A stretch of 64,000 bases of DNA from Acidobacteriota bacterium (GTDB taxonomy: Bacteria > Acidobacteriota > Thermoanaerobaculia > Gp7-AA8): assembly GCA_021781455.1 (NCBI GenBank), contig JAJXWV010000033.1, positions 62,001 through 126,000 on the forward strand. The letters are read 5' to 3'. This document shows, piece after piece, positions 1 to 64,000 of this stretch. The notes below the pieces were generated by a model. It did no database searches and was not told where the DNA came from. It saw only the letters and a program-made list of their open reading frames with translations. Position numbers and translations under genes: made by a program. Numbering within the stretch: the stretch's first letter is position 1; each line of letters opens with the position of its first letter.

Positions 1-65
1 TCATCCGACGCGTGCGACTCGGCGCTGCGGTAACGTCGGATGGCTGTCAATCGTAGAATCGGGAC
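1..65. other. window edge, possible 3' end of an upstream gene
   Basis: The first plus-strand frame runs ten codons to a TAA at 31-33 and another frame ends at a TAG at 54-56, so this may hold the tail of an upstream gene followed by a short gap. Too little sequence is present to decide, and no homology can be judged. Confidence 0.2.
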
Positions 66-1436
66 ATGAAGAAGCTTCGTACCTTCGCCCTGCTGTTCAT
101 CTTCTCTCTGAGCTGCAAACCGACGGCGGAATCGCAGACGATCAACGGCCAGCCCGAGCAGCGTCCACAACCCATCCCGGCGACGGTCAGCGCCGCACGC
201 CGCACCCCCGTGGTCATCGTCGCGCACAACGTCCTTCCCTCTGTCGTCAACATCCAGGCGGAGTCGACGATCACCCGGCGTGTCGTCGATCCGTTCTTCG
301 ATCCCTTCGGAATGTTTGGAGGGCAGAATCAGACCTTCCAGTCGCAGTCGCTCGGTTCGGGATTCGTCTGGTCGAGCGACGGCATCATCGTCACGAACAA
401 CCACGTGGTCGAAGGAGCGTCGAAGATCACCGTCATCTTCAACAGCGGCTCGCAGGTCAGCGCGAAGCTGATCGGCGTCGATCCCGACAGCGACGTGGCC
501 GTGCTGCGCGTCAATGCCAAGAACCTCGTGCCCGCCCCGATCGGTACTTCTTCAGACCTGATGATCGGGGAGACCGTGGTGGCGGTGGGCAACCCGTTCG
601 GCCTCAGCGGGACGGTGACCACTGGCGTGGTCTCCGCACTCGGCCGCTCCGTTCCGTCGAAGGAGGAAGGCCGCACGTTCACCGACTTCATCCAGACCGA
701 CGCCTCGATCAACCCGGGCAATTCCGGCGGCCCGCTGTTGAACATCGAGGGAAAAGTCATCGGGATCAATACGATGATCTACGCCAACGCGCAGGGCATC
801 GGCTTCGCCATTCCGGTCGACCGCGCCAGGAAAGTCATCCAGGATCTGCTGCACTACGGCCAGGTGCAGACAGCGTGGATCGGTGCCGTAACCTCCACGC
901 TCACTCCGGAAGAAGCGAAGCGGCTCGGGCTGCAAACCAGCAAGGGCGCGCTCGTCGAGCGAATCTTTCCCGGCTCGCCGGCGGCGCAGGGCGGCCTCCG
1001 CTCCGGCGACATCATCACCTCGGTCGGCGACAAGGCCGTCGACTCCCGCGAGGCATTCTCGACCTACACCGCCACGATTGCCGCAGGCCAGCTGACGCAG
1101 CTGAACGTGGTCCGCAACGGCGCGGTAACGCGGGTCTCAGTGCGTCCGACCAAACCACCCTCGAACCTCGGCCTGACGATCCTCGAGCAGGTCTGCGGGC
1201 TGCGCGCCGGCGATCACGGGCGCAACGTCGTCATCACCGACGTCGTGCGCGGATCGCGGGCCGACCGCATCGGCGTCACCCCGGGCGACGTGATCGTAGG
1301 AATCAGCGGGAACGAGGTCACGTCGACTGCGGAGGTCGCCGATCAGCTCAGCAAATCGACGGAGAGGTCGTCGATCGTCCTCGACATCGCGCACGGCGGG
1401 GCGATTTATGCGCTCACGTTCCCGATGGGGATGTAG
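66..1436 (+). CDS. HtrA/DegP-family serine protease with two PDZ domains
   Basis: This is a trypsin-like periplasmic protease of the HtrA (S1C) family, which degrades or refolds damaged envelope proteins. The catalytic triad is readable: His113 in VTNNHVV, Asp143 in DSDVAVL and Ser220 in NPGNSGGPL. The N-terminus is a hydrophobic signal sequence ending in SLSC, a weak lipobox, so it could be a lipoprotein; residues 20-55 are Pro/Gln-rich linker. Two PDZ domains follow at roughly 265-360 and 370-450, the DegP/DegQ layout, and the 456-residue length is usual. The ATG at 66 is the first start in frame and gives an intact signal peptide. It stands alone on the plus strand, convergent with the next gene. 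The family is certain, but which HtrA paralogue it is cannot be told. Confidence 0.95.
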   Translation: MKKLRTFALLFIFSLSCKPTAESQTINGQPEQRPQPIPATVSAARRTPVVIVAHNVLPSVVNIQAESTITRRVVDPFFDPFGMFGGQNQTFQSQSLGSGFVWSSDGIIVTNNHVVEGASKITVIFNSGSQVSAKLIGVDPDSDVAVLRVNAKNLVPAPIGTSSDLMIGETVVAVGNPFGLSGTVTTGVVSALGRSVPSKEEGRTFTDFIQTDASINPGNSGGPLLNIEGKVIGINTMIYANAQGIGFAIPVDRARKVIQDLLHYGQVQTAWIGAVTSTLTPEEAKRLGLQTSKGALVERIFPGSPAAQGGLRSGDIITSVGDKAVDSREAFSTYTATIAAGQLTQLNVVRNGAVTRVSVRPTKPPSNLGLTILEQVCGLRAGDHGRNVVITDVVRGSRADRIGVTPGDVIVGISGNEVTSTAEVADQLSKSTERSSIVLDIAHGGAIYALTFPMGM

Positions 1437-1501
1437 CGCGACTCACGGCGGGATCGGCACGGACCATCTGCGGCACAGACACTCTTGTCCGTGCCCTGGC
1501 G

Positions 1502-1963
1502 CTAGAAGAGCGCCATCTGCGCTGTCACCGGCTCGACGGCCGCCGGCGCCATCCGTTCGCTGTGCGGTCGCAGCTCGCTCCGCCGGCGGCCGAGGAGCAG
1601 GAACAGGTTCCGGCGGATCCACTCCTGCGCTTCGCGGTGATAGCGGTACTGCCGCTCATGGGCATGAAAGCGCCGGTTGTGGTCCGCACCGAGAACGTGA
1701 TGCAGGTACTCGTGATGGATGACCGACTCGATCACGAACGCAGGGATCTGCGGCGCGTTGAGCAGCGGGTGAATGCGGATCTCGGTGGTGACGTGGTTGT
1801 ACGAGCCGAGGCGGATGCTGCGACGCCGCTTGCGGGTGATCTGCTGGCCCCAGCGCACGCTCAGAGGCGGGTACTTGGAGAAATAGGCGCGATGAACGTC
1901 GCCGGCCAGCGACTCGAGGAAGTGAACCGTATTCTCGGGAAACGGAAGAGGAATCGGAGGCAT
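1502..1963 (-). CDS. SprT-like zinc metalloprotease-domain protein
   Basis: This small protein of about 153 residues carries the zinc-metalloprotease signature HHEYLHH (HExxH, near residue 84), preceded by a hydrophobic helix and followed by a basic helix rich in Arg and His. This matches the SprT-like/YgjP-related fold. Members of that superfamily include DNA-protein crosslink proteases, but the substrate here cannot be read. I start at the ATG at 1963 because the 13 residues that an upstream start would add look non-native and are Arg-rich. The C-terminal zinc ribbon of true SprT is not evident. The gene lies directly downstream of two small membrane-protein genes on the same strand, about 50 bp away, and may be cotranscribed with them. 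Confidence 0.8.
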   Translation of the reverse strand: MPPIPLPFPENTVHFLESLAGDVHRAYFSKYPPLSVRWGQQITRKRRRSIRLGSYNHVTTEIRIHPLLNAPQIPAFVIESVIHHEYLHHVLGADHNRRFHAHERQYRYHREAQEWIRRNLFLLLGRRRSELRPHSERMAPAAVEPVTAQMALF

Positions 1964-2012
1964 CGCGCGTCCATTGTGCGGAACACGCGATGCCCGGCGC
2001 AAGCTCTTCGTC

Positions 2013-2342
2013 TCAGTGGCCGCCCACGTGCTGCGTGAACTGGCTGATGTTGGACATGGCCGCCGAGGTCACCAGGGCGGTGCCTGCGGCGATGATCTCG
2101 TCGCCCTTTTTCATTCCCAGAAAAATACCGATGCCGAATCCCACGAGCACGGTCGCGACGGGGAAGGCCCTGATCTGGTCGCGCCAGGCCTCAGGCAGGA
2201 GGTTCTCGATCTCGTCGAAAATCGCCCCGGGGCCGTTCTCGGCGATCGAGGCGCCGATCGAAGCGGCGCGCTCGCGTAGAGGGTCCTCGTAATCCATTCC
2301 TGCCGCCGACCGTTCGAAGTCATCTGTTCGTTTTGTGGCCAT
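2013..2342 (-). CDS. small membrane-anchored protein, unknown function
   Basis: This 109-residue protein has a charged N-terminal half (about residues 1-55, acidic and Arg-rich, likely helical). A glycine-rich hydrophobic segment follows at about 60-77 (PVATVLVGFGIGIFLG), then MKKGDE, then an Ala/Ser-rich tail. The layout resembles DUF883/YqjD-type proteins, in which an amphipathic helix precedes a glycine-zipper membrane anchor; I do not recognise a specific family. It starts 7 bp after the stop of the DUF883-like gene, so the two are surely one operon. They probably act together at the inner membrane. Confidence 0.75.
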   Translation of the reverse strand: MATKRTDDFERSAAGMDYEDPLRERAASIGASIAENGPGAIFDEIENLLPEAWRDQIRAFPVATVLVGFGIGIFLGMKKGDEIIAAGTALVTSAAMSNISQFTQHVGGH

Positions 2343-2349
2343 ATGTCCT

Positions 2350-2640
2350 CTACTCTTCGTCCTCGGATTCGGTACGCCGCAAGAGCAGCCCGACCAGGAA
2401 CCCCACGCCGACGGAGATCAGCAGGGCCTTGCCGGGGTTGGAGCGGACGTAGGTCCTGACCTGATCGCCGATGGCACCGAAGTCGACGTCCTCGACCTTT
2501 TCGCGCACGCTGTTGTAACCGTCGCGCATGGCGTCGGATGCTTTCGAATATTTGTCGCCCACGTAATCTTTGGCGCGGTTGAAGCGGCCCGCCGTTTCGC
2601 CGTCCGCCCCCTCGCCCTCGCTGCGTGTTCGTTCTTCCAT
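2350..2640 (-). CDS. DUF883/ElaB-YqjD-like membrane-anchored protein
   Basis: This 96-residue protein has a highly charged helical N-terminus (about 1-65). Its C-terminal segment begins VRSNPGKALLISVGVG and ends in LLLRR plus an acidic tail, the typical motif of the ElaB/YqjD/DUF883 family. Those proteins sit in the inner membrane with the N-terminus in the cytoplasm; YqjD of E. coli binds stationary-phase ribosomes. A strong Shine-Dalgarno AGGAGG lies about 6 nt before the ATG at 2640. The second small membrane-protein gene follows after 7 bp. Stress or stationary-phase expression would be typical of the family, but no sigma-factor signal was identified here. Confidence 0.8.
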   Translation of the reverse strand: MEERTRSEGEGADGETAGRFNRAKDYVGDKYSKASDAMRDGYNSVREKVEDVDFGAIGDQVRTYVRSNPGKALLISVGVGFLVGLLLRRTESEDEE

Positions 2641-2756
2641 CGGAAACCTCCTCGTGAACGGCCTCAGCCTATTGCCGTCCCGACGCGCACGTCAAACCAC
2701 GCGCCGACCGCTGATCAGACGGATGATCAACAGGATGATCGCCACCACCAGCTTGA

Positions 2757-2848
2757 GACTCTTCGCCGCGCTACGCCGCTCCCACCTTCCCCGCGGCTGC
2801 GCCGGCTCAGAGTGACGGGGGCGCACTCCGCCGGCCCAGGATGACACC
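2757..2848 (+). repeat. dispersed intergenic repeat, right-end type (CTCAGAGTGAC)
   Basis: The stretch reads CTTCGCCGCGCT, a GC-rich middle, then GCCGGCTCAGAGTGACGG, followed by a second shorter copy ending in CCCAGGATGACAC. Nearly the same sequence recurs at 26570-26640 and 48005-48175, and in a fuller form at 24772-24876. Just downstream on the minus strand is a short hydrophobic frame ending at 2692, too short and repeat-derived to call a gene. Confidence 0.75.
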
Positions 2849-2882
2849 GTTCCGCCACCCGCTTGTCCGATAATCACCTCGA

Positions 2883-3555
<673 letters not shown>

Positions 3556-3575
<20 letters not shown>

Positions 3576-3632
3576 GAATTGAGAAAAGCATGCGCCGCCC
3601 CTTTCTCAATTCTCAATTCTCAATTCTCAATT
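3556..3632. repeat. heptanucleotide inverted array, family 1 (AATTGAG x4 / CTCAATT x4)
   Basis: Four perfect tandem AATTGAG units (3556-3583) are followed by a 21-nt spacer and four perfect CTCAATT units (3605-3632). The arms are exact reverse complements of 28 bp, extending to about 31 bp with the flanking AAA/TTT. The element is AT-rich inside a GC-rich region. It sits exactly on the junction between the ABC ATPase and permease genes, giving the first its stop codon and the second its potential start codons. Confidence 0.97.
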
Positions 3633-6226
3633 CGCTGTTTCCGGTCCTCACCGCGCTGATCCTCCGTCCGATCGTGCGGGAAAAAACGCGTACGCTGCTG
3701 ACCGTCCTCGGCATCGCAGTCGGCGTCGGGGTGGTGGTCGCCATCCAGCTCTCCAACCAGAGCGCCATGCGCGCCTTCAGCGACTCCGTGGAAGCGGTGG
3801 CCGGACGCGCCAATTACGAGATCGTCGGCGACGCCGGGCCGATCGACGAGGAGATCCTCCTCAAGCTGCAACCGCTCTGGGACCAGGGCGTCCGATTCGC
3901 GCCCGTCATCGACAGCGAGGGTGTGGTCGAGCCGTCGCAGCAACCGATCCTGCTGCTGGGCGTCGACCTCCTCTCCGACGTCCACTTTCGCGATTATCGC
4001 TACACGCGCCTCAGCGTCGGACCCTTGCGCACACAGGCGGCCGGCGTGGCCGCCGCTGAAAAGTACCTCGACCTTTTCCGGCCCGACTCCGTGATCGTTC
4101 CTGCTCCGTTTGCGCGCGAGCACGGCCTCGACATCGGCCGGCCTCTGACGTTGAACGTGCTCGGGCAGCGGAGGACGATGATCGTTCGCGGCATCCTCGA
4201 GGCTCGCGGCCCAGCCACGGCCCTGAACGGATCGGTGGCGTTCTGCGATCTCGCGGTGGCCCAGAAGTCATTCTCGATGCTGGGCCGCATCACCCGCGTC
4301 GACCTCATCGTGCCGGCGCCGCACGAGAAAACCATCGTGGCCGGGATTCGCTCGATCCTCCCGCCCGGAGTTCGGGTGGAGCGCCCGTCGCAGCGGAACG
4401 AGCGCATCGAGAAAATGCTCCGCGCCTTCCGCGTGAATCTGTTCGCGCTGGCCGGCGTAGCCCTCCTGGTGGGGATGTTCCTCGTCTACAACACCGTGCT
4501 GATCTCGATCCTGCGCCGGCGCCGCGACGTCGGAATCGTGAAGACCCTCGGCGTCTCACCACAGCAGGTCTTCTTCGCTTTTCTCGGCGAGGGACTGCTC
4601 TTCGGTGCCGTCGGATCGCTGCTGGGAATCGTGTTCGGCGAGGCCCTGGCCACCAGCATCCTGCGGCTGATCGGCCGCACGATCAACGAGCTGTACGTGA
4701 CCTCGCAGCCTGAGGCGGTGGTGCTGACGCCGGGCATTCTGGCGCTGGCCGTGGCCGTGGGGATGACGCTGTCGCTCGTGTCCGCGATCCAACCTTCGCT
4801 GGAAGCCTCGCGGGTGCCACCGACCGCGCTGATCACGACGGGCCTGCAGCAGAGGTTGACCATGTCGCGCGTCCGCGTGCTGGGCGGCTGGGCGACCGCC
4901 GCATTCGCCGCAGGTGTGGCGGCCTCCTTCCTGCCTCCCGTGAACGGCATCGCCGTGGCCGGATACCTGGCCGTGCTTTTCGTGGTGATCGGATTCTCAT
5001 TGCTCGCGCCGGCCATCGTGCAGTCCATGTCGTACCTCGCGCTCGGCCCGATGCGTGCCGCCTTCGGCATCGTCGGCCGCCTCGCTGCCGGCTCGCTCCC
5101 CGCTTCGCTCCGCCGCACCTCGGTGGCCAGCGCTGCGCTGTCGCTGGCCATCGGAATGATGGTTGCGGTGGCCGTGATGGTGGGCAGCTTCCGCGAGACG
5201 GTGAACATCTGGATCGACCAGACGGTCAGCTCCGATCTGTGGCTGCGGCCGTCGAAGGGGCTCACCAACGCCTCGCTGGCGCTGTTTCCTCCAGCCATCC
5301 TCGATGACCTGAAACGCGTCCCGTTCATCGAGGCGGTCGATCCCGTCCACGGCCGCGATGTCATCTACGGCGACAACCTGATCTCCGTCGGCAGCGGCGA
5401 TTTCACCATCGCCGCCCGCCGCGGAAGCCTTCCCATGATCCGGCCGCGATCGGCGGTCGACGGCCTGGAGAAGGCGTTGCGAAGCGGAGGCGTTTTCGTT
5501 TCGGAGAGCCTGTCGCTCAAGTACCACAAGGACGTCGGCGACTCGATCGCGCTCCCCACCGCCCACGGCGTGCACTCCTTTCCGATCGCCGGCGTTTATC
5601 GCGACTACTCGAACGATCGCGGCGTCGTGGTCATGGACCGCGCCCTCTACCTTCACTGGTTCGACGACCCGGCCATCAACACCGTCGTGATCTACCTCAA
5701 ACCCGGCGTGAATCGCGATCAGGCCCGCATCGCGCTGGAGCAAACGTTCGGGCCGAAATACCACGCCTTCGCCATCTCCAACGTCGAGGTGCGGAGGGAG
5801 GTGATGAAGATCTTCGACCAGACCTTCATGATCACGTATGCCCTGCTCGGCGTGGCCATCGTCGTGGCCGTGCTGGGGATCGTGAACACCCTGGCCGCTC
5901 TGATCCTGGAGCGGACTCGCGAGCTGGCGCTGCTGCGGGTCGGCGGCATGTCCACGGGTGAGCTGAGCACGATGATCATGCTCGAGTCGGCGCTGCTCGG
6001 CCTCTCCTCGGTCATCGTCGGCATCGTGATGGGCTACGCGCTGTCGTGGATCCTCATCAACGTCATCAACAAGCAGTCGTTCGGCTGGACGATCGAGTTC
6101 CACACGCCGGGCCTGCTCCTGCTCTCTTCCCTGGCCGTGACGTTCCTGGCCTCGGTGGCCGCCGGTCTCGTTCCGGCCCGCCTGGCTTCGCGCATCGACA
6201 TCGTCAGCGCGATCAAGAGCGAGTGA
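3590..6226 (+). CDS. ABC transporter permease with two FtsX domains (YbbP/LolC-E-like)
   Basis: This large inner-membrane permease of 878 residues has an N-terminal transmembrane helix, a large extracytoplasmic MacB-type domain, and a first FtsX helix group (about residues 285-420). A middle pair of helices, a second periplasmic domain and a final three-helix FtsX group (about 745-880) follow. Two FtsX modules in one chain is the YbbP arrangement, and the neighbouring ATPase fits. I use the ATG at 3590; a TTG at 3572 overlaps the upstream stop as TTGA and is also possible. With either start the first 20 or so residues are encoded by the second arm of the heptanucleotide inverted repeat. A start at a downstream CTG or GTG would exclude it. 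The substrate is unknown. Confidence 0.92.
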   Translation: MRRPFLNSQFSILNSLFPVLTALILRPIVREKTRTLLTVLGIAVGVGVVVAIQLSNQSAMRAFSDSVEAVAGRANYEIVGDAGPIDEEILLKLQPLWDQGVRFAPVIDSEGVVEPSQQPILLLGVDLLSDVHFRDYRYTRLSVGPLRTQAAGVAAAEKYLDLFRPDSVIVPAPFAREHGLDIGRPLTLNVLGQRRTMIVRGILEARGPATALNGSVAFCDLAVAQKSFSMLGRITRVDLIVPAPHEKTIVAGIRSILPPGVRVERPSQRNERIEKMLRAFRVNLFALAGVALLVGMFLVYNTVLISILRRRRDVGIVKTLGVSPQQVFFAFLGEGLLFGAVGSLLGIVFGEALATSILRLIGRTINELYVTSQPEAVVLTPGILALAVAVGMTLSLVSAIQPSLEASRVPPTALITTGLQQRLTMSRVRVLGGWATAAFAAGVAASFLPPVNGIAVAGYLAVLFVVIGFSLLAPAIVQSMSYLALGPMRAAFGIVGRLAAGSLPASLRRTSVASAALSLAIGMMVAVAVMVGSFRETVNIWIDQTVSSDLWLRPSKGLTNASLALFPPAILDDLKRVPFIEAVDPVHGRDVIYGDNLISVGSGDFTIAARRGSLPMIRPRSAVDGLEKALRSGGVFVSESLSLKYHKDVGDSIALPTAHGVHSFPIAGVYRDYSNDRGVVVMDRALYLHWFDDPAINTVVIYLKPGVNRDQARIALEQTFGPKYHAFAISNVEVRREVMKIFDQTFMITYALLGVAIVVAVLGIVNTLAALILERTRELALLRVGGMSTGELSTMIMLESALLGLSSVIVGIVMGYALSWILINVINKQSFGWTIEFHTPGLLLLSSLAVTFLASVAAGLVPARLASRIDIVSAIKSE

Positions 6227-6244
6227 TTTCCACTACCCGCCCGC

Positions 6245-6721
6245 TCACGAGGTTGCGAGGTTTTGCGGCGCGCGCTGGCGGAGAACTTCGAAGAGCGCGA
6301 TGCCCACGGTCGTGGAAAGGTTCAGCGAGCGCACGTGCGGTGAGGCGATCGGCATCCTGAACATTCGATCTGTGTAGCGGTCGTGAAGGGATTGCGGCAG
6401 GCCGCCGGTCTCGCGTCCGAAAATCAGCACCGTTTCCCGGCCGTAGTCCGCTTCCCAGTACATGCGCGAGGCGCGGGTGCTGAAGAAAAACGGCGCGCCT
6501 AACCGCGGCAGCTCCTCCTCGAACGACGCCCAGTCCCGCCATACCCGAAGATCGACGTACTCCCAGTAATCGAGGCCGGCGCGCCTGACCTCCCGCTCGT
6601 CGAGTGAAAAACCGAGCGGCTCGATCAGGTGCAGCGTTGCTCCGGCCGCAAGGCACGACCGGCCGGCGTTGCCGGTGTTCCAGTGAATCTCGGGGTGAAC
6701 CAGCGCGACATGCAGGGACAT
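6245..6721 (-). CDS. trmL: tRNA (cytidine/uridine-34-2'-O)-methyltransferase TrmL
   Basis: TrmL is a SPOUT methyltransferase that 2'-O-methylates the wobble base of leucine tRNAs using S-adenosylmethionine. At 158 residues this has the family's minimal length. The knotted cofactor-binding motifs are clear: VHPEIHWNTGNAGR at the N-terminus, LIFGRETGGLP (about residues 98-108) and VRSLNLSTTVGIALFEVLRQ near the end. It follows the beta-lactamase-like gene by 28 bp on the same strand and may share its transcript. It is convergent with the ABC permease, with 18 bp between stops. Confidence 0.94.
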   Translation of the reverse strand: MSLHVALVHPEIHWNTGNAGRSCLAAGATLHLIEPLGFSLDEREVRRAGLDYWEYVDLRVWRDWASFEEELPRLGAPFFFSTRASRMYWEADYGRETVLIFGRETGGLPQSLHDRYTDRMFRMPIASPHVRSLNLSTTVGIALFEVLRQRAPQNLATS

Positions 6722-6749
6722 CTCGAAGGCTCGTCACGCACGCCGGACG

Positions 6750-7655
6750 TCAGAAGCGTCGCTTGGTGAAGTCATCGAAGATCTCGCGCGAAATCCTGGC
6801 GATCACGGCTTCGCGCGCCTTTTCTGTCGCCTTGCCGCCCTTGGTGAAGACGACGAGGATGACCCGGTGTTCGCCATTTGCGGAGCGCACCAGCGCGGCA
6901 TCGTTGACCACTCCTCCCGAGCTCGTTCCGGTCTTCCCCATCACGGCGCTGCCTTCAGGCACACCTGCGCCGATGCGGTTCTTGCCGCTGCTGGAGTGGA
7001 TCATGATCTGCATCTCGAGATTGCGGATCGAGTTGCCCAGGCCATCGGTGCGCAGCGCGAGCATCCGAAAGAGCCTCAGCATGGCCTCGGGCGTGGCAGT
7101 GTCGCGCTCGTCGGCGAGAAACTTCGCCAGCCCCTTCTTCATGTCCGCAGCCATCTGCGCTTCGGAGCGGCTCACGTCGATGCCGCTGACGCCGAGAAAA
7201 CGAAGGTAATTCATGACTTCCGCGGGACCGCCCACGATCTTCAACAGCGCGTCGGACGCGGTGTTGTCGCTCTCGTCGAGGGCAAGCACGAGCAGCTGTC
7301 CGATCTTGATGGTCACCGGTTTGCCGTTCGCCGACCGCGCCAGCGGACTGTGCCCGGGAGCAAAATCGCGCGGATCGATCGTGACTTCTTTCTCGAGATC
7401 AATCTGGCCTGTGCTCACTTTTCTGAGGACTGCAGAGGCGATCGGGAACTTGCAGACGCTGGCCATGGGAAAGCGCTCGTCGCCGTGAATGCTGAGCGTA
7501 CGGCCATTGTCGAGGTCTTCGGCCGCGATGCCGACCGTCGCATCGATCGACGAGGCGATCCTTCCGACGCGATCGGCGAGATCGTCCGCGTAACCGGAGG
7601 AAGCGACGACGAGAAAGAGGAGAGTGATGGCAGTTCCTTTCATGACCAGTCTCAC
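6750..7655 (-). CDS. class A beta-lactamase, PER/CfxA-like (A2) type
   Basis: This secreted serine beta-lactamase-fold enzyme has all active-site elements: Ser66-x-x-Lys69 (SVCK), Ser129-Asp-Asn131 (SDN), Glu164 in SEAQM in place of the classical ExxLN, and Lys240-Thr-Gly (KTG). ExxM at the omega loop is typical of the PER/CfxA branch. A signal peptide covers about residues 5-23 and ends at GYADD. The GTG at 7655 overlaps the TGA of the upstream lipocalin gene as GTGA, implying translational coupling; an ATG at 7643 would give the same mature protein. There are no mobile-element signatures around it, so it looks like a resident chromosomal gene. Its hydrolytic spectrum cannot be predicted. 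Confidence 0.9.
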   Translation of the reverse strand: MRLVMKGTAITLLFLVVASSGYADDLADRVGRIASSIDATVGIAAEDLDNGRTLSIHGDERFPMASVCKFPIASAVLRKVSTGQIDLEKEVTIDPRDFAPGHSPLARSANGKPVTIKIGQLLVLALDESDNTASDALLKIVGGPAEVMNYLRFLGVSGIDVSRSEAQMAADMKKGLAKFLADERDTATPEAMLRLFRMLALRTDGLGNSIRNLEMQIMIHSSSGKNRIGAGVPEGSAVMGKTGTSSGGVVNDAALVRSANGEHRVILVVFTKGGKATEKAREAVIARISREIFDDFTKRRF

Positions 7656-8761
7656 GGCGCGCGAAACGCGCCATCGTACCCCGTCATTTCGACGTAGCCT
7701 TCACCGCTCACCGCGACCGAGTCGAACGAGCCCTCGACGTCCACTGCACCTTCCCAGTAGGTGACCTGCGTCGAGGCGCGCGTGACCAGCTCCTGATTCT
7801 CGAGCAGCGGCCGCAGCGAGAGGGTGATCCTCAGCTTCGGGATGGAGATCGACCATCCCATCGGATAGACCGCCCCCGATCGCGGTGAACGCCACTTGCC
7901 CCGGGCCTGGATGCGCATCTCGTTCCGACGGATCGGGATCACGTGCCCGTCGCTGGTGACCAGCGAGCCGGAAGAGGTCACGTCCGCGGTCCCGTCGGCA
8001 CGGCGGATGACGTAGAGCATCAGCTCCGCATCGTTGTCGAGCTGGACCGAGTACCAGTCCCAACCCCGCTGGTTCTCGCGCAGGGCAGAGCTGCCGAACT
8101 CATGATCCATCCAGGCCTGACCCCGGCAGCGCTCGCCATTGATCGTGCCGGTGGCCTCCAGACGCGTCATCGAGTAGTAGTGCGACGCATAGCCCTCGAC
8201 CGGTGCCTTGATGCTGACGCCGTTTTCGCCGTGAATCGCCGGCGGCTTCCGGCTGCGCAGGTCGAGGTCGATACGGTCTTTGCCCTCGGCAGCGACCAGC
8301 CGCCACGATCCGTCCGGCGCCGTCACGGCGCGCCACCCCTCGTTGAAAACGTTGAGGAATCCTGCCGCCGCCTGGGCGGTGAACTTCGACGATCGATTCA
8401 GCTTTTCGTAGTACCGGAACGCCTTCCCGTTCACGTCCGTCACCGCAAAATGCGCCAGGGCCAGATTCCGCAGGTCCCACGCGCTTCCCCGCGGCACCGA
8501 CGGCGGCACCAGTCCGACGCGAAAGAAGGTCAGCTCGAACCCGTAGCGACGGCCCGAATCGGTCGTCAGGTGCCCGGTGTAATACCACCACTCGGTGCGG
8601 TAGGCGTTATGGCTTCCGTGGTCGCGCGGGAACTCGAATTCATAACCAGGAAGGGCGAGCAGAAAACCGTCGGCACCAGCGCGATCAGCGGCCGCCGCCG
8701 GGGCCAAAACAGAGAGCGCAAACAGAACTGCCGTGATCACCCGCCATTTTGCATCCCGCAT
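7652..8761 (-). CDS. AttH/CrtC-like lipocalin-domain secreted protein
   Basis: The protein is about 369 residues long with an N-terminal signal peptide (about 1-24). The rest is a beta-rich domain with the hallmarks of the AttH/CrtC (hydroxyneurosporene-synthase-like) two-lipocalin fold: GSHNAYRTEWWYYTGHL near the start, GFELTFFR, a central GQAWMDHEFGSS and GWDWYSVQLD. Members are predicted hydrolases or isoprenoid hydratases; AttH-type proteins often sit beside ABC transporters. I start at the ATG at 8761 because the signal peptide begins there and the upstream frame is on the wrong side of a divergent promoter region. Its stop overlaps the start of the beta-lactamase gene by 4 nt, so the two are coupled. 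The substrate is not known. Confidence 0.85.
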   Translation of the reverse strand: MRDAKWRVITAVLFALSVLAPAAAADRAGADGFLLALPGYEFEFPRDHGSHNAYRTEWWYYTGHLTTDSGRRYGFELTFFRVGLVPPSVPRGSAWDLRNLALAHFAVTDVNGKAFRYYEKLNRSSKFTAQAAAGFLNVFNEGWRAVTAPDGSWRLVAAEGKDRIDLDLRSRKPPAIHGENGVSIKAPVEGYASHYYSMTRLEATGTINGERCRGQAWMDHEFGSSALRENQRGWDWYSVQLDNDAELMLYVIRRADGTADVTSSGSLVTSDGHVIPIRRNEMRIQARGKWRSPRSGAVYPMGWSISIPKLRITLSLRPLLENQELVTRASTQVTYWEGAVDVEGSFDSVAVSGEGYVEMTGYDGAFRAP

Positions 8762-8788
8762 TTTGCATTCAGGATAATATCGGTCTCG

Positions 8789-10591
8789 ATGGCAGAGCAG
8801 CCGGTCGCTTCCCGTCCGCGATTCCGCACCATGGCTGCCGAGGCTTCGATCCCCATCGACGCCGAAGACCTCATGGCGCTGGCAAGGCGCTACGCGGATC
8901 AGGGGATGTACGACGAGTCCATCCACCTGTACGAGATGGCGGAGAAGCTCAGACCGGGATCGGTGGCCATCCGCGTCAACCTGGCCCGGGTGCAGGAGCT
9001 GAAGCGTGCGGCCGAAGAATCGCGCTATGGCACCGTCCGCCAGGAAGTCGTGGCCGAACGCGCCCGCGATGAGATCGACTCTTCGCAGTACGTCGGTCTG
9101 GCCGAGTACTACATGGCCAAGGACCAGACCTCCAAGGCCATCGAGCTGCTGGAGATCTCCAAGCTCAAGACGCCTAACAACTATCGCCCCTTCGAGATCC
9201 TGGCCCGCCTCTACTACTCACAGGGTGAATGGGACGCCGCTCACGACGAGGTCTCCAAGGCGCGCAAGCTCAATCCCTTCGACCGCGGCCTGGCCGAGAT
9301 TTCCGGCCGCATCGAGTTCGAGCTCAAGAACTTCGACCTGGCCCTGGCCGCGTTCATCGACGCCTTCCTCCTGGCCACCGACCAGAAGGGCGAGAGCACC
9401 GAGCCGGTGCGGCGGATGATCAACACTCTCAAGCGCATCAACAACATCGACCCCAAGGATCTCAACGCCCGCATCAAGACGCGGGTCGAACAGCTGCAGC
9501 TCAGCACCGAACGGCTCGAGCTGCGCAAGGAGAACCTCTTCCGCATCGACACGCGGAAGGAGCTCCGGCAGATCGTCCAGAAGATCGAGCGCGACGCCGA
9601 AAAGCGCGACAACCTCATCCAGATCTCTGCGGACCTGCGCAATCTCTCGGTCTTCCAGCACATGCGCGACGAACAGCTGTTCCGCTTGTCGCGATTCGTG
9701 CGCATCGACGAGTTCGTGCAGGGCGAGTACGTCTTCCACGAGGAAGACCGCTCCATGGACTTCTACGTGGTCAAGGACGGACGCGTGGAGGTCCGCAAGG
9801 AGACTCCCTTCGGTCCGCAGATCCTGGGCGCGCTGACCACCGACCAGATTTTCGGAGAGATGAACTTCATCGACCGCACCCATCGCTCCAGCGACGCCCT
9901 GGCCGTCGACCCGTCAGCCTGCTACACGTTCTCCTTCAGCGCCCTCGACCAGGTCATGGACGAGGACAAGGAAATCGCCGTCGGCCTTCACTGGGCCTTC
10001 TGGCGCTCGCTGACCGAGAAGGTCCGTGACGCCAACGAGCAGCTGAAGCTGTTCTTCCAGGAGGACGCCAAGCGCGGTGCCGGCCGCAAACGCGCCGACG
10101 GCAAACGCGAGACCCAGGAGGTGACCGTCAAGTCCGAGGACAAGGTGGACCTCTTCAAGGAGCGCGGCCTGTCGGCTGCGGAAATGAAGCTGCTGGCCAC
10201 CTTCTCCACCGAGGAGCGATATCGCGAGGCGTCCATGATCTTCCGCGAAGGCGAGAAGGGCGACAAGCTCTTCATCGTCCTGGACGGGCGCGTGCGCATC
10301 TCCAAGTTCATCCCCGGGGTTGGTGAAGAGGCGCTGGCAGTGCTCGACCGCGGCGACTTTTTCGGCGAGATGGCGCTGATCGACGACAAGCCGCGGTCGG
10401 CCGACGCCAAGTCCCACGAGGGCGATGTCACGGTGCTGTCCATCGACCGCGCCACACTCAACGAGATCCTGTCGATGGACCCTCACGCGTCACTGCAGTT
10501 TCTCAATCTCCTCTGCCGCATGATCAGCCGCCGGTTGCGCGAGATCAACGACAAGATCGTGCAGTGGAAGTACATGTCGGGCGGCTTTTGA
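8789..10591 (+). CDS. TPR protein with two cyclic-nucleotide-binding domains
   Basis: This cytoplasmic regulatory protein of 600 residues begins with TPR-like helices (about 20-230) and a charged coiled-coil linker (about 235-285). A cyclic-nucleotide-monophosphate-binding domain follows (about 290-410, with FGEMNFIDRTHRSSDA as the phosphate-binding cassette). After a Lys/Arg-rich linker comes a second such domain (about 450-590, FFGEMALIDDKPRSADA). There is no DNA-binding or enzymatic domain, so it probably works as a scaffold responding to cAMP, cGMP or another ligand. Start at ATG 8789; an in-frame ATG at 8831 is the alternative. The gene is divergent from the lipocalin gene, with only 27 bp between starts. 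Confidence 0.85.
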   Translation: MAEQPVASRPRFRTMAAEASIPIDAEDLMALARRYADQGMYDESIHLYEMAEKLRPGSVAIRVNLARVQELKRAAEESRYGTVRQEVVAERARDEIDSSQYVGLAEYYMAKDQTSKAIELLEISKLKTPNNYRPFEILARLYYSQGEWDAAHDEVSKARKLNPFDRGLAEISGRIEFELKNFDLALAAFIDAFLLATDQKGESTEPVRRMINTLKRINNIDPKDLNARIKTRVEQLQLSTERLELRKENLFRIDTRKELRQIVQKIERDAEKRDNLIQISADLRNLSVFQHMRDEQLFRLSRFVRIDEFVQGEYVFHEEDRSMDFYVVKDGRVEVRKETPFGPQILGALTTDQIFGEMNFIDRTHRSSDALAVDPSACYTFSFSALDQVMDEDKEIAVGLHWAFWRSLTEKVRDANEQLKLFFQEDAKRGAGRKRADGKRETQEVTVKSEDKVDLFKERGLSAAEMKLLATFSTEERYREASMIFREGEKGDKLFIVLDGRVRISKFIPGVGEEALAVLDRGDFFGEMALIDDKPRSADAKSHEGDVTVLSIDRATLNEILSMDPHASLQFLNLLCRMISRRLREINDKIVQWKYMSGGF

Positions 10592-10656
10592 GGCGCAACG
10601 CGCATCGCAGACGGCCGTCTGCCGACGGGAACGCCACCTGCACCTGAGCGGTTGAC

Positions 10657-11496
10657 GTGCTCTTCGCTCTCTTCGTTGCCGTCTTTTTCCTGTTGTGGGG
10701 ATTTCTCACGCTCGCTCTGCCGCCGCTGTGGCGGTCGCTGGCCACAGTTTCGAATCGGGCCGCGGCGACCTCGATGCGTTACGGCATCGTGCGTCGCGCC
10801 GTGCATGCGGCGGGACCTTTTCGCGACTACCTGCCGGTCATCATCCTGGTCGCCGCCGGCGCGCTGATCGCCGGGATGGCCGGCGACGGCTTCCTCGACC
10901 TCGCGGAACGCGTCCGCGCCAACTCTCCCGCCCTGGAGCACTTCGATCGATTCGTGCACGACTGGGCGGTGGCACGCCGTGAGGGCCAGGCCACGCTGTT
11001 CTTCGACGTGATGTCGACGATCGGCGGCCCGGCCGGGCTGGCTGTGCTCGGCGTGCTCGTCGCCGCGATGCTTCTGTGGAAACGGCGCTTCTGGTGGATC
11101 GCGTACCTGGCCGTGACGTCCGGGGGAGCGGCGTTGCTCGTGGGAGAGCTGAAGCGGTTCTTCGCCCGATCACGCCCCGACGTCGCGGAAATGCTGATGC
11201 GCGCCAACGGCTACTCGTTCCCGAGCGGACACGCCATGGGATCGACAGTCGTCTTCGGCGCGCTCGGCTATCTGGCGTTCCGCGTTCTGCGCGAATGGTG
11301 GCAACGCGCCGCGGCGATCTCCCTGGCCTGGACCGTCATCCTTTCCGTGTCGCTCTCGCGCGTCTACCTCGGCGTGCACTGGATCTCGGACGTGACCGCC
11401 GGGGTTGCCTGCGGCATCCTCTGGATCACTACGGCCACAGTCGCTTACGAGACGATGCGCCGGATTCGACGGATTCGAGTCGGCCGGCGCATGTAG
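10657..11496 (+). CDS. PAP2-family membrane phosphatase
   Basis: This 279-residue integral membrane protein of the type 2 phosphatidic acid phosphatase family has the three-part active site: KRFFARSRPD, SFPSGHAMGS and SRVYLGVHWISD, set among about six to seven transmembrane helices. Members dephosphorylate phosphatidic acid, undecaprenyl pyrophosphate or phosphatidylglycerol phosphate in the inner membrane. A cardiolipin synthase gene 2 kb downstream makes a phospholipid role reasonable, but undecaprenyl pyrophosphate recycling is equally possible. The start is GTG at 10657. Its stop lies inside the left arm of a 27-bp inverted repeat. Confidence 0.93.
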   Translation: MLFALFVAVFFLLWGFLTLALPPLWRSLATVSNRAAATSMRYGIVRRAVHAAGPFRDYLPVIILVAAGALIAGMAGDGFLDLAERVRANSPALEHFDRFVHDWAVARREGQATLFFDVMSTIGGPAGLAVLGVLVAAMLLWKRRFWWIAYLAVTSGGAALLVGELKRFFARSRPDVAEMLMRANGYSFPSGHAMGSTVVFGALGYLAFRVLREWWQRAAAISLAWTVILSVSLSRVYLGVHWISDVTAGVACGILWITTATVAYETMRRIRRIRVGRRM

Positions 11497-11579
11497 GGAC
11501 GCGCAGCAGCGCGTCCGCAGCTCGCGTGGCATCTCCCCCCGACCACCGGGCTTGCGGACGCGCTGCTGCGCGTCCCTAC
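11493..11579. repeat. 27-bp perfect inverted repeat, copy 1
   Basis: The left arm (11493-11519) begins GTAGGGACGCGCAGCAGC and is repeated exactly as its reverse complement at 11553-11579, separated by 33 nt. The same arms with a different loop occur at 24308-24386. It lies between convergent genes and overlaps the stop codon of the PAP2 gene. It could act as a bidirectional terminator or an mRNA-stabilising hairpin, but there is no T-tract. Confidence 0.95.
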
Positions 11580-11589
11580 GTCGGGCGGT

Positions 11590-13032
11590 TCAGCGCTTGA
11601 AGTCCTCGAAGCGCGACGGGGCGTGCGGCGCGTACATCTCGCGCACCAGCTGCCCGATGGTCATCCGGTTCAGCGCCTCGGCGGTGGAGCTGTTGATGCG
11701 GTCGATGACCAGGCCGATGGTTTGACGGGTCTCGTCGTCGGGAGTGAGATCGGGAATGGCACGGCGCACACCCTCCACTCCCATGACCACTTCTTCGACG
11801 GTGATGCGGTCGGGGTCGCAGGCGGGCAGGAAGGCGGGATATTCACCACCGACCTGTTTGAGCAGCTTCGCTTCTTCGAGCCGCCGGAGAATGCGCGCCA
11901 TCTGCGAGTCCTTCGTGCCGAACTGCTCGGCCAGCCGGTACGAAGAAGGCACATCCTCGCGCCGCTCGAAGCGGCGGGTGATCTCGATGATGGCGCGGAG
12001 GGCGAAGAACACGTCGTAGCGCGGATCGTCCTCGATCTGATTTTCCGAGGCCCGCAGCACGCCGTAGAGATTCTGGAAGACGAAGCTGATTTCTACGCCT
12101 AACAGAATGACCACCCACATGACCTCGATGGCGATCAGGAAGATGACGGCCAGCCCTACGGTGCCGTAGATCAGGTTGAACCGGCCCTGGAAGAGGTGGG
12201 CCGAGTAAATGCCGAAGCCCCAGCGCACCAGGGTGAAGAGCAGAGTGGTCACGGCCGCACCCACGAATGCCGACTTCACGAATACCCGCGTGGAGGGGAC
12301 CAGCCAGAAAAGCATCGTGAAGGCCACCAGCAGGATCACCACCGGGGCGATGTGGAAGATCAGGTCGTTCTTGAACAGCACCCGCAGGTAACGGTTCCGC
12401 TCCAGCATGCTGGTGGTGGTGAACGAAAGTCCCATCAGCAGCGGTCCCCAGAAGAACAGCATCGTGAAGGCCATGATCTTCTGGCGATAGCCACGGACGC
12501 TGCGCACCTTCCAGATCTGATTGACCGTCGCTTCGACGGCCAGGAACAGGCGGAAAGCGATGACCATGAACACGATCGCGCCGACGGTGGACGCGGCGGC
12601 GGCGTTTTCTGCGAAACGGGCCAGGTGGTACGTCAGCGCCGGCGACTGGTAGGGGATGACGACGTTCAGCACGTTGTCGATCTGCGTCTGAAAATCGGGA
12701 AACAACGTCTTGAAGTACCGGGACAGAACCTGGGTGAAGGCCACCAGCAGCGGGATCAGGGAGAGCAGGGTCGTGTAGGCGAGAGAGGCGGCTCGGGAGG
12801 TCCCTTCGATGTCGTAGAACTCGCGGGCCACTTCGCGTACGAAGAGAAAGAACTCCACCGTGACCACGCGTGCCCGGTGGCGGCCGGTGGCCTCCCGGCG
12901 ATAGACGAGCACGGCTGGGTCCGTCAGCCAGCCCCAGACCGTCTTCCGCAGCACCGCCAGACGCTGCACCCACGCGGCACGAGGCTGCTCGGAGGTCTCT
13001 CGCGGATCGACCTGCAGCGGATCATCCGACAT
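11590..13032 (-). CDS. YihY/BrkB-family membrane protein with C-terminal winged-helix domain
   Basis: This 480-residue protein has a YihY/BrkB core of six transmembrane helices (about residues 50-345, with SRAASLAYTTLLSLIPLL and the conserved FNLIYGTVG segment). A cytoplasmic C-terminal region (about 370-470) reads like a winged-helix, Rrf2-like domain (SYRLAEQFGTKDSQMARILRRLEE). The family was once misnamed ribonuclease BN; its biochemical role is unsettled. The added DNA-binding-type domain suggests a membrane-tethered regulator or a ligand sensor. The ATG at 13032 gives a charged N-terminal tail before the first helix. It is divergent from DUF4112 and cls, which share the membrane theme. 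Confidence 0.88.
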   Translation of the reverse strand: MSDDPLQVDPRETSEQPRAAWVQRLAVLRKTVWGWLTDPAVLVYRREATGRHRARVVTVEFFLFVREVAREFYDIEGTSRAASLAYTTLLSLIPLLVAFTQVLSRYFKTLFPDFQTQIDNVLNVVIPYQSPALTYHLARFAENAAAASTVGAIVFMVIAFRLFLAVEATVNQIWKVRSVRGYRQKIMAFTMLFFWGPLLMGLSFTTTSMLERNRYLRVLFKNDLIFHIAPVVILLVAFTMLFWLVPSTRVFVKSAFVGAAVTTLLFTLVRWGFGIYSAHLFQGRFNLIYGTVGLAVIFLIAIEVMWVVILLGVEISFVFQNLYGVLRASENQIEDDPRYDVFFALRAIIEITRRFERREDVPSSYRLAEQFGTKDSQMARILRRLEEAKLLKQVGGEYPAFLPACDPDRITVEEVVMGVEGVRRAIPDLTPDDETRQTIGLVIDRINSSTAEALNRMTIGQLVREMYAPHAPSRFEDFKR

Positions 13033-13143
13033 GAGTAGTCCACTATAAACGCAACTTTCGTGTCCCCGCCGGTCGGGAGTGGCCAACCGAGCCGGGCGGC
13101 ACGATCTTCGCCAGAGAATGGAAGCGCGCTGTTCCGCGACCTC

Positions 13144-13653
13144 ATGAGCCCGAACAAAGCCATCATCCCGGAGGTGATCGAGCCCGACGAAAAGCTGCCG
13201 GCCGATCTCGTGGCGCTGCGCCGATTCGCCTATCTGATGGACGAGGCCGTCGCCGTTCCCGGCACTCGCCGCCGCGTGGGCGTCGATGCCGCGGTCGGAC
13301 TGATCCCGGGCGTCGGCGGCATCATCGGCGGCCTTCTCTCGGCCTGGATCGTCATCAGCGCCGTCCGCCATCGCGTGCCGATCCTCAAGGTGACGCACAT
13401 GATGTTCAACGTCCTCCTCGACGTCGGCATCGGCTCGATTCCCATCGTGGGCGATGTCTTCGACTGGCTGTTCGAAGAAAACGTCATGAACCTGCAACTC
13501 CTGATGCGCCATCGCGATCGACGGCGGCCGCCCCGGACGCCGCGTCAGATGGTCTGGTTCGCGGCCATCATCTTCGGCATCGTGTTGTTCTCGGGAATCG
13601 TGATGGTCATCGCACTCATCGTCCTGGCGATCTGGCTGGCAGGGAAGCGCTGA
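13144..13653 (+). CDS. DUF4112 domain membrane protein
   Basis: This 169-residue protein has the DUF4112 signature: RFAYLMDEAVAVPGTRRRVG followed by the glycine-rich membrane hairpin GLIPGVGGIIGGLLSAWIV, then a second IGSIPIVGDVFDWLF motif, and a final transmembrane helix near the C-terminus. Its function is unknown. I chose the ATG at 13144; a GTG at 13060 would add 28 residues that look unlike protein. The stop overlaps the next ATG (TGATG), so it is translationally coupled to cardiolipin synthase and may assist membrane lipid metabolism. Confidence 0.88.
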   Translation: MSPNKAIIPEVIEPDEKLPADLVALRRFAYLMDEAVAVPGTRRRVGVDAAVGLIPGVGGIIGGLLSAWIVISAVRHRVPILKVTHMMFNVLLDVGIGSIPIVGDVFDWLFEENVMNLQLLMRHRDRRRPPRTPRQMVWFAAIIFGIVLFSGIVMVIALIVLAIWLAGKR

Positions 13654-14909
13654 TGCTCTTTCGCCGGAACAGCAAGCCGCGATATCTGCACCGCAAGGCG
13701 CTGCCGATCGTCCGGCGGCGCCTGCCGATGCGCTATCACATGAAGCACCAGTTCGGCATCGCGGACGTCGCCTTCCTGCAGACGATGCACGCGCTGACCG
13801 GCGCTCCGCTGTCGACCGGCAATTGCGTGGAGATCCTCAAGAACGGCGTGCGCATCTTTCCGTCGATGCTGGCTGCGATCCGCACCGCCAGGCGGACGAT
13901 CAATCTCGAGTTCTACATCTACTGGGACGGCGAGGTCGGGCGCATGTTCGCCGAGGCGCTGGCCGAACGCGCCCGCGCAGGGGTGCAGGTCAAGGTCATC
14001 CTCGATGCGGTCGGGTCCGCCCCGATGTCGGCGCAGCTGATCGACTTCCTGCGAGGCAACGGAATCGACCTGGAGTGGTATCACCCGCTGCGCTGGTACA
14101 CGCTCTCACGATTCAACCACCGCACGCACCGCAAGCTGCTCATCGTCGACGGGCGCGTCGGCTTCTCGGGCGGGGTCGGAATCGCCGACGAATGGGAGGG
14201 CGACGCCGACGCGAGCAACCACTGGCGGGACACCATGATCCGCGTCGAAGGCCCGGTGGTCACGCAGATGCAGTTCGCCTTCATGGACAACTGGGTCAAG
14301 AGCCGCGGCGAGCTGCTGACCGGCCTCGACTACTTCCCGGAAGTGCCGGACTGCGGCGACCACCTCACGCAGGTCATCAAGTCTTCGCCGTCCGAGGGAA
14401 GCTCCACGATCAAGCTGCTGTACATCATCTCCATCGTCAGCGCCACGAAGTCGATCTCCATCAGCAACGCCTATTTCGTTCCCGATCCCGACACGATCCG
14501 CGCTCTGGAAGGAGCGGTCCGGCGCGGCGTCGACGTCCGCGTAATCGTCCCGGGTGAGCAAACCGATGTTCCGTTCGTGCGCCAGGCTTCCCGGCTTCAC
14601 TACGAGCTGCTGCTGCGGCGCGGCATCCGCATCTTCGAGTACCAGCCGTCGATGATGCACGCCAAGACGATGGTGGTGGACGGTCTGTGGACGACGATCG
14701 GCTCCTCGAACTTCGACGACCGCAGCTTCCGCCTCAACGACGAGGTCAACGTGAACGTCCACGACCCGCGCATCGCCGCGCAGATGGAAGCGATGTTCGC
14801 GGAAGACCTGGCACGCTCGCGCGAGATCACGCTGCCGCGCTGGTTCAAGCGCACGGCGCTCGATCGGGTCAAGGAGAGAATCGCCGGGATCTTCGGCCGG
14901 CAGTTGTGA
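13653..14909 (+). CDS. cls: cardiolipin synthase (phospholipase D family)
   Basis: This 418-residue enzyme joins phosphatidylglycerol to a second lipid to make cardiolipin. Both HKD motifs are present: HRKLLIVDG with GGVGIAD (about residues 164-180), and HAKTMVVDG with GSSNFDDRS (about 336-356). It lacks the N-terminal transmembrane pair of ClsA, so it resembles ClsB, which is peripheral and can also use phosphatidylethanolamine. Translation is probably coupled to DUF4112 through the TGATG overlap. The nearby PAP2 phosphatase could supply phosphatidylglycerol, but this is inference. Confidence 0.93.
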   Translation: MLFRRNSKPRYLHRKALPIVRRRLPMRYHMKHQFGIADVAFLQTMHALTGAPLSTGNCVEILKNGVRIFPSMLAAIRTARRTINLEFYIYWDGEVGRMFAEALAERARAGVQVKVILDAVGSAPMSAQLIDFLRGNGIDLEWYHPLRWYTLSRFNHRTHRKLLIVDGRVGFSGGVGIADEWEGDADASNHWRDTMIRVEGPVVTQMQFAFMDNWVKSRGELLTGLDYFPEVPDCGDHLTQVIKSSPSEGSSTIKLLYIISIVSATKSISISNAYFVPDPDTIRALEGAVRRGVDVRVIVPGEQTDVPFVRQASRLHYELLLRRGIRIFEYQPSMMHAKTMVVDGLWTTIGSSNFDDRSFRLNDEVNVNVHDPRIAAQMEAMFAEDLARSREITLPRWFKRTALDRVKERIAGIFGRQL

Positions 14910-14914
14910 GTTCT

Positions 14915-14998
14915 GTCATCCCGAGCGTGAGCGAGGGATCTGGGCGGTCTTCTCTCCGGTGTCGCGCCTCCGCGACTCGAGTGCTCAGGGTGAGGAGG
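14915..14998 (+). repeat. dispersed intergenic repeat, left-end type (GTCATCCCGAG)
   Basis: It begins GTCATCCCGAGCGTGAGCGAG and ends GTGCTCAGGGTGAGG, that is, with inverted termini of the family GTCATCCTGAG...CTCAGGATGAC. Its right end contains the stop codon of the minus-strand kinase gene, so the last residues of that protein (TSSP) are repeat-derived. Confidence 0.7.
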
Positions 14999-15485
14999 TG
15001 ATTCCCCGATGAATGGCGTCGACCGTTTCCGCCAGACTCTGCTCGGTGGAATCGAGCACCCTGAAGTCAGTGAAGGTCGCGCGCGAAAAGTCCCGATGAA
15101 GGATCTGCGACCGTTCCGGCTCGCGCTGATCCGCGGGACGTTCGCGGTCGCGGCGAATGACGGTTTCGAGACTGGGCAGAAGAACGAAGCCGTGCACGTC
15201 GTGGAACTGGCTCTTGAACTTCTTCAGCTGATCGTCGAGGAAGATCCCGTCGATGATGACGACGTACCCTGCCTCTGTTTGCCGCTTGATCATCTCCGCC
15301 GCGATGGATTCGCTGAGCCGCAACTGTTCTGCGGCCTCGTCCCGCCACGGTTCCGCGTAGCCGCTCTTCACAAAATGCCGGATTGTATCGAGCGAGAAGA
15401 ACACAGAGCGGGGAAACCGCTTCGCAAGCTCCTCCCCGACCGATGTCTTTCCGGCGGCGGGCGGACCGCTGAGGACGATCAGCAT
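14985..15485 (-). CDS. P-loop kinase-like ATPase
   Basis: This 166-residue protein begins directly with a Walker A loop (MLIVLSGPPAAGKTS) and has the size of small-molecule kinases such as shikimate or gluconate kinase and Zeta-toxin-like kinases. Other features are an Asp in SLDTIRHF, a Walker-B-like strand VVIIDGIFLDD and a lid-like arginine cluster RRDRERP. It is the last gene after tal-pgi and gnd, 7 bp downstream of the gnd stop. A sugar or sugar-acid kinase feeding the pentose phosphate pathway is therefore attractive but unproven. The ATG at 15485 is used because an upstream start would extend into gnd. Confidence 0.8.
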   Translation of the reverse strand: MLIVLSGPPAAGKTSVGEELAKRFPRSVFFSLDTIRHFVKSGYAEPWRDEAAEQLRLSESIAAEMIKRQTEAGYVVIIDGIFLDDQLKKFKSQFHDVHGFVLLPSLETVIRRDRERPADQREPERSQILHRDFSRATFTDFRVLDSTEQSLAETVDAIHRGITSSP

Positions 15486-15492
15486 CGACGGC

Positions 15493-16914
15493 TCAGAGAT
15501 GGGCCCAGTCGGAGTGCACGAACGGCGCATCCGGCCCCTCGTCATTCCGCTGATACGTGTGTGCGCCGAAGTCGTCGCGTTGCGCCTGCGTCAGGTTCTG
15601 GGGCAGCTCGGCCGTGCGGTAGGCGTCGAGGTAGGCGAGGCTCGACGACATGGCCGGAATGCTGATGCCATGCATCTGCGCGAACGACGCAGTCCTGCGC
15701 CAGGCCGCCTGTGAACTGGTGACGCGCTGCGCAAAGTCGTCGTCGAGCAGCAGGTTCGGCAGATCGGGCCTGCGCTCGTACGCTCGCATGATCGAGTCGA
15801 GGAAGCGCGCCCGGATGATGCAGCCCGCCTTCCAGATCCTGGCCATCTCCCGCATGTTCACATTCCACTTCCACTCGCGCGAGCCGGCCTGAATCAGCGA
15901 CATGCCCTGCGCATACGAGCAGATCTTCGAGGCGTACAGGGCGTCGTGAACGTCGGCGACGAACTGCTTGTGATCGTCCACCCGCGCACTGGCATCCGGT
16001 CCGCGCAGGACCTTCGACGCCGTCACCCGCTCCTCTTTCATCGACGACAGCACGCGCGCGTCAATCGCCGCCGCGATCGTCGGGACCGGCACTGCCAGGT
16101 CGAGCGCCACCTGCGCCGTCCATTTGCCCGTGCCCTTCTGCCCCGCTTTGTCGAGCACCTTGTCCACGAGCGGCGCGCCGCTCTTCGGATCCTTCACGCG
16201 GAAGATGTGCGCCGTGATCTCGATCAGAAACGACTCCAGCGGGCCGCGGTTCCAGTCGTCGAAGATCGCCGCCAGCTCGTCCGCGTTCGCCCCCAATCCT
16301 CTGCGCAGCATCTCGTAGGCCTCGGCGATCAGCTCCATGTCGCCGTACTCGATGCCGTTGTGCACCATCTTCACGTAGTGGCCCGCGCCGTCCGGCCCGA
16401 CATGGGTGACACAGGAACCGGAGTCGCTCTTCGCAGCGATGGCCTCGAAGACGGGCTTGATCGCCTGCCAAGACTGGTCAGAGCCGCCCGGCATCAGCGA
16501 CGGACCGAAACGCGCCCCCTCTTCGCCGCCCGACACACCCGAGCCGACGAAGTGGATGCCCTTCGCCTCGAGCCGCTTCGTCCGCTCCTGCGTGTCCTTG
16601 AAGAAAGAGTTGCCGCCGTCGATGAGCACGTCGCCCGGCTCGAGGAAAGGCGAGATCTTCTCGATGGTCTGGTCGACCGGAGAGCCGGCCGGGATCATCA
16701 TCATGATCCGCCGCGGACGCTCCAGCGCCCTGGTGAAGTCTTCGAACGTCTTCGTGCCGGTGATCTTCTTTCCGCGATGGTCGTTGACGAAGCGGTCCAC
16801 CCAGTCGCCCTCGAGGTTCCAGACGGCCACCGAAAAGCCGTGCTCCTCGACGTTGAGCGCCAGGTTCTCCCCCATCACGCCGAGCCCGATCATTCCGAAT
16901 TGCGCCTGGGCCAT
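15493..16914 (-). CDS. gnd: 6-phosphogluconate dehydrogenase (decarboxylating)
   Basis: Gnd oxidatively decarboxylates 6-phosphogluconate to ribulose-5-phosphate with NADP+, in the oxidative pentose phosphate pathway. The 473-residue length is that of the long dimeric form. Motifs are the nucleotide-binding GLGVMGENLALN at residues 10-21, the substrate loop GSGVSGGEEGARFGPSLMPGG (about 128-148) and the all-helical C-terminal domain with HVGPDGAGHYVKMVHNGIEY. It lies downstream of tal-pgi on the same strand, separated by a heptanucleotide hairpin array, and 7 bp upstream of a P-loop kinase. Carbon-flux genes are thus grouped here. Confidence 0.97.
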   Translation of the reverse strand: MAQAQFGMIGLGVMGENLALNVEEHGFSVAVWNLEGDWVDRFVNDHRGKKITGTKTFEDFTRALERPRRIMMMIPAGSPVDQTIEKISPFLEPGDVLIDGGNSFFKDTQERTKRLEAKGIHFVGSGVSGGEEGARFGPSLMPGGSDQSWQAIKPVFEAIAAKSDSGSCVTHVGPDGAGHYVKMVHNGIEYGDMELIAEAYEMLRRGLGANADELAAIFDDWNRGPLESFLIEITAHIFRVKDPKSGAPLVDKVLDKAGQKGTGKWTAQVALDLAVPVPTIAAAIDARVLSSMKEERVTASKVLRGPDASARVDDHKQFVADVHDALYASKICSYAQGMSLIQAGSREWKWNVNMREMARIWKAGCIIRARFLDSIMRAYERRPDLPNLLLDDDFAQRVTSSQAAWRRTASFAQMHGISIPAMSSSLAYLDAYRTAELPQNLTQAQRDDFGAHTYQRNDEGPDAPFVHSDWAHL

Positions 16915-16950
16915 GACTCACTCCTTCTGTTCGGCACGCCAGAACAATAG

Positions 16951-17026
16951 TGCTGAGTGCTGAGTGCTGAGTCCTGAGTGGCTCGAACGCGTTTCCTCAG
17001 GACTCAGCACTCAGCACTCAGGACTT
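16951..17026. repeat. heptanucleotide inverted array, family 2 (TGCTGAG/TCCTGAG), copy 1
   Basis: The left arm is TGCTGAG x3 then TCCTGAG (16951-16978). After a 17-nt spacer the right arm reads CTCAGGA, CTCAGCA, CTCAGCA, CTCAGGA (16996-17023). Read as reverse complement, the TGC/TCC variant order is mirrored except in the outermost unit. It lies between the tal-pgi stop and the gnd start. Confidence 0.96.
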
Positions 17027-17050
17027 GAATCTCTTTCCCGGACTGGTCGG

Positions 17051-19837
17051 CTACACCTTCGCCACAGCGTTCTTCACCGTTGATGCCAGCTGCTCGAGTC
17101 CGCGATCGACGTCTTCGCCGAGGGCGATGCTGACCACTCGGCGATTGCGGCTGACGAGCGACTGGTAATCGCCGATGGCCTGGGCGCGGACGAGCACGCC
17201 GAATGTGAACTTCTCATTCGGAAGCGGCACGTCGCGCTTCGGGCTGCCGGTCAGCTGCAGGAACACGCCGTTGTCGGCGCCACCCTTGTGCAGCTGGCCG
17301 GTCGAGTGGAGGAAGCGCGGCCCGTAGCCGGTCGTCGTGGCGACGTGCAGCTCGCGCGCGATCGTCTCGCGAATCCTGGCGATGGCCTTGTCGCGTTCGA
17401 TCGTCTGTCCGAAATACTCGGTCAGCGCGACGTAGTCTCCCGCCTTGACCTTCGCCAGCAGCGCGCCGATCGCCTCCGCGTCGGAGGGCTGGATCTGTGA
17501 ACCGCCCACCGTCATCCTGCCGGTCGACTTGTATTCCTCGAGCAGCCGCTTCGTGTTGTCTTTCGACTCCTGCACGTTCGGTTGATCGAACGCGTCGATG
17601 CCGAGAAGCGCTCCGGCGACCGCGGTCGCGAATTCCCAGAGATAGAAGATCTCGCCGAGGTCGAGCGGATCCTGGAGGACGATGTCGACCACCGGGTGGC
17701 CGGCGTCGGTCAGCTCGCGCAGGCGCTGCGTCTGGTCGCTGCCGCGCATCCGCACGCAGACGAAGGTGCGGTCGTTGGCGTAATCGCTGGCGGCCAGCGG
17801 CGGCTCGCCCGCGATCGGGACGATGCCCTTCCCCTCTTTTCCGGTGCTCTCGGCGATGAGCTGCTCGATCCAGAGACCGAGCGTGTCGAGCGGCGCCGGA
17901 GTGATCAGGGTGAGCTTGTCACGGCCCTGCAGCGCAAGCGTGCCGAGGATGACGCCGAGGAGCGCGGCCGGGTTCTTGGGAATGATCGGCACGTTGGCCA
18001 CGTGTGCGCTGTGGCGCGCGCGGTCGAGCAGCGTGGTGATGTCGACACCCGCCAGCGCCGCCGGGACCATGCCGAAATACGAGAGTGCCGAGTAGCGGCC
18101 GCCGATGTCCGCCATGTTCAGGAAGATGTGGCGGAAATGGTCGCGCTCGGCGTCGCGCACGAGCTGCGTGTCGGGATCGGTGACGGCGACGAAGTTGCGG
18201 CCCGCCTTCTCTCCGAGCTTCGACTTCACGCGATCGTAGAAGTAGCGGTGGAACATCATCGGCTCGGTCGTCGTGCCGGACTTCGAGGCCACGATGAAGA
18301 GCGTGCGTTCGAGATTGAGCCGCGATTCGAGCGCCGAGATCGCTTCCGGAACGGTGGAGTCGAGCACTTCCAGCGCCGGCCAGCCATTCCGTTTTGCGAA
18401 CAGGCGCTTCGTCACCTCCGAACAGAGGCTCGATCCGCCCATCCCCAGCACCACGACGCTGTCGTAGTCCGCGCGGACGCTTTCCGCGAACGCCGTGAGC
18501 TGGCTCGCATAGCTGCACATCTGTTCGGCCACGTCGAGCCAGCCGAGCGCGTTGGTGATGATCTTCTTGTGCGCCTCGTCGTTTTTCCAGACCGTCGGAT
18601 CCTTCGCCCAGATGCGCTCGACGAGCTTCTGTTTCTGGGCTGCAGCCATGGCCTGATCGACGGGTCCCTGCGCGCTGCCGAGGTGCGGCGTGACGCGATC
18701 GGCGAGGCCGAGCACGGCGTCATCGCGACGCGCTTCGATCGTCGACATCAGCGAGGCGAACGACTCGTCGAACGAGCTGACGCCGTCTGCGGTCAGCCTG
18801 GTCGTGATGTCCTCGAGGCTGAACCCGAACGCTGCGAACTTGCGCAGAACCTCGCGGGCTTCGTCGAGGTTCGACTCCAGCGTCGGCTGTACCTTGCCGT
18901 GCTCCCTGAAAGCGACGAACGTCGCCGGCGGAATCGTGTTCACCGTATCCGCACCGATCAGCGCCTCGATGTAGAGCACATCGCTGTACTTCGGGTTCTT
19001 GGTGCCGGTCGATGCCCAGAGCGGCCGCTGCACGCGCGCGCCCTGATCGCGAAGCTTGAGGAAACGCGGGCTGCCGAAGACCTTCTTGAACTCCTGGTAG
19101 GCCAGCTTGGCGTTGCTGATCGCCACTTTGCCGAGGAGGCTTTCCAGCTCCCGCTTCTTGCCCTCATCGGTGGTCTGTTTGATGCGCGCCTCGATCTGCT
19201 TGTCGGCCTGGGTGTCGATGCGGCTGACGAAGAAGCTCGCCACCGAGGCGATGTCGCCGATGGGAAGCTTCTTCTCCAGGCGCCGCTCCAGGCCGCGGAG
19301 GTAAGCCTCCATGACCTGCTTGTAGACCTCGTTCGAGAAGATGAGCGTGATGTTGATGTTCAGGCCGTTGGCGATGGACTCCTCGATCGCCGGAATGCCC
19401 TCGGGCGTGGCCGGGATCTTCACCATCACGTTCCGGCGATCGAGCGCTTCGAACCACCGCCGTGCCTCGGCAATCGTTCGTGCGGTGTCGCGCGCCAGAA
19501 GCGGCGAGACCTCGATGCTGACGAATCCGTCGTCGCCTTTCGTCTTTTCGTAGACCGGCCGGAAGGTATCCGCGGCGTTGCCGATGTCTTCGAGAACGAG
19601 AGCGTCGTAGATCTCGTCGCGTGACTTGTTCTGCGCGGCCAGCCCGCGCAGCTGCGCGTCATAGTCGTCGCTGCCGGCGATGGCCTTGTCGAAGATGGTG
19701 GGGTTGGAGGTCAGGCCGCGCAACGCGTCCTGCTCGATCATCTGGCGTAGCTTGCCGGTGGTGATGAGCTTTCGCTCCATCTGGTCATACCAGACGCTCT
19801 GGCCCAGTTTGGTGAGCTCGACTAAGGGATTGGTCAT
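17051..19837 (-). CDS. bifunctional transaldolase / glucose-6-phosphate isomerase
   Basis: This 928-residue fusion has an N-terminal transaldolase (about 1-370; GLTSNPTIFDKA, the Schiff-base lysine region VMVKIPATPEGI, and ISVASFF-like strands). The C-terminal part is a phosphoglucose isomerase (about 375-928; VVLGMGGSSLCSE, ASKSGTTTEP, GGRYSALSYFG). Transaldolase interconverts sedoheptulose-7-P, glyceraldehyde-3-P, erythrose-4-P and fructose-6-P; the isomerase converts fructose-6-P to glucose-6-P. Fusion therefore channels the shared product fructose-6-P. The same fusion is known from several bacterial phyla, Acidobacteriota among them as far as I recall. A GGAGG lies 5 nt before the ATG. 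gnd follows downstream, so both ends of the pentose phosphate cycle are encoded together. Confidence 0.95.
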   Translation of the reverse strand: MTNPLVELTKLGQSVWYDQMERKLITTGKLRQMIEQDALRGLTSNPTIFDKAIAGSDDYDAQLRGLAAQNKSRDEIYDALVLEDIGNAADTFRPVYEKTKGDDGFVSIEVSPLLARDTARTIAEARRWFEALDRRNVMVKIPATPEGIPAIEESIANGLNINITLIFSNEVYKQVMEAYLRGLERRLEKKLPIGDIASVASFFVSRIDTQADKQIEARIKQTTDEGKKRELESLLGKVAISNAKLAYQEFKKVFGSPRFLKLRDQGARVQRPLWASTGTKNPKYSDVLYIEALIGADTVNTIPPATFVAFREHGKVQPTLESNLDEAREVLRKFAAFGFSLEDITTRLTADGVSSFDESFASLMSTIEARRDDAVLGLADRVTPHLGSAQGPVDQAMAAAQKQKLVERIWAKDPTVWKNDEAHKKIITNALGWLDVAEQMCSYASQLTAFAESVRADYDSVVVLGMGGSSLCSEVTKRLFAKRNGWPALEVLDSTVPEAISALESRLNLERTLFIVASKSGTTTEPMMFHRYFYDRVKSKLGEKAGRNFVAVTDPDTQLVRDAERDHFRHIFLNMADIGGRYSALSYFGMVPAALAGVDITTLLDRARHSAHVANVPIIPKNPAALLGVILGTLALQGRDKLTLITPAPLDTLGLWIEQLIAESTGKEGKGIVPIAGEPPLAASDYANDRTFVCVRMRGSDQTQRLRELTDAGHPVVDIVLQDPLDLGEIFYLWEFATAVAGALLGIDAFDQPNVQESKDNTKRLLEEYKSTGRMTVGGSQIQPSDAEAIGALLAKVKAGDYVALTEYFGQTIERDKAIARIRETIARELHVATTTGYGPRFLHSTGQLHKGGADNGVFLQLTGSPKRDVPLPNEKFTFGVLVRAQAIGDYQSLVSRNRRVVSIALGEDVDRGLEQLASTVKNAVAKV

Positions 19838-19981
19838 GTAGGCCTCCGTTTCGACGGAGCAGCGGCATGGACCGCGATGTACTCACCGGTCATGCTCCGA
19901 TGCCCCATGCGGGAAGAGGTAAGCATATCGTTCGCCTGAGGGGCCAGCTAGAGGGCGGGAGTAAAATGACGGCGGGTCCGG
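19838..19981. other. divergent promoter region between tal-pgi and a TPR gene
   Basis: This 144-bp gap must hold promoters for both directions. It contains the tal-pgi ribosome-binding site GGAGG on the minus strand. No convincing -35/-10 pairs or operator palindromes were found by eye. Confidence 0.4.
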
Positions 19982-20527
19982 ATGTCTGAACAAGTTGATA
20001 CCGATGACGTGAGCCACATGCTGGCTCTGGGCCTCGCCGCCACCGAACGCGGAGAGTACGAAGCGGGTCTGCAGCTCCTCGGTCGCGTCTACCAGCTGAC
20101 CACTCCGGAGAAGCTGCCTCAGGGCCTGTCGAGCTACGGGCTCTGCCTGGCGAAGGTTTCGGGGAAGAACCGGGCCGGAGCCGAGCTCTGCGAGCAGGCC
20201 ATCAAGCTCCAGTTCTACGAGGGGCGGCACCGGGCGAATCTGGTTCGGGTCTATATCGCCGCGAAAAACCGCCGCAAGGCGGTCCAGGTCCTCGAAGACG
20301 GCCTCAAGAAGACGCGCAACGACGTGGCACTGGTGAGGGTCCGCAATGAGATCGGCTACCGAACGACGCCGTACTTCCGCTTCTTGCGGCGCAATCACCC
20401 GCTCAACAAGCTCTACAGCCGTTCGGCACAGCGGTTCAGGAGCAAGGGCCCGAAGATCCTCCTGATCGGAACCGGCCTGCTCTATCTCGCAGCGCTGGTC
20501 ATGCTGTTTTTCACGATCCTCGACTAG
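19982..20527 (+). CDS. TPR-like protein with C-terminal membrane anchor
   Basis: This 181-residue protein has about three TPR-like helical pairs (residues 10-125, for example LGLAATERGEYEAGLQLLGR). A basic linker (RFLRRNHPLNK) and one C-terminal transmembrane helix (about 158-180, LLIGTGLLYLAALVMLFF) follow, which makes it a tail-anchored inner-membrane protein facing the cytoplasm. There is no enzymatic motif. TPRs usually mediate protein contacts, and no partner is suggested by the neighbours. It ends 7 bp from the convergent pseudopilin gene. Confidence 0.8.
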   Translation: MSEQVDTDDVSHMLALGLAATERGEYEAGLQLLGRVYQLTTPEKLPQGLSSYGLCLAKVSGKNRAGAELCEQAIKLQFYEGRHRANLVRVYIAAKNRRKAVQVLEDGLKKTRNDVALVRVRNEIGYRTTPYFRFLRRNHPLNKLYSRSAQRFRSKGPKILLIGTGLLYLAALVMLFFTILD

Positions 20528-20534
20528 GGGCGGG

Positions 20535-21053
20535 TCACTTCACCTGCACGCCGGCCGGGTAGGAGATGAAGACACCGTTGGCGTAGATGATGTCGCAATC
20601 GAACCGCGTCGTCGTCCCAATGGTGTACTTCTTCTTCTTGCCGCCGTCGAGCTTTCCGTTGCGGCCGGGAGAGCGAATCGCATACTGCGTTGCGGTGCCG
20701 GGGGCCTGTTTATCGATCGCAAAATCGAAAGGGTGTCCCCAGGCATCGCGACGGGGGAGCGCGCGCAGGTAAGTCGGCACGAGCAGCGTCTCGACTTTCG
20801 GCGCGGCCAGCGCGACCGACGGCATTTGGAACTTCGCTCCGGCCGCGTTGTAGGCGCGGTAGTCCGCGGCGCGCGCTTCCCAGGCCGAGGCGATCTCGCG
20901 CATGTTCGCCATCGTCTGAGCCTGCTTGGCGCGATTGAGTGAATTGAGCCACATCGGGACACCGATCGCGATGAGAAGGCCGAGGATGGCCACGACGATC
21001 AGCGTCTCCATGAGCGTAAAGCCATGGAATCGAGCGTTCGTGCTGCGACGCAT
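20535..21053 (-). CDS. type II secretion/type IV pilin-like pseudopilin (GspG-like)
   Basis: This 172-residue protein has a class III signal peptide: a short basic leader, then G|FTLMETLIVVAILGLL with Gly at -1 and Glu at +5, cleaved and N-methylated by prepilin peptidase. The C-terminal domain has the WGHPFDFAIDKQ...YAIRSPGRNGKLDGG segment, close to the GspG calcium-binding region (DPWGxPY...SxGxDG) but with W-G-H-P. No other pilus or secretion gene is nearby, so it is an orphan pseudopilin. The start at ATG 21053 gives a 12-residue leader. Confidence 0.9.
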   Translation of the reverse strand: MRRSTNARFHGFTLMETLIVVAILGLLIAIGVPMWLNSLNRAKQAQTMANMREIASAWEARAADYRAYNAAGAKFQMPSVALAAPKVETLLVPTYLRALPRRDAWGHPFDFAIDKQAPGTATQYAIRSPGRNGKLDGGKKKKYTIGTTTRFDCDIIYANGVFISYPAGVQVK

Positions 21054-21178
21054 AGACTCTCTCCGGTTTTCGGGACCCGGAAGGATTTTATCAGCACTCG
21101 CGCCTCAGTCGGCACGGCGTGCAGCTCGGACCAAGTCTGGCGCAGACGCGAGTGGCTGTGCCACACGGAGCCTACCCC

Positions 21179-21866
21179 CTACACGCCACCCGCTACCCGC
21201 TTCATCCACTGCACACAGCGTTCGAGCTCATCGTGCATGCGCTCGGGATCGAGATGAACCGGACGGCCGTGACCCGGAAGGACCCACGAGAAGCGGTAGT
21301 CGAGCAGTCGCGACATCGACTCCGCCTGCTCCGGCCACGAGTACCAGCAGGCATCACGAAATGCATACAGCCGTTCCCGCGGCTCATTCCACGCCAGATG
21401 ATCGCCGCTGAAGAGAAACTCGCTGCGATAGAGGTAGACGGCATGCCCGCGCGTGTGTCCCGGCGTCGGGATCATGAGCAGGTCGCGATCGATCTCGATC
21501 GGATCGTGTCCCGCAGGCTGACGCTCGACGGCCGCGGTTCGAGAGCGCACATCATTGCGGTGCAGCACTCGCTCACAACCGAAATGCGCGGCAAATTTCT
21601 CGTGGTCGGCGACGTCATCCTGGTGCGTCAGCAGCATGCGCCGCACTCCGCCCATGGCCTCCATGTTCTTGACGAGCGGCTTCGCGAAGCGCGGCGAATC
21701 GACGAGCACGTTACTGCTGCCGCGCCGGATGAAGTAGCTGAACGCGCCGAACGAATGTTCCGACGTGTACCCGCAGCGGTAGACGTCACCGTCAGTCGAT
21801 GCAGGTCGAGTCGACGAAGAAGTCGCCGTCGACGTTGCCCGCCAGGCGGAGAGCGAGTCGCGCCAT
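21179..21866 (-). pseudogene. MBL-fold metallohydrolase gene with a broken N-terminal ferredoxin-like part
   Basis: From about 21793 down to 21179 the minus strand encodes an intact metallo-beta-lactamase fold: LTHQDDVADH (HxxDxxDH metal motif), PTPGHTRGH, FSGDH and LPGHG, preceded by CGYTSEHSFGAFSYFI. The natural N-terminus (MARLALRLAGNVDGDFFVDSTCID, starting at 21866) is in a different frame and hits TGA at 21792-21794. In the homologues I remember, the VDSTCID segment starts a small CxxC-type ferredoxin domain of about 50 residues that precedes this hydrolase. Here the CxxC core is absent and the frames do not join. A non-triplet deletion is the simplest reading. The hydrolase could still be made only from an unrecognised start. 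The divergent B12-type regulator is the probable neighbour in control. Confidence 0.75.
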
Positions 21867-22003
21867 GCGGAGGTGCAAACGGGGTGGGTCGAGCGAGGAT
21901 TTCTCGTTGCGGCGTAGCGGCGGGCGCGAAGCGTCCTGAGCCGTGGTCGATTCGCTCGGCCAAACGGATCGCAAGCATTCGGTTGCGATACGATAGGCGG
22001 GCG

Positions 22004-22864
22004 ATGTCGGCCGAAATCGTCCGTCCCCGGGCCGGGCATCTCTGGACCAGTGCCGAGGTGGCACGAGCCTTCCGCGTCGGGGTCTCCAGCATCAAACGAT
22101 GGACCGACGAGGGTGAGCTGGAAGCCGTTCGCACGCCCGGACGGCATCGCCGGTACACCCTTCCGGCGCTCTACCGATTCGCCAGCATCCGCAGCCTCAC
22201 CACCGAGCTTCTTCCGCTGCTCGATCAGACGGAGCTGTTCGAGGAAATCCCGCCGCCTGCGGACACGACTCTGTTCGACGCCCTCGTCAACGGAGACGCA
22301 GACGCGGTGCGCAGCCTGGTCGTGCCTCACGTCGACACGCTCGTGCAAAAGGCGGCCTTTCTCGATCGTGTGGTCGGCGATTCGCTGCGCGAGATCGGCG
22401 CGCGCTGGGAGCGCGGCACCCTCGGCGTCGACGAAGAGCACCGCGCTTCGAATCTGGTCGCGGAGGCGCTCGACAGGCTCCGCCCGCGCAGCACGCGCGG
22501 CGGAAAGATCGCCCTTCTGGCCTGTCCGCCCGGCGAGGGGCACGACCTGCCGCTGCGCCTGGTGCGGCTGGTCTTCGAGTGGAGCGGATGGCGAACCGAG
22601 CTCAGTGGAGCACAGCTGCCGTGGGCTTCGGCGAAAGCGGCCGTCGAGCGCGTCACCCCCGCCATCCTGGCCTTCAGCGCGCGCTCGAGCGAGCCCTTCC
22701 ACTCGGCGGATTTCGAGCAGCTTGTCCAGGAGTGCCGCGACCGGCGCATCACCGTCATCACCGGCGGTGAGTGGGCGCGCGGCGGCACCGGGGGCGACAA
22801 AGGCTACTTCCGGTTCCGGACGCTGCGGGGATTCGAGAAGTGGTTGCGCTCCTACCAGTCCTGA
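22004..22864 (+). CDS. MerR-type regulator with cobalamin-binding domain (CarH-like)
   Basis: This 286-residue protein has an N-terminal MerR/excisionase-type winged helix (about 10-60; TSAEVARAFRVGVSSIKRWTDEG with a TPGRHRRY wing). A four-helix cap follows (about 80-165, with WERGTLGVDEEHRASN), then a Rossmann B12-binding domain (about 170-285). GEGHDLPLRL matches the cobalamin-binding D/ExHxxG-like loop with its lower-ligand His, as in CarH/LitR. CarH binds adenosylcobalamin and releases DNA on illumination. Whether this one senses light cannot be told, and the upper-ligand residues should be checked. The stop TGA lies in the first heptamer of a repeat array. It is divergent from the broken hydrolase gene, whose promoter it may control. 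Confidence 0.87.
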   Translation: MSAEIVRPRAGHLWTSAEVARAFRVGVSSIKRWTDEGELEAVRTPGRHRRYTLPALYRFASIRSLTTELLPLLDQTELFEEIPPPADTTLFDALVNGDADAVRSLVVPHVDTLVQKAAFLDRVVGDSLREIGARWERGTLGVDEEHRASNLVAEALDRLRPRSTRGGKIALLACPPGEGHDLPLRLVRLVFEWSGWRTELSGAQLPWASAKAAVERVTPAILAFSARSSEPFHSADFEQLVQECRDRRITVITGGEWARGGTGGDKGYFRFRTLRGFEKWLRSYQS

Positions 22865-22920
22865 GTGCTGAGTCCTGAGGGGCCTCGGCACGCGCAGCGC
22901 TCAGGACTCAGGACTCAGGA
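22859..22920. repeat. heptanucleotide inverted array, family 2, copy 2
   Basis: The left arm is TCCTGAG, TGCTGAG, TCCTGAG (22859-22879). After a 20-nt GC-rich spacer the right arm is CTCAGGA x3 (22900-22920). The first unit contains the stop codon of the MerR-type regulator. It separates that gene from ffh. Confidence 0.96.
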
Positions 22921-22961
22921 CTGGATTATTCTCTCCGCCCACTCGTTTTAGGACCTGCGAC

Positions 22962-24302
22962 ATGTTCGACAACCTTCAAGACAAGATGGACCGGGTCTTC
23001 AAGACCCTGCGCGGTGAAGCCAGTCTCAATGAATGGCACATCGACAACGCGCTGAAAGAAATTCGCGTCGCCCTGCTCGAGGCCGACGTCAATTTCAAGG
23101 TCGTCAAGGAATTCACGACCCGGGTTCGCGAGAAGGCGGTCGGCGAAAACGTGCTGACGGCGTTTTCACCGGCACAGCAGGTCACCAAGATCGTCCGCGA
23201 CGAGCTGCAGACGCTGCTCGGCGGCAACGAGGTTGGCCTGGCGCTCGTCGGCAGTCCCGCGGTGATCATGATGGCGGGGCTGCAGGGGTCCGGCAAGACG
23301 ACCACCTCCGGCAAGCTCGCCCTGCATCTGAAGAACCGCGGCAAGCGGCCGCTGCTCGTCCCCTGCGACGTCTACCGACCCGCGGCCATCGAGCAGCTGC
23401 GCATCGTGGCCAGCAACGTCAAAGTGCCGTTTTTCGAGATCGGCGACAACCGCGATCCGATCGACATCGCGCGCAAGGCGGTCGCCGACGCACGAACGCT
23501 CCTCCACGACGTCGTCATCCTCGACACCGCCGGCCGTCTGCACATCGACGACGACCTGATGAAAGAGCTCGACACGATCAAGCGCGAGACCCGGCCCAGC
23601 GAGATCCTCTTCGTGGCCGACTCCATGACCGGCCAGGACGCCGTCAAGTCCGCCAAAGAGTTCGACGACCGCCTCGGTGTCACCGGGATCGTGCTGACGA
23701 AGCTCGACGGTGATGCCCGCGGCGGTGCTGCTCTTTCCATCAAGTCGGTGGTCAATCGTCCCATCAAGCTCGTCGGCATCGGCGAGAAATACGTCGATCT
23801 CGACGTCTTCCATCCCGACCGCATGGCCTCGCGCATCCTGGGCATGGGCGACGTCCTTTCGCTCATCGAGAAGGTCGAGACCGAGATCGACAAGAAGGAA
23901 GCCGAGCGGCTGGCCCATCGCGTCAGCAAGGACAAGTTCACCCTCGAGGACCTGCGCGCCCAGCTGCAGCAGGTCAAGAAGATGGGACCGATGTCCCAGA
24001 TCGTGAAGATGCTGCCGGGGGCGAACAAGATCGACGAGAGCGACATCGACGAGAAGGCCATCGTGCGCATGCAGGCCATCCTCGACTCCATGACCAGGAA
24101 GGAACGCGACTTCCCCCAGATCATCGACGGCAAGCGCAAGAAGCGCATCGCCAAAGGCTCGGGCACGACGGTGCAGGAGATCAATCGCCTGCTGAAGCAG
24201 TACCTGGCGATGCGAAAAATGATGCGCACGTTTTCGAAGGGCTTCGGCGCGCGGCGCTTCGGCAAGATGATGAAGGGACTGCCGCCGGAACTGCTGGGGT
24301 GA
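22962..24302 (+). CDS. ffh: signal recognition particle protein (SRP54 homologue)
   Basis: Ffh is the GTPase that, with 4.5S RNA, delivers nascent membrane proteins to FtsY and the translocon. The 446-residue chain has the N domain (1-90), the G domain (GLQGSGKTTTSGKLA at about 106-120, DTAGR, TKLDGDARGG) and the methionine-rich M domain (about 320-446; ends KMMKGLPPELLG). Length and order are standard. It heads the conserved cluster ffh, rpsP, khpA, rimM-trmD, rplS, rnhB, although inverted repeats now separate it from rpsP. No SRP RNA gene was recognised in the window. Confidence 0.98.
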   Translation: MFDNLQDKMDRVFKTLRGEASLNEWHIDNALKEIRVALLEADVNFKVVKEFTTRVREKAVGENVLTAFSPAQQVTKIVRDELQTLLGGNEVGLALVGSPAVIMMAGLQGSGKTTTSGKLALHLKNRGKRPLLVPCDVYRPAAIEQLRIVASNVKVPFFEIGDNRDPIDIARKAVADARTLLHDVVILDTAGRLHIDDDLMKELDTIKRETRPSEILFVADSMTGQDAVKSAKEFDDRLGVTGIVLTKLDGDARGGAALSIKSVVNRPIKLVGIGEKYVDLDVFHPDRMASRILGMGDVLSLIEKVETEIDKKEAERLAHRVSKDKFTLEDLRAQLQQVKKMGPMSQIVKMLPGANKIDESDIDEKAIVRMQAILDSMTRKERDFPQIIDGKRKKRIAKGSGTTVQEINRLLKQYLAMRKMMRTFSKGFGARRFGKMMKGLPPELLG

Positions 24303-24307
24303 GACGG

Positions 24308-24386
24308 GTAGGGACGCGCAGCAGCGCGTCCGCAGCTTCGTGGGGCCCCTCGACGGGGTTGCGGACGCGCTGCTGCGCGTCCCTAC
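24308..24386. repeat. 27-bp perfect inverted repeat, copy 2
   Basis: The arms are identical to those at 11493-11579 (24308-24334 and 24360-24386), with a different 25-nt loop. It lies 5 bp after the ffh stop. Conservation of the arms but not the loop points to a repeat family whose hairpin matters or is maintained by copying. Confidence 0.95.
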
Positions 24387-24430
24387 TCCTATCAGGTAAT
24401 CCACTCCATAACGGAATCTTGCCCATACAG

Positions 24431-24460
24431 TTGCTGTTCGACGGTCGGCTCCGGTAGGAT
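24431..24460 (+). promoter_or_regulatory. candidate sigma70-type promoter for rpsP operon
   Basis: TTGCTG at 24431-24436 and TAGGAT at 24455-24460 are separated by 18 nt and lie 67 nt before the rpsP start, downstream of the ffh hairpin. The match is modest and found only by eye. Confidence 0.3.
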
Positions 24461-24526
24461 TGCCGGCCCGAATTCACGGCCAATGGCTCGAGCCCTGGCC
24501 TTTTCACCACCAAGGAGCTTTATTCA

Positions 24527-24760
24527 ATGCTGAAGATTCGTCTGCGCCGCGGCGGCGCCACACACGCACCGTTTTACCGGATCGTCGTTTCCGACTCTCA
24601 GAAGACGCCCAGCGCGTCGACTGTCGAGCAAATCGGGCATTACGATCCCAAGAAGAAACCCGCTGACGTGAAGATCGATCGTTCACGCGTCGACTTCTGG
24701 GTGAGCAAGGGCGCGCAGCTCTCGCCGACCGTCAAGTCGATCCTCAAGAAGTTGAAGTGA
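24527..24760 (+). CDS. rpsP: 30S ribosomal protein bS16
   Basis: bS16 is a small-subunit assembly protein. The 77-residue sequence shows the family core: MLKIRLRRGGATHAPFYRIVVSDSQ, then IGHYDPKKKP and VDFWVSKGAQLSPTVKSILKK. It is slightly shorter than the usual 80-90 residues at the C-terminus but complete. A strong AAGGAG (24512-24517) lies 9 nt before the ATG. The S16-KhpA-RimM-TrmD-L19 order is conserved across bacteria. Confidence 0.98.
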   Translation: MLKIRLRRGGATHAPFYRIVVSDSQKTPSASTVEQIGHYDPKKKPADVKIDRSRVDFWVSKGAQLSPTVKSILKKLK

Positions 24761-24771
24761 CGCCCGCAGGC

Positions 24772-24876
24772 GTCATCCTGAGGCGAGCATGAGCGAGCCG
24801 AAGGATCTCGTTCCGCTTGCGGAGGATTCCTCGCCGCGCTCGTCGCGCCTGCAGCGCTCCGCCGGCTCGGAATGAC
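24772..24876 (+). repeat. dispersed intergenic repeat, complete form with inverted ends
   Basis: It begins GTCATCCTGAGGCGAGC and ends GCCGGCTCGGAATGACAC, so the termini are imperfect inverted repeats of about 11 bp. The interior contains CTCGCCGCGCT. Partial copies occur at 2757-2848, 14915-14998, 26570-26640 and 48005-48175. It separates rpsP from khpA. Confidence 0.75.
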
Positions 24877-24882
24877 ACGCAG

Positions 24883-25113
24883 ATGAAAGAGCTCATCGAG
24901 TTCCTGGCAAAGAGTCTCGTCGACGACCCCGACGGCGTGCACGTGCACAGCTACGATCGCGATCAGTCGACGGTGATCGAGCTAGAGGTCTCCGAGAGCG
25001 ACCTCGGCAAGGTCATCGGCCGGCAGGGCCGTACTGCACGCGCCATCCGCACCATCCTGGCCGCGGCCGCCCAGAAGAGCCGCCGCCGCTATACGCTCGA
25101 CATCATCGACTGA
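24883..25113 (+). CDS. khpA: KH-domain RNA-binding protein KhpA
   Basis: This 76-residue protein is a single KH domain with the GxxG loop in LGKVIGRQGRTARAIRTIL (about 44-62). It is the YlqC/KhpA family that is nearly always found between rpsP and rimM. KhpA, often with KhpB/Jag, binds RNA and influences translation and cell division in Firmicutes; the role in other phyla is less clear. The ATG at 24883 is used because the sequence before it is the dispersed repeat. The length matches the family. Confidence 0.95.
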   Translation: MKELIEFLAKSLVDDPDGVHVHSYDRDQSTVIELEVSESDLGKVIGRQGRTARAIRTILAAAAQKSRRRYTLDIID

Positions 25114-25120
25114 GATGCGA

Positions 25121-25190
25121 CGGCAGACCACGGACCGCACATCGCGGCCCACGCACGCCCTGCCCTCTGCCCTCTGCGATCTGCGGCTCG
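25121..25190. repeat. degenerate heptanucleotide-type inverted sequence
   Basis: Between khpA and the rimM-trmD fusion, CGGCAGACCACGGACCGCAC is followed after a short GC-rich stretch by TGCCCTC, TGCCCTC, TGCGATC, TGCGGCT. These units resemble family 3 (GCGGTCT) and are partly complementary to the left side. This is a degraded copy at best. Confidence 0.5.
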
Positions 25191-25194
25191 CCTC

Positions 25195-26544
25195 ATGAAT
25201 CGCATTGCGCTGGGTGTCATCCGCAAGGCCCATGGCGTCCGCGGCGAAGCGAGCGTCGAGGTCTGGTCGGATTCGCCCGATCGGTTCGCCGGGCTCTCCC
25301 GCGTCACACTCGTTTCTCCCGACGAACAGGCCACGCGCGAGGTGACGATCGAGAGCTCGCGCGTCCACTCCGGCCGGGCGCTGCTGAAGTTCCGCGAATT
25401 CGCCTCGCCCGAGGAGCTTCGCGACGTTCAGGGCTGGACGGTCGAGATTCCGGAGAGCGAAGCGAGAGCGCTCGAAGCGGGCGAGTACTTCCTTCACGAC
25501 CTCGTCGGCTTGCGGCTCGTCGACAAGGCTGGTCGCGAGCGCGGGATCGTCACCGACGCCTTCGAGGGAGGCGGCGGCGTTCTCCTGACCGTGAAGAACG
25601 GCAAGAAGGAGTACGACGTGCCGTTCGCGACGGAGATCTGTACCGAGATCGACCTGCCGAACCGGCGCATGGTCGTCCAGCTCCCGGCGGGTCTCGAGGA
25701 TCTGGACGGCGTGCCGGCGGTGAAGGACGAAGATCCTCCGGCCGCTCCTCAAACCACGGCGAAGATCCGCATCGACTTCGTCACCATCTTCCCGAGAATG
25801 TTCGAGCCGCTCCTCGCCGAGGGCGTCATCGCACGCGGAGTCAGGCAGGGATTGCTGGACGCGCACGTGTGGGATCTCCGCGATTTCAGCTCGGACAAGC
25901 ATCGCTCCACGGATGACGAGGCGTACGGCGGCGGCCCCGGCATGGTGATGCTTGCGGAGCCGGTGCTCCGCTGCATCGAGAAGGTCCGGGGCGAGCAGAC
26001 GGGTCAGGCTCACCTCGTGATGACGACGCCGCAAGGCCGGCCGCTCACGCAGGACATCGCCCGCGATCTTGCCGGAACCGGATGGCTGATCTTCCTCTGC
26101 GGCCGGTACGAAGGCTTCGACCACCGCGTTCACGAGGTCCTTCAACCCGACGAGATCTCGATCGGCGACTTCGTCGTCTCCGGAGGCGAGCTGCCGGCCA
26201 TGCTCATCGCCGACGCGGTCGGCAGGATGATCGAAGGCGTGGTCGGCAACAGCGGCTCAGTCGAAGAGGATTCCTTCTTCAAGGGACTGCTCGACTATCC
26301 GCATTACACGCGTCCTGAGGAGTTGCGCGGTCTGCGCGTCCCGGACATCCTCATGTCAGGCCATCACGAGAACATCCGGCGATGGCGCAAGGAGCAGGCG
26401 CTGCGAGCGACGCTGGCCAAACGCCCCGACCTGCTGGAGCGCGCGGAACTGGACGGCGAAGCGCGTGAGATCCTGGCTCGAATCGCGCCCGATTCGGAGT
26501 GGGCGACGGAAACGGCGGCGAACCCGAAGAAGCGGAAGCGGTAG
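25195..26544 (+). CDS. fused RimM (16S rRNA processing) and TrmD (tRNA m1G37 methyltransferase)
   Basis: One continuous frame of 449 residues encodes two normally separate neighbours. Residues 1-172 are RimM: the N-terminal ALGVIRKAHGVRGEASVE, then the PRC-barrel part GEYFLHDLVGLRLVD and the ending DGVP. A Pro/Ala linker (about 173-190) leads into TrmD: IRIDFVTIFPRMFEPL, AYGGGPGMVM, FLCGRYEGFDHRV, and the knot ISIGDFVVSGGELPAM. RimM helps 30S maturation; TrmD methylates G37 of tRNAs to prevent frameshifting. No stop or frameshift separates them. An internal GTG at codon 176 might also start TrmD alone. The position between khpA and rplS is the normal rimM-trmD site, so this is an in-place fusion. 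Confidence 0.93.
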   Translation: MNRIALGVIRKAHGVRGEASVEVWSDSPDRFAGLSRVTLVSPDEQATREVTIESSRVHSGRALLKFREFASPEELRDVQGWTVEIPESEARALEAGEYFLHDLVGLRLVDKAGRERGIVTDAFEGGGGVLLTVKNGKKEYDVPFATEICTEIDLPNRRMVVQLPAGLEDLDGVPAVKDEDPPAAPQTTAKIRIDFVTIFPRMFEPLLAEGVIARGVRQGLLDAHVWDLRDFSSDKHRSTDDEAYGGGPGMVMLAEPVLRCIEKVRGEQTGQAHLVMTTPQGRPLTQDIARDLAGTGWLIFLCGRYEGFDHRVHEVLQPDEISIGDFVVSGGELPAMLIADAVGRMIEGVVGNSGSVEEDSFFKGLLDYPHYTRPEELRGLRVPDILMSGHHENIRRWRKEQALRATLAKRPDLLERAELDGEAREILARIAPDSEWATETAANPKKRKR

Positions 26545-26569
26545 CCGGCTGGCCCGGCCTCGTTGCGGG

Positions 26570-26640
26570 GGATCCTTCGCCGCGCTTTGCCGCTCCACCC
26601 GCCCCACCACCCCCGCGGCGCCGCCGGCTCAGGATGACAC
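26570..26640 (+). repeat. dispersed intergenic repeat, right-end type
   Basis: It runs from GGATCCTTCGCCGCGCTTTG to CGCCGGCTCAGGATGACACC, closely matching 2757-2821 and 48010-48100. It directly precedes a heptanucleotide array. Confidence 0.75.
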
Positions 26641-26642
26641 CC

Positions 26643-26740
26643 GCGGTCTGCGGTCTGCGGTCTGTGGTCTGCGGTCTGCGGTCCTCGGTCTGCGGTCCTC
26701 GGTCTGCGGTCTGCGGTCTGCGGTCTGCGGTCTGCGGTCT
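26643..26740 (+). repeat. heptanucleotide tandem array, family 3 (GCGGTCT x14)
   Basis: Fourteen consecutive 7-bp units run without a break: mostly GCGGTCT, with GTGGTCT once, GCGGTCC twice and TCGGTCT twice. No inverted partner is present nearby, unlike other copies. The array lies in a 372-bp gap between rimM-trmD and rplS. The remaining 176 bp of the gap (26741-26916) hold a GCGGCGG/CCGCCGC hairpin near 26757-26777 and the AT-richer rplS leader. Confidence 0.97.
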
Positions 26741-26916
26741 GCGAGAATGAAATCCCGCGGCGGCGGGTTCTATCCGCCGCCCGAGGGAGAACGGTCCTCC
26801 GCAGTCGGCCCCGCAGGGCTGTCGTTTAGGGGTTGATTTCGGGGCAACCTCTTGCAATAAAACGAGAAATCAGCGATCCTAACGGGCTCGCGTCAGTACA
26901 CTTCGAGGGTACAACC

Positions 26917-27267
26917 ATGCCTGACATTATGAAAATGGTCGAGTCTCGCGAATCGCGGACCGACATTCCGAACTTCGCCCCCGGCGATACCATCAAAGTC
27001 CATGTGAAGGTCAAGGAAGGCGACAAAGAGCGCATCCAGATCTTCCAGGGAATCGTGATCTCCCGGAAGGGCGGCGGCGCACGCCAGATGTTCACCGTAC
27101 GGAAGGTTTCCGGCGGGATTGGCGTGGAGCGCATGTTCCCGCTGTATTCGCCGTCGATCGATCGCATCGAGGTTGAACGCCATGGCCGGGTCCGTCGCGC
27201 GAAGCTCTACTACCTCCGGGATCTCCGCGGCAAGGCCGCGCGTATCGAAGAGAAGCGGGCGAAGTAA
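26917..27267 (+). CDS. rplS: 50S ribosomal protein bL19
   Basis: bL19 sits at the 30S-50S interface. The 116-residue protein has the family core [29 protein letters not shown], followed by [15 protein letters not shown] and the basic tail [19 protein letters not shown] start at ATG 26917; an upstream frame would add 28 atypical residues. It is followed by rnhB with 61 bp between stop and start. This is the normal place of rplS after trmD. Confidence 0.98.
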
Positions 27268-27328
27268 GCAGGCCGCCAACGAAGTCCTCCTCGATCACGT
27301 TTTCGCGGAGTTGGCGCGCGTTGCCGAA

Positions 27329-27964
27329 ATGTCGGTGGTCGAGCGCCGGCTCCGCGATTTTGGTTTCCGCTGCATCGCCGGAACCGACGAAGTGGGCCGC
27401 GGCTGTCTGGCCGGACCGGTCGTAGCCGCGTGCGTGATCCTCGCAGACGACGCCGTCTTCCGCGTCAACGATTCCAAACTGATCGCGCACGAGAATCGCC
27501 TAGAGGTGTGCCGCAACGTTCTCGCCCATTGCCGTGCTGCCGCTGTGGGAGTGGTCGAACCGGAAACCATCGACGCGATCAACATCCTTCGCGCGAGCAA
27601 GCTGGCCATGGCCCAGGCCGTGGAGAACCTGGGCGTCCGTCCGGAGGTTCTGCTGCTCGACGCGGTGACCCTCGAGTGGCTGGAGATGCCTCAGGTTCCG
27701 CTGATCGAAGGCGACAAACGAAGCGTCTCCATCGCCGCCGCGTCCGTGGTCGCCAAGGTCTACCGCGATCTGCTGATGGAGTCGTATCATGAGCGCTACC
27801 CCGTTTACGATTTCAAACACAATCGGGGCTACGCCACGGAGAGTCACCAGGCGGCCCTGAAGACGTACGGGCCGAGTCCGATTCACAGAAAATCTTTCGA
27901 GGGTGTGGAGGAGCCGAAGCTGCTCTTCGGAGTGTCCAGGGACGATGGCGGTTCAGAGAGATAA
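27329..27964 (+). CDS. rnhB: ribonuclease HII
   Basis: RNase HII cleaves RNA in RNA/DNA hybrids and starts removal of misincorporated ribonucleotides. The 211-residue sequence has the catalytic motifs: IAGTDEVGRGCLAGPVVAA (Asp and Glu of DEVGRG), LLLDAVTLEW (Asp), and SIAAASVVAKVYRD with HRGYAT-like HNRGYATESH. ATG 27329 is used; an in-frame TTG at 27311 is possible. The 3' end overlaps the start of the following TPR gene by 20 nt, implying cotranscription. Confidence 0.96.
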   Translation: MSVVERRLRDFGFRCIAGTDEVGRGCLAGPVVAACVILADDAVFRVNDSKLIAHENRLEVCRNVLAHCRAAAVGVVEPETIDAINILRASKLAMAQAVENLGVRPEVLLLDAVTLEWLEMPQVPLIEGDKRSVSIAAASVVAKVYRDLLMESYHERYPVYDFKHNRGYATESHQAALKTYGPSPIHRKSFEGVEEPKLLFGVSRDDGGSER

Positions 27965-30900
27965 GGTCATTGCCAGCGCGGAGAAACTGGTCGCGAAAGG
28001 GAGAATCGAGCCCGCGATCAAGGAATACGAGCGCCTCCTCGATGACAATCCGAACGACGTCAACACCCTGAACCGAATCGGAGACCTCTGGGTCCGCATC
28101 AACCGCAACGACGAGGCGGTCAAGACCTTCGGCAAGATCGCCGATCACTATTCGAAGGACGGCTTCTTCCTCAAAGCGATCGCGATCTACAAGAAGATCA
28201 ACAAGCTCGATCCCTCCAGGCTCGACGTCTACGCCAAGCTGGCCGACCTGTACGCCAAGCAGGGTCTGGCCATGGAGGCCAAGAGCCAGTACCAGGTTCT
28301 GGCCGACTACTACCTCAAGCACGGCGACCCGGCCAACGCTCTCGTCATCTATCGCAAGATCTCGGAGCTCGACCCGAACTCGATCAACGTCCACGTCAAG
28401 CTCGCCGACCTCTATGGGCAGAACAACCAGACGGCCGAGGCGCTCAAGGAGTACGACCGCGTCGGGCGCATGCTGCTCAAGCGGGGAATGCTCGACGAAG
28501 CCGTCCAGGTCTTCCGCAAGGCGCTCAAGATCGACGCGCGCAACATCGAGCTCGTCGAGTCGCTCGTCACCGCGCTGCTGGAGGCCAAGGACTACGGCAA
28601 CGCCCTTCAGATCGTGGAGACGGCGCTGGAGTCGAACCGCGATCACCCGCGTCTGGTGGGCTTGTGGAGCCGCATCCAGCTGGCCAAGGGCGACGCCGCT
28701 TCTGCGAAGTCGGCGCTCGAGAAGGCGCTGGCCACGCATCCCGACGAGCCTCTGATCCGCGAGACCCTGGCCGAGCTCTACCTCAAGCAATCCAATCCCG
28801 ACCGCGCTCTGGAGATGCTGGCGCCGCTTTCCGAGAAGGCGCTGTCGCGCGGCGAGCGCGGACAGGCCGTGGAAATGCTGAACCGGGTGCTGCGCGTCGA
28901 TACCGGTCACACTCCGACCCTGGAGCGGCTGGTCGGCGTCTACAGCCGGCTCAACGAAGAAACGAACATCCTCGCGTCGATGAACAGCCTCGCCGAGGCC
29001 AACATCGCCAAGGGGCATTATGAGGAAGCGGCCCGGGTGCTGGAGCGGCTCATCCAGCGCGAGCCCCAGAACGCGCAGCATCGCAACAAGCTGGCCTTCG
29101 TCAAATCGCAGATCGGCGGCGTCGACACGATCCCTGCGCCGCGGCAGAAGACGGCGCACGACACTCCCATGCCGCAGATGGAGATCGAAGAGCCGGTCCC
29201 CACGTTCGACGCCGGTGAAGAAAGCGCCCCCGCCCTCGATTTCGGCATGGATTCGGGACCCTCGTTCGAGCTCGATCTTTCGGCCGAGCCCAACCCGCCC
29301 GCCGCACCGCCACCCCGGCTCGCCGCGGCGGTCGACATCGCCGCCTCCGAGCTCGCTGCCGAGGAAGACGACGATCTCGACTTCATCACCGAACACCTGA
29401 CCGAGGCGGAGGTGTTCGCGAAATACGGGCTCGCTGAAAAAGCCACCGAGCACCTGCGCGCCGTCATTGACCGCGCGCCGAAGAATCTCACCGCACACGA
29501 ACGGCTCTATCGCATTCTTCTCGACGAAGGCGATGTCGAAGCGGGCCGCACCGCAGCCACCCAGTACATCAACATTCTCCGCGAGAAGGGCGACGACGAC
29601 GCCATCTCCGGCGTGGTGCAGGAGTTTCTCGCTCGGGGCCAGTCGCTCGAGACCGGCGTGCCGGCAACGAAGAAACCGACCCTGGAGCGTCCGCGGCCGG
29701 CCACGATGGAACGGCCCAAGCCGCCTACCCTCGAACGTCCGAAGCCACCCACGATCGAGAAGCCGCTCCCCGGCCCGGAAGCCGAGGAAGAGGAGATCAC
29801 TTTCGATCTCGACGCCGGTCCTTCGTTCGAACCGTCCCTCGATCTTGACGCCGATCACGCCGTCAAGGCCGCAGAGCCGGTCCTCGAGCCTGAGTCGCTG
29901 GAGCCGGAACCGGCCATGGAAGCCGAACCGGAGCCGGCGGCGGAGATGGACTTCGAGCTCACGCCCGAGCTGGAGCTGACTCCGGAGCCGGAACTCACGC
30001 CCGAAGAACCGGCAGCGGAAGCGCCCGAGGAAATCGAAACGCTCCTGCCGGAGGCGGCGGAACCCGAGCTCTCATTCGACAACGATGCATCGCTCGAGCT
30101 CGAGCCGATCGGCGAGGAAACGGCCCAGCCCGAAGAAGTGAGCGAGCTTCCCGCGGCGGAAGCAGCGCCTGAGTTCGGCGAGCTCGAGATGAGTGAGCCG
30201 GCGGCGGAGCTCGAGGCCGAAGCCCCCGCCGAAGAGCCGTTCTTCGGAGTGGAGGCGGAAATCCCCCGCGAGCCGTCCTCCGAAGAGATCGGCGAGATCG
30301 ACTTCTACATCGGACAGGAGCTGTTCGATGACGCCAGGGCACGTCTCGAGACCTTGCTGGCGCGATACCCCGGCAATGAAGAGCTGGAGGCGCGCGGAGT
30401 TCGCATCCAGGAGCGCATCGCCGCCGCCGCTCGCGCGGCTGCGACACGTGCCCCAAAACCGGCTCCTCCCACGCCGCCACCCGCTGCGCCGCCTCCTGCA
30501 CCACCGGCGACGTTGTCGAGAGCCGAGATCGAGAACGAGCTGCTCTCTGCAATCCCGGACGAGGAAGAGGAGACCATCGCGGCACCACCTCCTGCGCCTG
30601 CAGCGGCAAGAGCTGCGGCTCCCGCGGCGCCCGCGCAGCCGGCCCAGGAAGAGAATCTCTTCGCGGACGAGGACGACTTCTTCGATCTCGCCGCGGAGCT
30701 GGAATCGGAGCTGACCGAGGAAGAGGAGCCGCTGGCGCTCTCCGAGGAGGAGCAGTCCCTCGAGGAGATTTTCAAGGAATTCAAGAAGGGCGTCGAACAG
30801 CAGCTCGACAGCGAAGACTACGACACTCACTACAACCTCGGCATCGCCTACAAGGAAATGGGATTGATCGACGAGGCCATCGGCGAGTTCCAGCTCGCGT

Positions 30901-31178
30901 CGAAGGATCCCAAGCGCGCCGTCGAGTGCGCGTCGATGCTCGGCCTCTGCTTCCTCGAAAAAGGCATGCCCCAGCTGGCCATCAAGTGGTACCGCAAGGG
31001 TCTGGAGATGCCGGAAATCTCGGAGGAAGAGCACGTCGGCCTGCTGTATGACCTCGGCTCCGCCTACATGGAAGTGGGCGACACGAAAAACGCGCAGAAG
31101 GCGTTCATGGAGGTGTACGGCATGAACACCAACTACCGCGATGTCGTGAACCGCATCAAACAGCTCGAGGCGACGTAA
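27945..31178 (+). CDS. large TPR protein with acidic low-complexity middle
   Basis: This 1,077-residue protein is probably cytoplasmic, as no signal peptide is seen. N-terminal TPR repeats run to about residue 400 (AIKEYERLLDDNPNDVNTLNRIGDLW and successive copies). A shorter helical domain (about 475-560, LTEAEVFAKYGLAEKATEHLRAV) follows. Next are a long Glu/Pro-rich, strongly acidic region (about 585-800) with repeated TLERPKPPT-type segments, an Ala/Pro-rich linker, and C-terminal TPRs (about 950-1077). It resembles TPR proteins of unknown function found in motile delta-proteobacteria and acidobacteria. The disordered acidic centre suggests a scaffold. Its start overlaps rnhB by 20 nt. Confidence 0.82.
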   Translation: MAVQRDKVIASAEKLVAKGRIEPAIKEYERLLDDNPNDVNTLNRIGDLWVRINRNDEAVKTFGKIADHYSKDGFFLKAIAIYKKINKLDPSRLDVYAKLADLYAKQGLAMEAKSQYQVLADYYLKHGDPANALVIYRKISELDPNSINVHVKLADLYGQNNQTAEALKEYDRVGRMLLKRGMLDEAVQVFRKALKIDARNIELVESLVTALLEAKDYGNALQIVETALESNRDHPRLVGLWSRIQLAKGDAASAKSALEKALATHPDEPLIRETLAELYLKQSNPDRALEMLAPLSEKALSRGERGQAVEMLNRVLRVDTGHTPTLERLVGVYSRLNEETNILASMNSLAEANIAKGHYEEAARVLERLIQREPQNAQHRNKLAFVKSQIGGVDTIPAPRQKTAHDTPMPQMEIEEPVPTFDAGEESAPALDFGMDSGPSFELDLSAEPNPPAAPPPRLAAAVDIAASELAAEEDDDLDFITEHLTEAEVFAKYGLAEKATEHLRAVIDRAPKNLTAHERLYRILLDEGDVEAGRTAATQYINILREKGDDDAISGVVQEFLARGQSLETGVPATKKPTLERPRPATMERPKPPTLERPKPPTIEKPLPGPEAEEEEITFDLDAGPSFEPSLDLDADHAVKAAEPVLEPESLEPEPAMEAEPEPAAEMDFELTPELELTPEPELTPEEPAAEAPEEIETLLPEAAEPELSFDNDASLELEPIGEETAQPEEVSELPAAEAAPEFGELEMSEPAAELEAEAPAEEPFFGVEAEIPREPSSEEIGEIDFYIGQELFDDARARLETLLARYPGNEELEARGVRIQERIAAAARAAATRAPKPAPPTPPPAAPPPAPPATLSRAEIENELLSAIPDEEEETIAAPPPAPAAARAAAPAAPAQPAQEENLFADEDDFFDLAAELESELTEEEEPLALSEEEQSLEEIFKEFKKGVEQQLDSEDYDTHYNLGIAYKEMGLIDEAIGEFQLASKDPKRAVECASMLGLCFLEKGMPQLAIKWYRKGLEMPEISEEEHVGLLYDLGSAYMEVGDTKNAQKAFMEVYGMNTNYRDVVNRIKQLEAT

Positions 31179-31280
31179 GCCCGCCGCCAACCAACCGCCC
31201 CCGCTTCGCATCACTTCTTCGACGCCATGCCCCGGTGTACCCTTGTGTCATCTCTGCGCTGTCGTTCAGGAGGATCTGTT

Positions 31281-31757
31281 TTGAACCGCTCCCTGGAATC
31301 GATGCTCCGATTTGTGAACCTGACCACGTCGGGCCTTCTCGCTGGATCGCTCGGGTTCGGCGAGGCCGCTCTCGTTCCGGGCTGGCAGAACGAGCTTCCG
31401 CGCAAAAGAAAGACACCCGAGGCGCCTGACAGCACGACGTACTTCAACGCCATCGGACCGGTCGCGCTCGCGTCCGCGATCACCATCGCCGTCGCATCAC
31501 GCGGAACCAACGCCACACGCCGGATTCTTGATGCCGCTTCGGCCCTCGGCCTCGCCGGCGTCCTGGCCACGACCGTCATGGTCACCGTGCCGATCAACAA
31601 ACGCCTGGAGGCGCAGCCGGCCGCAGACTACGCGAGCGATCATTCCGTGACCATGATCCGCAACTGGAGCCGCGCCCATGCCGTGCGCACCACCCTGGGC
31701 GTGAGCGCATTCCTGCTGGCCGTGGCCTCCAACTTCGCCGAACGGCGGCAAACGTAG
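31281..31757 (+). CDS. DUF1772/anthrone oxygenase-like membrane protein
   Basis: This 158-residue membrane protein has four predicted helices and the DUF1772 pattern: LRFVNLTTSGLLAGSLGFGE, FNAIGPVALASAITIAV, TVPINKRL and IRNWSRAHAVRTTLG. Relatives include anthrone oxygenases and small membrane proteins of unknown role. The start is a TTG at 31281: a perfect AGGAGG (31268-31273) stands 7 nt upstream, and there is no nearer ATG until after the first conserved residues. It is monocistronic. Confidence 0.82.
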   Translation: MNRSLESMLRFVNLTTSGLLAGSLGFGEAALVPGWQNELPRKRKTPEAPDSTTYFNAIGPVALASAITIAVASRGTNATRRILDAASALGLAGVLATTVMVTVPINKRLEAQPAADYASDHSVTMIRNWSRAHAVRTTLGVSAFLLAVASNFAERRQT

Positions 31758-31767
31758 GGCAGCTCTC

Positions 31768-31892
31768 GGAGTGCGGACGTCCCGTCCGCAACGGCGGGAC
31801 GTCCCGTCCCGCCGTGGAGAAGCTTTCGTTGCGGCGAGCCAACAGCGCCGGACGGGACGTCCGGCGCATGCGGACGAGGACGTCCGTACTCC
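31768..31892. repeat. cluster of four related hairpins arranged as an inverted repeat
   Basis: Four hairpins share the core GGACGTCCCGTCC or its reverse complement: GCGGAC/GTCCGC at 31773-31789, GGCGGGAC/GTCCCGCC at 31794-31814, GCCGGAC/GTCCGGC near 31847-31865, and GCGGAC..GTCCG near 31870-31886. The first two point one way and the last two the other. Outer 15-bp ends (31768-31782, 31878-31892) pair with one mismatch. It lies in the convergent gap between the DUF1772 gene and thiL. Confidence 0.9.
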
Positions 31893-31935
31893 AAACATCA
31901 CGAGTGCCGGGCGTTCGCTCCTTCACCAATCCTGG

Positions 31936-32874
31936 TTAGGCGAAGTGATCCCAGCCGCGCGCTTCCAGCGGCTCGCCGTTGATCCGCACGCCCGGCTCGC
32001 TGCTCATGCGCCCGATCGCGTAGACCGGCCGTCCCACTCGCTCGCTGAGCTCCGATTCCCGCAGCGAAGAGGTAAAAAGAAGGGCGAACTCCTCGCCGCC
32101 GTGAAGAACCGCCTTCTGGGCGTCGAGCCCCAGTTGACCACTCGCCGGCAGAAGATCCGGAAACATGGGAATGCGCTCGCGCTCGATGTTCGCCCCAAGA
32201 TGCGAAGACTCACAGAGATGGTGCAGGTCGGTCGAGAGCCCGTCGGAGACGTCGATGCAGCTGGTGACCTGCGGAATGCCGGCCAGGGCCAGGCCCAGCG
32301 CCACTTCCGCTTCGGGGTCGATGTGCCGTCGGATCGCCGAGGCCGCGAACTCGCGCTGGGCGTAAGTGAGCGTCTGCCCCGCCGGCGCGCTGCCGTCGAT
32401 GCCGAATCCTTTCTGCAGGAGCATCAGACCGGCCATCGACGCTCCGACTGGCCGGCTCACGTAGATCCGCTCGCCGGATTTCGCGCCGCTGCGCAACAGT
32501 GGGCGCGTCGCCTCTCCGATCGCCGTGATCGACAGGACCAGGTGCGCCGCGCGTGAGAGATCGCCGCCGACGATCTCGATGCGCTGCTCGATCGCGGCGG
32601 CCGCCAGTTCGTCGATCAACTCGTTGGCGTCGACCCATTGTGGAATTCCCAGCGCGGCGATCGCATACTGCGGCTTCGCGCCCATGGCCGCCAGGTCCGA
32701 AAGGTTCACGGCGAGGCTCTTGCGGGCGATGAACCGAAGCGGGATGGCACGCGTGAAGTCGACATCCTCGATGAGCATGTCGTTCGTGATGACCTGACTG
32801 CCGACCACCGCGGCATCGTCGCCGGCGCGCGGGAAGTGCTTGCGGATGCGCGCGATCAGGTCGGCTTCTCTCAT
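31936..32874 (-). CDS. thiL: thiamine-monophosphate kinase
   Basis: ThiL phosphorylates thiamine monophosphate to thiamine pyrophosphate, the last step of cofactor synthesis. The 312-residue chain has the PurM-like ATP-grasp-free fold with GDDAAVV near the N-terminus, NDMLIEDVDF, SDLAAMGAKP, GGDLSRA and IDVSDGLSTDL, plus the C-terminal GGEEFALLF. The ATG at 32874 overlaps the truA stop (ATGA), so the two are coupled. No other thiamine gene is nearby. Confidence 0.95.
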   Translation of the reverse strand: MREADLIARIRKHFPRAGDDAAVVGSQVITNDMLIEDVDFTRAIPLRFIARKSLAVNLSDLAAMGAKPQYAIAALGIPQWVDANELIDELAAAAIEQRIEIVGGDLSRAAHLVLSITAIGEATRPLLRSGAKSGERIYVSRPVGASMAGLMLLQKGFGIDGSAPAGQTLTYAQREFAASAIRRHIDPEAEVALGLALAGIPQVTSCIDVSDGLSTDLHHLCESSHLGANIERERIPMFPDLLPASGQLGLDAQKAVLHGGEEFALLFTSSLRESELSERVGRPVYAIGRMSSEPGVRINGEPLEARGWDHFA

Positions 32875-33653
32875 GATCGTGAGACCGGGACGAGCGGCTG
32901 CAGCGGCCGGTCGAATGACTCGCCCGCGTAGATAACGTTCTCCAGGAAAAGGCCGGAAGGAGGCGCGGTCGGTTGATACGGATCGGCGTCCGGCTGCAAT
33001 CGCGACTCGAGATCGCGCGGCGTGAAATTCCGCCGGCCGACCTCGACGAGAAACGAGACCAGCTTGCGGACCATCTTCCACAGGAAATGCGAAGCTTCGA
33101 TGCGGACCAGGATGAGATCGCCGGCCACCGCCGCTTCGCAGCGCTCCACGACCACGATCCGGGACTCGCTCGCGGCGAGCCGCTTGTCGGTGAAGGCCGT
33201 GAAATCGTGGCGCCCGGCGATCAGGGCCACGGCATCGCGGACGGCTTCGGCGTCGAGGCGGTCCTTCACCCACCAGACGAACGGCTTCGCGAACGCCGTT
33301 CGCCGCGTGCTGATCTGGTAGAGGTAGACGCGAGAGACGGCGTCGTGACGGGCGTGAAACTTGTCCGAGGCGCGCCGCACGTCGAGGACGTTGATGTCGT
33401 GCGGAAGAAGGTCGTTGATCTTGTGCCCGACCACCAGTGGATCGACGCTCTTGTGCATCCGCAGATGCGCCACCTGTCCTGCGGCGTGAACTCCTGCGTC
33501 GGTCCGTCCCGCACCGCCGAGATCGACCTCGCCGAAGACCTGCGAGGCCGCGCGCGCCAGGTGGCCCTGAATCGTTTTCTGCGTGTTACCCTGCGCCTGC
33601 CAACCGGAATACCGAGTGCCTTCGTACTCGATTGTGAGCTTATAAGTCGGCAT
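32871..33653 (-). CDS. truA: tRNA pseudouridine(38-40) synthase TruA
   Basis: TruA isomerises uridines 38-40 in the anticodon stem. The 260-residue sequence starts YKLTIEYEGTRYSGWQ and has the catalytic Asp in GAGRTDAGVHAAGQV (about residue 55), then HARHDAVSRVYLYQI and the C-terminal FLWKMVRKLVSFLVEVG. The ATG at 33653-33651 overlaps, on the opposite strand, the ATG of the DUF971 gene at 33652-33654, so promoter and ribosome-binding site must lie inside that gene. It is coupled downstream to thiL. Confidence 0.96.
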   Translation of the reverse strand: MPTYKLTIEYEGTRYSGWQAQGNTQKTIQGHLARAASQVFGEVDLGGAGRTDAGVHAAGQVAHLRMHKSVDPLVVGHKINDLLPHDINVLDVRRASDKFHARHDAVSRVYLYQISTRRTAFAKPFVWWVKDRLDAEAVRDAVALIAGRHDFTAFTDKRLAASESRIVVVERCEAAVAGDLILVRIEASHFLWKMVRKLVSFLVEVGRRNFTPRDLESRLQPDADPYQPTAPPSGLFLENVIYAGESFDRPLQPLVPVSRS

Positions 33654-33993
33654 GCGCCCCAGTTCGTATCAGATCCTCGGTGACACGTTCGTCGTCGTTT
33701 GGGACGACGGCCACGAATCATACTATTCGCTCGAAGCGCTGCGGCGGGCCTGCCCCTGCGCGGGATGTTCCGGAGAGTCCGACCTGTTCGGCCGAGTCGC
33801 CGGCGGCGGCCCGCAGCACTATCGGACGAACTCGTTTCAGCTTCGCAATGTCGAGAGCGTCGGCAACTACGCTCTCCAGCCGAACTGGGCCGACGGTCAC
33901 GACGTCGGCATCTGGACGTTCGAGCGCCTGCGCCAGTTCTGCCCGTGCGACGAGTGCGAGGCCGCGCGGAAGTGGGCCAGAGGCGAGCGGTAA
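33652..33993 (+). CDS. DUF971 (gamma-butyrobetaine hydroxylase N-terminal-like) protein
   Basis: This 113-residue protein is a single DUF971 domain: VVVWDDGHESYYSLEALRRACPCAGCSGE, and later YALQPNWADGHDVGIWTFERLRQFCPC. Four Cys in two CPC/CxxC-like sites could bind zinc. The domain occurs alone in many bacteria, often near Mrp/ApbC or iron-sulfur assembly genes, and its role is unknown. Its start codon overlaps that of truA on the other strand (CATG), so no intergenic promoter exists. Confidence 0.9.
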   Translation: MRPSSYQILGDTFVVVWDDGHESYYSLEALRRACPCAGCSGESDLFGRVAGGGPQHYRTNSFQLRNVESVGNYALQPNWADGHDVGIWTFERLRQFCPCDECEAARKWARGER

Positions 33994-34028
33994 GCCCGAG
34001 CGTGCTGTCCGAGGTATCCTCGGAGCCG

Positions 34029-34511
34029 GTGCGAAATCGCCGGTTTTCATGGAACGACGCAAAGGCGCGGTCGAACGAGACAAAGCACGGCATCTCGTTC
34101 TCCGAAGCCTGGACGGTCTTCGACGACCCGTTGGCATTCACGATCCCTGATCCTGATCACTCCGACGATGAAGCGCGGGAACTCACAATCGGCATGAGCT
34201 CTACGCAGCGGCTGCTGGTCGTCGCCTTTACTGCGATTGGACAGAGAATCAGGATCATCAGTGCTCGACGCGCGACCAGCGCTGAAAGGAAGAGATATAT
34301 GGAGGAAGAGATCGATCGTTTACGTGACCAGGACGATGAGATGCGTCCCGAATACGACTTCAGTGGTGGAGTACGCGGTAAGTACTACGCAGGCCGCGAG
34401 GTCGTCTGGGTGCGGCTCGACGAGGAACTGGCGAAGTACTTCCCAACGCCGGAGTCGGTGACCGAGGCGCTGCGAACCATCATGGAACAGCGCGAAGCCG
34501 CGAAGCGCTAG
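34029..34511 (+). CDS. BrnT-like toxin fused in frame to an antitoxin-like domain
   Basis: Residues 1-90 form a BrnT-type RNase-toxin domain: FSWNDAKARSNETKHGISFSEA, VFDDPLAFTIPDPDHS, ELTIGMSS, RLLVVAFT and RIRIISARRATSAERKRY. Residues 91-160 look like the separate antitoxin usually encoded just downstream: an acidic linker, then DEMRPEYDFSGGVRGKYYAG and a C-terminal helix-rich ESVTEALRTIMEQ. Here no stop separates them. Inside the frame, AAAGGAAGAG (34285-34294) precedes an ATG at 34299, codon 91. The second half could therefore be translated alone as free antitoxin. The start GTG 34029 fits the family's N-terminus; GTG 34002 is an alternative. The 3' end overlaps convergent arcC by 4 nt. 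Confidence 0.82.
   Translation: MRNRRFSWNDAKARSNETKHGISFSEAWTVFDDPLAFTIPDPDHSDDEARELTIGMSSTQRLLVVAFTAIGQRIRIISARRATSAERKRYMEEEIDRLRDQDDEMRPEYDFSGGVRGKYYAGREVVWVRLDEELAKYFPTPESVTEALRTIMEQREAAKR
34299..34511 (+). other. possible internal translation start giving the antitoxin-like domain alone
   Basis: ATG 34299 in the toxin-antitoxin fusion frame has a good Shine-Dalgarno AAGGAAG about 6-7 nt upstream and would yield a 70-residue protein of antitoxin size. Whether it is used cannot be seen from sequence. Confidence 0.45.
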
Positions 34512-35485
34512 CCCGCCACGATCAGCGTACCTTCCTGCCCGTCGAGCGCTTCGCGGAGGTGCTCCACATCCGTGATCATTACGCTCGTGCCGCTGGCGCG
34601 GACGAACTGCACCGCGGCGGCGATCTTCGGACCCATCGATCCGGCAGGAAACTGCCCCTCGTCGAAATACTTCTGCGCATCCGTGACCGTCAGGCGATCG
34701 ACGCTGCGCTGTGTCGGCTTGCCCCAGTCGAGAGCCACCTTCGGTACTCCGGTGAGGATGATGAACAGATCGGCCTTGAGGTCCGCCGCGAGCAAGGCCG
34801 AGGCGAAGTCCTTGTCGATGACCGCGTCGATGCCGCGCCACTGGCCGTCGCGGCCGCGCACCACCGGAATCCCTCCGCCGCCGGCGGCGATGATGACGGC
34901 CGCGCTGTCGATCATGCGGGTGATCGTGGCGATGTTCAGGATGCGCAGCGGCCGCGGGGAGGGGACGACGTGGCGCCATCCGCGGCCGGCGTCCTCGCGC
35001 ATCGTCCAGCCGAGGTCGCGCTCCAGGGCCTCGGCGCGATAGCGGGTGAAGAATGGGCCGATGGGCTTGGTCGGCCGCTTGAACGCCGGGTCGGTGGCGT
35101 CGACTTCGACCTCGGTCAGAACCGTCGACACTTCTCCCCCCACGCCGATGGCCTCCAGGCGATTGCGAATGGCCTGCTGCAGCATGAAGCCCATCGATCC
35201 CTCGGTCTGTGCCACGCAGACGTCGAGGGACTGCGGCGGAATCTTCGTCGACGCCTCCTCGGCCTGGATGAGGATGTTCCCGACCTGCGGCCCGTTGCCG
35301 TGGACCACGACCAGCTTGTAGCCGTAGCGAACGATCTCGGCCAGCCAGCGCGCGGCCTGCTTGGCCCGTGCGATCTGCTCTTCCTGGGTGCCGCGGTCCT
35401 CGGGACGCAGCAGCGCGTTGCCGCCGAAGGCCACGACGGCCAGTCGCCTCGCTGCCGGTTCGGAGCCTTTTCTGGGCGTCTGCAT
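34508..35485 (-). CDS. arcC: carbamate kinase
   Basis: Carbamate kinase transfers phosphate from carbamoyl phosphate to ADP, the ATP-yielding last step of the arginine deiminase pathway. The 325-residue protein has AVVAFGGNALLRPEDRGTQ at the N-terminus, VVVHGNGPQVGN, IIAAGGGGIPVV and DKDFASALLA, all typical. It starts 6 bp after the arcA stop, so arcA-arcC is an operon. The intermediate enzyme ornithine carbamoyltransferase (arcB/argF) and the ArcD antiporter are not in the window. Confidence 0.95.
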   Translation of the reverse strand: MQTPRKGSEPAARRLAVVAFGGNALLRPEDRGTQEEQIARAKQAARWLAEIVRYGYKLVVVHGNGPQVGNILIQAEEASTKIPPQSLDVCVAQTEGSMGFMLQQAIRNRLEAIGVGGEVSTVLTEVEVDATDPAFKRPTKPIGPFFTRYRAEALERDLGWTMREDAGRGWRHVVPSPRPLRILNIATITRMIDSAAVIIAAGGGGIPVVRGRDGQWRGIDAVIDKDFASALLAADLKADLFIILTGVPKVALDWGKPTQRSVDRLTVTDAQKYFDEGQFPAGSMGPKIAAAVQFVRASGTSVMITDVEHLREALDGQEGTLIVAG

Positions 35486-35491
35486 GTCCGC

Positions 35492-36754
35492 CTAACTCTC
35501 TTCCCGCTCCAGCGGCATGGTCATGCACCGTGGTCCGCCACGAGCCCGCGACAGCTCATGCCCCTGCATCTGCAACGCGTACTTCTTGTCGGTCCAGGTC
35601 TCCAGTTCCGCGCGTCCCAGGAGCAGGTCGTCTTCGTAGACGATGTGATAGCCGTGCCGCGCCAGCTCTTCGGCCGTGCGGACATTGCGCTCGTACAACA
35701 GGATGACACCCGGCGCGAGGGCAAAAGCGTTGGCGCCGTCGGTCCACTGCTCGCGTTGCTGGTCGACGGCCTTGTCGCCGCCGCAGAAGATCGGCTCGAG
35801 ATCCATGCCCTTCTTCTTCAGCGCTCTGAGGAGTGAAGGCTGCGCAGCGTAGTGAATCTGCCTTTTGGTCAGGTCGATCGTGGTGACGGTGGCAGCCTGA
35901 TCGCCGCGGGGCAGGATGCACGGCGGGTAAATCAGGCATTCGTCGCGGTTGATGATCGTGAAGACCGTGTCCAGGTGCATGAACGAACGCTGCTTCGGCA
36001 GCTGCACCACGACCATGGTGCGCACCTGGGACGTGGAGGCTTTCAGGGATTCGGCGAGGAGCTCCACGCCGGCCTTGCTGGTGCGCTCGGTGACTCCGAC
36101 CAGGATGAGGTCGCGTCGCGCCACCAGCACGTCTCCCCCTTCCAGGGTGGGAGCACCCCGCCGGATCGGCCGCTCGGGCGCGGAATCCATGAAGTCGACG
36201 TTGATGGTGCCGCGCAAGGCGCTGTGGTGCTCGAAGACGTACTTGGACAGAAGCGCTTCGCGCCTCCGCGCCTGGGTGGCCATTCCGCAGATGACGACTC
36301 CGCTGCCGCAGACCACCTGCGGGTCGCGCATGAAGAAGTAGTTCGGCACCGGAAAGAGGTCGAAGGACGGCAGATCGCCACTCCGTTTGCGCTCGATGGG
36401 AATGCCGCTGATCAGCACTTCGGCCAGGGCTGCAGGCGGAAGCTCGAGCAGTGTCGCGATCAGGCGCCGGCTGAGCTTGGTGCGCCTGCCGAAGTCGCGC
36501 ACGATCACGCGCTTGGCGTCATCGTCTTCGAAGATTTCCTCGAGCAGATCCTCGATCTCGATGACCTCGTCCGCCACGAAGCGGATGAGTTGCTGGAAAC
36601 GGCGATGTTCCTCGCGCGCCACCTGTCCGTAAAGGATGTCGTCGAATAGCAGCTGCGCCATCATCGGCGGGACCATGAGGTCGATTTCGCGACCGGGAAG
36701 ATGGACGAGCACGCTCTTCAACCTGCCGATTTCGCTCGTCACGTTGAGCTTCAT
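35492..36754 (-). CDS. arcA: arginine deiminase
   Basis: This enzyme hydrolyses arginine to citrulline and ammonia in the cytoplasm. The 420-residue length is standard. Visible active-site elements are LMVPPMMAQLLFDDI, NYFFMRDPQV, EGGDVLVARRD, MHLDTVFTIINRDECL and the catalytic cysteine in RGGPRCMTMPL at the C-terminus. Together with arcC it allows ATP formation and acid resistance from arginine, if ornithine carbamoyltransferase is encoded elsewhere. No obvious ArgR or FNR site was identified in the 95-bp gap upstream (36755-36849), which it shares with a divergent gene. Confidence 0.96.
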   Translation of the reverse strand: MKLNVTSEIGRLKSVLVHLPGREIDLMVPPMMAQLLFDDILYGQVAREEHRRFQQLIRFVADEVIEIEDLLEEIFEDDDAKRVIVRDFGRRTKLSRRLIATLLELPPAALAEVLISGIPIERKRSGDLPSFDLFPVPNYFFMRDPQVVCGSGVVICGMATQARRREALLSKYVFEHHSALRGTINVDFMDSAPERPIRRGAPTLEGGDVLVARRDLILVGVTERTSKAGVELLAESLKASTSQVRTMVVVQLPKQRSFMHLDTVFTIINRDECLIYPPCILPRGDQAATVTTIDLTKRQIHYAAQPSLLRALKKKGMDLEPIFCGGDKAVDQQREQWTDGANAFALAPGVILLYERNVRTAEELARHGYHIVYEDDLLLGRAELETWTDKKYALQMQGHELSRARGGPRCMTMPLEREES

Positions 36755-36849
36755 GCGCGGCGCATTCTATCCGACGGGTCGGAAGCAACTGATGACGGGC
36801 AGAAGACGATGTGACGCTGCCGGGCGTACTACAATTCGAAGACTGCTCC

Positions 36850-37746
36850 ATGACCCGGCGCTTCACCACTGCGATGATCTTCTCGCTGGCATTGGCCACG
36901 GGCGCAGCCGGCTCGACTCGCGTCTCCTTCATGCGGACCATCCCACCGGCTCACCAGCTTCCGGGCGAGCGCGTCACGGTCATCTACGCCATCGGCGACA
37001 ACGAAGTGGTGCGCACGTTCGTCGACGTGTTCGTCGAGCGCACCAACCGCGATCGTGCCCTGCAGATCGAAGACGCCACCGAGCATGGCAATCACATGGT
37101 CGGTGACCATCCCGACAGGCAAATCGTCCGGAGAATCCGGCGGGAGCACCCCGCCGACGTCTATCTGGGCATCAACCACTTCACCTGCGAGTCGACCGAA
37201 CATGCTGGCGACGTCAGCTCGTACAACGTCGACGGCGTGCGTATCAAGCGTCATCAGGTCTGGGTGGACATGCTCTGCCGGGCCCGCGTCGACGTGCTCG
37301 ACGCCATGCTGGCCCGGCTGATGAGCTTCGAGGTGCAGGGCGAAGGAACTTCGCAGCGAGTGAGCGAAGTGACCACCGACGATCGCCAGATCGCGGCGCG
37401 TCAGGCCGCCCGCTTCGCCGCCATCAGCGCCGCGGAGCTGGTCACTCCGCGGCAGCTCCGCGAGTCGATCGAGCTCGACGAGAGCGCGCCGGCCTTCGAC
37501 GACTCCCGTCCGCTGCTGGCCGCCGAACGATACTCCGACGTGCGGGCTTTATGGGAAGCGGCGCTGCGCACCAATGGCTCCTCGGCGGCGCTGCATTTCG
37601 ACCTGGCCGCCGTCTGCGAAGCGCTCGGCGACACCGCCGCGGCCCGCGTTCACTATCTCGCCGCGCAAAGGCTCGCTCCTTCGAACCCGCTTTATCGCTC
37701 CGAGCTGGCCATGTTCCGTCGCCGGAGCGAACAGGAAAAAAGATAG
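36850..37746 (+). CDS. secreted protein of unknown function with TPR-like C-terminus
   Basis: This 298-residue protein has an N-terminal signal peptide (TAMIFSLALATGAAG, cleavage near residue 22). A central alpha/beta domain of no recognised family follows (about 25-190; VTVIYAIGDNEVVRTFVDVFVE and HPADVYLGINHFTCES). The C-terminal region (about 230-298) has two TPR-like helical pairs (LHFDLAAVCEALGDTAAARVHYLAAQRLAPSN). The N-terminal domain suggests an outer-membrane or periplasmic accessory protein. It is divergent from arcA and convergent with hsp20. ATG 36850 is used because it starts the signal peptide. Confidence 0.75.
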   Translation: MTRRFTTAMIFSLALATGAAGSTRVSFMRTIPPAHQLPGERVTVIYAIGDNEVVRTFVDVFVERTNRDRALQIEDATEHGNHMVGDHPDRQIVRRIRREHPADVYLGINHFTCESTEHAGDVSSYNVDGVRIKRHQVWVDMLCRARVDVLDAMLARLMSFEVQGEGTSQRVSEVTTDDRQIAARQAARFAAISAAELVTPRQLRESIELDESAPAFDDSRPLLAAERYSDVRALWEAALRTNGSSAALHFDLAAVCEALGDTAAARVHYLAAQRLAPSNPLYRSELAMFRRRSEQEKR

Positions 37747-37794
37747 CCGCCGGAGAGGGCCGGCGGCTTCGACAGCGGGCGCACCACCACGGCG

Positions 37795-38253
37795 TCAGCC
37801 GCTGATCTGCTTCCCCCCGATGTTGACCTGGATCTGGCGCGGCTTGGCCTCTTCGCGCTTCGGAATCTCGACCTCCAGAACACCATTCACGTAGTTGGCC
37901 TTGATCGCGGAGGCGTCTACGCTGCGGGGAAGGTTGAACGTGCGCACGAACGTGCCATAGGCCCGCTCGATGCGGTGGTAGTTACGGTCGTCCTTCCGCT
38001 CGAACTGGCGCTCTCCGCTGATGGTCAGAAGACCATCCTCGAAGCTGACCTTGAGGTCCTTCTGGTCGACTCCCGGCACTTCGACCTTCACCAGGATCTT
38101 ATCGCCCTCTTCGGCCACATCGACCGGAGGGGCCCAGGTGCCGCTCTTCATCGCGTCGTCGATGAACTCGAACCGTCCGAAGAACGGCTCGAAAAAGCGC
38201 GCCTGAAGGTTGCGGAGATCTTCGAGAGCATTGTTGCGGGTGAGGAAAGTCAT
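37795..38253 (-). CDS. small heat-shock protein (Hsp20/alpha-crystallin family)
   Basis: This 152-residue holdase has the alpha-crystallin domain at about 45-140: PPVDVAEEGDKILVKVEVPGVDQKDLKVS, the GxLTISGER strand (LLTISGERQFE) and the C-terminal NGVLEVEIPKRE, then the IxI-like tail QIQVNIG. It prevents aggregation of unfolding proteins without ATP. A perfect AGGAGG lies 7 nt before the ATG, and an exact 9-bp inverted repeat (38272-38296) sits directly upstream, a probable operator for heat-shock control. Confidence 0.95.
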   Translation of the reverse strand: MTFLTRNNALEDLRNLQARFFEPFFGRFEFIDDAMKSGTWAPPVDVAEEGDKILVKVEVPGVDQKDLKVSFEDGLLTISGERQFERKDDRNYHRIERAYGTFVRTFNLPRSVDASAIKANYVNGVLEVEIPKREEAKPRQIQVNIGGKQISG

Positions 38254-38271
38254 TGTGATCCTCCTGTATTA

Positions 38272-38296
38272 AATATGAGCACTTCAAGCTCATATT
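38272..38296 (-). promoter_or_regulatory. operator-like palindrome upstream of hsp20
   Basis: AATATGAGC-N7-GCTCATATT is a perfect 9-bp inverted repeat ending 9 nt before the AGGAGG of hsp20. The 7-nt spacing is the same as in the HspR operator HAIR (CTTGAGT-N7-ACTCAAG), to which the half-site is similar but not identical. The 116 bp beyond it, up to prfC, are locally AT-rich, consistent with promoters. Confidence 0.6.
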
Positions 38297-38412
38297 CGTG
38301 AACTTCGTACCCATTTTTAATATTCCTGCGCCTATAACACTAAGATATCAGAAAGGGCGGACCTGGAATCTTGGCGCGCCGTCCCTGTTGTAAACGTCTC
38401 TTGCTACACGAC

Positions 38413-40032
38413 ATGACTGCAGTTGCGCCGGTTGACGAGAGCGAGCTGACCCGCGAGGTCGCCCGACGCCGAACGTTTGCGATCATTTCCCATCCCGACG
38501 CCGGCAAGACCACCCTGACCGAAAAGCTCCTTCTCTACGGCGGCGCGATCGACGTCGCGGGCGCCGTCAGAACACGGCGCCAGCAACGCCACGCCACCTC
38601 AGACTGGATGGCGATCGAGCAGAGCCGCGGGATCTCGATCACCTCGACTGTGCTGCAGTTCGAATACGACGGCTACTGCCTGAACCTTCTCGACACGCCC
38701 GGGCACGAGGACTTCAGCGAGGACACGTACAGGACCCTCGCGGCGACCGACAGCGCAGTGATGGTGCTCGACAGCGCCAAGGGGATCGAGCCTCAGACGA
38801 GGAAGCTTTTCGACGTCTGCCGCATGCGGCACATTCCGATCCTCTGCTTCGTGAACAAGCTCGACCATCCCGGCCGCGACCCGTTCGACCTCGTCGACGA
38901 GATCGAGCGCGAGCTGAAGGTCGGTGCGGTTCCGATGAACTGGCCGATCGGCAATGGGCCGACGTTCCAGGGGGTCTTCGACCTGCGCAACCGGCAGGTG
39001 CTGCGATTCGAACGGACGGAGCACGGCGCCTCGATTGCGCCGGTCGTGGTGAGCGGTCTCGACGATCCTGCGCTCGAGGATGCGGTAGGGCCGCAGGCCT
39101 GGAGCGAGTTGCGTGACGGGGCGGAGCTGCTCAGTGGCGCCGGCGCCTCGTTCGACGCCGAGGCGTTCGCGCGAGGCGACTTGATCCCGGTGTTCTTCGG
39201 CAGCGCCATCAACAACTTCGGCGTGGAGCCTTTTCTCAGGGCGGTGCTCGAGCTGGCGCCGCCACCTCTGGCTCGCACGGCGCGCGACACCGACGGAAAC
39301 AGCGAAGCGATCGATCCAGTCTCCGACACCTTCAGCGGCTTCGTCTTCAAGATCCAGGCGAACATGGACAAGCGCCATCGCGATCGGCTGGCTTTCATGC
39401 GCGTCTGCTCCGGCGTTTTCGAAAAGGACATGCTCGTCCACCACTCGCGCCTCGGCCGCGAGGTACGGATGACGCGGCCCCACCGGCTTTTCGCACGCGA
39501 CCGGGAGACGATCGAGCGAGCATTCCCGGGTGACGTGATCGGCTTCGTGAATCCGGGCCTGTTCCGCATCGGCGATGCCGTTTCGTCGGGAGCACCGCTC
39601 GAGTTCGAGCCCATCCCGCGCTTCGCCCCCGAGTTCTTCGCCACGCTGCGGGCGAAGGAAGTGACCCGCCAGAAGCAGTTCCAGAAGGGGCTCGCGCAAC
39701 TCGAGGAAGAAGGCGTCATGCAGGTGCTGACTGTGCACGAAGGCCTCCGAAGCGAACCGATCCTGGCGGTCGTGGGCGAGCTCCAGTTCGACGTCCTCCG
39801 CTCGCGGCTCGAAGCCGAGTACAACGTGGAGACCACCATCCAGCAGCTCCCGTACAAGATCGCGCGCTGGGTGGACATCGACGCGCAGTCGGCAGCGAAA
39901 CTGTCGCTGCCCAGCAAAACCCGCCTCGCGGTCGACACGGCAGGCCGGCCCGTCGTTCTCTTCACTTCGGCATGGGAGCTCGAGCTTGCCCAGAAGGACA
40001 ATCCGGGTGTGGAGTTCGAGCTGCATTCGTAG
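38413..40032 (+). CDS. prfC: peptide chain release factor 3
   Basis: RF3 is the translational GTPase that recycles RF1/RF2 from the ribosome. The 539-residue protein has the G motifs SHPDAGKTTLTEKLLL, RGISITST, DTPGHEDFSEDTY and FVNKLDHPGRD, followed by domain II (GFVFKIQANMDKRHRDRLAFMRVCSG) and the RF3-specific C-terminal domain (VVGELQFDVLRSRLEAEYNVE). Those last motifs separate it from EF-G. ATG 38413 gives the usual short N-terminus. It is divergent from hsp20. Confidence 0.96.
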   Translation: MTAVAPVDESELTREVARRRTFAIISHPDAGKTTLTEKLLLYGGAIDVAGAVRTRRQQRHATSDWMAIEQSRGISITSTVLQFEYDGYCLNLLDTPGHEDFSEDTYRTLAATDSAVMVLDSAKGIEPQTRKLFDVCRMRHIPILCFVNKLDHPGRDPFDLVDEIERELKVGAVPMNWPIGNGPTFQGVFDLRNRQVLRFERTEHGASIAPVVVSGLDDPALEDAVGPQAWSELRDGAELLSGAGASFDAEAFARGDLIPVFFGSAINNFGVEPFLRAVLELAPPPLARTARDTDGNSEAIDPVSDTFSGFVFKIQANMDKRHRDRLAFMRVCSGVFEKDMLVHHSRLGREVRMTRPHRLFARDRETIERAFPGDVIGFVNPGLFRIGDAVSSGAPLEFEPIPRFAPEFFATLRAKEVTRQKQFQKGLAQLEEEGVMQVLTVHEGLRSEPILAVVGELQFDVLRSRLEAEYNVETTIQQLPYKIARWVDIDAQSAAKLSLPSKTRLAVDTAGRPVVLFTSAWELELAQKDNPGVEFELHS

Positions 40033-40142
40033 CGGACACGATCTCCTGCACCGCGCTGGCGACGACGTTCCTCCCGGAACGATGCTCACCTCGCGACCTC
40101 GCGACCCTCCCCTGCGACGATGCGGGCGCTACACTCACGGCG

Positions 40143-40553
40143 ATGTTCGAGCAGCGCGTCATCGTCCAGCGGACCGATCTCGACGAGCGCCGGCACGTCA
40201 ACAACGTCGTCTACCTGCGATGGGTGCAGGACATCGCCATCGCGCACTGGCGGTTCCTCGCCTCACCTGCCGCCCAGGCGGAGGTTGCCTGGGTCGCTCT
40301 TCGCCATGAGATCGACTACCTCGCGCCGGCGTTCCTCGATGACGAGCTTCTGGTGCGGACCTGGGTCGGAGAGGCCGAGGGTCTGTCATTCGAGCGACTG
40401 ACCGAGGTGCGGCGCGCGGCCGGCGGGACGCTGCTGGCAAAGGCGCGCACGCTCTGGTGCCCGGTCGACGCGCAGAGCGGCCATCCGAAACGCGTCAGCG
40501 CCTCCGTTCGCGCGCTGTTCTCGACCGGAGCGGCCAGGAAATCCGCCGACTAA
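40143..40553 (+). CDS. acyl-CoA thioesterase, 4HBT hot-dog fold
   Basis: This 136-residue hot-dog-fold protein has the 4-hydroxybenzoyl-CoA/YbgC-type pattern: VQRTDLDERRHVNNVVYLRWVQDIAIAHW, where Asp and the following His-Val-Asn occupy the active-site helix, then ALRHEIDYLAPAFLDDELLVRTWV. It should hydrolyse a short or aromatic acyl-CoA thioester. There is a 110-bp gap after prfC, so it may have its own promoter. Its end overlaps the convergent membrane glycosyltransferase-like gene by 4 nt. Confidence 0.88.
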   Translation: MFEQRVIVQRTDLDERRHVNNVVYLRWVQDIAIAHWRFLASPAAQAEVAWVALRHEIDYLAPAFLDDELLVRTWVGEAEGLSFERLTEVRRAAGGTLLAKARTLWCPVDAQSGHPKRVSASVRALFSTGAARKSAD

Positions 40554-42217
40554 GTGGGATTCCGGCGCAGCAGCACCAGCTCGAACCGTGGCTCCGACCA
40601 CGTCTTTTCCATCGAGTAATGCGCACGGATCCAGCCGGTTAGGCGCCGGTCGTAGTCGATGCCGAAGCCGCGGTAGCCGAATTCCGCCACGCTTCGCCGA
40701 ACGAGCGCGATGTGTTGCGGAGGGCGGCGCTCGAGCTCGCTGATGATCGCCTGCTCGACACGCGGATCAGCCGTCTCAGGCGGAATGAACGTGTAGTACG
40801 TCAGCGTCGTCGGCGCCCCTGCCAGATAGTTCAGACCGATGCCCTCGGGCATGACGGCGAGCGTGGCGCCCTCGACGCGTGGCAGAAACTCCCGCAGCAC
40901 TGCCGCCCGTCCGTCGTTGGCGTCGTAGAACGTCCCGCGGATCGTCGTCACCGGAAAGGCCTTCACCGAGTAACGGAGGCGCTGATCCACCATCGACCGC
41001 CATCCGAAGAGTGCGAAGACAGCCAGCCAGACTGCGGCGGCGTTCCGGGCATAGACGCCTCTCGCCGGCAGATACGAGAACAGCACATACACGATCAGAA
41101 GGTACGCAGGGACGACGAGCACGAATCCGTACCACCACGGCGCCACGTTCAGCGGGATGCGCAGCGTCGAGGCGATCGAAAAAACGGCGAGAGGCAGGAG
41201 CAGGTCGCGTCGATCGCGCAGCAGCGCCCACACGAGCGCAATCCACTGAAGCAGACCCCAGGCTCGGAAGAACGAATTGATCGGGATCCCCACTCCCACC
41301 ACGATGGCGATGCCCAGCGCGATCCAGCGGAAGCTCCGAATCCGCAGCAGCACCACGATGGCGGCGATGGCGACGCACCCGACTCCGACATCGCCGAGAC
41401 GCGCGGGCCAGCTGGCCGTGCCGGCCACGGTGGCGAAGAAGTGCTGCGCCGCGGCTCCCCGGGTCAGGGACGCGGAAAGAACGTCGTCCCACAGCCACCG
41501 CGTGCCGCCGAAGTACAGCAGCGCGGCCGCCATCGTCAGCACGGCGGCCATGACGAATCCCACCGCGTCGCGGATGCGGAAGCGTTTCGCCGCAACCAGG
41601 ACCGCCATGGTGATCACGACGGCGATTGCATATTCCACCTTGCACCACGACGCGATCAGCGCCGCAGCCACGGCCACGGCGCTCCTGAGGCCTTCCGCGG
41701 CCGGTCGATCTTCGCGTCCCGCTGCCGCTGCGAAAAAGAGCAGCAGGAACACCATGCCGATCGTGGCGGCGTAGCTGTAAGGGATCACGAAGTTCGATCC
41801 GAACGTCGTCGCTCCCGTGAAGTTCATCGAGAAGAACATCACCACGATCGCCAGCGCTGCCCATCGGCCGGCCACCCGGCGCGCCGTGACGAGCAAAAGA
41901 GCCCCCACGGCAAGAGACTGCGCGATGCCGACGAGGGTGAACATCCGCAGGGAGCTGCCGAAAACGCGGACGATGCCGGCGAGCAGATACGGTGTCAGCG
42001 GCGGGTACTGGTAGCGAATATCGCGGTAGAGGGTCGCGCCGTGGACGATTCGTTCGGAGATGTAGAGGTCGCGACCGGCGTCGACGATCGGATCGAACCA
42101 GCGGTTCCACGACTGCATCAGCGCGACGGCGGCGATGACGGCGGCGATCGCGATCGCGCCGGCATCGAACCGATTCCAGCGCTGCTCCTCCGCGGCCGCC
42201 ACCTCCGCGCCGTTCAC
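40550..42217 (-). CDS. GT-C superfamily membrane protein (GT39/ArnT-like)
   Basis: This 555-residue integral membrane protein has about 11 transmembrane helices. The first periplasmic loop carries DAGRDLYISERIVHGATLYRDIRYQYPPLTPYL, the acidic motif plus YPP pattern of GT-C glycosyltransferases that use polyprenyl-phosphate sugars (GT39/GT83 and DUF2029-like). A soluble C-terminal domain (about 430-555) follows. The GTG at 42217 overlaps the upstream stop as GTGA and is preferred; an ATG at 42259 would overlap by 46 nt. Sugar and acceptor are unknown. Coupling to an AhbAB-like gene is odd for a glycosyltransferase. Confidence 0.8.
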   Translation of the reverse strand: MNGAEVAAAEEQRWNRFDAGAIAIAAVIAAVALMQSWNRWFDPIVDAGRDLYISERIVHGATLYRDIRYQYPPLTPYLLAGIVRVFGSSLRMFTLVGIAQSLAVGALLLVTARRVAGRWAALAIVVMFFSMNFTGATTFGSNFVIPYSYAATIGMVFLLLFFAAAAGREDRPAAEGLRSAVAVAAALIASWCKVEYAIAVVITMAVLVAAKRFRIRDAVGFVMAAVLTMAAALLYFGGTRWLWDDVLSASLTRGAAAQHFFATVAGTASWPARLGDVGVGCVAIAAIVVLLRIRSFRWIALGIAIVVGVGIPINSFFRAWGLLQWIALVWALLRDRRDLLLPLAVFSIASTLRIPLNVAPWWYGFVLVVPAYLLIVYVLFSYLPARGVYARNAAAVWLAVFALFGWRSMVDQRLRYSVKAFPVTTIRGTFYDANDGRAAVLREFLPRVEGATLAVMPEGIGLNYLAGAPTTLTYYTFIPPETADPRVEQAIISELERRPPQHIALVRRSVAEFGYRGFGIDYDRRLTGWIRAHYSMEKTWSEPRFELVLLRRNPT

Positions 42218-43347
42218 TCGCGCATGGTCTCCGGATCGACGCCCATCTTCACGCACCATTCGCGATAGGCGATCGGCGAGATCTCGGAGGGCTTGATCTC
42301 GCTTCGGCCACCCCAGAACACGTTCGTGTACTGCACCGGGATCCCCACGCTCTCGAGGTGCTCGTCGATGGCGCGCTTGTGCGCGAGGATCGTTTCCTTC
42401 TCGGTCCCGTGGGCGACGGCCATGATGTTCACGTTGCGGAACTCCTGGCCGCCCTCGCGCCAGTAGCAGTGCGTGAGGATGCGGAACCTTCCGACCTGCT
42501 GTCCGGCCTCGATCTCCCGTCCCTTCGGCACAGCCCAGTGGAAAAGCGCGTTGAAGCGCGTGACGCGATCGCCGGTCTGCAGCGGTTTCACGTGCTCGAG
42601 AAACGTCGAGAAGCGGCCGATGACACCGCGCTTGTTCAGCGATTCCGCCACTTCGTAGAAGGTTTCCAGCGAGACGCCGGCTTCCTTTGCGCGGTCGCTC
42701 CAGAGGTCGCGCCCCACCTCGTCGGCCGTGAGCTCGCGCTTCAGTGCCGTCAGGACGCGCCAGTCGAGATCGGAGAGCTCGACTTTGGCCGTGTCCTTGA
42801 TCTCCGCCAGCTCGTCGGACTTGCTTCCCGGCTCGATGCTCTTGCGGCGAACGTGGCCGACACCGAGGGCGAAGATGCGGTTCGCCGGCATGACGCGGAA
42901 GTGGCCGGAGCCGACGATCCTGGCCAGGAGCTCACAATGCTTCCCGACCGAGTAGCCCTGCGGCACTTTCACGGTCGTCCAGAGGCGGTAGCTCGCGCCC
43001 TGTGTGGCGGGGTCCGCGGAACGGATGACGATGTGGCCGGAGAACGGGTCGTCGTTGAACATGAACTCGAACGCCGCTTCGAGCTTCTCGTTCGGCACCT
43101 GCCAGGCGACGAGCGCACCTTCCGCCAGATTCGTGGCCATGAGCGTCTGGCGGACGCGGCGGATCGTGCCGGCGCGAAGCATGATCCGTATGCGCTCCAT
43201 GACCGTCTCTACGTCGACACCGGACAATTTCGCGATCTCACCAAATGGGTCTCGGACGAAGCCGGAGATGCGATCCTCCGAGACCGCCAGAATCTTCGCG
43301 TTGACCGGATCGGTGTGGGCAATGGGCGTTTCCGTGCTGGGCGGCAT
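42214..43347 (-). CDS. two-domain Lrp/AsnC-like protein related to siroheme decarboxylase AhbA/AhbB (NirDLGH)
   Basis: About 377 residues hold two similar halves, each a winged helix followed by a RAM/AsnC-type domain. The first half has DPFGEIAKLSGVDVETVMERI and MLRAGTIRRVRQ. The second has LSDLDWRVLTALKRELT, LNKRGVIGRFSTFLEH and THCYWREGGQEFRNVNIMAVAHG; the last resembles the HCYxRP...WPYNLFTMxH signature of AhbA/AhbB/NirD-type siroheme decarboxylases. A single chain may thus replace the usual AhbA-AhbB heterodimer, or it may be a regulator derived from it. No other heme d1 or alternative-heme gene is near. Start ATG 43347; ATG 43380 is also possible. Confidence 0.78.
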   Translation of the reverse strand: MPPSTETPIAHTDPVNAKILAVSEDRISGFVRDPFGEIAKLSGVDVETVMERIRIMLRAGTIRRVRQTLMATNLAEGALVAWQVPNEKLEAAFEFMFNDDPFSGHIVIRSADPATQGASYRLWTTVKVPQGYSVGKHCELLARIVGSGHFRVMPANRIFALGVGHVRRKSIEPGSKSDELAEIKDTAKVELSDLDWRVLTALKRELTADEVGRDLWSDRAKEAGVSLETFYEVAESLNKRGVIGRFSTFLEHVKPLQTGDRVTRFNALFHWAVPKGREIEAGQQVGRFRILTHCYWREGGQEFRNVNIMAVAHGTEKETILAHKRAIDEHLESVGIPVQYTNVFWGGRSEIKPSEISPIAYREWCVKMGVDPETMRE

Positions 43348-43442
43348 GGGCGAAAGCGTACCATTTCGAGCAGGCGTCATTTGCCGAGGATGCGCTGCGA
43401 TCACCGGCCGAAAACAGCCACAATTCGCCGCAGGATACGGTC

Positions 43443-43952
43443 ATGACTCGTACGTTCGTTGTCGTTCGAACCCTGGTCGTGGGGAGCGTTTTTCTCTCGA
43501 TCTGGTTCTTTTGGCTGCCGCTCTGGTTCGCCCGTCTCGAAGGAGTGCCGCTCGAGCCCCGGAACCACTGGGCGTGGCCGATCGTCGCCGTCGGTTTCGC
43601 GCTCACCTTCTGGTGCGCGATGGAGTTCGCGCTCCGCGGCCGCGGCACGCCGGCCCCGTTCGATCCGCCGCGGCGGCTCGTCGTCACGGGGCTGTACCGC
43701 TGGGTGCGGAATCCCATGTACGTCGGCATGGGCGTGATGCTGATCGGTGAGGCACTGCTGATCCCGCAGATCGCACGGGAGATGGTGGCCCTGATCGCGG
43801 TCCTCTGGATTGCCGTGACGCTGATGGTGGTCAAGCATGAAGAACCGGCCTTGCGGCGGACGTTCGGAGACGATTACTCCGAGTATTGCCGTCATGTATC
43901 GCGCTGGATTCCGCGGCTGAGGCCGTTTGACAAAGCGGATTCTGCTGCGTAG
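43443..43952 (+). CDS. isoprenylcysteine carboxyl methyltransferase/PEMT-like membrane protein
   Basis: This 169-residue membrane protein has four predicted helices and the C-terminal SAM-binding signature of the ICMT/PEMT family: VVTGLYRWVRNPMYVGM, then VVKHEEPALRRTFGDDYSEYCRHVSRWIPR. Bacterial members methylate small lipids or isoprenoid groups, or are uncharacterised. It directly precedes the SAM-II-like element and terminator before metH. The terminator probably also ends this transcript. Confidence 0.88.
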   Translation: MTRTFVVVRTLVVGSVFLSIWFFWLPLWFARLEGVPLEPRNHWAWPIVAVGFALTFWCAMEFALRGRGTPAPFDPPRRLVVTGLYRWVRNPMYVGMGVMLIGEALLIPQIAREMVALIAVLWIAVTLMVVKHEEPALRRTFGDDYSEYCRHVSRWIPRLRPFDKADSAA

Positions 43953-43961
43953 TCTCGGCGG

Positions 43962-44014
43962 ACCTGGATTGATTTGGGGCTGCTTGCAACCAGGATAAAA
44001 AAAGCTAAAGAGCC
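43962..44014 (+). promoter_or_regulatory. SAM-II (metA-motif) riboswitch aptamer upstream of metH
   Basis: The order of elements matches SAM-II: stem strand CCTGG (43963-43967), ATT, conserved GATTT, GGGGCTGC, TTGCAA, stem strand CCAGG (43990-43994), ATAAA, then AGCTAAA. GGCT (43978-43981) can pair with AGCC (44011-44014) to form the second, pseudoknot stem. The conserved GATTT, TAAA and GCTAAA strings are those that form the SAM pocket in the known structure. The downstream gene makes methionine, the precursor of SAM, and a terminator follows, as expected for an off switch. The assignment is by eye, without a covariance model. Confidence 0.82.
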
Positions 44015-44042
44015 GGACAGTCGCGAACTTTCGACTCGACCA

Positions 44043-44071
44043 GCCCCGCAATTCGCGGGGCTTTTCTTTTT
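44043..44071 (+). terminator. intrinsic terminator, probably the riboswitch expression platform
   Basis: GCCCCGC, loop AATTC, GCGGGGC, then TTTTCTTTTT form a textbook Rho-independent terminator. CAGCCCC (44041-44047), which overlaps its left arm, is exactly complementary to GGGGCTG (43976-43982) in the aptamer. Antiterminator and SAM pseudoknot are therefore mutually exclusive. Confidence 0.93.
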
Positions 44072-44098
44072 GTACCGAGACCGACGATGAGCGAGTAG

Positions 44099-44160
44099 TC
44101 CTGAGTGCCGAGTCCCGAGTCCTGAGTAACCGCACCGCACTCAGGACTCAGGACTCAGGA
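44099..44160. repeat. heptanucleotide inverted array, family 2, copy 3
   Basis: The left units are TCCTGAG, TGCCGAG, TCCCGAG, TCCTGAG (44099-44126); the right units are CTCAGGA x3 (44140-44160), with a 13-nt spacer. The last right-hand unit abuts the metH Shine-Dalgarno AGGAG (44163-44167). The array therefore lies in the metH 5' leader, between the terminator and the start codon. Confidence 0.95.
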
Positions 44161-44173
44161 CCAGGAGAAACGG

Positions 44174-47887
<3,714 letters not shown>

Positions 47888-47910
47888 GGCTCGTCGCTCT
47901 GAGCCGGCCG

Positions 47911-47966
47911 GTGTGGGGCAGGCTTTCCAGCCTGCCCTCCTTGGCGGGCTGGAAAGCCCGCCACAC
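47911..47966. repeat. imperfect palindrome with paired hairpins (CAGGCTTTCCAGCCTG)
   Basis: A forward hairpin GCAGGCTTTCCAGCCTGC and a reverse one GCGGGCTGGAAAGCCCGC are flanked by GTGTGG and CCACAC, so the whole 56 bp folds on itself. It lies 24 bp after the metH stop, within a 302-bp gap (47888-48189) that otherwise holds only dispersed repeats. A transcript-end or stabilising role is possible. Confidence 0.88.
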
Positions 47967-48004
47967 ACGCGCGGTCGGGTGCGTAGCGCGGCGAAGAGTC
48001 TCCA

Positions 48005-48175
48005 GTCTGACAAATCGTCCCGGTAAGAGACTCTTCGCCGCGCTCCACCGCTACCGCCCGTCCACCGCCCCCGCGGTTGCGCCGGCTCAGAGTGACGGGG
48101 ACTGCGGTTGCGCTCAGAGTGACGGGGAGTGGTGCGCCTCAGGATAGTGGTGCGCGCTTCGTCCGCTCGGAATGA
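48005..48175 (+). repeat. several nested right-end copies of the dispersed intergenic repeat
   Basis: The stretch contains CTCTTCGCCGCGCT...GCGCCGGCTCAGAGTGACGG, then GCTCAGAGTGACGGGGA, then GCCTCAGGATAG, then GCTCGGAATGACAG. This is a pile-up of the same terminal motif, as if repeats had inserted next to or into one another. No coding potential is seen. Confidence 0.75.
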
Positions 48176-48189
48176 CAGCTGGATGACAG

Positions 48190-48642
48190 CTACTGGATGC
48201 GCCCCATCACCTGCGATACGGTCACGTTCTGGAACGCACCCGAGGCCGTGGCAAACTGAGTGCGGAGCTGCAGGGCCACCGCGCCGTTTGCGCCGGCAAC
48301 CGACGTCGTGGCGAACGCGGGAATCCACAGGTCGAACGCCTCGGTCGCTCCCGGTGCGACCACCAGGTCATAGGGCTTCGAAGTCGGCTGGACGTTGTAG
48401 GCGCCGGTGCCCATCGACCTGATGTCCACGCGCTTCAACGTGATCGGGATCTGCGCCGTATTCGTGACGGTCATCCGGTACTGCACCGGCATCCCACCGG
48501 TGACCTGCTCGGCCACCAGGGGCACCGACGACAGCTGTTCGATCGCGACCTCCGGCTGGGCGATATCCACCTTCCTGTTGTTGTTCTGCGAGGCACACGC
48601 GCCGACGAGCAACATTGAGACAATGGCCATGGTCGCTTTCAT
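48190..48642 (-). CDS. lipoprotein of unknown function
   Basis: This 150-residue protein has a lipoprotein signal peptide (MKATMAIVSMLLVGAC, Cys16 as the lipidated residue), an Asn-rich linker and then one immunoglobulin-like beta domain (about 35-150; VQYRMTVTNTAQIPITLKRVDIRS). The pattern resembles LEA14/water-stress-type beta-sandwiches, as judged by spacing only. GGAG precedes the ATG at 48642. It follows the secreted TPR gene on the same strand by 67 bp, so the two may be cotranscribed and act in the same envelope compartment. Confidence 0.78.
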   Translation of the reverse strand: MKATMAIVSMLLVGACASQNNNRKVDIAQPEVAIEQLSSVPLVAEQVTGGMPVQYRMTVTNTAQIPITLKRVDIRSMGTGAYNVQPTSKPYDLVVAPGATEAFDLWIPAFATTSVAGANGAVALQLRTQFATASGAFQNVTVSQVMGRIQ

Positions 48643-48709
48643 ACGTTTCTCCAAATGAAAATGGGAGCGGTCGCCCGCTCCCAAAGTACAACAGCGCCGA
48701 TGAGGAGTG

Positions 48710-49639
48710 TTACTTCAGGTACTTCATCATCTCCTTGGCTGTTGCAGCATCTTTACCGTTCGGCTCGACCTCGAGGTACTTCTGCAGTGTGGCCTTGGCC
48801 TGGTCGTTCTTGCCGGTGCGCACATAGACCATGCCCAGCTCGTAATAGGCCTGTCCGAACTTCGGGTCCACGGCGATGGCCTGCTTCAGCAGTGGTTCCG
48901 CTTCGCCATCCTTGCCGGCATTGATGAGCCTGGCAGCGTCGTTGAACAGCGAATGCGAGTCAGCGGGCAGCTTGGCCTTGAACTCCGCGGCCTTGGCCTG
49001 GTCGCCGGTCGCCTTGTAGGACTCGTAGAGCACGGCGTTCATGTCCATGTCTTCGGAATCGATGGCCAAAGTCTTGTTCGCGGCGTCGATCGCCTTCGCA
49101 TAGTCCTTGGCACGAAGGTAGAGCCGCGCCAGCGCCGACCAGCCGGCCGCGAGATCGGGCTTCATCTTGACGGCCTCTTCCAGCTTGGCGATGGCCTCGG
49201 CGTCCTTCCCCCCGTTTGCGAGGGCGGCGCCCTCGTTATAGGCGACGACGGCGGGGTCGGCCGCCGCTTTCAGAGCCTCGCCGGAAGGCGTTGATGTCCC
49301 GGGCGAGAGCTCGAAATCACGGACGTTGGGCTCGGGTGCGAGCTTCAGCTTCATCGTCTCTTCGTACGGAGCATGACCCGGAGCGGAGACCGTGAACACG
49401 TACTTGATGGTCCCGTCGAGCAGGAAGATCGCGTAGCCGCCTTCCTTGTCGGACTTGTATTCCTGCTTGAAGTTCTTCCCGCTGCCGGCTGCGGAGACGA
49501 CCAGGATGGTCGCATCTGTCAGGGGGGCTTTGGTCACTGAATCGAGAATCTTGCCTGTGATCCGCGCTTCGCCGACCGCGAAAAGGTTCGTCGCGACGGC
49601 GGCGCAGAGCAACAGCGATAGCGCGAGGGATCTCCGCAT
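48710..49639 (-). CDS. secreted protein with carboxypeptidase-regulatory-like domain and TPRs
   Basis: This 309-residue protein has a signal peptide (about 1-22, ends TNLFAVGEA) and a CarboxypepD_reg-like beta-sandwich (about 24-105; ARITGKILDSVTKAPLTDATILVV). At least four TPR units follow (about 130-305; VAYNEGAALANGGKDAEAIAKLEEAV, AGWSALARLYLRAKDYAKAIDAA, AYYELGMVYVRTGKNDQAKATLQKYLEV). AGGAG sits 7 nt before the ATG at 49639. Such proteins probably act in the periplasm as assembly or scaffold factors; the partner is unknown. Confidence 0.85.
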   Translation of the reverse strand: MRRSLALSLLLCAAVATNLFAVGEARITGKILDSVTKAPLTDATILVVSAAGSGKNFKQEYKSDKEGGYAIFLLDGTIKYVFTVSAPGHAPYEETMKLKLAPEPNVRDFELSPGTSTPSGEALKAAADPAVVAYNEGAALANGGKDAEAIAKLEEAVKMKPDLAAGWSALARLYLRAKDYAKAIDAANKTLAIDSEDMDMNAVLYESYKATGDQAKAAEFKAKLPADSHSLFNDAARLINAGKDGEAEPLLKQAIAVDPKFGQAYYELGMVYVRTGKNDQAKATLQKYLEVEPNGKDAATAKEMMKYLK

Positions 49640-49750
49640 CGTAGTCTCCTGTTGTCTGTAAAGTCTGACTCCGTAAACGGAACGGCGCAGGCCGTCATTC
49701 CGAATCTCACCCATCGTCAATCGCAGCGACAGCGGGCTAAAGCACGCGGA

Positions 49751-51727
<1,977 letters not shown>

Positions 51728-51814
51728 CTCGGGCTTTGCGCCTCCTGGCGAGAAGAATAGAACAACATCGTCCCCCGGGTACTGGCGAATCGAGCTCCCG
51801 GCCGGATGACAGAT

Positions 51815-51867
51815 GGCAGACCGGACCTCGCTGCGGTCTGCGGTCCGCGGTCTGCGGTCTGCCGTCC
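51815..51867. repeat. short heptanucleotide array, family 3 (GCGGTCT)
   Basis: GCGGTCT, GCGGTCC, GCGGTCT, GCGGTCT (51833-51860) then GCCGTCC, with GGCAGACCGGA as a partial inverted partner at 51815-51825. It lies between speA and the GrdB-like gene and runs up to the latter's stop codon. Confidence 0.85.
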
Positions 51868-51869
51868 GG

Positions 51870-52553
51870 TCACCGGATCTGCTTGGTCACCACGCGGCCC
51901 GGCGGCGTGTCGTGCGTGAACATCTCCAGCGCGGCGCGGACGACCTTGCGATGGAAGGCGCGATCGCCGGCGCGACCCACCACGCGACCGATGGCGGTGC
52001 CGTCCCAGGTCATGGCCCGGGGCGGACGGACCGACTCCGTCGCGGCCGGCGACGCCGAGATGATCAGGGTCGGGATTCCGCGAGCCTCGATCTCACGGGC
52101 CAGGTTCGCGATCGAGCGGTGGCACGTCTCCGGACATCCCGCGGTGAGCAGGACCAGTTTGGCCTTCGAGCGCTCGACCTTGTCGGCGATCTCAGGGAAG
52201 GTCGTCTCGTACAGCTCGCGCAGGCGTGTCGTAAACCCGTAGCTGAAGTTGTTGTCGTTGACCCCGCCGATGAACCCTTCCCCGGCGAGCTCGCGCAGCG
52301 TGTCGATCGGAAAGACGATGTTCGGGTCCGCGTCTGCTTCGCCGTGGTCGTAATGATGGTGGGCAATGCGGAGCGACGACGCCTCGGTGCTCCCGGGAAT
52401 CAGGCGATAGGTGATGTCGCCGGGATCTTCGGTCGGAAAGGGCTCGTGTTCCGGCAGAAAGACACCGGCGGCGGAGACGAGTGCCACGACGGCCGAGGCC
52501 AGATCGCGATCGTACGGCGTGAACGGAACACAGCGGCGGGCGATGGTCAACAT
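51870..52553 (-). CDS. glycine/sarcosine/betaine/D-proline reductase B-like protein (cysteine form)
   Basis: This 227-residue protein belongs to the GrdB/PrdB selenoprotein-B family: SLRIAHHHYDHGEADADPNIVFPIDTLRELA near the middle, then LVLLTAGCPETCHRSIANLAREIEARGIPTLIIS. The position normally held by selenocysteine is Cys140 (TGT), paired with Cys144 in CPETC. It is half the length of clostridial GrdB and lacks its partner subunits, so it is unlikely to be a true amino-acid reductase. A thiol-redox role is plausible. It lies 140 bp downstream of the probable selenocysteine peroxiredoxin on the same strand. ATG 52553 is chosen because the sequence before it is a divergent-looking gap. Confidence 0.8.
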   Translation of the reverse strand: MLTIARRCVPFTPYDRDLASAVVALVSAAGVFLPEHEPFPTEDPGDITYRLIPGSTEASSLRIAHHHYDHGEADADPNIVFPIDTLRELAGEGFIGGVNDNNFSYGFTTRLRELYETTFPEIADKVERSKAKLVLLTAGCPETCHRSIANLAREIEARGIPTLIISASPAATESVRPPRAMTWDGTAIGRVVGRAGDRAFHRKVVRAALEMFTHDTPPGRVVTKQIR

Positions 52554-52693
52554 TGTTGGAAGTCTATCGCGAGCGGAGAGTCCGATCCGGTTACGCGGTT
52601 GCGCATGTTCCGGACAAGCACCGCGGAACTCGCAACCCCGCAGCCGCGCAACCGAAAAATACGGGCCCGTGGACGGCCCGTCTCCGCCGTGAC

Positions 52694-53203
52694 TCACTGA
52701 AGATCGCGAAGGACCTCGATCAACTGCGCGTTTTCGGGCGCCTCGCCGATGTCGTGTACGTCGATGTAGCGGACGATGCCCTGCTTATCGACGATCACGA
52801 TGGCGCGCTCGCAGATGCCCTTGTCCTCTTTCCAGACTCCGTACTTCTTCGAGACCTCTCCCTTCGGATGGAAGTCCGCAAGGAGCGGATATCTCGTGAT
52901 TCCCCCGATCGATTTCGCAAATGCTGTGTGACTCGGAACGCTGTCGACTGAAATGCCCACGACCTGGGCATCATACCGGTCGAAGTCGGCATACTCCGCT
53001 TCGTAGCCCGGCATTTGAACGGTTCACACCGGTGTCCAGTCGAGTGGATAGAAGACCAGGACGACGTTCTTCTTTCCCTTGACCTCACTGAGCCTGAACT
53101 TCTCGTCATTGCGGTGGCCCGGAAGCTCGAAATCGGGAGCCTTGTCTCCGACTTTGAGCGTCTGGGTGCGATCCGCAGTGGATGTTCGTCCGAAAGAAAC
53201 CAT
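52694..53203 (-). CDS. peroxiredoxin with selenocysteine (TGA) at the peroxidatic position
   Basis: Read through a single TGA, the minus strand from ATG 53203 to the TGA at 52694-52696 gives an uninterrupted 169-residue AhpC/TSA peroxiredoxin. The N-terminal part is [13 protein letters not shown]...[15 protein letters not shown]; then TGA (53024-53026, residue 60); then [24 protein letters not shown] and YPLLADFHP. In peroxiredoxins the residue after PxDxTPV is the catalytic Cys, so TGA stands exactly where Sec replaces Cys in known Prx selenoproteins. A GGGAG lies 8 nt before the ATG. A second Cys is in [11 protein letters not shown]. The alternative is a nonsense mutation; then only a 106-residue fragment from ATG 53014 would remain, without the active site. 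Confidence 0.88.
52953..53008 (-). promoter_or_regulatory. candidate SECIS hairpins downstream of the in-frame TGA
   Basis: Counting from the TGA, nucleotides 19-39 can fold as GGC-UAC / GUA-(U)-GCC with an 8-nt loop containing GG and one bulged U, at the usual distance for a bacterial SECIS. Nucleotides 56-74 form a perfect 7-bp hairpin (AUGCCCA/UGGGCAU) with loop GGUCG, but farther away than usual. Neither has been folded computationally. Confidence 0.4.
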
Positions 53204-53289
53204 GGATCGATCTCCCTTCGCCCCTCGAAATTACTTCGGCAGAGTCCACGTCCGCCGAGCGCGTGATTTTAGTGAAGACCAGCGGCCGG

Positions 53290-53634
53290 TCAGTGGCGGC
53301 GGGACACGTGAACGTGTGTCGCAGTGGCCGTCGTGGCGGTGCCAGGCGCCTCGGCCGTCGAGGTCGTCTGAGTCGTTTCCGACGACGTCGTCGTGCCAGT
53401 GTGGGATTCCACTTCCCGTCCGGCGTTCTTCAAGGCACTGCCCGCACGCTGCGCCGCCTCCCCTGCTTCCCGCTTGAACTTCTGCGCTGCTGCCGCTGCC
53501 TGGACTTTCGCCTTCTCGGCGGCGGCTTTCGCCTGCGGCGTCGGCGCGACGACCTTGTACGTGTCCTTCCCGGTTTTCTCGACCTTGCACGAGCAGAGCA
53601 CGACCATGCAGGCGAGGACGAGCAGACGCTTCAT
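53290..53634 (-). CDS. small alanine-rich lipoprotein
   Basis: This 114-residue protein has a lipoprotein signal (MKRLLVLACMVVLCSC, Cys16). A short KVEKTGKDTYKVVAPTPQ segment follows, then an Ala/Lys-rich helical stretch (about 35-75, likely coiled coil) and a Thr/Ser-rich tail. It is not a known family; its composition recalls Lpp- or Pal-like structural lipoproteins. GGAGG stands 7 nt before the ATG. It lies 86 bp downstream of the peroxiredoxin start region on the same strand, but transcription would enter it first, so it could precede the peroxiredoxin in one transcript. Confidence 0.72.
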   Translation of the reverse strand: MKRLLVLACMVVLCSCKVEKTGKDTYKVVAPTPQAKAAAEKAKVQAAAAAQKFKREAGEAAQRAGSALKNAGREVESHTGTTTSSETTQTTSTAEAPGTATTATATHVHVSRRH

Positions 53635-53646
53635 CGTGAACCTCCG

Positions 53647-53690
53647 ACAGGCTGAGAGCCTGTGCTCGATTGGCAGGCTGCGAGCCTGCC
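53647..53690. repeat. two tandem perfect hairpins (CAGGCT..AGCCTG)
   Basis: ACAGGCT-GAG-AGCCTGT (53647-53663) and GGCAGGCT-GCG-AGCCTGCC (53672-53690) share the same core and lie just upstream of the lipoprotein ribosome-binding site, in the divergent gap before hslO. The core is related to the palindrome after metH (47911-47966). Confidence 0.88.
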
Positions 53691-53758
53691 CGCCATGACC
53701 TAGCAATTGACGAGCCCGTCCGAAAGATTTGCGGCGGCAAGCGTGTTCTTCAGGAACC

Positions 53759-54640
53759 ATGGAACAACCGGATCGACTGATCCAGGGAATGGCCGGAACG
53801 GGCGATTTCCGGATCATCGCCGCCCAGACGACGCTGACCGTCGAGACCGCTCGCGAGATTCTCGACCTCGCTCCCGTCGCTGCGGACGCCCTTGGCCGTG
53901 CCCTGACGGGATCGCTTCTTCTGGCGCGGCTGCTCAACAAGGACGCTCGGAACCAGTACGTCACCCTTCGATTCGACGGTGACGGGCCGCTGGGCACGAT
54001 GATCGCCGAAGGCACGGTGGCCGGCGGCGCGCGCGGCTACGTAGCCAATCCGGTGCCGCCGGATCCGAGCCTCAAAGTCGGACAGGCCATCGGCCGGGGC
54101 ATGCTGACCGTGGTCCGCGGCATGCTGCCCGCGGGCAAGCCGTACACGTCACAGGTCACGCTCACCGGCAGCGGCGTAGCCCAGGAGCTCACGCGTTATC
54201 TGATGCGTTCCGAGCAGATCGCCTCGGCCGTCCTGCTGGGTGTCATGAACCGCCGCGACGGCGTGGCTGCGGCGGGCGGAATCGTCATCCAGGCTTTTCC
54301 GCATACCGAGGAAGCGGCCATTGCCGCGGTCGAAAAACGGATCCGGGAAGCGCCGCCACTGAGCACGCTTCTCGAGAAGCTGCCGATCGAGGACGTCGTG
54401 GCCCAGGTCCTCCGGGGAATGGACTACAAGCAGATCGATTCGAGCTTCGACGTGCCGCTGGAGTATCGCTGCTCGTGCAGCCGGGAACGCGCTCTTGCTC
54501 CGCTGGTTCTCTTCTCACGGGAGGAGCTGCAGGAAATGATCGACGAGGGCGGCTCCGAAGTGAAGTGCGAATTCTGCGGCCGCAGGTACACGTTCAGCCG
54601 CGAGGACCTGCTGACCCTGACCGCGACCCACGAGGCCTGA
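53759..54640 (+). CDS. hslO: redox-regulated chaperone Hsp33
   Basis: Hsp33 is a holdase activated by oxidation and unfolding. The 293-residue chain has the family's N-terminal domain (RALTGSLLLARLLNKDARNQYVTLRFDGDGPLG, then GYVANP) and the redox zinc centre near the C-terminus with CSC (about 241-243) and CEFC (about 274-277), the conserved CxC/CxxC set. ATG 53759 has AGGA just upstream. Its neighbour on the other strand is a peroxide-related gene group, which suits the oxidative-stress role but does not prove shared control. It is 41 bp before fabH. Confidence 0.96.
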   Translation: MEQPDRLIQGMAGTGDFRIIAAQTTLTVETAREILDLAPVAADALGRALTGSLLLARLLNKDARNQYVTLRFDGDGPLGTMIAEGTVAGGARGYVANPVPPDPSLKVGQAIGRGMLTVVRGMLPAGKPYTSQVTLTGSGVAQELTRYLMRSEQIASAVLLGVMNRRDGVAAAGGIVIQAFPHTEEAAIAAVEKRIREAPPLSTLLEKLPIEDVVAQVLRGMDYKQIDSSFDVPLEYRCSCSRERALAPLVLFSREELQEMIDEGGSEVKCEFCGRRYTFSREDLLTLTATHEA

Positions 54641-54681
54641 ATCGTCTCCCGCGCCGACATCGCGTATCCTTTTGCGTCCCC

Positions 54682-55740
54682 ATGAAGAGCGTCATCACCG
54701 GTACAGGCATCGGCATCCCGCGGAACGTCGTGAAAAACGACGCGCTGACGGAGTTGATGGACACCACCGACGAGTGGATACGGACGCGCAGCGGAGTCGA
54801 GCAGCGATGTTATGCGGATCCGGGCCAGGGATCGGCGGAGCTCGGCGCGATTGCCGCCGCGAACGCGCTCGGCGTTGCCGAGCGAACCACCTCCGACATC
54901 GAAGCGATCATCTTCGCCACGATGACGCCCAACTACTTCTTTCCCGGGAACGGCCCTGTGCTGCAGGCCAAGATGGGATTCGGTGAGATTCCGACCTACG
55001 ACATCCGCCAGCAGTGCTCCGGGTTCCTCTATGGCCTCGATCTGGCCGACTCGCTCCTGAAGAGCGGCAAGTACAGACGCATCCTGCTGGTCGGCGCGGA
55101 GGTGCACACGCCGTTCATGCCGTGGCAGAACGGCTGGGACGCGACCATCGGGCTTTCCGACCGGCGCGTCACGGCCGAGGAGTACGCCGCGAACACAGCC
55201 ATTCGCGACCGGACGGTCCTGTTCGGAGATGGTGCGGGAGCGGCAGTCGTCGAAGCCGTGGAGGACGGTGAGCGCGGGTATCTCGGCGCGAAACTCTTCA
55301 CCGATGGATCGAACATCGAAGCGCTTTACGTCCCCGGCGTCGGCTTCCGCCATCGGCCCTATGTCACGGCCCGGCAGATCGAAGAATCGCTCTCGATTCC
55401 GAAGATGGAAGGCCGCTCGGTCTTCAAGGAAGCCGTTTTACGCATGCCGATGGCAGTGCGGGCCGTCTGCGCCGCAGCGAGCGTCGACGTCGACGACATC
55501 GACGTGCTCCTGATTCATCAGGCCAATCTGCGCATCGTGGAGGCCGTCGCCAGGCAGCTCGGTTTCGCTCCGGAAAAGGTCCCGCACAACATCGAGCGGT
55601 ACGGGAACACGACCGCCGGAACGCTGCCGATTCTCTTTCACGAGTGCGTGGGCGACGGCCGCATTCGGCCCGGCATGCTGGTCTGCTTCACGGCTCTCGG
55701 ATCGGGGCTGCACTGGGGCGCGTCGCTCTACCGGGCCTGA
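54682..55740 (+). CDS. fabH: 3-oxoacyl-ACP synthase III (FabH-like KASIII)
   Basis: KASIII starts fatty-acid synthesis by joining acyl-CoA to malonyl-ACP. The 352-residue protein has the triad Cys112 in QQCSGFLYGLDLA, His in LIHQANLRI (about 275) and Asn in RYGNTTAGT (about 305). The FGDGAGAAVV loop is also present. It has an insertion after the Cys (HTPFMPWQNGWD) that is not in E. coli FabH, so a role in specialised long-chain or secondary lipid synthesis is possible. No other fab gene or acyl carrier protein is nearby, which keeps the exact function open. Confidence 0.92.
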   Translation: MKSVITGTGIGIPRNVVKNDALTELMDTTDEWIRTRSGVEQRCYADPGQGSAELGAIAAANALGVAERTTSDIEAIIFATMTPNYFFPGNGPVLQAKMGFGEIPTYDIRQQCSGFLYGLDLADSLLKSGKYRRILLVGAEVHTPFMPWQNGWDATIGLSDRRVTAEEYAANTAIRDRTVLFGDGAGAAVVEAVEDGERGYLGAKLFTDGSNIEALYVPGVGFRHRPYVTARQIEESLSIPKMEGRSVFKEAVLRMPMAVRAVCAAASVDVDDIDVLLIHQANLRIVEAVARQLGFAPEKVPHNIERYGNTTAGTLPILFHECVGDGRIRPGMLVCFTALGSGLHWGASLYRA

Positions 55741-55750
55741 CCGGTCGCGC

Positions 55751-56212
55751 TCAGTCCGCCAGGTACTTCTCCATGAGCCGCGCGTTTTCACTCATCGCCC
55801 GGATCTCCACCCAATAGGCGCGGCCGTACATCACCAGGGTGGTGAAGGCCAGGATGAGGTGCATCCAGCGCGGCGTCTTGCCGAGAGCCACGCCGCCGCC
55901 GGTGATGAAGGTGACCATCAGGATGAGGATCGAGTACATGGCCGCGGGAAAGACGCGCGACTTGAAGACGCGCGTCCGCTGAACGACCGCCGCCTCGTCC
56001 GCCGCGCCTTTCACCTTCTCCTTGATCTCTTTTCCCGAGCCGATGAAGAAGAACATCGTCATCGATTGCGAGAACAGACCGACGAGCATCGTGACCAGCG
56101 CTGCCAGGACGTGCTGGGCCGCATGAGCCGGCGAGGCCAGAAAACCCATCGTGATCGTGGCGATGAGACCGGCGATCGTCAGCAGCGTCGTGATGAGGAG
56201 GAACTGGGCCAC
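55751..56212 (-). CDS. four-helix membrane protein, unknown function
   Basis: This 153-residue hydrophobic protein has four predicted transmembrane helices (about 3-25, 35-55, 88-108 and 112-135) with a charged loop GSGKEIKEKVKGAADEAAVVQRTR between the second and third. The start is GTG 56212; upstream sequence is the heptanucleotide array. I do not recognise a family. It is convergent with fabH, 10 bp apart. Confidence 0.75.
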   Translation of the reverse strand: MAQFLLITTLLTIAGLIATITMGFLASPAHAAQHVLAALVTMLVGLFSQSMTMFFFIGSGKEIKEKVKGAADEAAVVQRTRVFKSRVFPAAMYSILILMVTFITGGGVALGKTPRWMHLILAFTTLVMYGRAYWVEIRAMSENARLMEKYLAD

Positions 56213-56230
56213 GGCGGGATTATACGGACA

Positions 56231-56475
56231 GGACCGCAGACTGCAGACCGCAGACTGCAGACCGCAGACCGCAGACCGCAGACCGCAGACTGCAGACCGC
56301 AGACCGCAGACCGCAGACCGCAGACCGCAGACCGCAGACCGCAGACCGCAGACCGCAGACCGCAGAGGATTTCTTGCGGAGAGGTTCGATCTCGCAACAT
56401 CGAAAGGAATTGAGCGGCCGATTGCCACTTCGTTCCACTTCAAAGCGGCGATCTGCGGTCCGCGGTCTGCGGTCC
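56231..56475. repeat. heptanucleotide inverted array, family 3 (AGACCGC x19 / GCGGTCT x4)
   Basis: Nineteen unbroken 7-bp units (GGACCGC then AGACCGC, with AGACTGC three times) fill 56231-56363. After an 84-nt spacer, four units in the opposite orientation (GCGATCT, GCGGTCC, GCGGTCT, GCGGTCC) lie at 56448-56475. The arms are unequal in length. It occupies most of the gap between the membrane-protein gene and purM and must contain or adjoin both promoters. Confidence 0.97.
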
Positions 56476-56499
56476 ACACCTCTGCTACACTCCCGCGCC

Positions 56500-57567
56500 G
56501 TGGCCGGAAAGAGCAGTTATCGCGATTCGGGCGTCAACATCGATGCGCAGGACGAGGCGCTGCGCGAGGTGCGGCGCATCGCCCGCGGCACGTTCACACC
56601 CAACGTGATCTCCGAGATCGGCCTGTTCGGCGGCCTGTTCCGTGCCTCGTTCGAAGGGGTCGACAAGCCGGTGCTGGTCTCCTCGACTGACGGCGTGGGA
56701 ACCAAGATCCGCGTCGCGCAGGCGATGCGGATTCACGATACGGTCGGCTACGACCTGGTCTGCCACTGCGTCAACGACATCCTCGTGCAGGGTGCGCGGC
56801 CGCTCTTCTTTCTCGACTACTACGCCACCGGAAAGCTCAAGCCTCCGGTCATGACCGACGTCGTGCGGGGCATGGGCCGCGCCTGCAGCGAGAACGGCTG
56901 CGCGCTCATCGGCGGCGAGACCGCGGAGATGCCGGGCTTCTACGGCGACGACGATTACGACATCGCCGGATTCATCGTCGGCGTCGTCGACGAGCCGAAA
57001 CTCATCGACGGCAAGCAGGTGCGCGAAGGGGACGTCCTTCTGGGGCTTCCTTCGGTCGGACTGCACACCAACGGCTATTCGCTGGCGCGGCGCATCCTGT
57101 TCGAGAAGCTCGGGCACGACCATCAGACCATCCTGCCGCGGATCGGCGGAAAGATCGGCGAGGTGCTGCTCGCGCCTCACATCTCGTACCTCGCACCGCT
57201 CATGCCGCTCGTCGACGACCACGCCTTCCACGCGCTGGCTCACATCACCGGCGGCGGGCTGACCGACAATGTCCCGCGCGTTCTTCCCGACTCACTCGAC
57301 GCGGTGGTCAAGCTCGGTTCGTGGCCGGTGCTGCCGATCTTCAAGTACCTCTTCGAGCACGGAGAGGTGGAGGCTGCGGAGATGCTCCGAGTCTTCAACA
57401 TGGGAATCGGAATGGTCCTGATCGCAGCGCCGGAGAAGGTGGATGCGATCTCGAAGCATTTCGTGCGGATCGGCCAGAAGTTCTTCTTCATCGGAAACGT
57501 CGTGAAGGGAACGGGCAAAGTGCGGTATGACGTGCCCCCCAGCGGCTACGCATCGTGGATCGAATGA
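56500..57567 (+). CDS. purM: phosphoribosylformylglycinamidine cyclo-ligase
   Basis: PurM closes the imidazole ring of purines (FGAM to AIR) with ATP. The 355-residue protein begins at GTG 56500 with SYRDSGVNIDAQDEAL and has STDGVGTKI, CVNDILVQGARPLFFLDYYA, GGETAEMPGFY, VGLHTNGYSLAR, and HITGGGLTDNVPRVLP. Its length and motifs are standard. purN follows after a 104-bp gap that holds a heptanucleotide hairpin, so the classic purM-purN pair is kept. Confidence 0.97.
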   Translation: MAGKSSYRDSGVNIDAQDEALREVRRIARGTFTPNVISEIGLFGGLFRASFEGVDKPVLVSSTDGVGTKIRVAQAMRIHDTVGYDLVCHCVNDILVQGARPLFFLDYYATGKLKPPVMTDVVRGMGRACSENGCALIGGETAEMPGFYGDDDYDIAGFIVGVVDEPKLIDGKQVREGDVLLGLPSVGLHTNGYSLARRILFEKLGHDHQTILPRIGGKIGEVLLAPHISYLAPLMPLVDDHAFHALAHITGGGLTDNVPRVLPDSLDAVVKLGSWPVLPIFKYLFEHGEVEAAEMLRVFNMGIGMVLIAAPEKVDAISKHFVRIGQKFFFIGNVVKGTGKVRYDVPPSGYASWIE

Positions 57568-57579
57568 CCGCCGGATAAG

Positions 57580-57666
57580 TCCTGAGTGCTGAGTGCTGAG
57601 TCCTGAGTACCCAACCGGGGACCAGGTCCTCAGGACTCAGGTGTCAGGACTCAGCACTCAGGACTT
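57580..57666. repeat. heptanucleotide inverted array, family 2, copy 4
   Basis: The left units are TCCTGAG, TGCTGAG, TGCTGAG, TCCTGAG (57580-57607). The right arm has CTCAGGA, an irregular CTCAGGTGTCAGGA, CTCAGCA and CTCAGGA (57629-57663). The last unit ends 8 nt before the purN ATG. It splits purM from purN. Confidence 0.95.
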
Positions 57667-57671
57667 TGTAA

Positions 57672-58274
57672 ATGCGACTAGCGATCCTGCTCTCGGGCCG
57701 CGGCTCGAATTTCGCCGCAATCCACGAAGCCGTCGACGGTGGCGTTCTCGACGCGGAGATCGTCTGCGTGATCTCCAACCGGCCGAACGCACCAGGGATC
57801 GAGCGCGCCCGGCAGTGGGGCCACGCGGCGCACGTGATCGACCATCGCGCCTTCCCGAGCCGCGCCGCACACGAAGAAGCGGTGCTGCGTGTTCTCGATG
57901 ATGCCCGACCCGACTTCATCGCCCTGGCAGGCTACATGCGGCTGCTCAGCCCCGACTTCGTGGCGCGCTTCCGGAATCGGATCGTGAACATCCATCCGTC
58001 ACTTCTGCCTTCATTTCCGGGTGTCGACGCACAGGCTCAAGCCCTCGCCTACGGAGTGAAGGTGTCGGGGTGCACGGTTCACCTGGTCGACGAAAATCTC
58101 GATGCCGGGCCGATCCTCGTGCAGCGCACCGTCGACGTTCACGACGCCGACACGGCGGACTCTCTGGCCGCACGGATTCTTCACGAGGAGCACATCGCCT
58201 ATGTCGAAGCGCTCGTCAGACTCTCGCGTGGCGGATACCGCGTCGAAGGACGGCGCGTGATCTTCAGCGGGTAG
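57672..58274 (+). CDS. purN: phosphoribosylglycinamide formyltransferase
   Basis: PurN transfers a formyl group from 10-formyltetrahydrofolate to GAR. The 200-residue chain has LAILLSGRGSNFAAI at the start, VISNRPNAPG, LAGYMRLLSP, and the active-site NIHPSLLPSFPGVDAQAQALAYGVKVSGCTVHLVDENLDAGPIL with its Asn-His and Asp. Full length. The ribosome-binding site is not evident, because the repeat array reaches almost to the ATG; translation may depend on this leader. Confidence 0.97.
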   Translation: MRLAILLSGRGSNFAAIHEAVDGGVLDAEIVCVISNRPNAPGIERARQWGHAAHVIDHRAFPSRAAHEEAVLRVLDDARPDFIALAGYMRLLSPDFVARFRNRIVNIHPSLLPSFPGVDAQAQALAYGVKVSGCTVHLVDENLDAGPILVQRTVDVHDADTADSLAARILHEEHIAYVEALVRLSRGGYRVEGRRVIFSG

Positions 58275-58284
58275 CGCCGGCGCC

Positions 58285-59475
58285 TCAAAACGGCCAGAAC
58301 TTCCTCCACCAGGGAGTCTCCTCGACGGCCGCTCCGGCCACGGCCAGCACCTTGGCAATGGTCTGGCCGTTCTGCTCCACCAGGATCGTCCCGACCGGTT
58401 GGCCGACGCGCACCGGAGCGGTGACGGAGCCGCCCCGGAAAACGACTTTGACCGAGCTCTGCTCGCCACGCTTGACCAGCGCTCGGGCATCGCCCGCCGC
58501 GACCGCCCGAACGGTGGCCTCACGGCCGTTGTTGACCGCAGCCTGCCCGACCGCCGTGCCTTTCTTCACCACGGGCGTGAAGATGTAACTGGCGAAGGCA
58601 TTCGACATCAGGCGCGAGGCGATCCCGAACGAGCTCTGCGGACCGACGGCAGTCTTCGCCCCCATCACGACGGCAATGAGCTCCATGTCGCCCTGCTTGG
58701 CGGATGCGGTCACGCAGTATCCGGCCGGCGTGGAGTAACCGGTCTTGATGCCCGTGGCCGCTGGGTAGTAGTCCCTCTTCTTCGGATTGATCAGGTGATT
58801 CGGATTCGTGATGCCCGACGTGAATGTTCCGTTGGAGAAGGCCATCCACGGCGTCGCCGCGTACTGCCGCATGAGCGGGTACTTCATCAGCTCCATCCCC
58901 ACGATGGCGAGATCGTGGGCGCTCTGCATGTCGATCGCTTTGGGGTCTTTCGAATTCGGCAGGCCGTGCGGATCGTAGAAATGCGATTGCGTCAGGCCCA
59001 TCTGCTTCGCGCGGACATTCATGATCTCGGCGAAGTTCTGCTCGGATCCCGCGATCTTCTCGGCGATGGCCGTGGCGGCGTCGTTGGCCGACTGGATCAT
59101 CGTCGCTGCCAGCAGTGTCTGCACCGGCCAGACCTGCCCTTCTTTGAGGTAGATGCGCGACCCACCCATGTGGCTGACGAAGGCCGACACGGTCACCGGC
59201 GTATCCAGCTTCAGACGGCCGTCGCGGATCTCTTCCATGGCGATGAGGCAGGTCATCATCTTGGCCATGGAGGCCGTGGGAAGCATCAGGTTCGAGTTCT
59301 CGGCGAAGAGCACGCGCTTGGCGTTCGGCTCCAGGACGAACGCAGCGGTATATCCCTTCCCTGTGGTGTCGACCGACGCGCCCTTGGCCGTTCCCGTCCC
59401 CTCTTCCTCCTGCCCGAACACGGGAATCGACACGGCAAGAGACAACGCCACCAGAACAGACATCCAACGCTTCAT
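58285..59475 (-). CDS. D-alanyl-D-alanine carboxypeptidase (DacA/DacC-like, PBP5 family)
   Basis: This penicillin-binding protein trims the terminal D-Ala from peptidoglycan stem peptides in the periplasm. The 396-residue protein has a signal peptide (about 1-22, ends VFGQ). The active-site set is S69xxK72 (SMAK), SAN (about 127-129) and KTG in TGIKTGYS. A C-terminal beta domain (about 290-385) and an amphipathic WWRKFWPF tail anchor follow, as in PBP5/6. AGGAG is 9 nt before the ATG at 59475, which is better spaced than for the GTG at 59481. It is convergent with purN. Confidence 0.95.
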   Translation of the reverse strand: MKRWMSVLVALSLAVSIPVFGQEEEGTGTAKGASVDTTGKGYTAAFVLEPNAKRVLFAENSNLMLPTASMAKMMTCLIAMEEIRDGRLKLDTPVTVSAFVSHMGGSRIYLKEGQVWPVQTLLAATMIQSANDAATAIAEKIAGSEQNFAEIMNVRAKQMGLTQSHFYDPHGLPNSKDPKAIDMQSAHDLAIVGMELMKYPLMRQYAATPWMAFSNGTFTSGITNPNHLINPKKRDYYPAATGIKTGYSTPAGYCVTASAKQGDMELIAVVMGAKTAVGPQSSFGIASRLMSNAFASYIFTPVVKKGTAVGQAAVNNGREATVRAVAAGDARALVKRGEQSSVKVVFRGGSVTAPVRVGQPVGTILVEQNGQTIAKVLAVAGAAVEETPWWRKFWPF

Positions 59476-59518
59476 GAGCACAAACTCCTCTTTTCTTGAG
59501 GTTCCCGGATGTCAGCTG

Positions 59519-59552
59519 TTGGCTCCTGGACTTCGTGAGTCCCGGGAGCCAA
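59519..59552. repeat. imperfect hairpin upstream of the carboxypeptidase gene
   Basis: TTGGCTCCTGGACT, a 5-nt loop, then AGTCCCGGGAGCCAA fold into a stem of about 14 bp with one bulge. It lies in the 150-bp gap between the 97-residue gene and dac. The stems could be a terminator of the former, although no T-tract follows on the minus strand. Confidence 0.75.
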
Positions 59553-59625
59553 GAGCGCACCGCCAGGAGCTTCAATTGGGGGCCGCCACTGCACGCGGCA
59601 TACCACGGCTGAGGCAGGATTTCCC

Positions 59626-59919
59626 CTAATTCCGCGCTCGCCCCTTGTTCTTGGCGGAGCGAGACGTGCGTGGTATCGAACTGATCACCGTCCAGTCGTG
59701 CTTGTGCACGGTGACCGGCTCCTTCGCTTTGGGCCAGAGGTCGATGGGAATGTAGTAATAGCCGTCGCCGAGGACGCGCGACTTGATGGCCAGGTCGCGC
59801 ATGCTCTTGCACAGTCCCTTTTTGCCGCGGATCGCCCTTCGCTCCACGACGACACCGGTCGATTCGCCAACTCCGTCGAAGATGCTGATCTCCGCGCACA
59901 AAGAGTTCACCAACGTCAT
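59626..59919 (-). CDS. small protein of unknown function
   Basis: This 97-residue frame starts at ATG 59919 with GGAG about 11 nt upstream. The composition is natural: AEISIFDGVGESTGVVV, a basic stretch RRAIRGKKGLCKSMRDLAIKSR, then DGYYYIPIDLWP, and a Lys/Arg-rich tail. No signal peptide, membrane helix or known motif is seen. It may be a lone cytoplasmic nucleic-acid-associated protein given its charge. The gap upstream (59920-60147, 228 bp) shows no convincing gene. Confidence 0.55.
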   Translation of the reverse strand: MTLVNSLCAEISIFDGVGESTGVVVERRAIRGKKGLCKSMRDLAIKSRVLGDGYYYIPIDLWPKAKEPVTVHKHDWTVISSIPRTSRSAKNKGRARN

Positions 59920-60147
59920 CGCGGCAACTCCAGGATGCCTGTAACTGTCATTTGCACACCCATCCGACGAACCTCCGAAGCAAATTCTGTGCGCGTGCCG
60001 AGCACGTCCTTTCAGTGGAGTGGTTTGCGGCGGCGCTCAGCCGCGCCGAAGTCCTGGATTGGAGAACCGGGAACGCCGCACAGCCGACGCCTCCTTTGAC
60101 TCAGTTCCGCATCGGCGTCACTGACAGCCTCGCACTACAATCCTCAA

Positions 60148-61959
60148 ATGGCCGAAGCGCAGCCGGAAAAGCCCTCCCGCACACGCACCGTGTTCCGCGA
60201 AGCGGTGGCCATCATCTGGCGTGCGCGCTCTCGCCTCCTCCTCGGTCTCCCTCTGATGCTGGTGAACCGCCTCTCCGGTCTCGTGCTCCCCTGGGTCACC
60301 AAGTACCTGATCGACGACGTCATCGCCAGGGGCAACCAGCAGATGTTGTGGAAGCTCGTCGCTGCCGGCGGCGCCGCAGCAGTCGTCTCTTCCTCCACTG
60401 ACTACTCACTCGCCCAGATCCTCGGCATCGCCGCCCAGCGCTCGATTACCAATCTACGCATCCGGCTCCAGCGGCACGTGCAGCGTCTTCCCGTTTCCTA
60501 TTTCGACTCGACGAAGACCGGCGTGCTGGTGGCGCGCGTCATGAACGACGCCGAAGGCATCCGCAATCTGGTCGGCACCGGTCTCGTGCAGATGTTCGGC
60601 GGAGTGGTGACGGCCAGCATCGCCATCTCCATCCTCTTCTACTTCAGCGCCCGGCTGGCCTCGATCATCCTCGGCGTGGTGGTGGTCTTCATGGTCATCC
60701 TCTACTACGCCTTCAATACCGTGCGGCCGATCTTCAAGAAACGCAGCGAGCTCAATGCGGCCATCACCGGACGGCTCAACGAGAACTTCTCGGGAATCCG
60801 TGTGGTGAAAGCCTATCGTGCGGAGCGGCGGGAGTCCCGCGTATTCGCCCACAGCGCGCACGATCTTTTCCGCAACGTCATGGCCACGATGCGCACGATC
60901 TCGGGAGTCGGTGCGCTGACCTCGCTGCTCACCGGCATCGTCGGCATCGCCGTGCTGATCGTCGGCGGCCGCGAGGTCATCGCCGGCCGGATGACGCTCG
61001 GCAGCCTCGTCTCCTTCACGCTATTCCTCGGATTCGTCGTCGTGCCGATCGTGCAGATCGTGTCGATCGGCACGCAGTTGTCGGAAGCGTTCGCCGGGTT
61101 GGAGCGGATGCGCGAGATCCTTTCGGAGCCGACCGAGGATGCCGCAGACGCATCGCGGGCGAAGGTCGAGACGATTCACGGCGATGTCGAATTCCGCGAT
61201 GTCACGTTCGAATACAGTGCCGGGATTCCGGTCCTGCACGAGGTCAGCCTCACGGCGGCCGCCGGACAATCGATCGCACTCGTCGGTCCGTCGGGCTCGG
61301 GCAAGAGCACGCTGGTCTCTCTCGTCGCGGCCTTCCACAAGCCGACGAGTGGAACCATCTACGTCGACGGACGCGACATGGCCACGCTGCGCCTGGCCGA
61401 CTACCGCAGCCATCTGGGGATCGTGCCGCAGGATTCGTTCCTCTTCGCCGACACGATCTACGCGAACATCGCGCTCGGGAATCCCCACGCCGGGCGCGAG
61501 GACGTGATTCGCGCGGCGCACATCGCCCACGTCGACGAATTCGCGGATTCGTTCGTGGACGGTTACGACACGGTGGTCGGAGAGCGTGGCGTGAAACTCT
61601 CCGGCGGGCAGAAACAGAGAGTGGCCATCGCCAGGGCCATCGTCGCCGATCCGCGCATCCTCATCCTCGACGAGGCCACCTCCTCGCTCGACAGCGAGAG
61701 CGAATCCCTCATTCAGGACGGCCTGAACTCGCTGATGAGAGGCCGCACGACTTTCGTCATCGCGCACCGACTGTCGACGATCCGGAAGGCCGATCAGATT
61801 CTGGTCATCGACGGCGGCCGGATCACCGAACGTGGCACGCACGCCGAGCTGATGCTTCTGGGCGGACGCTATCGCGCGCTCTACGAGAAGCAGTACGGGA
61901 TCGCGGTGAACCGCTTCATCAATCCCGGTGAAGAGCTCGAGGACGTGGCCAGGCGGTAA
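60148..61959 (+). CDS. ABC exporter, fused permease and ATPase (MsbA/lipid A flippase-like)
   Basis: This 603-residue half-transporter works as a homodimer. Six transmembrane helices fill about residues 20-320. The nucleotide-binding domain follows (about 345-590; Walker A VGPSGSGKST, Q-loop VPQDSFLF, signature LSGGQKQRVAIARAI, Walker B ILILDEATSSLDSES and the switch His in VIAHRLST). The family exports lipids, lipid A, peptides or drugs. The closest match by feel is MsbA, but no lipid A gene lies nearby to support it. ATG 60148 gives a short cytoplasmic N-terminus. Confidence 0.93.
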   Translation: MAEAQPEKPSRTRTVFREAVAIIWRARSRLLLGLPLMLVNRLSGLVLPWVTKYLIDDVIARGNQQMLWKLVAAGGAAAVVSSSTDYSLAQILGIAAQRSITNLRIRLQRHVQRLPVSYFDSTKTGVLVARVMNDAEGIRNLVGTGLVQMFGGVVTASIAISILFYFSARLASIILGVVVVFMVILYYAFNTVRPIFKKRSELNAAITGRLNENFSGIRVVKAYRAERRESRVFAHSAHDLFRNVMATMRTISGVGALTSLLTGIVGIAVLIVGGREVIAGRMTLGSLVSFTLFLGFVVVPIVQIVSIGTQLSEAFAGLERMREILSEPTEDAADASRAKVETIHGDVEFRDVTFEYSAGIPVLHEVSLTAAAGQSIALVGPSGSGKSTLVSLVAAFHKPTSGTIYVDGRDMATLRLADYRSHLGIVPQDSFLFADTIYANIALGNPHAGREDVIRAAHIAHVDEFADSFVDGYDTVVGERGVKLSGGQKQRVAIARAIVADPRILILDEATSSLDSESESLIQDGLNSLMRGRTTFVIAHRLSTIRKADQILVIDGGRITERGTHAELMLLGGRYRALYEKQYGIAVNRFINPGEELEDVARR

Positions 61960-61974
61960 CTCGGCACCCGCCCG

Positions 61975-62559
61975 TCACGACCGCAGTTCGACGTTCCAGT
62001 AAGCCTCGTCGAGGAAGTTCTTCCAGATGTCCGGGAAATTGCGGCCCTGAATCCGGTGCAGCGGATGCCACTTCGGCCGGACGGGCTGGCGGATGAGGCG
62101 GATGCTGGCTTCGTGCAGCAGCTTGTTGCCCTTGCGCACGTTGCACGGCAGACAGGCGCAGACCACGTTCTCCCAGGTCGATTTGCCGCCGCGCGATATC
62201 GGCACGACGTGGTCGAGCGAGAGCTCCGAGACCGGGAACTTCCGACCGCAGTACTGGCAACGGTTGTGGTCGCGCAGGTAGATGTTTCCCCGGGAGAACT
62301 TCACCTCCTGCCGCGGCAGCCGGTCAAAGGACAGAAGCTGCACGACGTGCGGGATGAGGATGTTGCGGGTCGGCGTCCTGACATAGAGGTCGCTCGGCTG
62401 GACAGGGATGTCAGCCCAGTTTTCGAAGTCGTAGGTGCGGTACTCCGAATCGACGGCCCGGACCTGCCCCTTGTAGAGGAGCGTGAACGCACGCCGGACA
62501 GACGTGATCTGGACGGCCTGGAACACGCGATTCAGAACGAGAACATGACCGTCGAGCAT
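61975..62559 (-). CDS. HNH endonuclease-domain protein
   Basis: This 194-residue protein has an N-terminal region (about 1-75) starting MLDGHVLVLNRVFQAVQITSVRRAF, typical of a widespread stand-alone HNH family. The HNH core follows (about 85-140): CQYCGRKFPVSELSLDHVVPISRGGKSTWENVVCACLPCNVRKGN, with two CxxC zinc sites and the His-Asn-His-type residues. These are not linked to introns or inteins and their role is unknown. GAGGGA precedes ATG 62559. It is convergent with the ABC exporter gene, 15 bp apart. Confidence 0.88.
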   Translation of the reverse strand: MLDGHVLVLNRVFQAVQITSVRRAFTLLYKGQVRAVDSEYRTYDFENWADIPVQPSDLYVRTPTRNILIPHVVQLLSFDRLPRQEVKFSRGNIYLRDHNRCQYCGRKFPVSELSLDHVVPISRGGKSTWENVVCACLPCNVRKGNKLLHEASIRLIRQPVRPKWHPLHRIQGRNFPDIWKNFLDEAYWNVELRS

Positions 62560-62847
62560 ATTCCCTCGCCCAAACACGGAAGAGCGCGTTGGTGTTTCCA
62601 CGGCCGCGTGCTTCCGAGCCCAGTGAGCACATGATACGACTCGCTCCAAGGGCGTCCAATCTTGCAAAAACACCTCATTTGATACATAGTTAGCGGCAAG
62701 ACGAATCCGAATCTGCTCTTTAGAGCGGCTCTGCACGGGAGCGAACCCGGCAGTGTCCGATCGAAACTCAGAAGACGCTGCGCGCGACGGATCCGACGCA
62801 AAAGGGGAGCCGGCGGGCGTTAACGGGTGTGGTTATTGGGAGGCTTT
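62560..62847. other. divergent intergenic region
   Basis: The 288-bp gap lies between the divergent HNH and beta-propeller genes. It includes a locally AT-rich stretch at about 62660-62700 (TTGCAA ... TACATA, a weak plus-strand promoter candidate with 15-nt spacing). GGGAGG lies 5 nt before the ATG at 62848. No repeats or RNA genes were recognised. Confidence 0.4.
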
Positions 62848-64000
62848 ATGCGCGTGTTTCCTCGGGTCGCTCTCGCGGTCATCGTTCTGCTGACCGCGCC
62901 CATGCTGCTGGCGAATCACTTCCAGTCGGACTGTCCGCTCACTCTTGTGGCGACCGACCCGCCTGCGTCGAATTTCGCGCTCTCGCCGCACGGCATCTTC
63001 CGCTCGGGCTCACAGGTGTTTGCCTTGCGCGGACAGACGCTGACCACCTACGCCCTGAACGACGTTGGTGATCTTCAAGTCGCGAGACAGGACTTCATCG
63101 GCTCGCTCGGAGCACGGGAAACCAACGGCGGAGTTGCCTTCAGCGCCGGATACCTCTTCCTGAGCAGCGAGGCCGGTCTGGAGATCTACGATCTGCGCGG
63201 CGTTCGCCCGGGCGGCAACGCGCCGTTGCTCGTCTCGCGCACCGCCGACCTGCATTACCGCCGGCTCGCCGTCAACGGGAACATCCTGGCCGCGCTCTAC
63301 CCGGCGAGCGATCTTCCCTGTTATCCGAACAGCTTCAGCTGCGTCACGAGCATCGACCTCTTCGACATCACCAACCTGGCCGCACCCGTGCGCGTCGGGT
63401 CGATCAGCACGGCGACCGACCTCGCTCGGGATCTAGGCGGCTTCAACGACATCGCCTTCAACTTCGGTTATCTGGTGGCGGTCGGAACCAACGGCTGGGC
63501 GTCGTTCAACGTGTCGAACCCGGCGCTGCCGTTCCGCATCGGCATCGTCTCGCGGGCGGGGACATTCCTGGTCAGCAACGGGACCAACCTGGTCGGAGTC
63601 GGCAACCGCGATTCCGTCCTCGTCTACAACTTCGGCACCGACGGACGGTTCACGCCGGTGTTCCTCTACACGATCTCGCAGTCGCTGACGATCGGCCGCT
63701 CGAACGCGATTGCATTCCATCCTGAGGCCTCCTTCGACGAATCGGGCAGCCGGCTCGTCACCATGGTCGACGAGATCAACCCGCTCACCCTGCAGCCGGC
63801 GCGGACCATCGCCTTCGACGTCTTCGACTTCAGCACGCCGATGTACGAAGGCACCGATCCACGCCTGTATGAGAGCGTTTCGATGACGACCGGCGACGAA
63901 GTGAAATGGGATCCAACGTCCGTCGGGCCGTATGTCTACACCGTGGGTGAGCTCACCGGTCTCCAGAGCTGGGGCGCCTGCGAGCAGATTGCCGGAAAGA
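62848..64000 (+). CDS. secreted beta-propeller-like protein (5' part only)
   Basis: The frame runs open from ATG 62848 to the window end (384 codons shown). A signal peptide (VALAVIVLLTAPMLLANHF, about 1-22) leads to repeats of the type LVIVD/WD-like seen in secreted propellers: LEIYDLRGVRPGG, SIDLFDITNLAAPVRVGSIS, WASFNVSNPALPFRIGIVS, SVLVYNFGTDGRFTPVFLY. The spacing of about 45-60 residues suggests blades. The protein is probably cell-surface or periplasmic, and its ligand is unknown. The 3' end is outside the window. Confidence 0.85.
   Translation, partial: MRVFPRVALAVIVLLTAPMLLANHFQSDCPLTLVATDPPASNFALSPHGIFRSGSQVFALRGQTLTTYALNDVGDLQVARQDFIGSLGARETNGGVAFSAGYLFLSSEAGLEIYDLRGVRPGGNAPLLVSRTADLHYRRLAVNGNILAALYPASDLPCYPNSFSCVTSIDLFDITNLAAPVRVGSISTATDLARDLGGFNDIAFNFGYLVAVGTNGWASFNVSNPALPFRIGIVSRAGTFLVSNGTNLVGVGNRDSVLVYNFGTDGRFTPVFLYTISQSLTIGRSNAIAFHPEASFDESGSRLVTMVDEINPLTLQPARTIAFDVFDFSTPMYEGTDPRLYESVSMTTGDEVKWDPTSVGPYVYTVGELTGLQSWGACEQIAGK

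Follow-up and report, generated by a model that had tools for sequence, protein, structure and literature searches.

In the window, by which we mean the whole 64,000-nt stretch of DNA that was analysed, a minus-strand gene encodes a predicted peroxiredoxin with TGA at the codon for its peroxidatic residue, and a gene for a GrdB/PrdB-like protein follows it on the same strand (Table 1). Direct reading of the minus strand placed the start of the first gene at ATG 53203-53201, with FYPLDWTPV directly preceding the TGA at 53026-53024, and read-through of this codon gave a 169-residue product that begins with MVSFGRTS, ends with LRDLQ and contains a single inner TGA. The first-pass annotation had given these coordinates and a single frame on both sides of the TGA, correctly in every detail. 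It had also described the product as a full-length, undamaged peroxiredoxin, in agreement with the match of the read-through product to PF00578 (AhpC-TSA; 1e-39) over positions 1-124 of the 124 in the profile, and had warned that a gene caller would miss the enzyme. This was borne out, as the translation table 11 listing of ORFs held only a 106-aa ORF from ATG 53014 at this locus. Sec-peroxiredoxins are easily lost by gene callers, and such a fragment is all that would appear of this one.

Table 1. Features of the peroxiredoxin gene and its GrdB/PrdB-like neighbour (window positions)
Feature	Position	Strand	Remark
Predicted Sec-peroxiredoxin gene, AhpC/TSA family, AhpE-like, 169 aa	52694..53203	-	
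AGGGAG, ribosome-binding-like, 8 nt upstream of ATG 53203	53212..53217	-	read from the sequence
P53-T57 codons, conserved PxxxT of the active site	53033..53047	-	nearly invariant alignment columns
In-frame TGA, predicted selenocysteine 60, peroxidatic position of PxxxTxxU	53024..53026	-	
SECIS-like hairpin: outer stem, inner stem, apical loop AGUAUG	52973..53014	-	
C131 codon, possible resolving cysteine in nearest relatives only	52811..52813	-	N, S, A, P or T elsewhere
R133 codon, invariant active-site arginine	52805..52807	-	aligns with Arg of M. tuberculosis AhpE
Terminal TGA, true stop of the peroxiredoxin gene	52694..52696	-	
Terminator-like hairpin between peroxiredoxin and partner	52661..52681	-	one found; mean of 1.4 in shuffles
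Partner, GrdB/PrdB-like protein, 227 aa, Cys form, motif GCPETCHR	51870..52553	-	
Partner C140-C144 codons	52122..52136	-	Sec (TGA) at C140 in relatives that are not of the window's family

The inner TGA lies, as had been claimed, at the catalytic cysteine: it occupies the peroxidatic column of PxxxTxxC, where more distant homologues carry Cys. The homologue alignment that the first-pass annotation had proposed as a check gave either Cys or TGA in this same column. Each of the six closest orthologues (74-86% identity; the nearest named relative, at 86%, lies in a Thermoanaerobaculia MAG) contained exactly one TGA, always in this column. Approximately 20 further homologues carried TGA at the peroxidatic position, including forms of ~45-60% identity from elsewhere in Acidobacteriota, from Candidatus Eremiobacterota and from a Levilinea MAG, while TGC or TGT was found in Streptomyces, Desulfomonilaceae, Olivibacter and several Acidobacteriota, among others. 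The TGA column was inspected individually in the 30 fetched loci, and in the alignment of 30 homologues P53 and T57 were nearly invariant and position 60 and R133 invariant. Apparent extra TAA stops in two genomes (G373 and G279) lay outside the aligned gene, and an Acetoanaerobium match considered as a possible known Sec-peroxiredoxin proved to be a Cys enzyme. On a quick tree, the distribution of Sec and Cys forms needed six changes, compared with 20.7 in shuffles, and one Cys form (L140, from genome G026) was nested among the Sec forms.

This pattern bears on two other explanations of the locus. In a pseudogene the TGA would be a true nonsense mutation in a Cys codon, and after an error of sequencing or assembly an apparent one; a single substitution separates TGA from TGC or TGT, and the assembly is a 90-contig draft. 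The probability of this explanation is negligible, since it is already refuted by the conservation of the TGA, which recurs in six family genomes, each assembled separately, and in homologues from other orders and phyla. The first-pass annotation had likewise considered a random nonsense mutation unlikely, and the same TGA in all six nearest orthologues supports that judgement. In addition, substitutions on either side of the TGA were mostly synonymous, indicating purifying selection on both halves of the gene, and the Sec machinery of the genome is complete, as detailed below. The ATG found by the ORF caller three codons past the TGA would also suit a locus making two products, a 59-residue N-terminal peptide and a 106-residue protein from ATG 53014, with read-through only minor. 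This is very improbable, as that ATG encodes the Met of QMP within the catalytic helix and is replaced by Ile in several homologues, either half alone would be without part of the active site, and the two halves are conserved alike.

The genome (4.88 Mb, 100% complete) was searched for selA, selB, selD and tRNA-Sec, as the first-pass annotation had suggested, and all four were present: selA at 9.1e-119, SelB at 370 bits (cut-off 242), SelD at 355 bits (cut-off 125) and a tRNA-Sec with anticodon TCA at 71 bits (cut-off 47). A second tRNA-Sec-like match (L017) was assigned by ARAGORN as tRNA-Ser(TGA). The selD gene (L010; genome G000, contig C30, 12837-13775) carries TGA in the active-site motif GGUACKLG, which makes SelD itself a predicted selenoprotein in this genome. 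Two peroxiredoxin paralogues, L163 (C37:24178-24549) and L164 (C61:66309-66704), carry TGA at the peroxidatic position (motifs TPGUT and TGGUT), and a distant GrdB-like protein, L219 (C72:37474-38121), contains LVPVUPMCNQT; the WAxxUGC model found no member above its cut-off in the genome. Several genes with in-frame TGA could also be read as genome-wide reassignment of TGA to sense. The chance of this is minute, given that the peroxiredoxin gene itself ends in TGA, that the inner TGAs examined lie only at catalytic Cys positions, and that selA, selB, selD and tRNA-Sec(TCA) are all present. From the gene and its genomic setting, the locus almost certainly encodes a selenocysteine peroxiredoxin in which TGA codon 60 is read as Sec.

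Sec decoding is widespread in Acidobacteriota, for which four selenoproteins were counted in 2006 (PMC1794560): SelB was found in 256 of 396 genomes (about two thirds), including nearly all of those from the window's class. Among Acidobacteriota with a match to the TGA form, SelB was present in 35 of 36, compared with the 256 of 396 overall (Fisher p = 1.4e-6, with relatedness ignored), and the sole TGA-form genome without SelB is 72% complete.

The apical loop of the hairpin downstream of the TGA begins 28 nt past the UGA, and its inner stem contains a one-base bulge. When compared to controls that encode the same protein with shuffled codons, the hairpin was more stable in the Sec forms (mean z -1.26, 28 sequences) than in the Cys forms (mean z -0.07, 21 sequences; p = 2.5e-4). 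The window's own hairpin was only moderately stable by this measure (z -0.68), and that of the Cys-form peroxiredoxin of G026 was weak (z +0.84). RNAalifold found no consensus structure in the gapless Sec set, and the explicit two-stem structure was counted for covariation in its place. Across 26 Sec sequences, seven pairs of the two stems had changed on both sides, and the covariation score (0.256) exceeded the shuffled value (0.167; 0 of 500) and all slid versions of the structure. All five inner-stem pairs were kept in 46% of the Sec forms and in no Cys form. A generic bSECIS rule (4-bp upper stem, G in the first two loop bases, spacing of 16-37 nt; PMC13188914) was tried as a classifier of Sec and Cys forms and rejected, as Cys homologues passed it equally often (10/21, against 13/28 Sec forms). 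The loop AGUAUG and the 28-nt spacing of the window's hairpin fit this rule, but the hairpin fails a strict uninterrupted 4-bp stem because the bulge follows after 3 bp. A scan of the window against Rfam at the gathering threshold gave no matches, so it holds no catalogued SECIS or other RNA. The sequence-based checks proposed in the first-pass annotation all came out in its favour, the SECIS one through a covarying hairpin after the TGA that is specific to the Sec forms, while the generic rule on its own did not discriminate. The UGA at codon 60 would be decoded as Sec by the SelA, SelB, SelD and tRNA-Sec of the genome, probably aided by this hairpin, and the UGA at codon 170 would end translation.

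An AlphaFold2 model of the peroxiredoxin (pLDDT 89) was closest among solved folds to M. tuberculosis AhpE (1xxu, 4x0x; Z 26 over 153 residues, rmsd 1.3, ~36% identity), compared with Z 23-25 for other peroxiredoxin structures, and AhpE also matched in sequence (E 1.9e-18). The two enzymes share a single peroxidatic residue and the aligned active-site Arg; AhpE uses Cys, whereas the clade of the window's enzyme consists mainly of Sec forms in the tree drawn. The window's enzyme has one cysteine besides position 60, C131, which the nearest relatives share (GxCERA). In the rest of the Sec clade this residue is N, S, A, P or T, so that a resolving cysteine is not a general feature. Known bacterial Sec-peroxiredoxins of the TxxU type, including PrxU of Eubacterium acidaminophilum, likewise combine the AhpC/TSA fold and Sec in PxxxTxxU with bacterial Sec machinery (PMC13188914, PMC1794560). 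The window's enzyme differs from them in lacking a conserved second cysteine, in its linked GrdB/PrdB-like gene and in its score with the PrxU equivalog model NF040737, which at 81 bits against a cut-off of 270 means that it is not a PrxU equivalog. The enzyme is probably an AhpE-like peroxiredoxin of the single-selenocysteine type, and it adds to the known TxxU class of Sec-peroxiredoxins (PMC1794560, PMC13188914).

By analogy with the peroxiredoxin family, the selenolate of Sec60, positioned by P53, T57 and R133, would attack the peroxide and be converted to a selenenic acid. Because the Sec clade has no conserved second cysteine, an external thiol or selenol probably reduces oxidised Sec60, as happens in single-cysteine peroxiredoxins; in the closest relatives alone, C131 may resolve Sec60 internally.

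The partner protein scored above the cut-off of the GrdB superfamily model PF07355 (35.8 bits, cut-off 22) and below that of the PrdB equivalog model TIGR04483 (9e-38; 130 bits, cut-off 300). Its model (m5c6a793bddf4) had a pLDDT of 92.5, and solved structures offered neither a match in sequence at E 0.001 nor one by Foldseek below E 0.001 (best Foldseek E 0.04). Within the window's family the motif is LTAGCPETCHR, in the Cys form, and outside the family its first position is normally TGA, as in LTGGUPNVCHR or LTGGUPLCHRT. In G026 both proteins, the peroxiredoxin (L140) and the partner (L185), are Cys forms, with SelB kept. PrdB and GrdB, of D-proline and glycine reductase, have a Sec-x-x-C type motif that is also found in the partner's relatives; the partner differs from PrdB in its score below the equivalog cut-off, in its motif (GGUPx(V)CHR or GCPETCHR) and in its position adjoining a peroxiredoxin. 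An excess of hairpin stability downstream of the partner's TGA was sought in the Sec forms and was not found. Most Sec partners (L180-L184, L187, L207, L208, L213-L216) carry ACGGTCGT ~15-20 nt after the TGA, and Cys forms do not. In the Sec-form partners ACGGTCGT allows a GGUC apical loop, and this element may be the SECIS of the partner, despite the lack of a folding-energy excess.

The partner was surveyed in 396 Acidobacteriota genomes and in 149 genomes of the phylum of genome G411. Members of this GrdB-like subfamily stood beside a peroxiredoxin in 19 of the 20 cases examined, on the same strand and 19-288 nt apart, in two phyla (for one locus, L216, the peroxiredoxin alignment was only partial). 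The peroxiredoxin comes first in Acidobacteriota and the GrdB-like gene comes first in the phylum of G411. The partner also follows the peroxiredoxin in the other loci of the window's family, at 68-85% identity, with only a fragment of it aligned in G015 (L028). More distant GrdB-like Sec proteins (LVPVUPVCHQS) were unlinked to a peroxiredoxin. Both genes were present and unlinked in G279, no partner match was obtained for L141 of G273, and Sec-peroxiredoxins without a partner occurred in several Eremiobacterota, Acidobacteriaceae and Levilinea genomes.

A Prx-type gene beside a second selenoprotein gene is an arrangement already known (PMC2398784), the neighbour here being GrdB/PrdB-like instead. 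Selenoprotein operons listed in a 2026 review are grdA-grdB, prdB-prdC, frhA-frhD-hdrA, Prx/SELENOW-like, Prx-like/AhpD-like, SAO and Tso; a pair of Prx and PrdB-like genes is absent from the operon lists of PMC2398784 and PMC13188914, and no description of it was found in the open-licence literature, which does not prove novelty. The enzyme itself is of a known kind; what is less expected is its conserved pairing with the GrdB/PrdB-like gene, which the first-pass annotation had not noticed.

Between the two genes lies a terminator-like hairpin, and strong inverted repeats occupy the same intergenic place in other loci (L025-L030, L136 and L137), with a sequence that differs between genomes and a T-run in only some. 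These repeats may be a terminator, an attenuator or an RNA-stabilising element, and with the terminator-like hairpin in between the two genes may or may not share a transcript. The hairpin, the occurrence of the peroxiredoxin alone in some genomes and the separation of the genes in G279 would each suit a pairing that is an accident of shared descent with no functional meaning. We consider this unlikely, though worth some weight, as the pair is found in two phyla with opposite gene order and the surrounding genes, judged by eye, differ among the loci read. The peroxiredoxin and the linked partner are instead probably linked in function, as their conserved proximity suggests.

The nature of that link is more tentative. 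Enzymes of the PrdB/GrdB family carry out reductive cleavage with a Sec nucleophile, and for C. sticklandii PrdB a selenide-sulphide between the Sec and a Cys has been proposed, which PrdC would then reduce (PMC3091704). The partner is a candidate external reductant of Sec60, since its C(U)-x(2-3)-C motif could take up the oxidising equivalent as a disulphide or selenenylsulphide. That it is the reductant seems rather doubtful, and the Sec-peroxiredoxin genomes without a partner mean that it cannot be the sole one. Alternatively, the partner would not be a reductant and would perform its own reductive chemistry on a small molecule, with the peroxiredoxin shielding its selenol or thiol from peroxide. 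The reductive cleavage known for PrdB/GrdB enzymes, the conservation of the pair and the Cys form of both proteins in G026 suit this arrangement, which is conceivable at somewhat less than an even chance; against it, inspection by eye of the flanks read beside the pair revealed no PrdA-like or other substrate-binding subunit, and the partner scores far below the PrdB cut-off. More broadly, the pair may be a two-component system for reducing peroxide, originally with both components as selenoproteins, and the GrdB/PrdB-like protein would then be either the dedicated reductant or the protected enzyme; we regard this proposal as possible without favouring it.

In marine metagenomes, PrdB-like selenoproteins rank with the most frequent ones, with 42 in the Sargasso Sea set (PMC1088965) and 235 in GOS (PMC2398784), and carry the label proline reductase. 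If the two-component proposal is true, it would supply a function for a branch of these little-characterised proteins outside the amino-acid-fermenting clostridia. This conserved pair, present in two phyla and in either gene order, connects a Sec-peroxiredoxin with a PrdB-like protein and suggests from gene context that at least one PrdB-like branch works together with a peroxidase.

Other genes and repeats were observed in the surroundings of the pair. In the window, hslO, encoding the redox-activated chaperone Hsp33, lies at 53729-54640 on the opposite (plus) strand, beyond a short lipoprotein-like ORF, and an Hsp33 signature was seen near the pair in two other loci of the family (L056 and L058). 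In G042 (L226), the pair is near Fur/PerR-like and AhpC-like ORFs, named by eye. At ~56180-56480 of the window, between gene neighbours, the ORF list contains the short direct repeats GLRSAVCGLRSAVCG and QTADRRPQTADRR.
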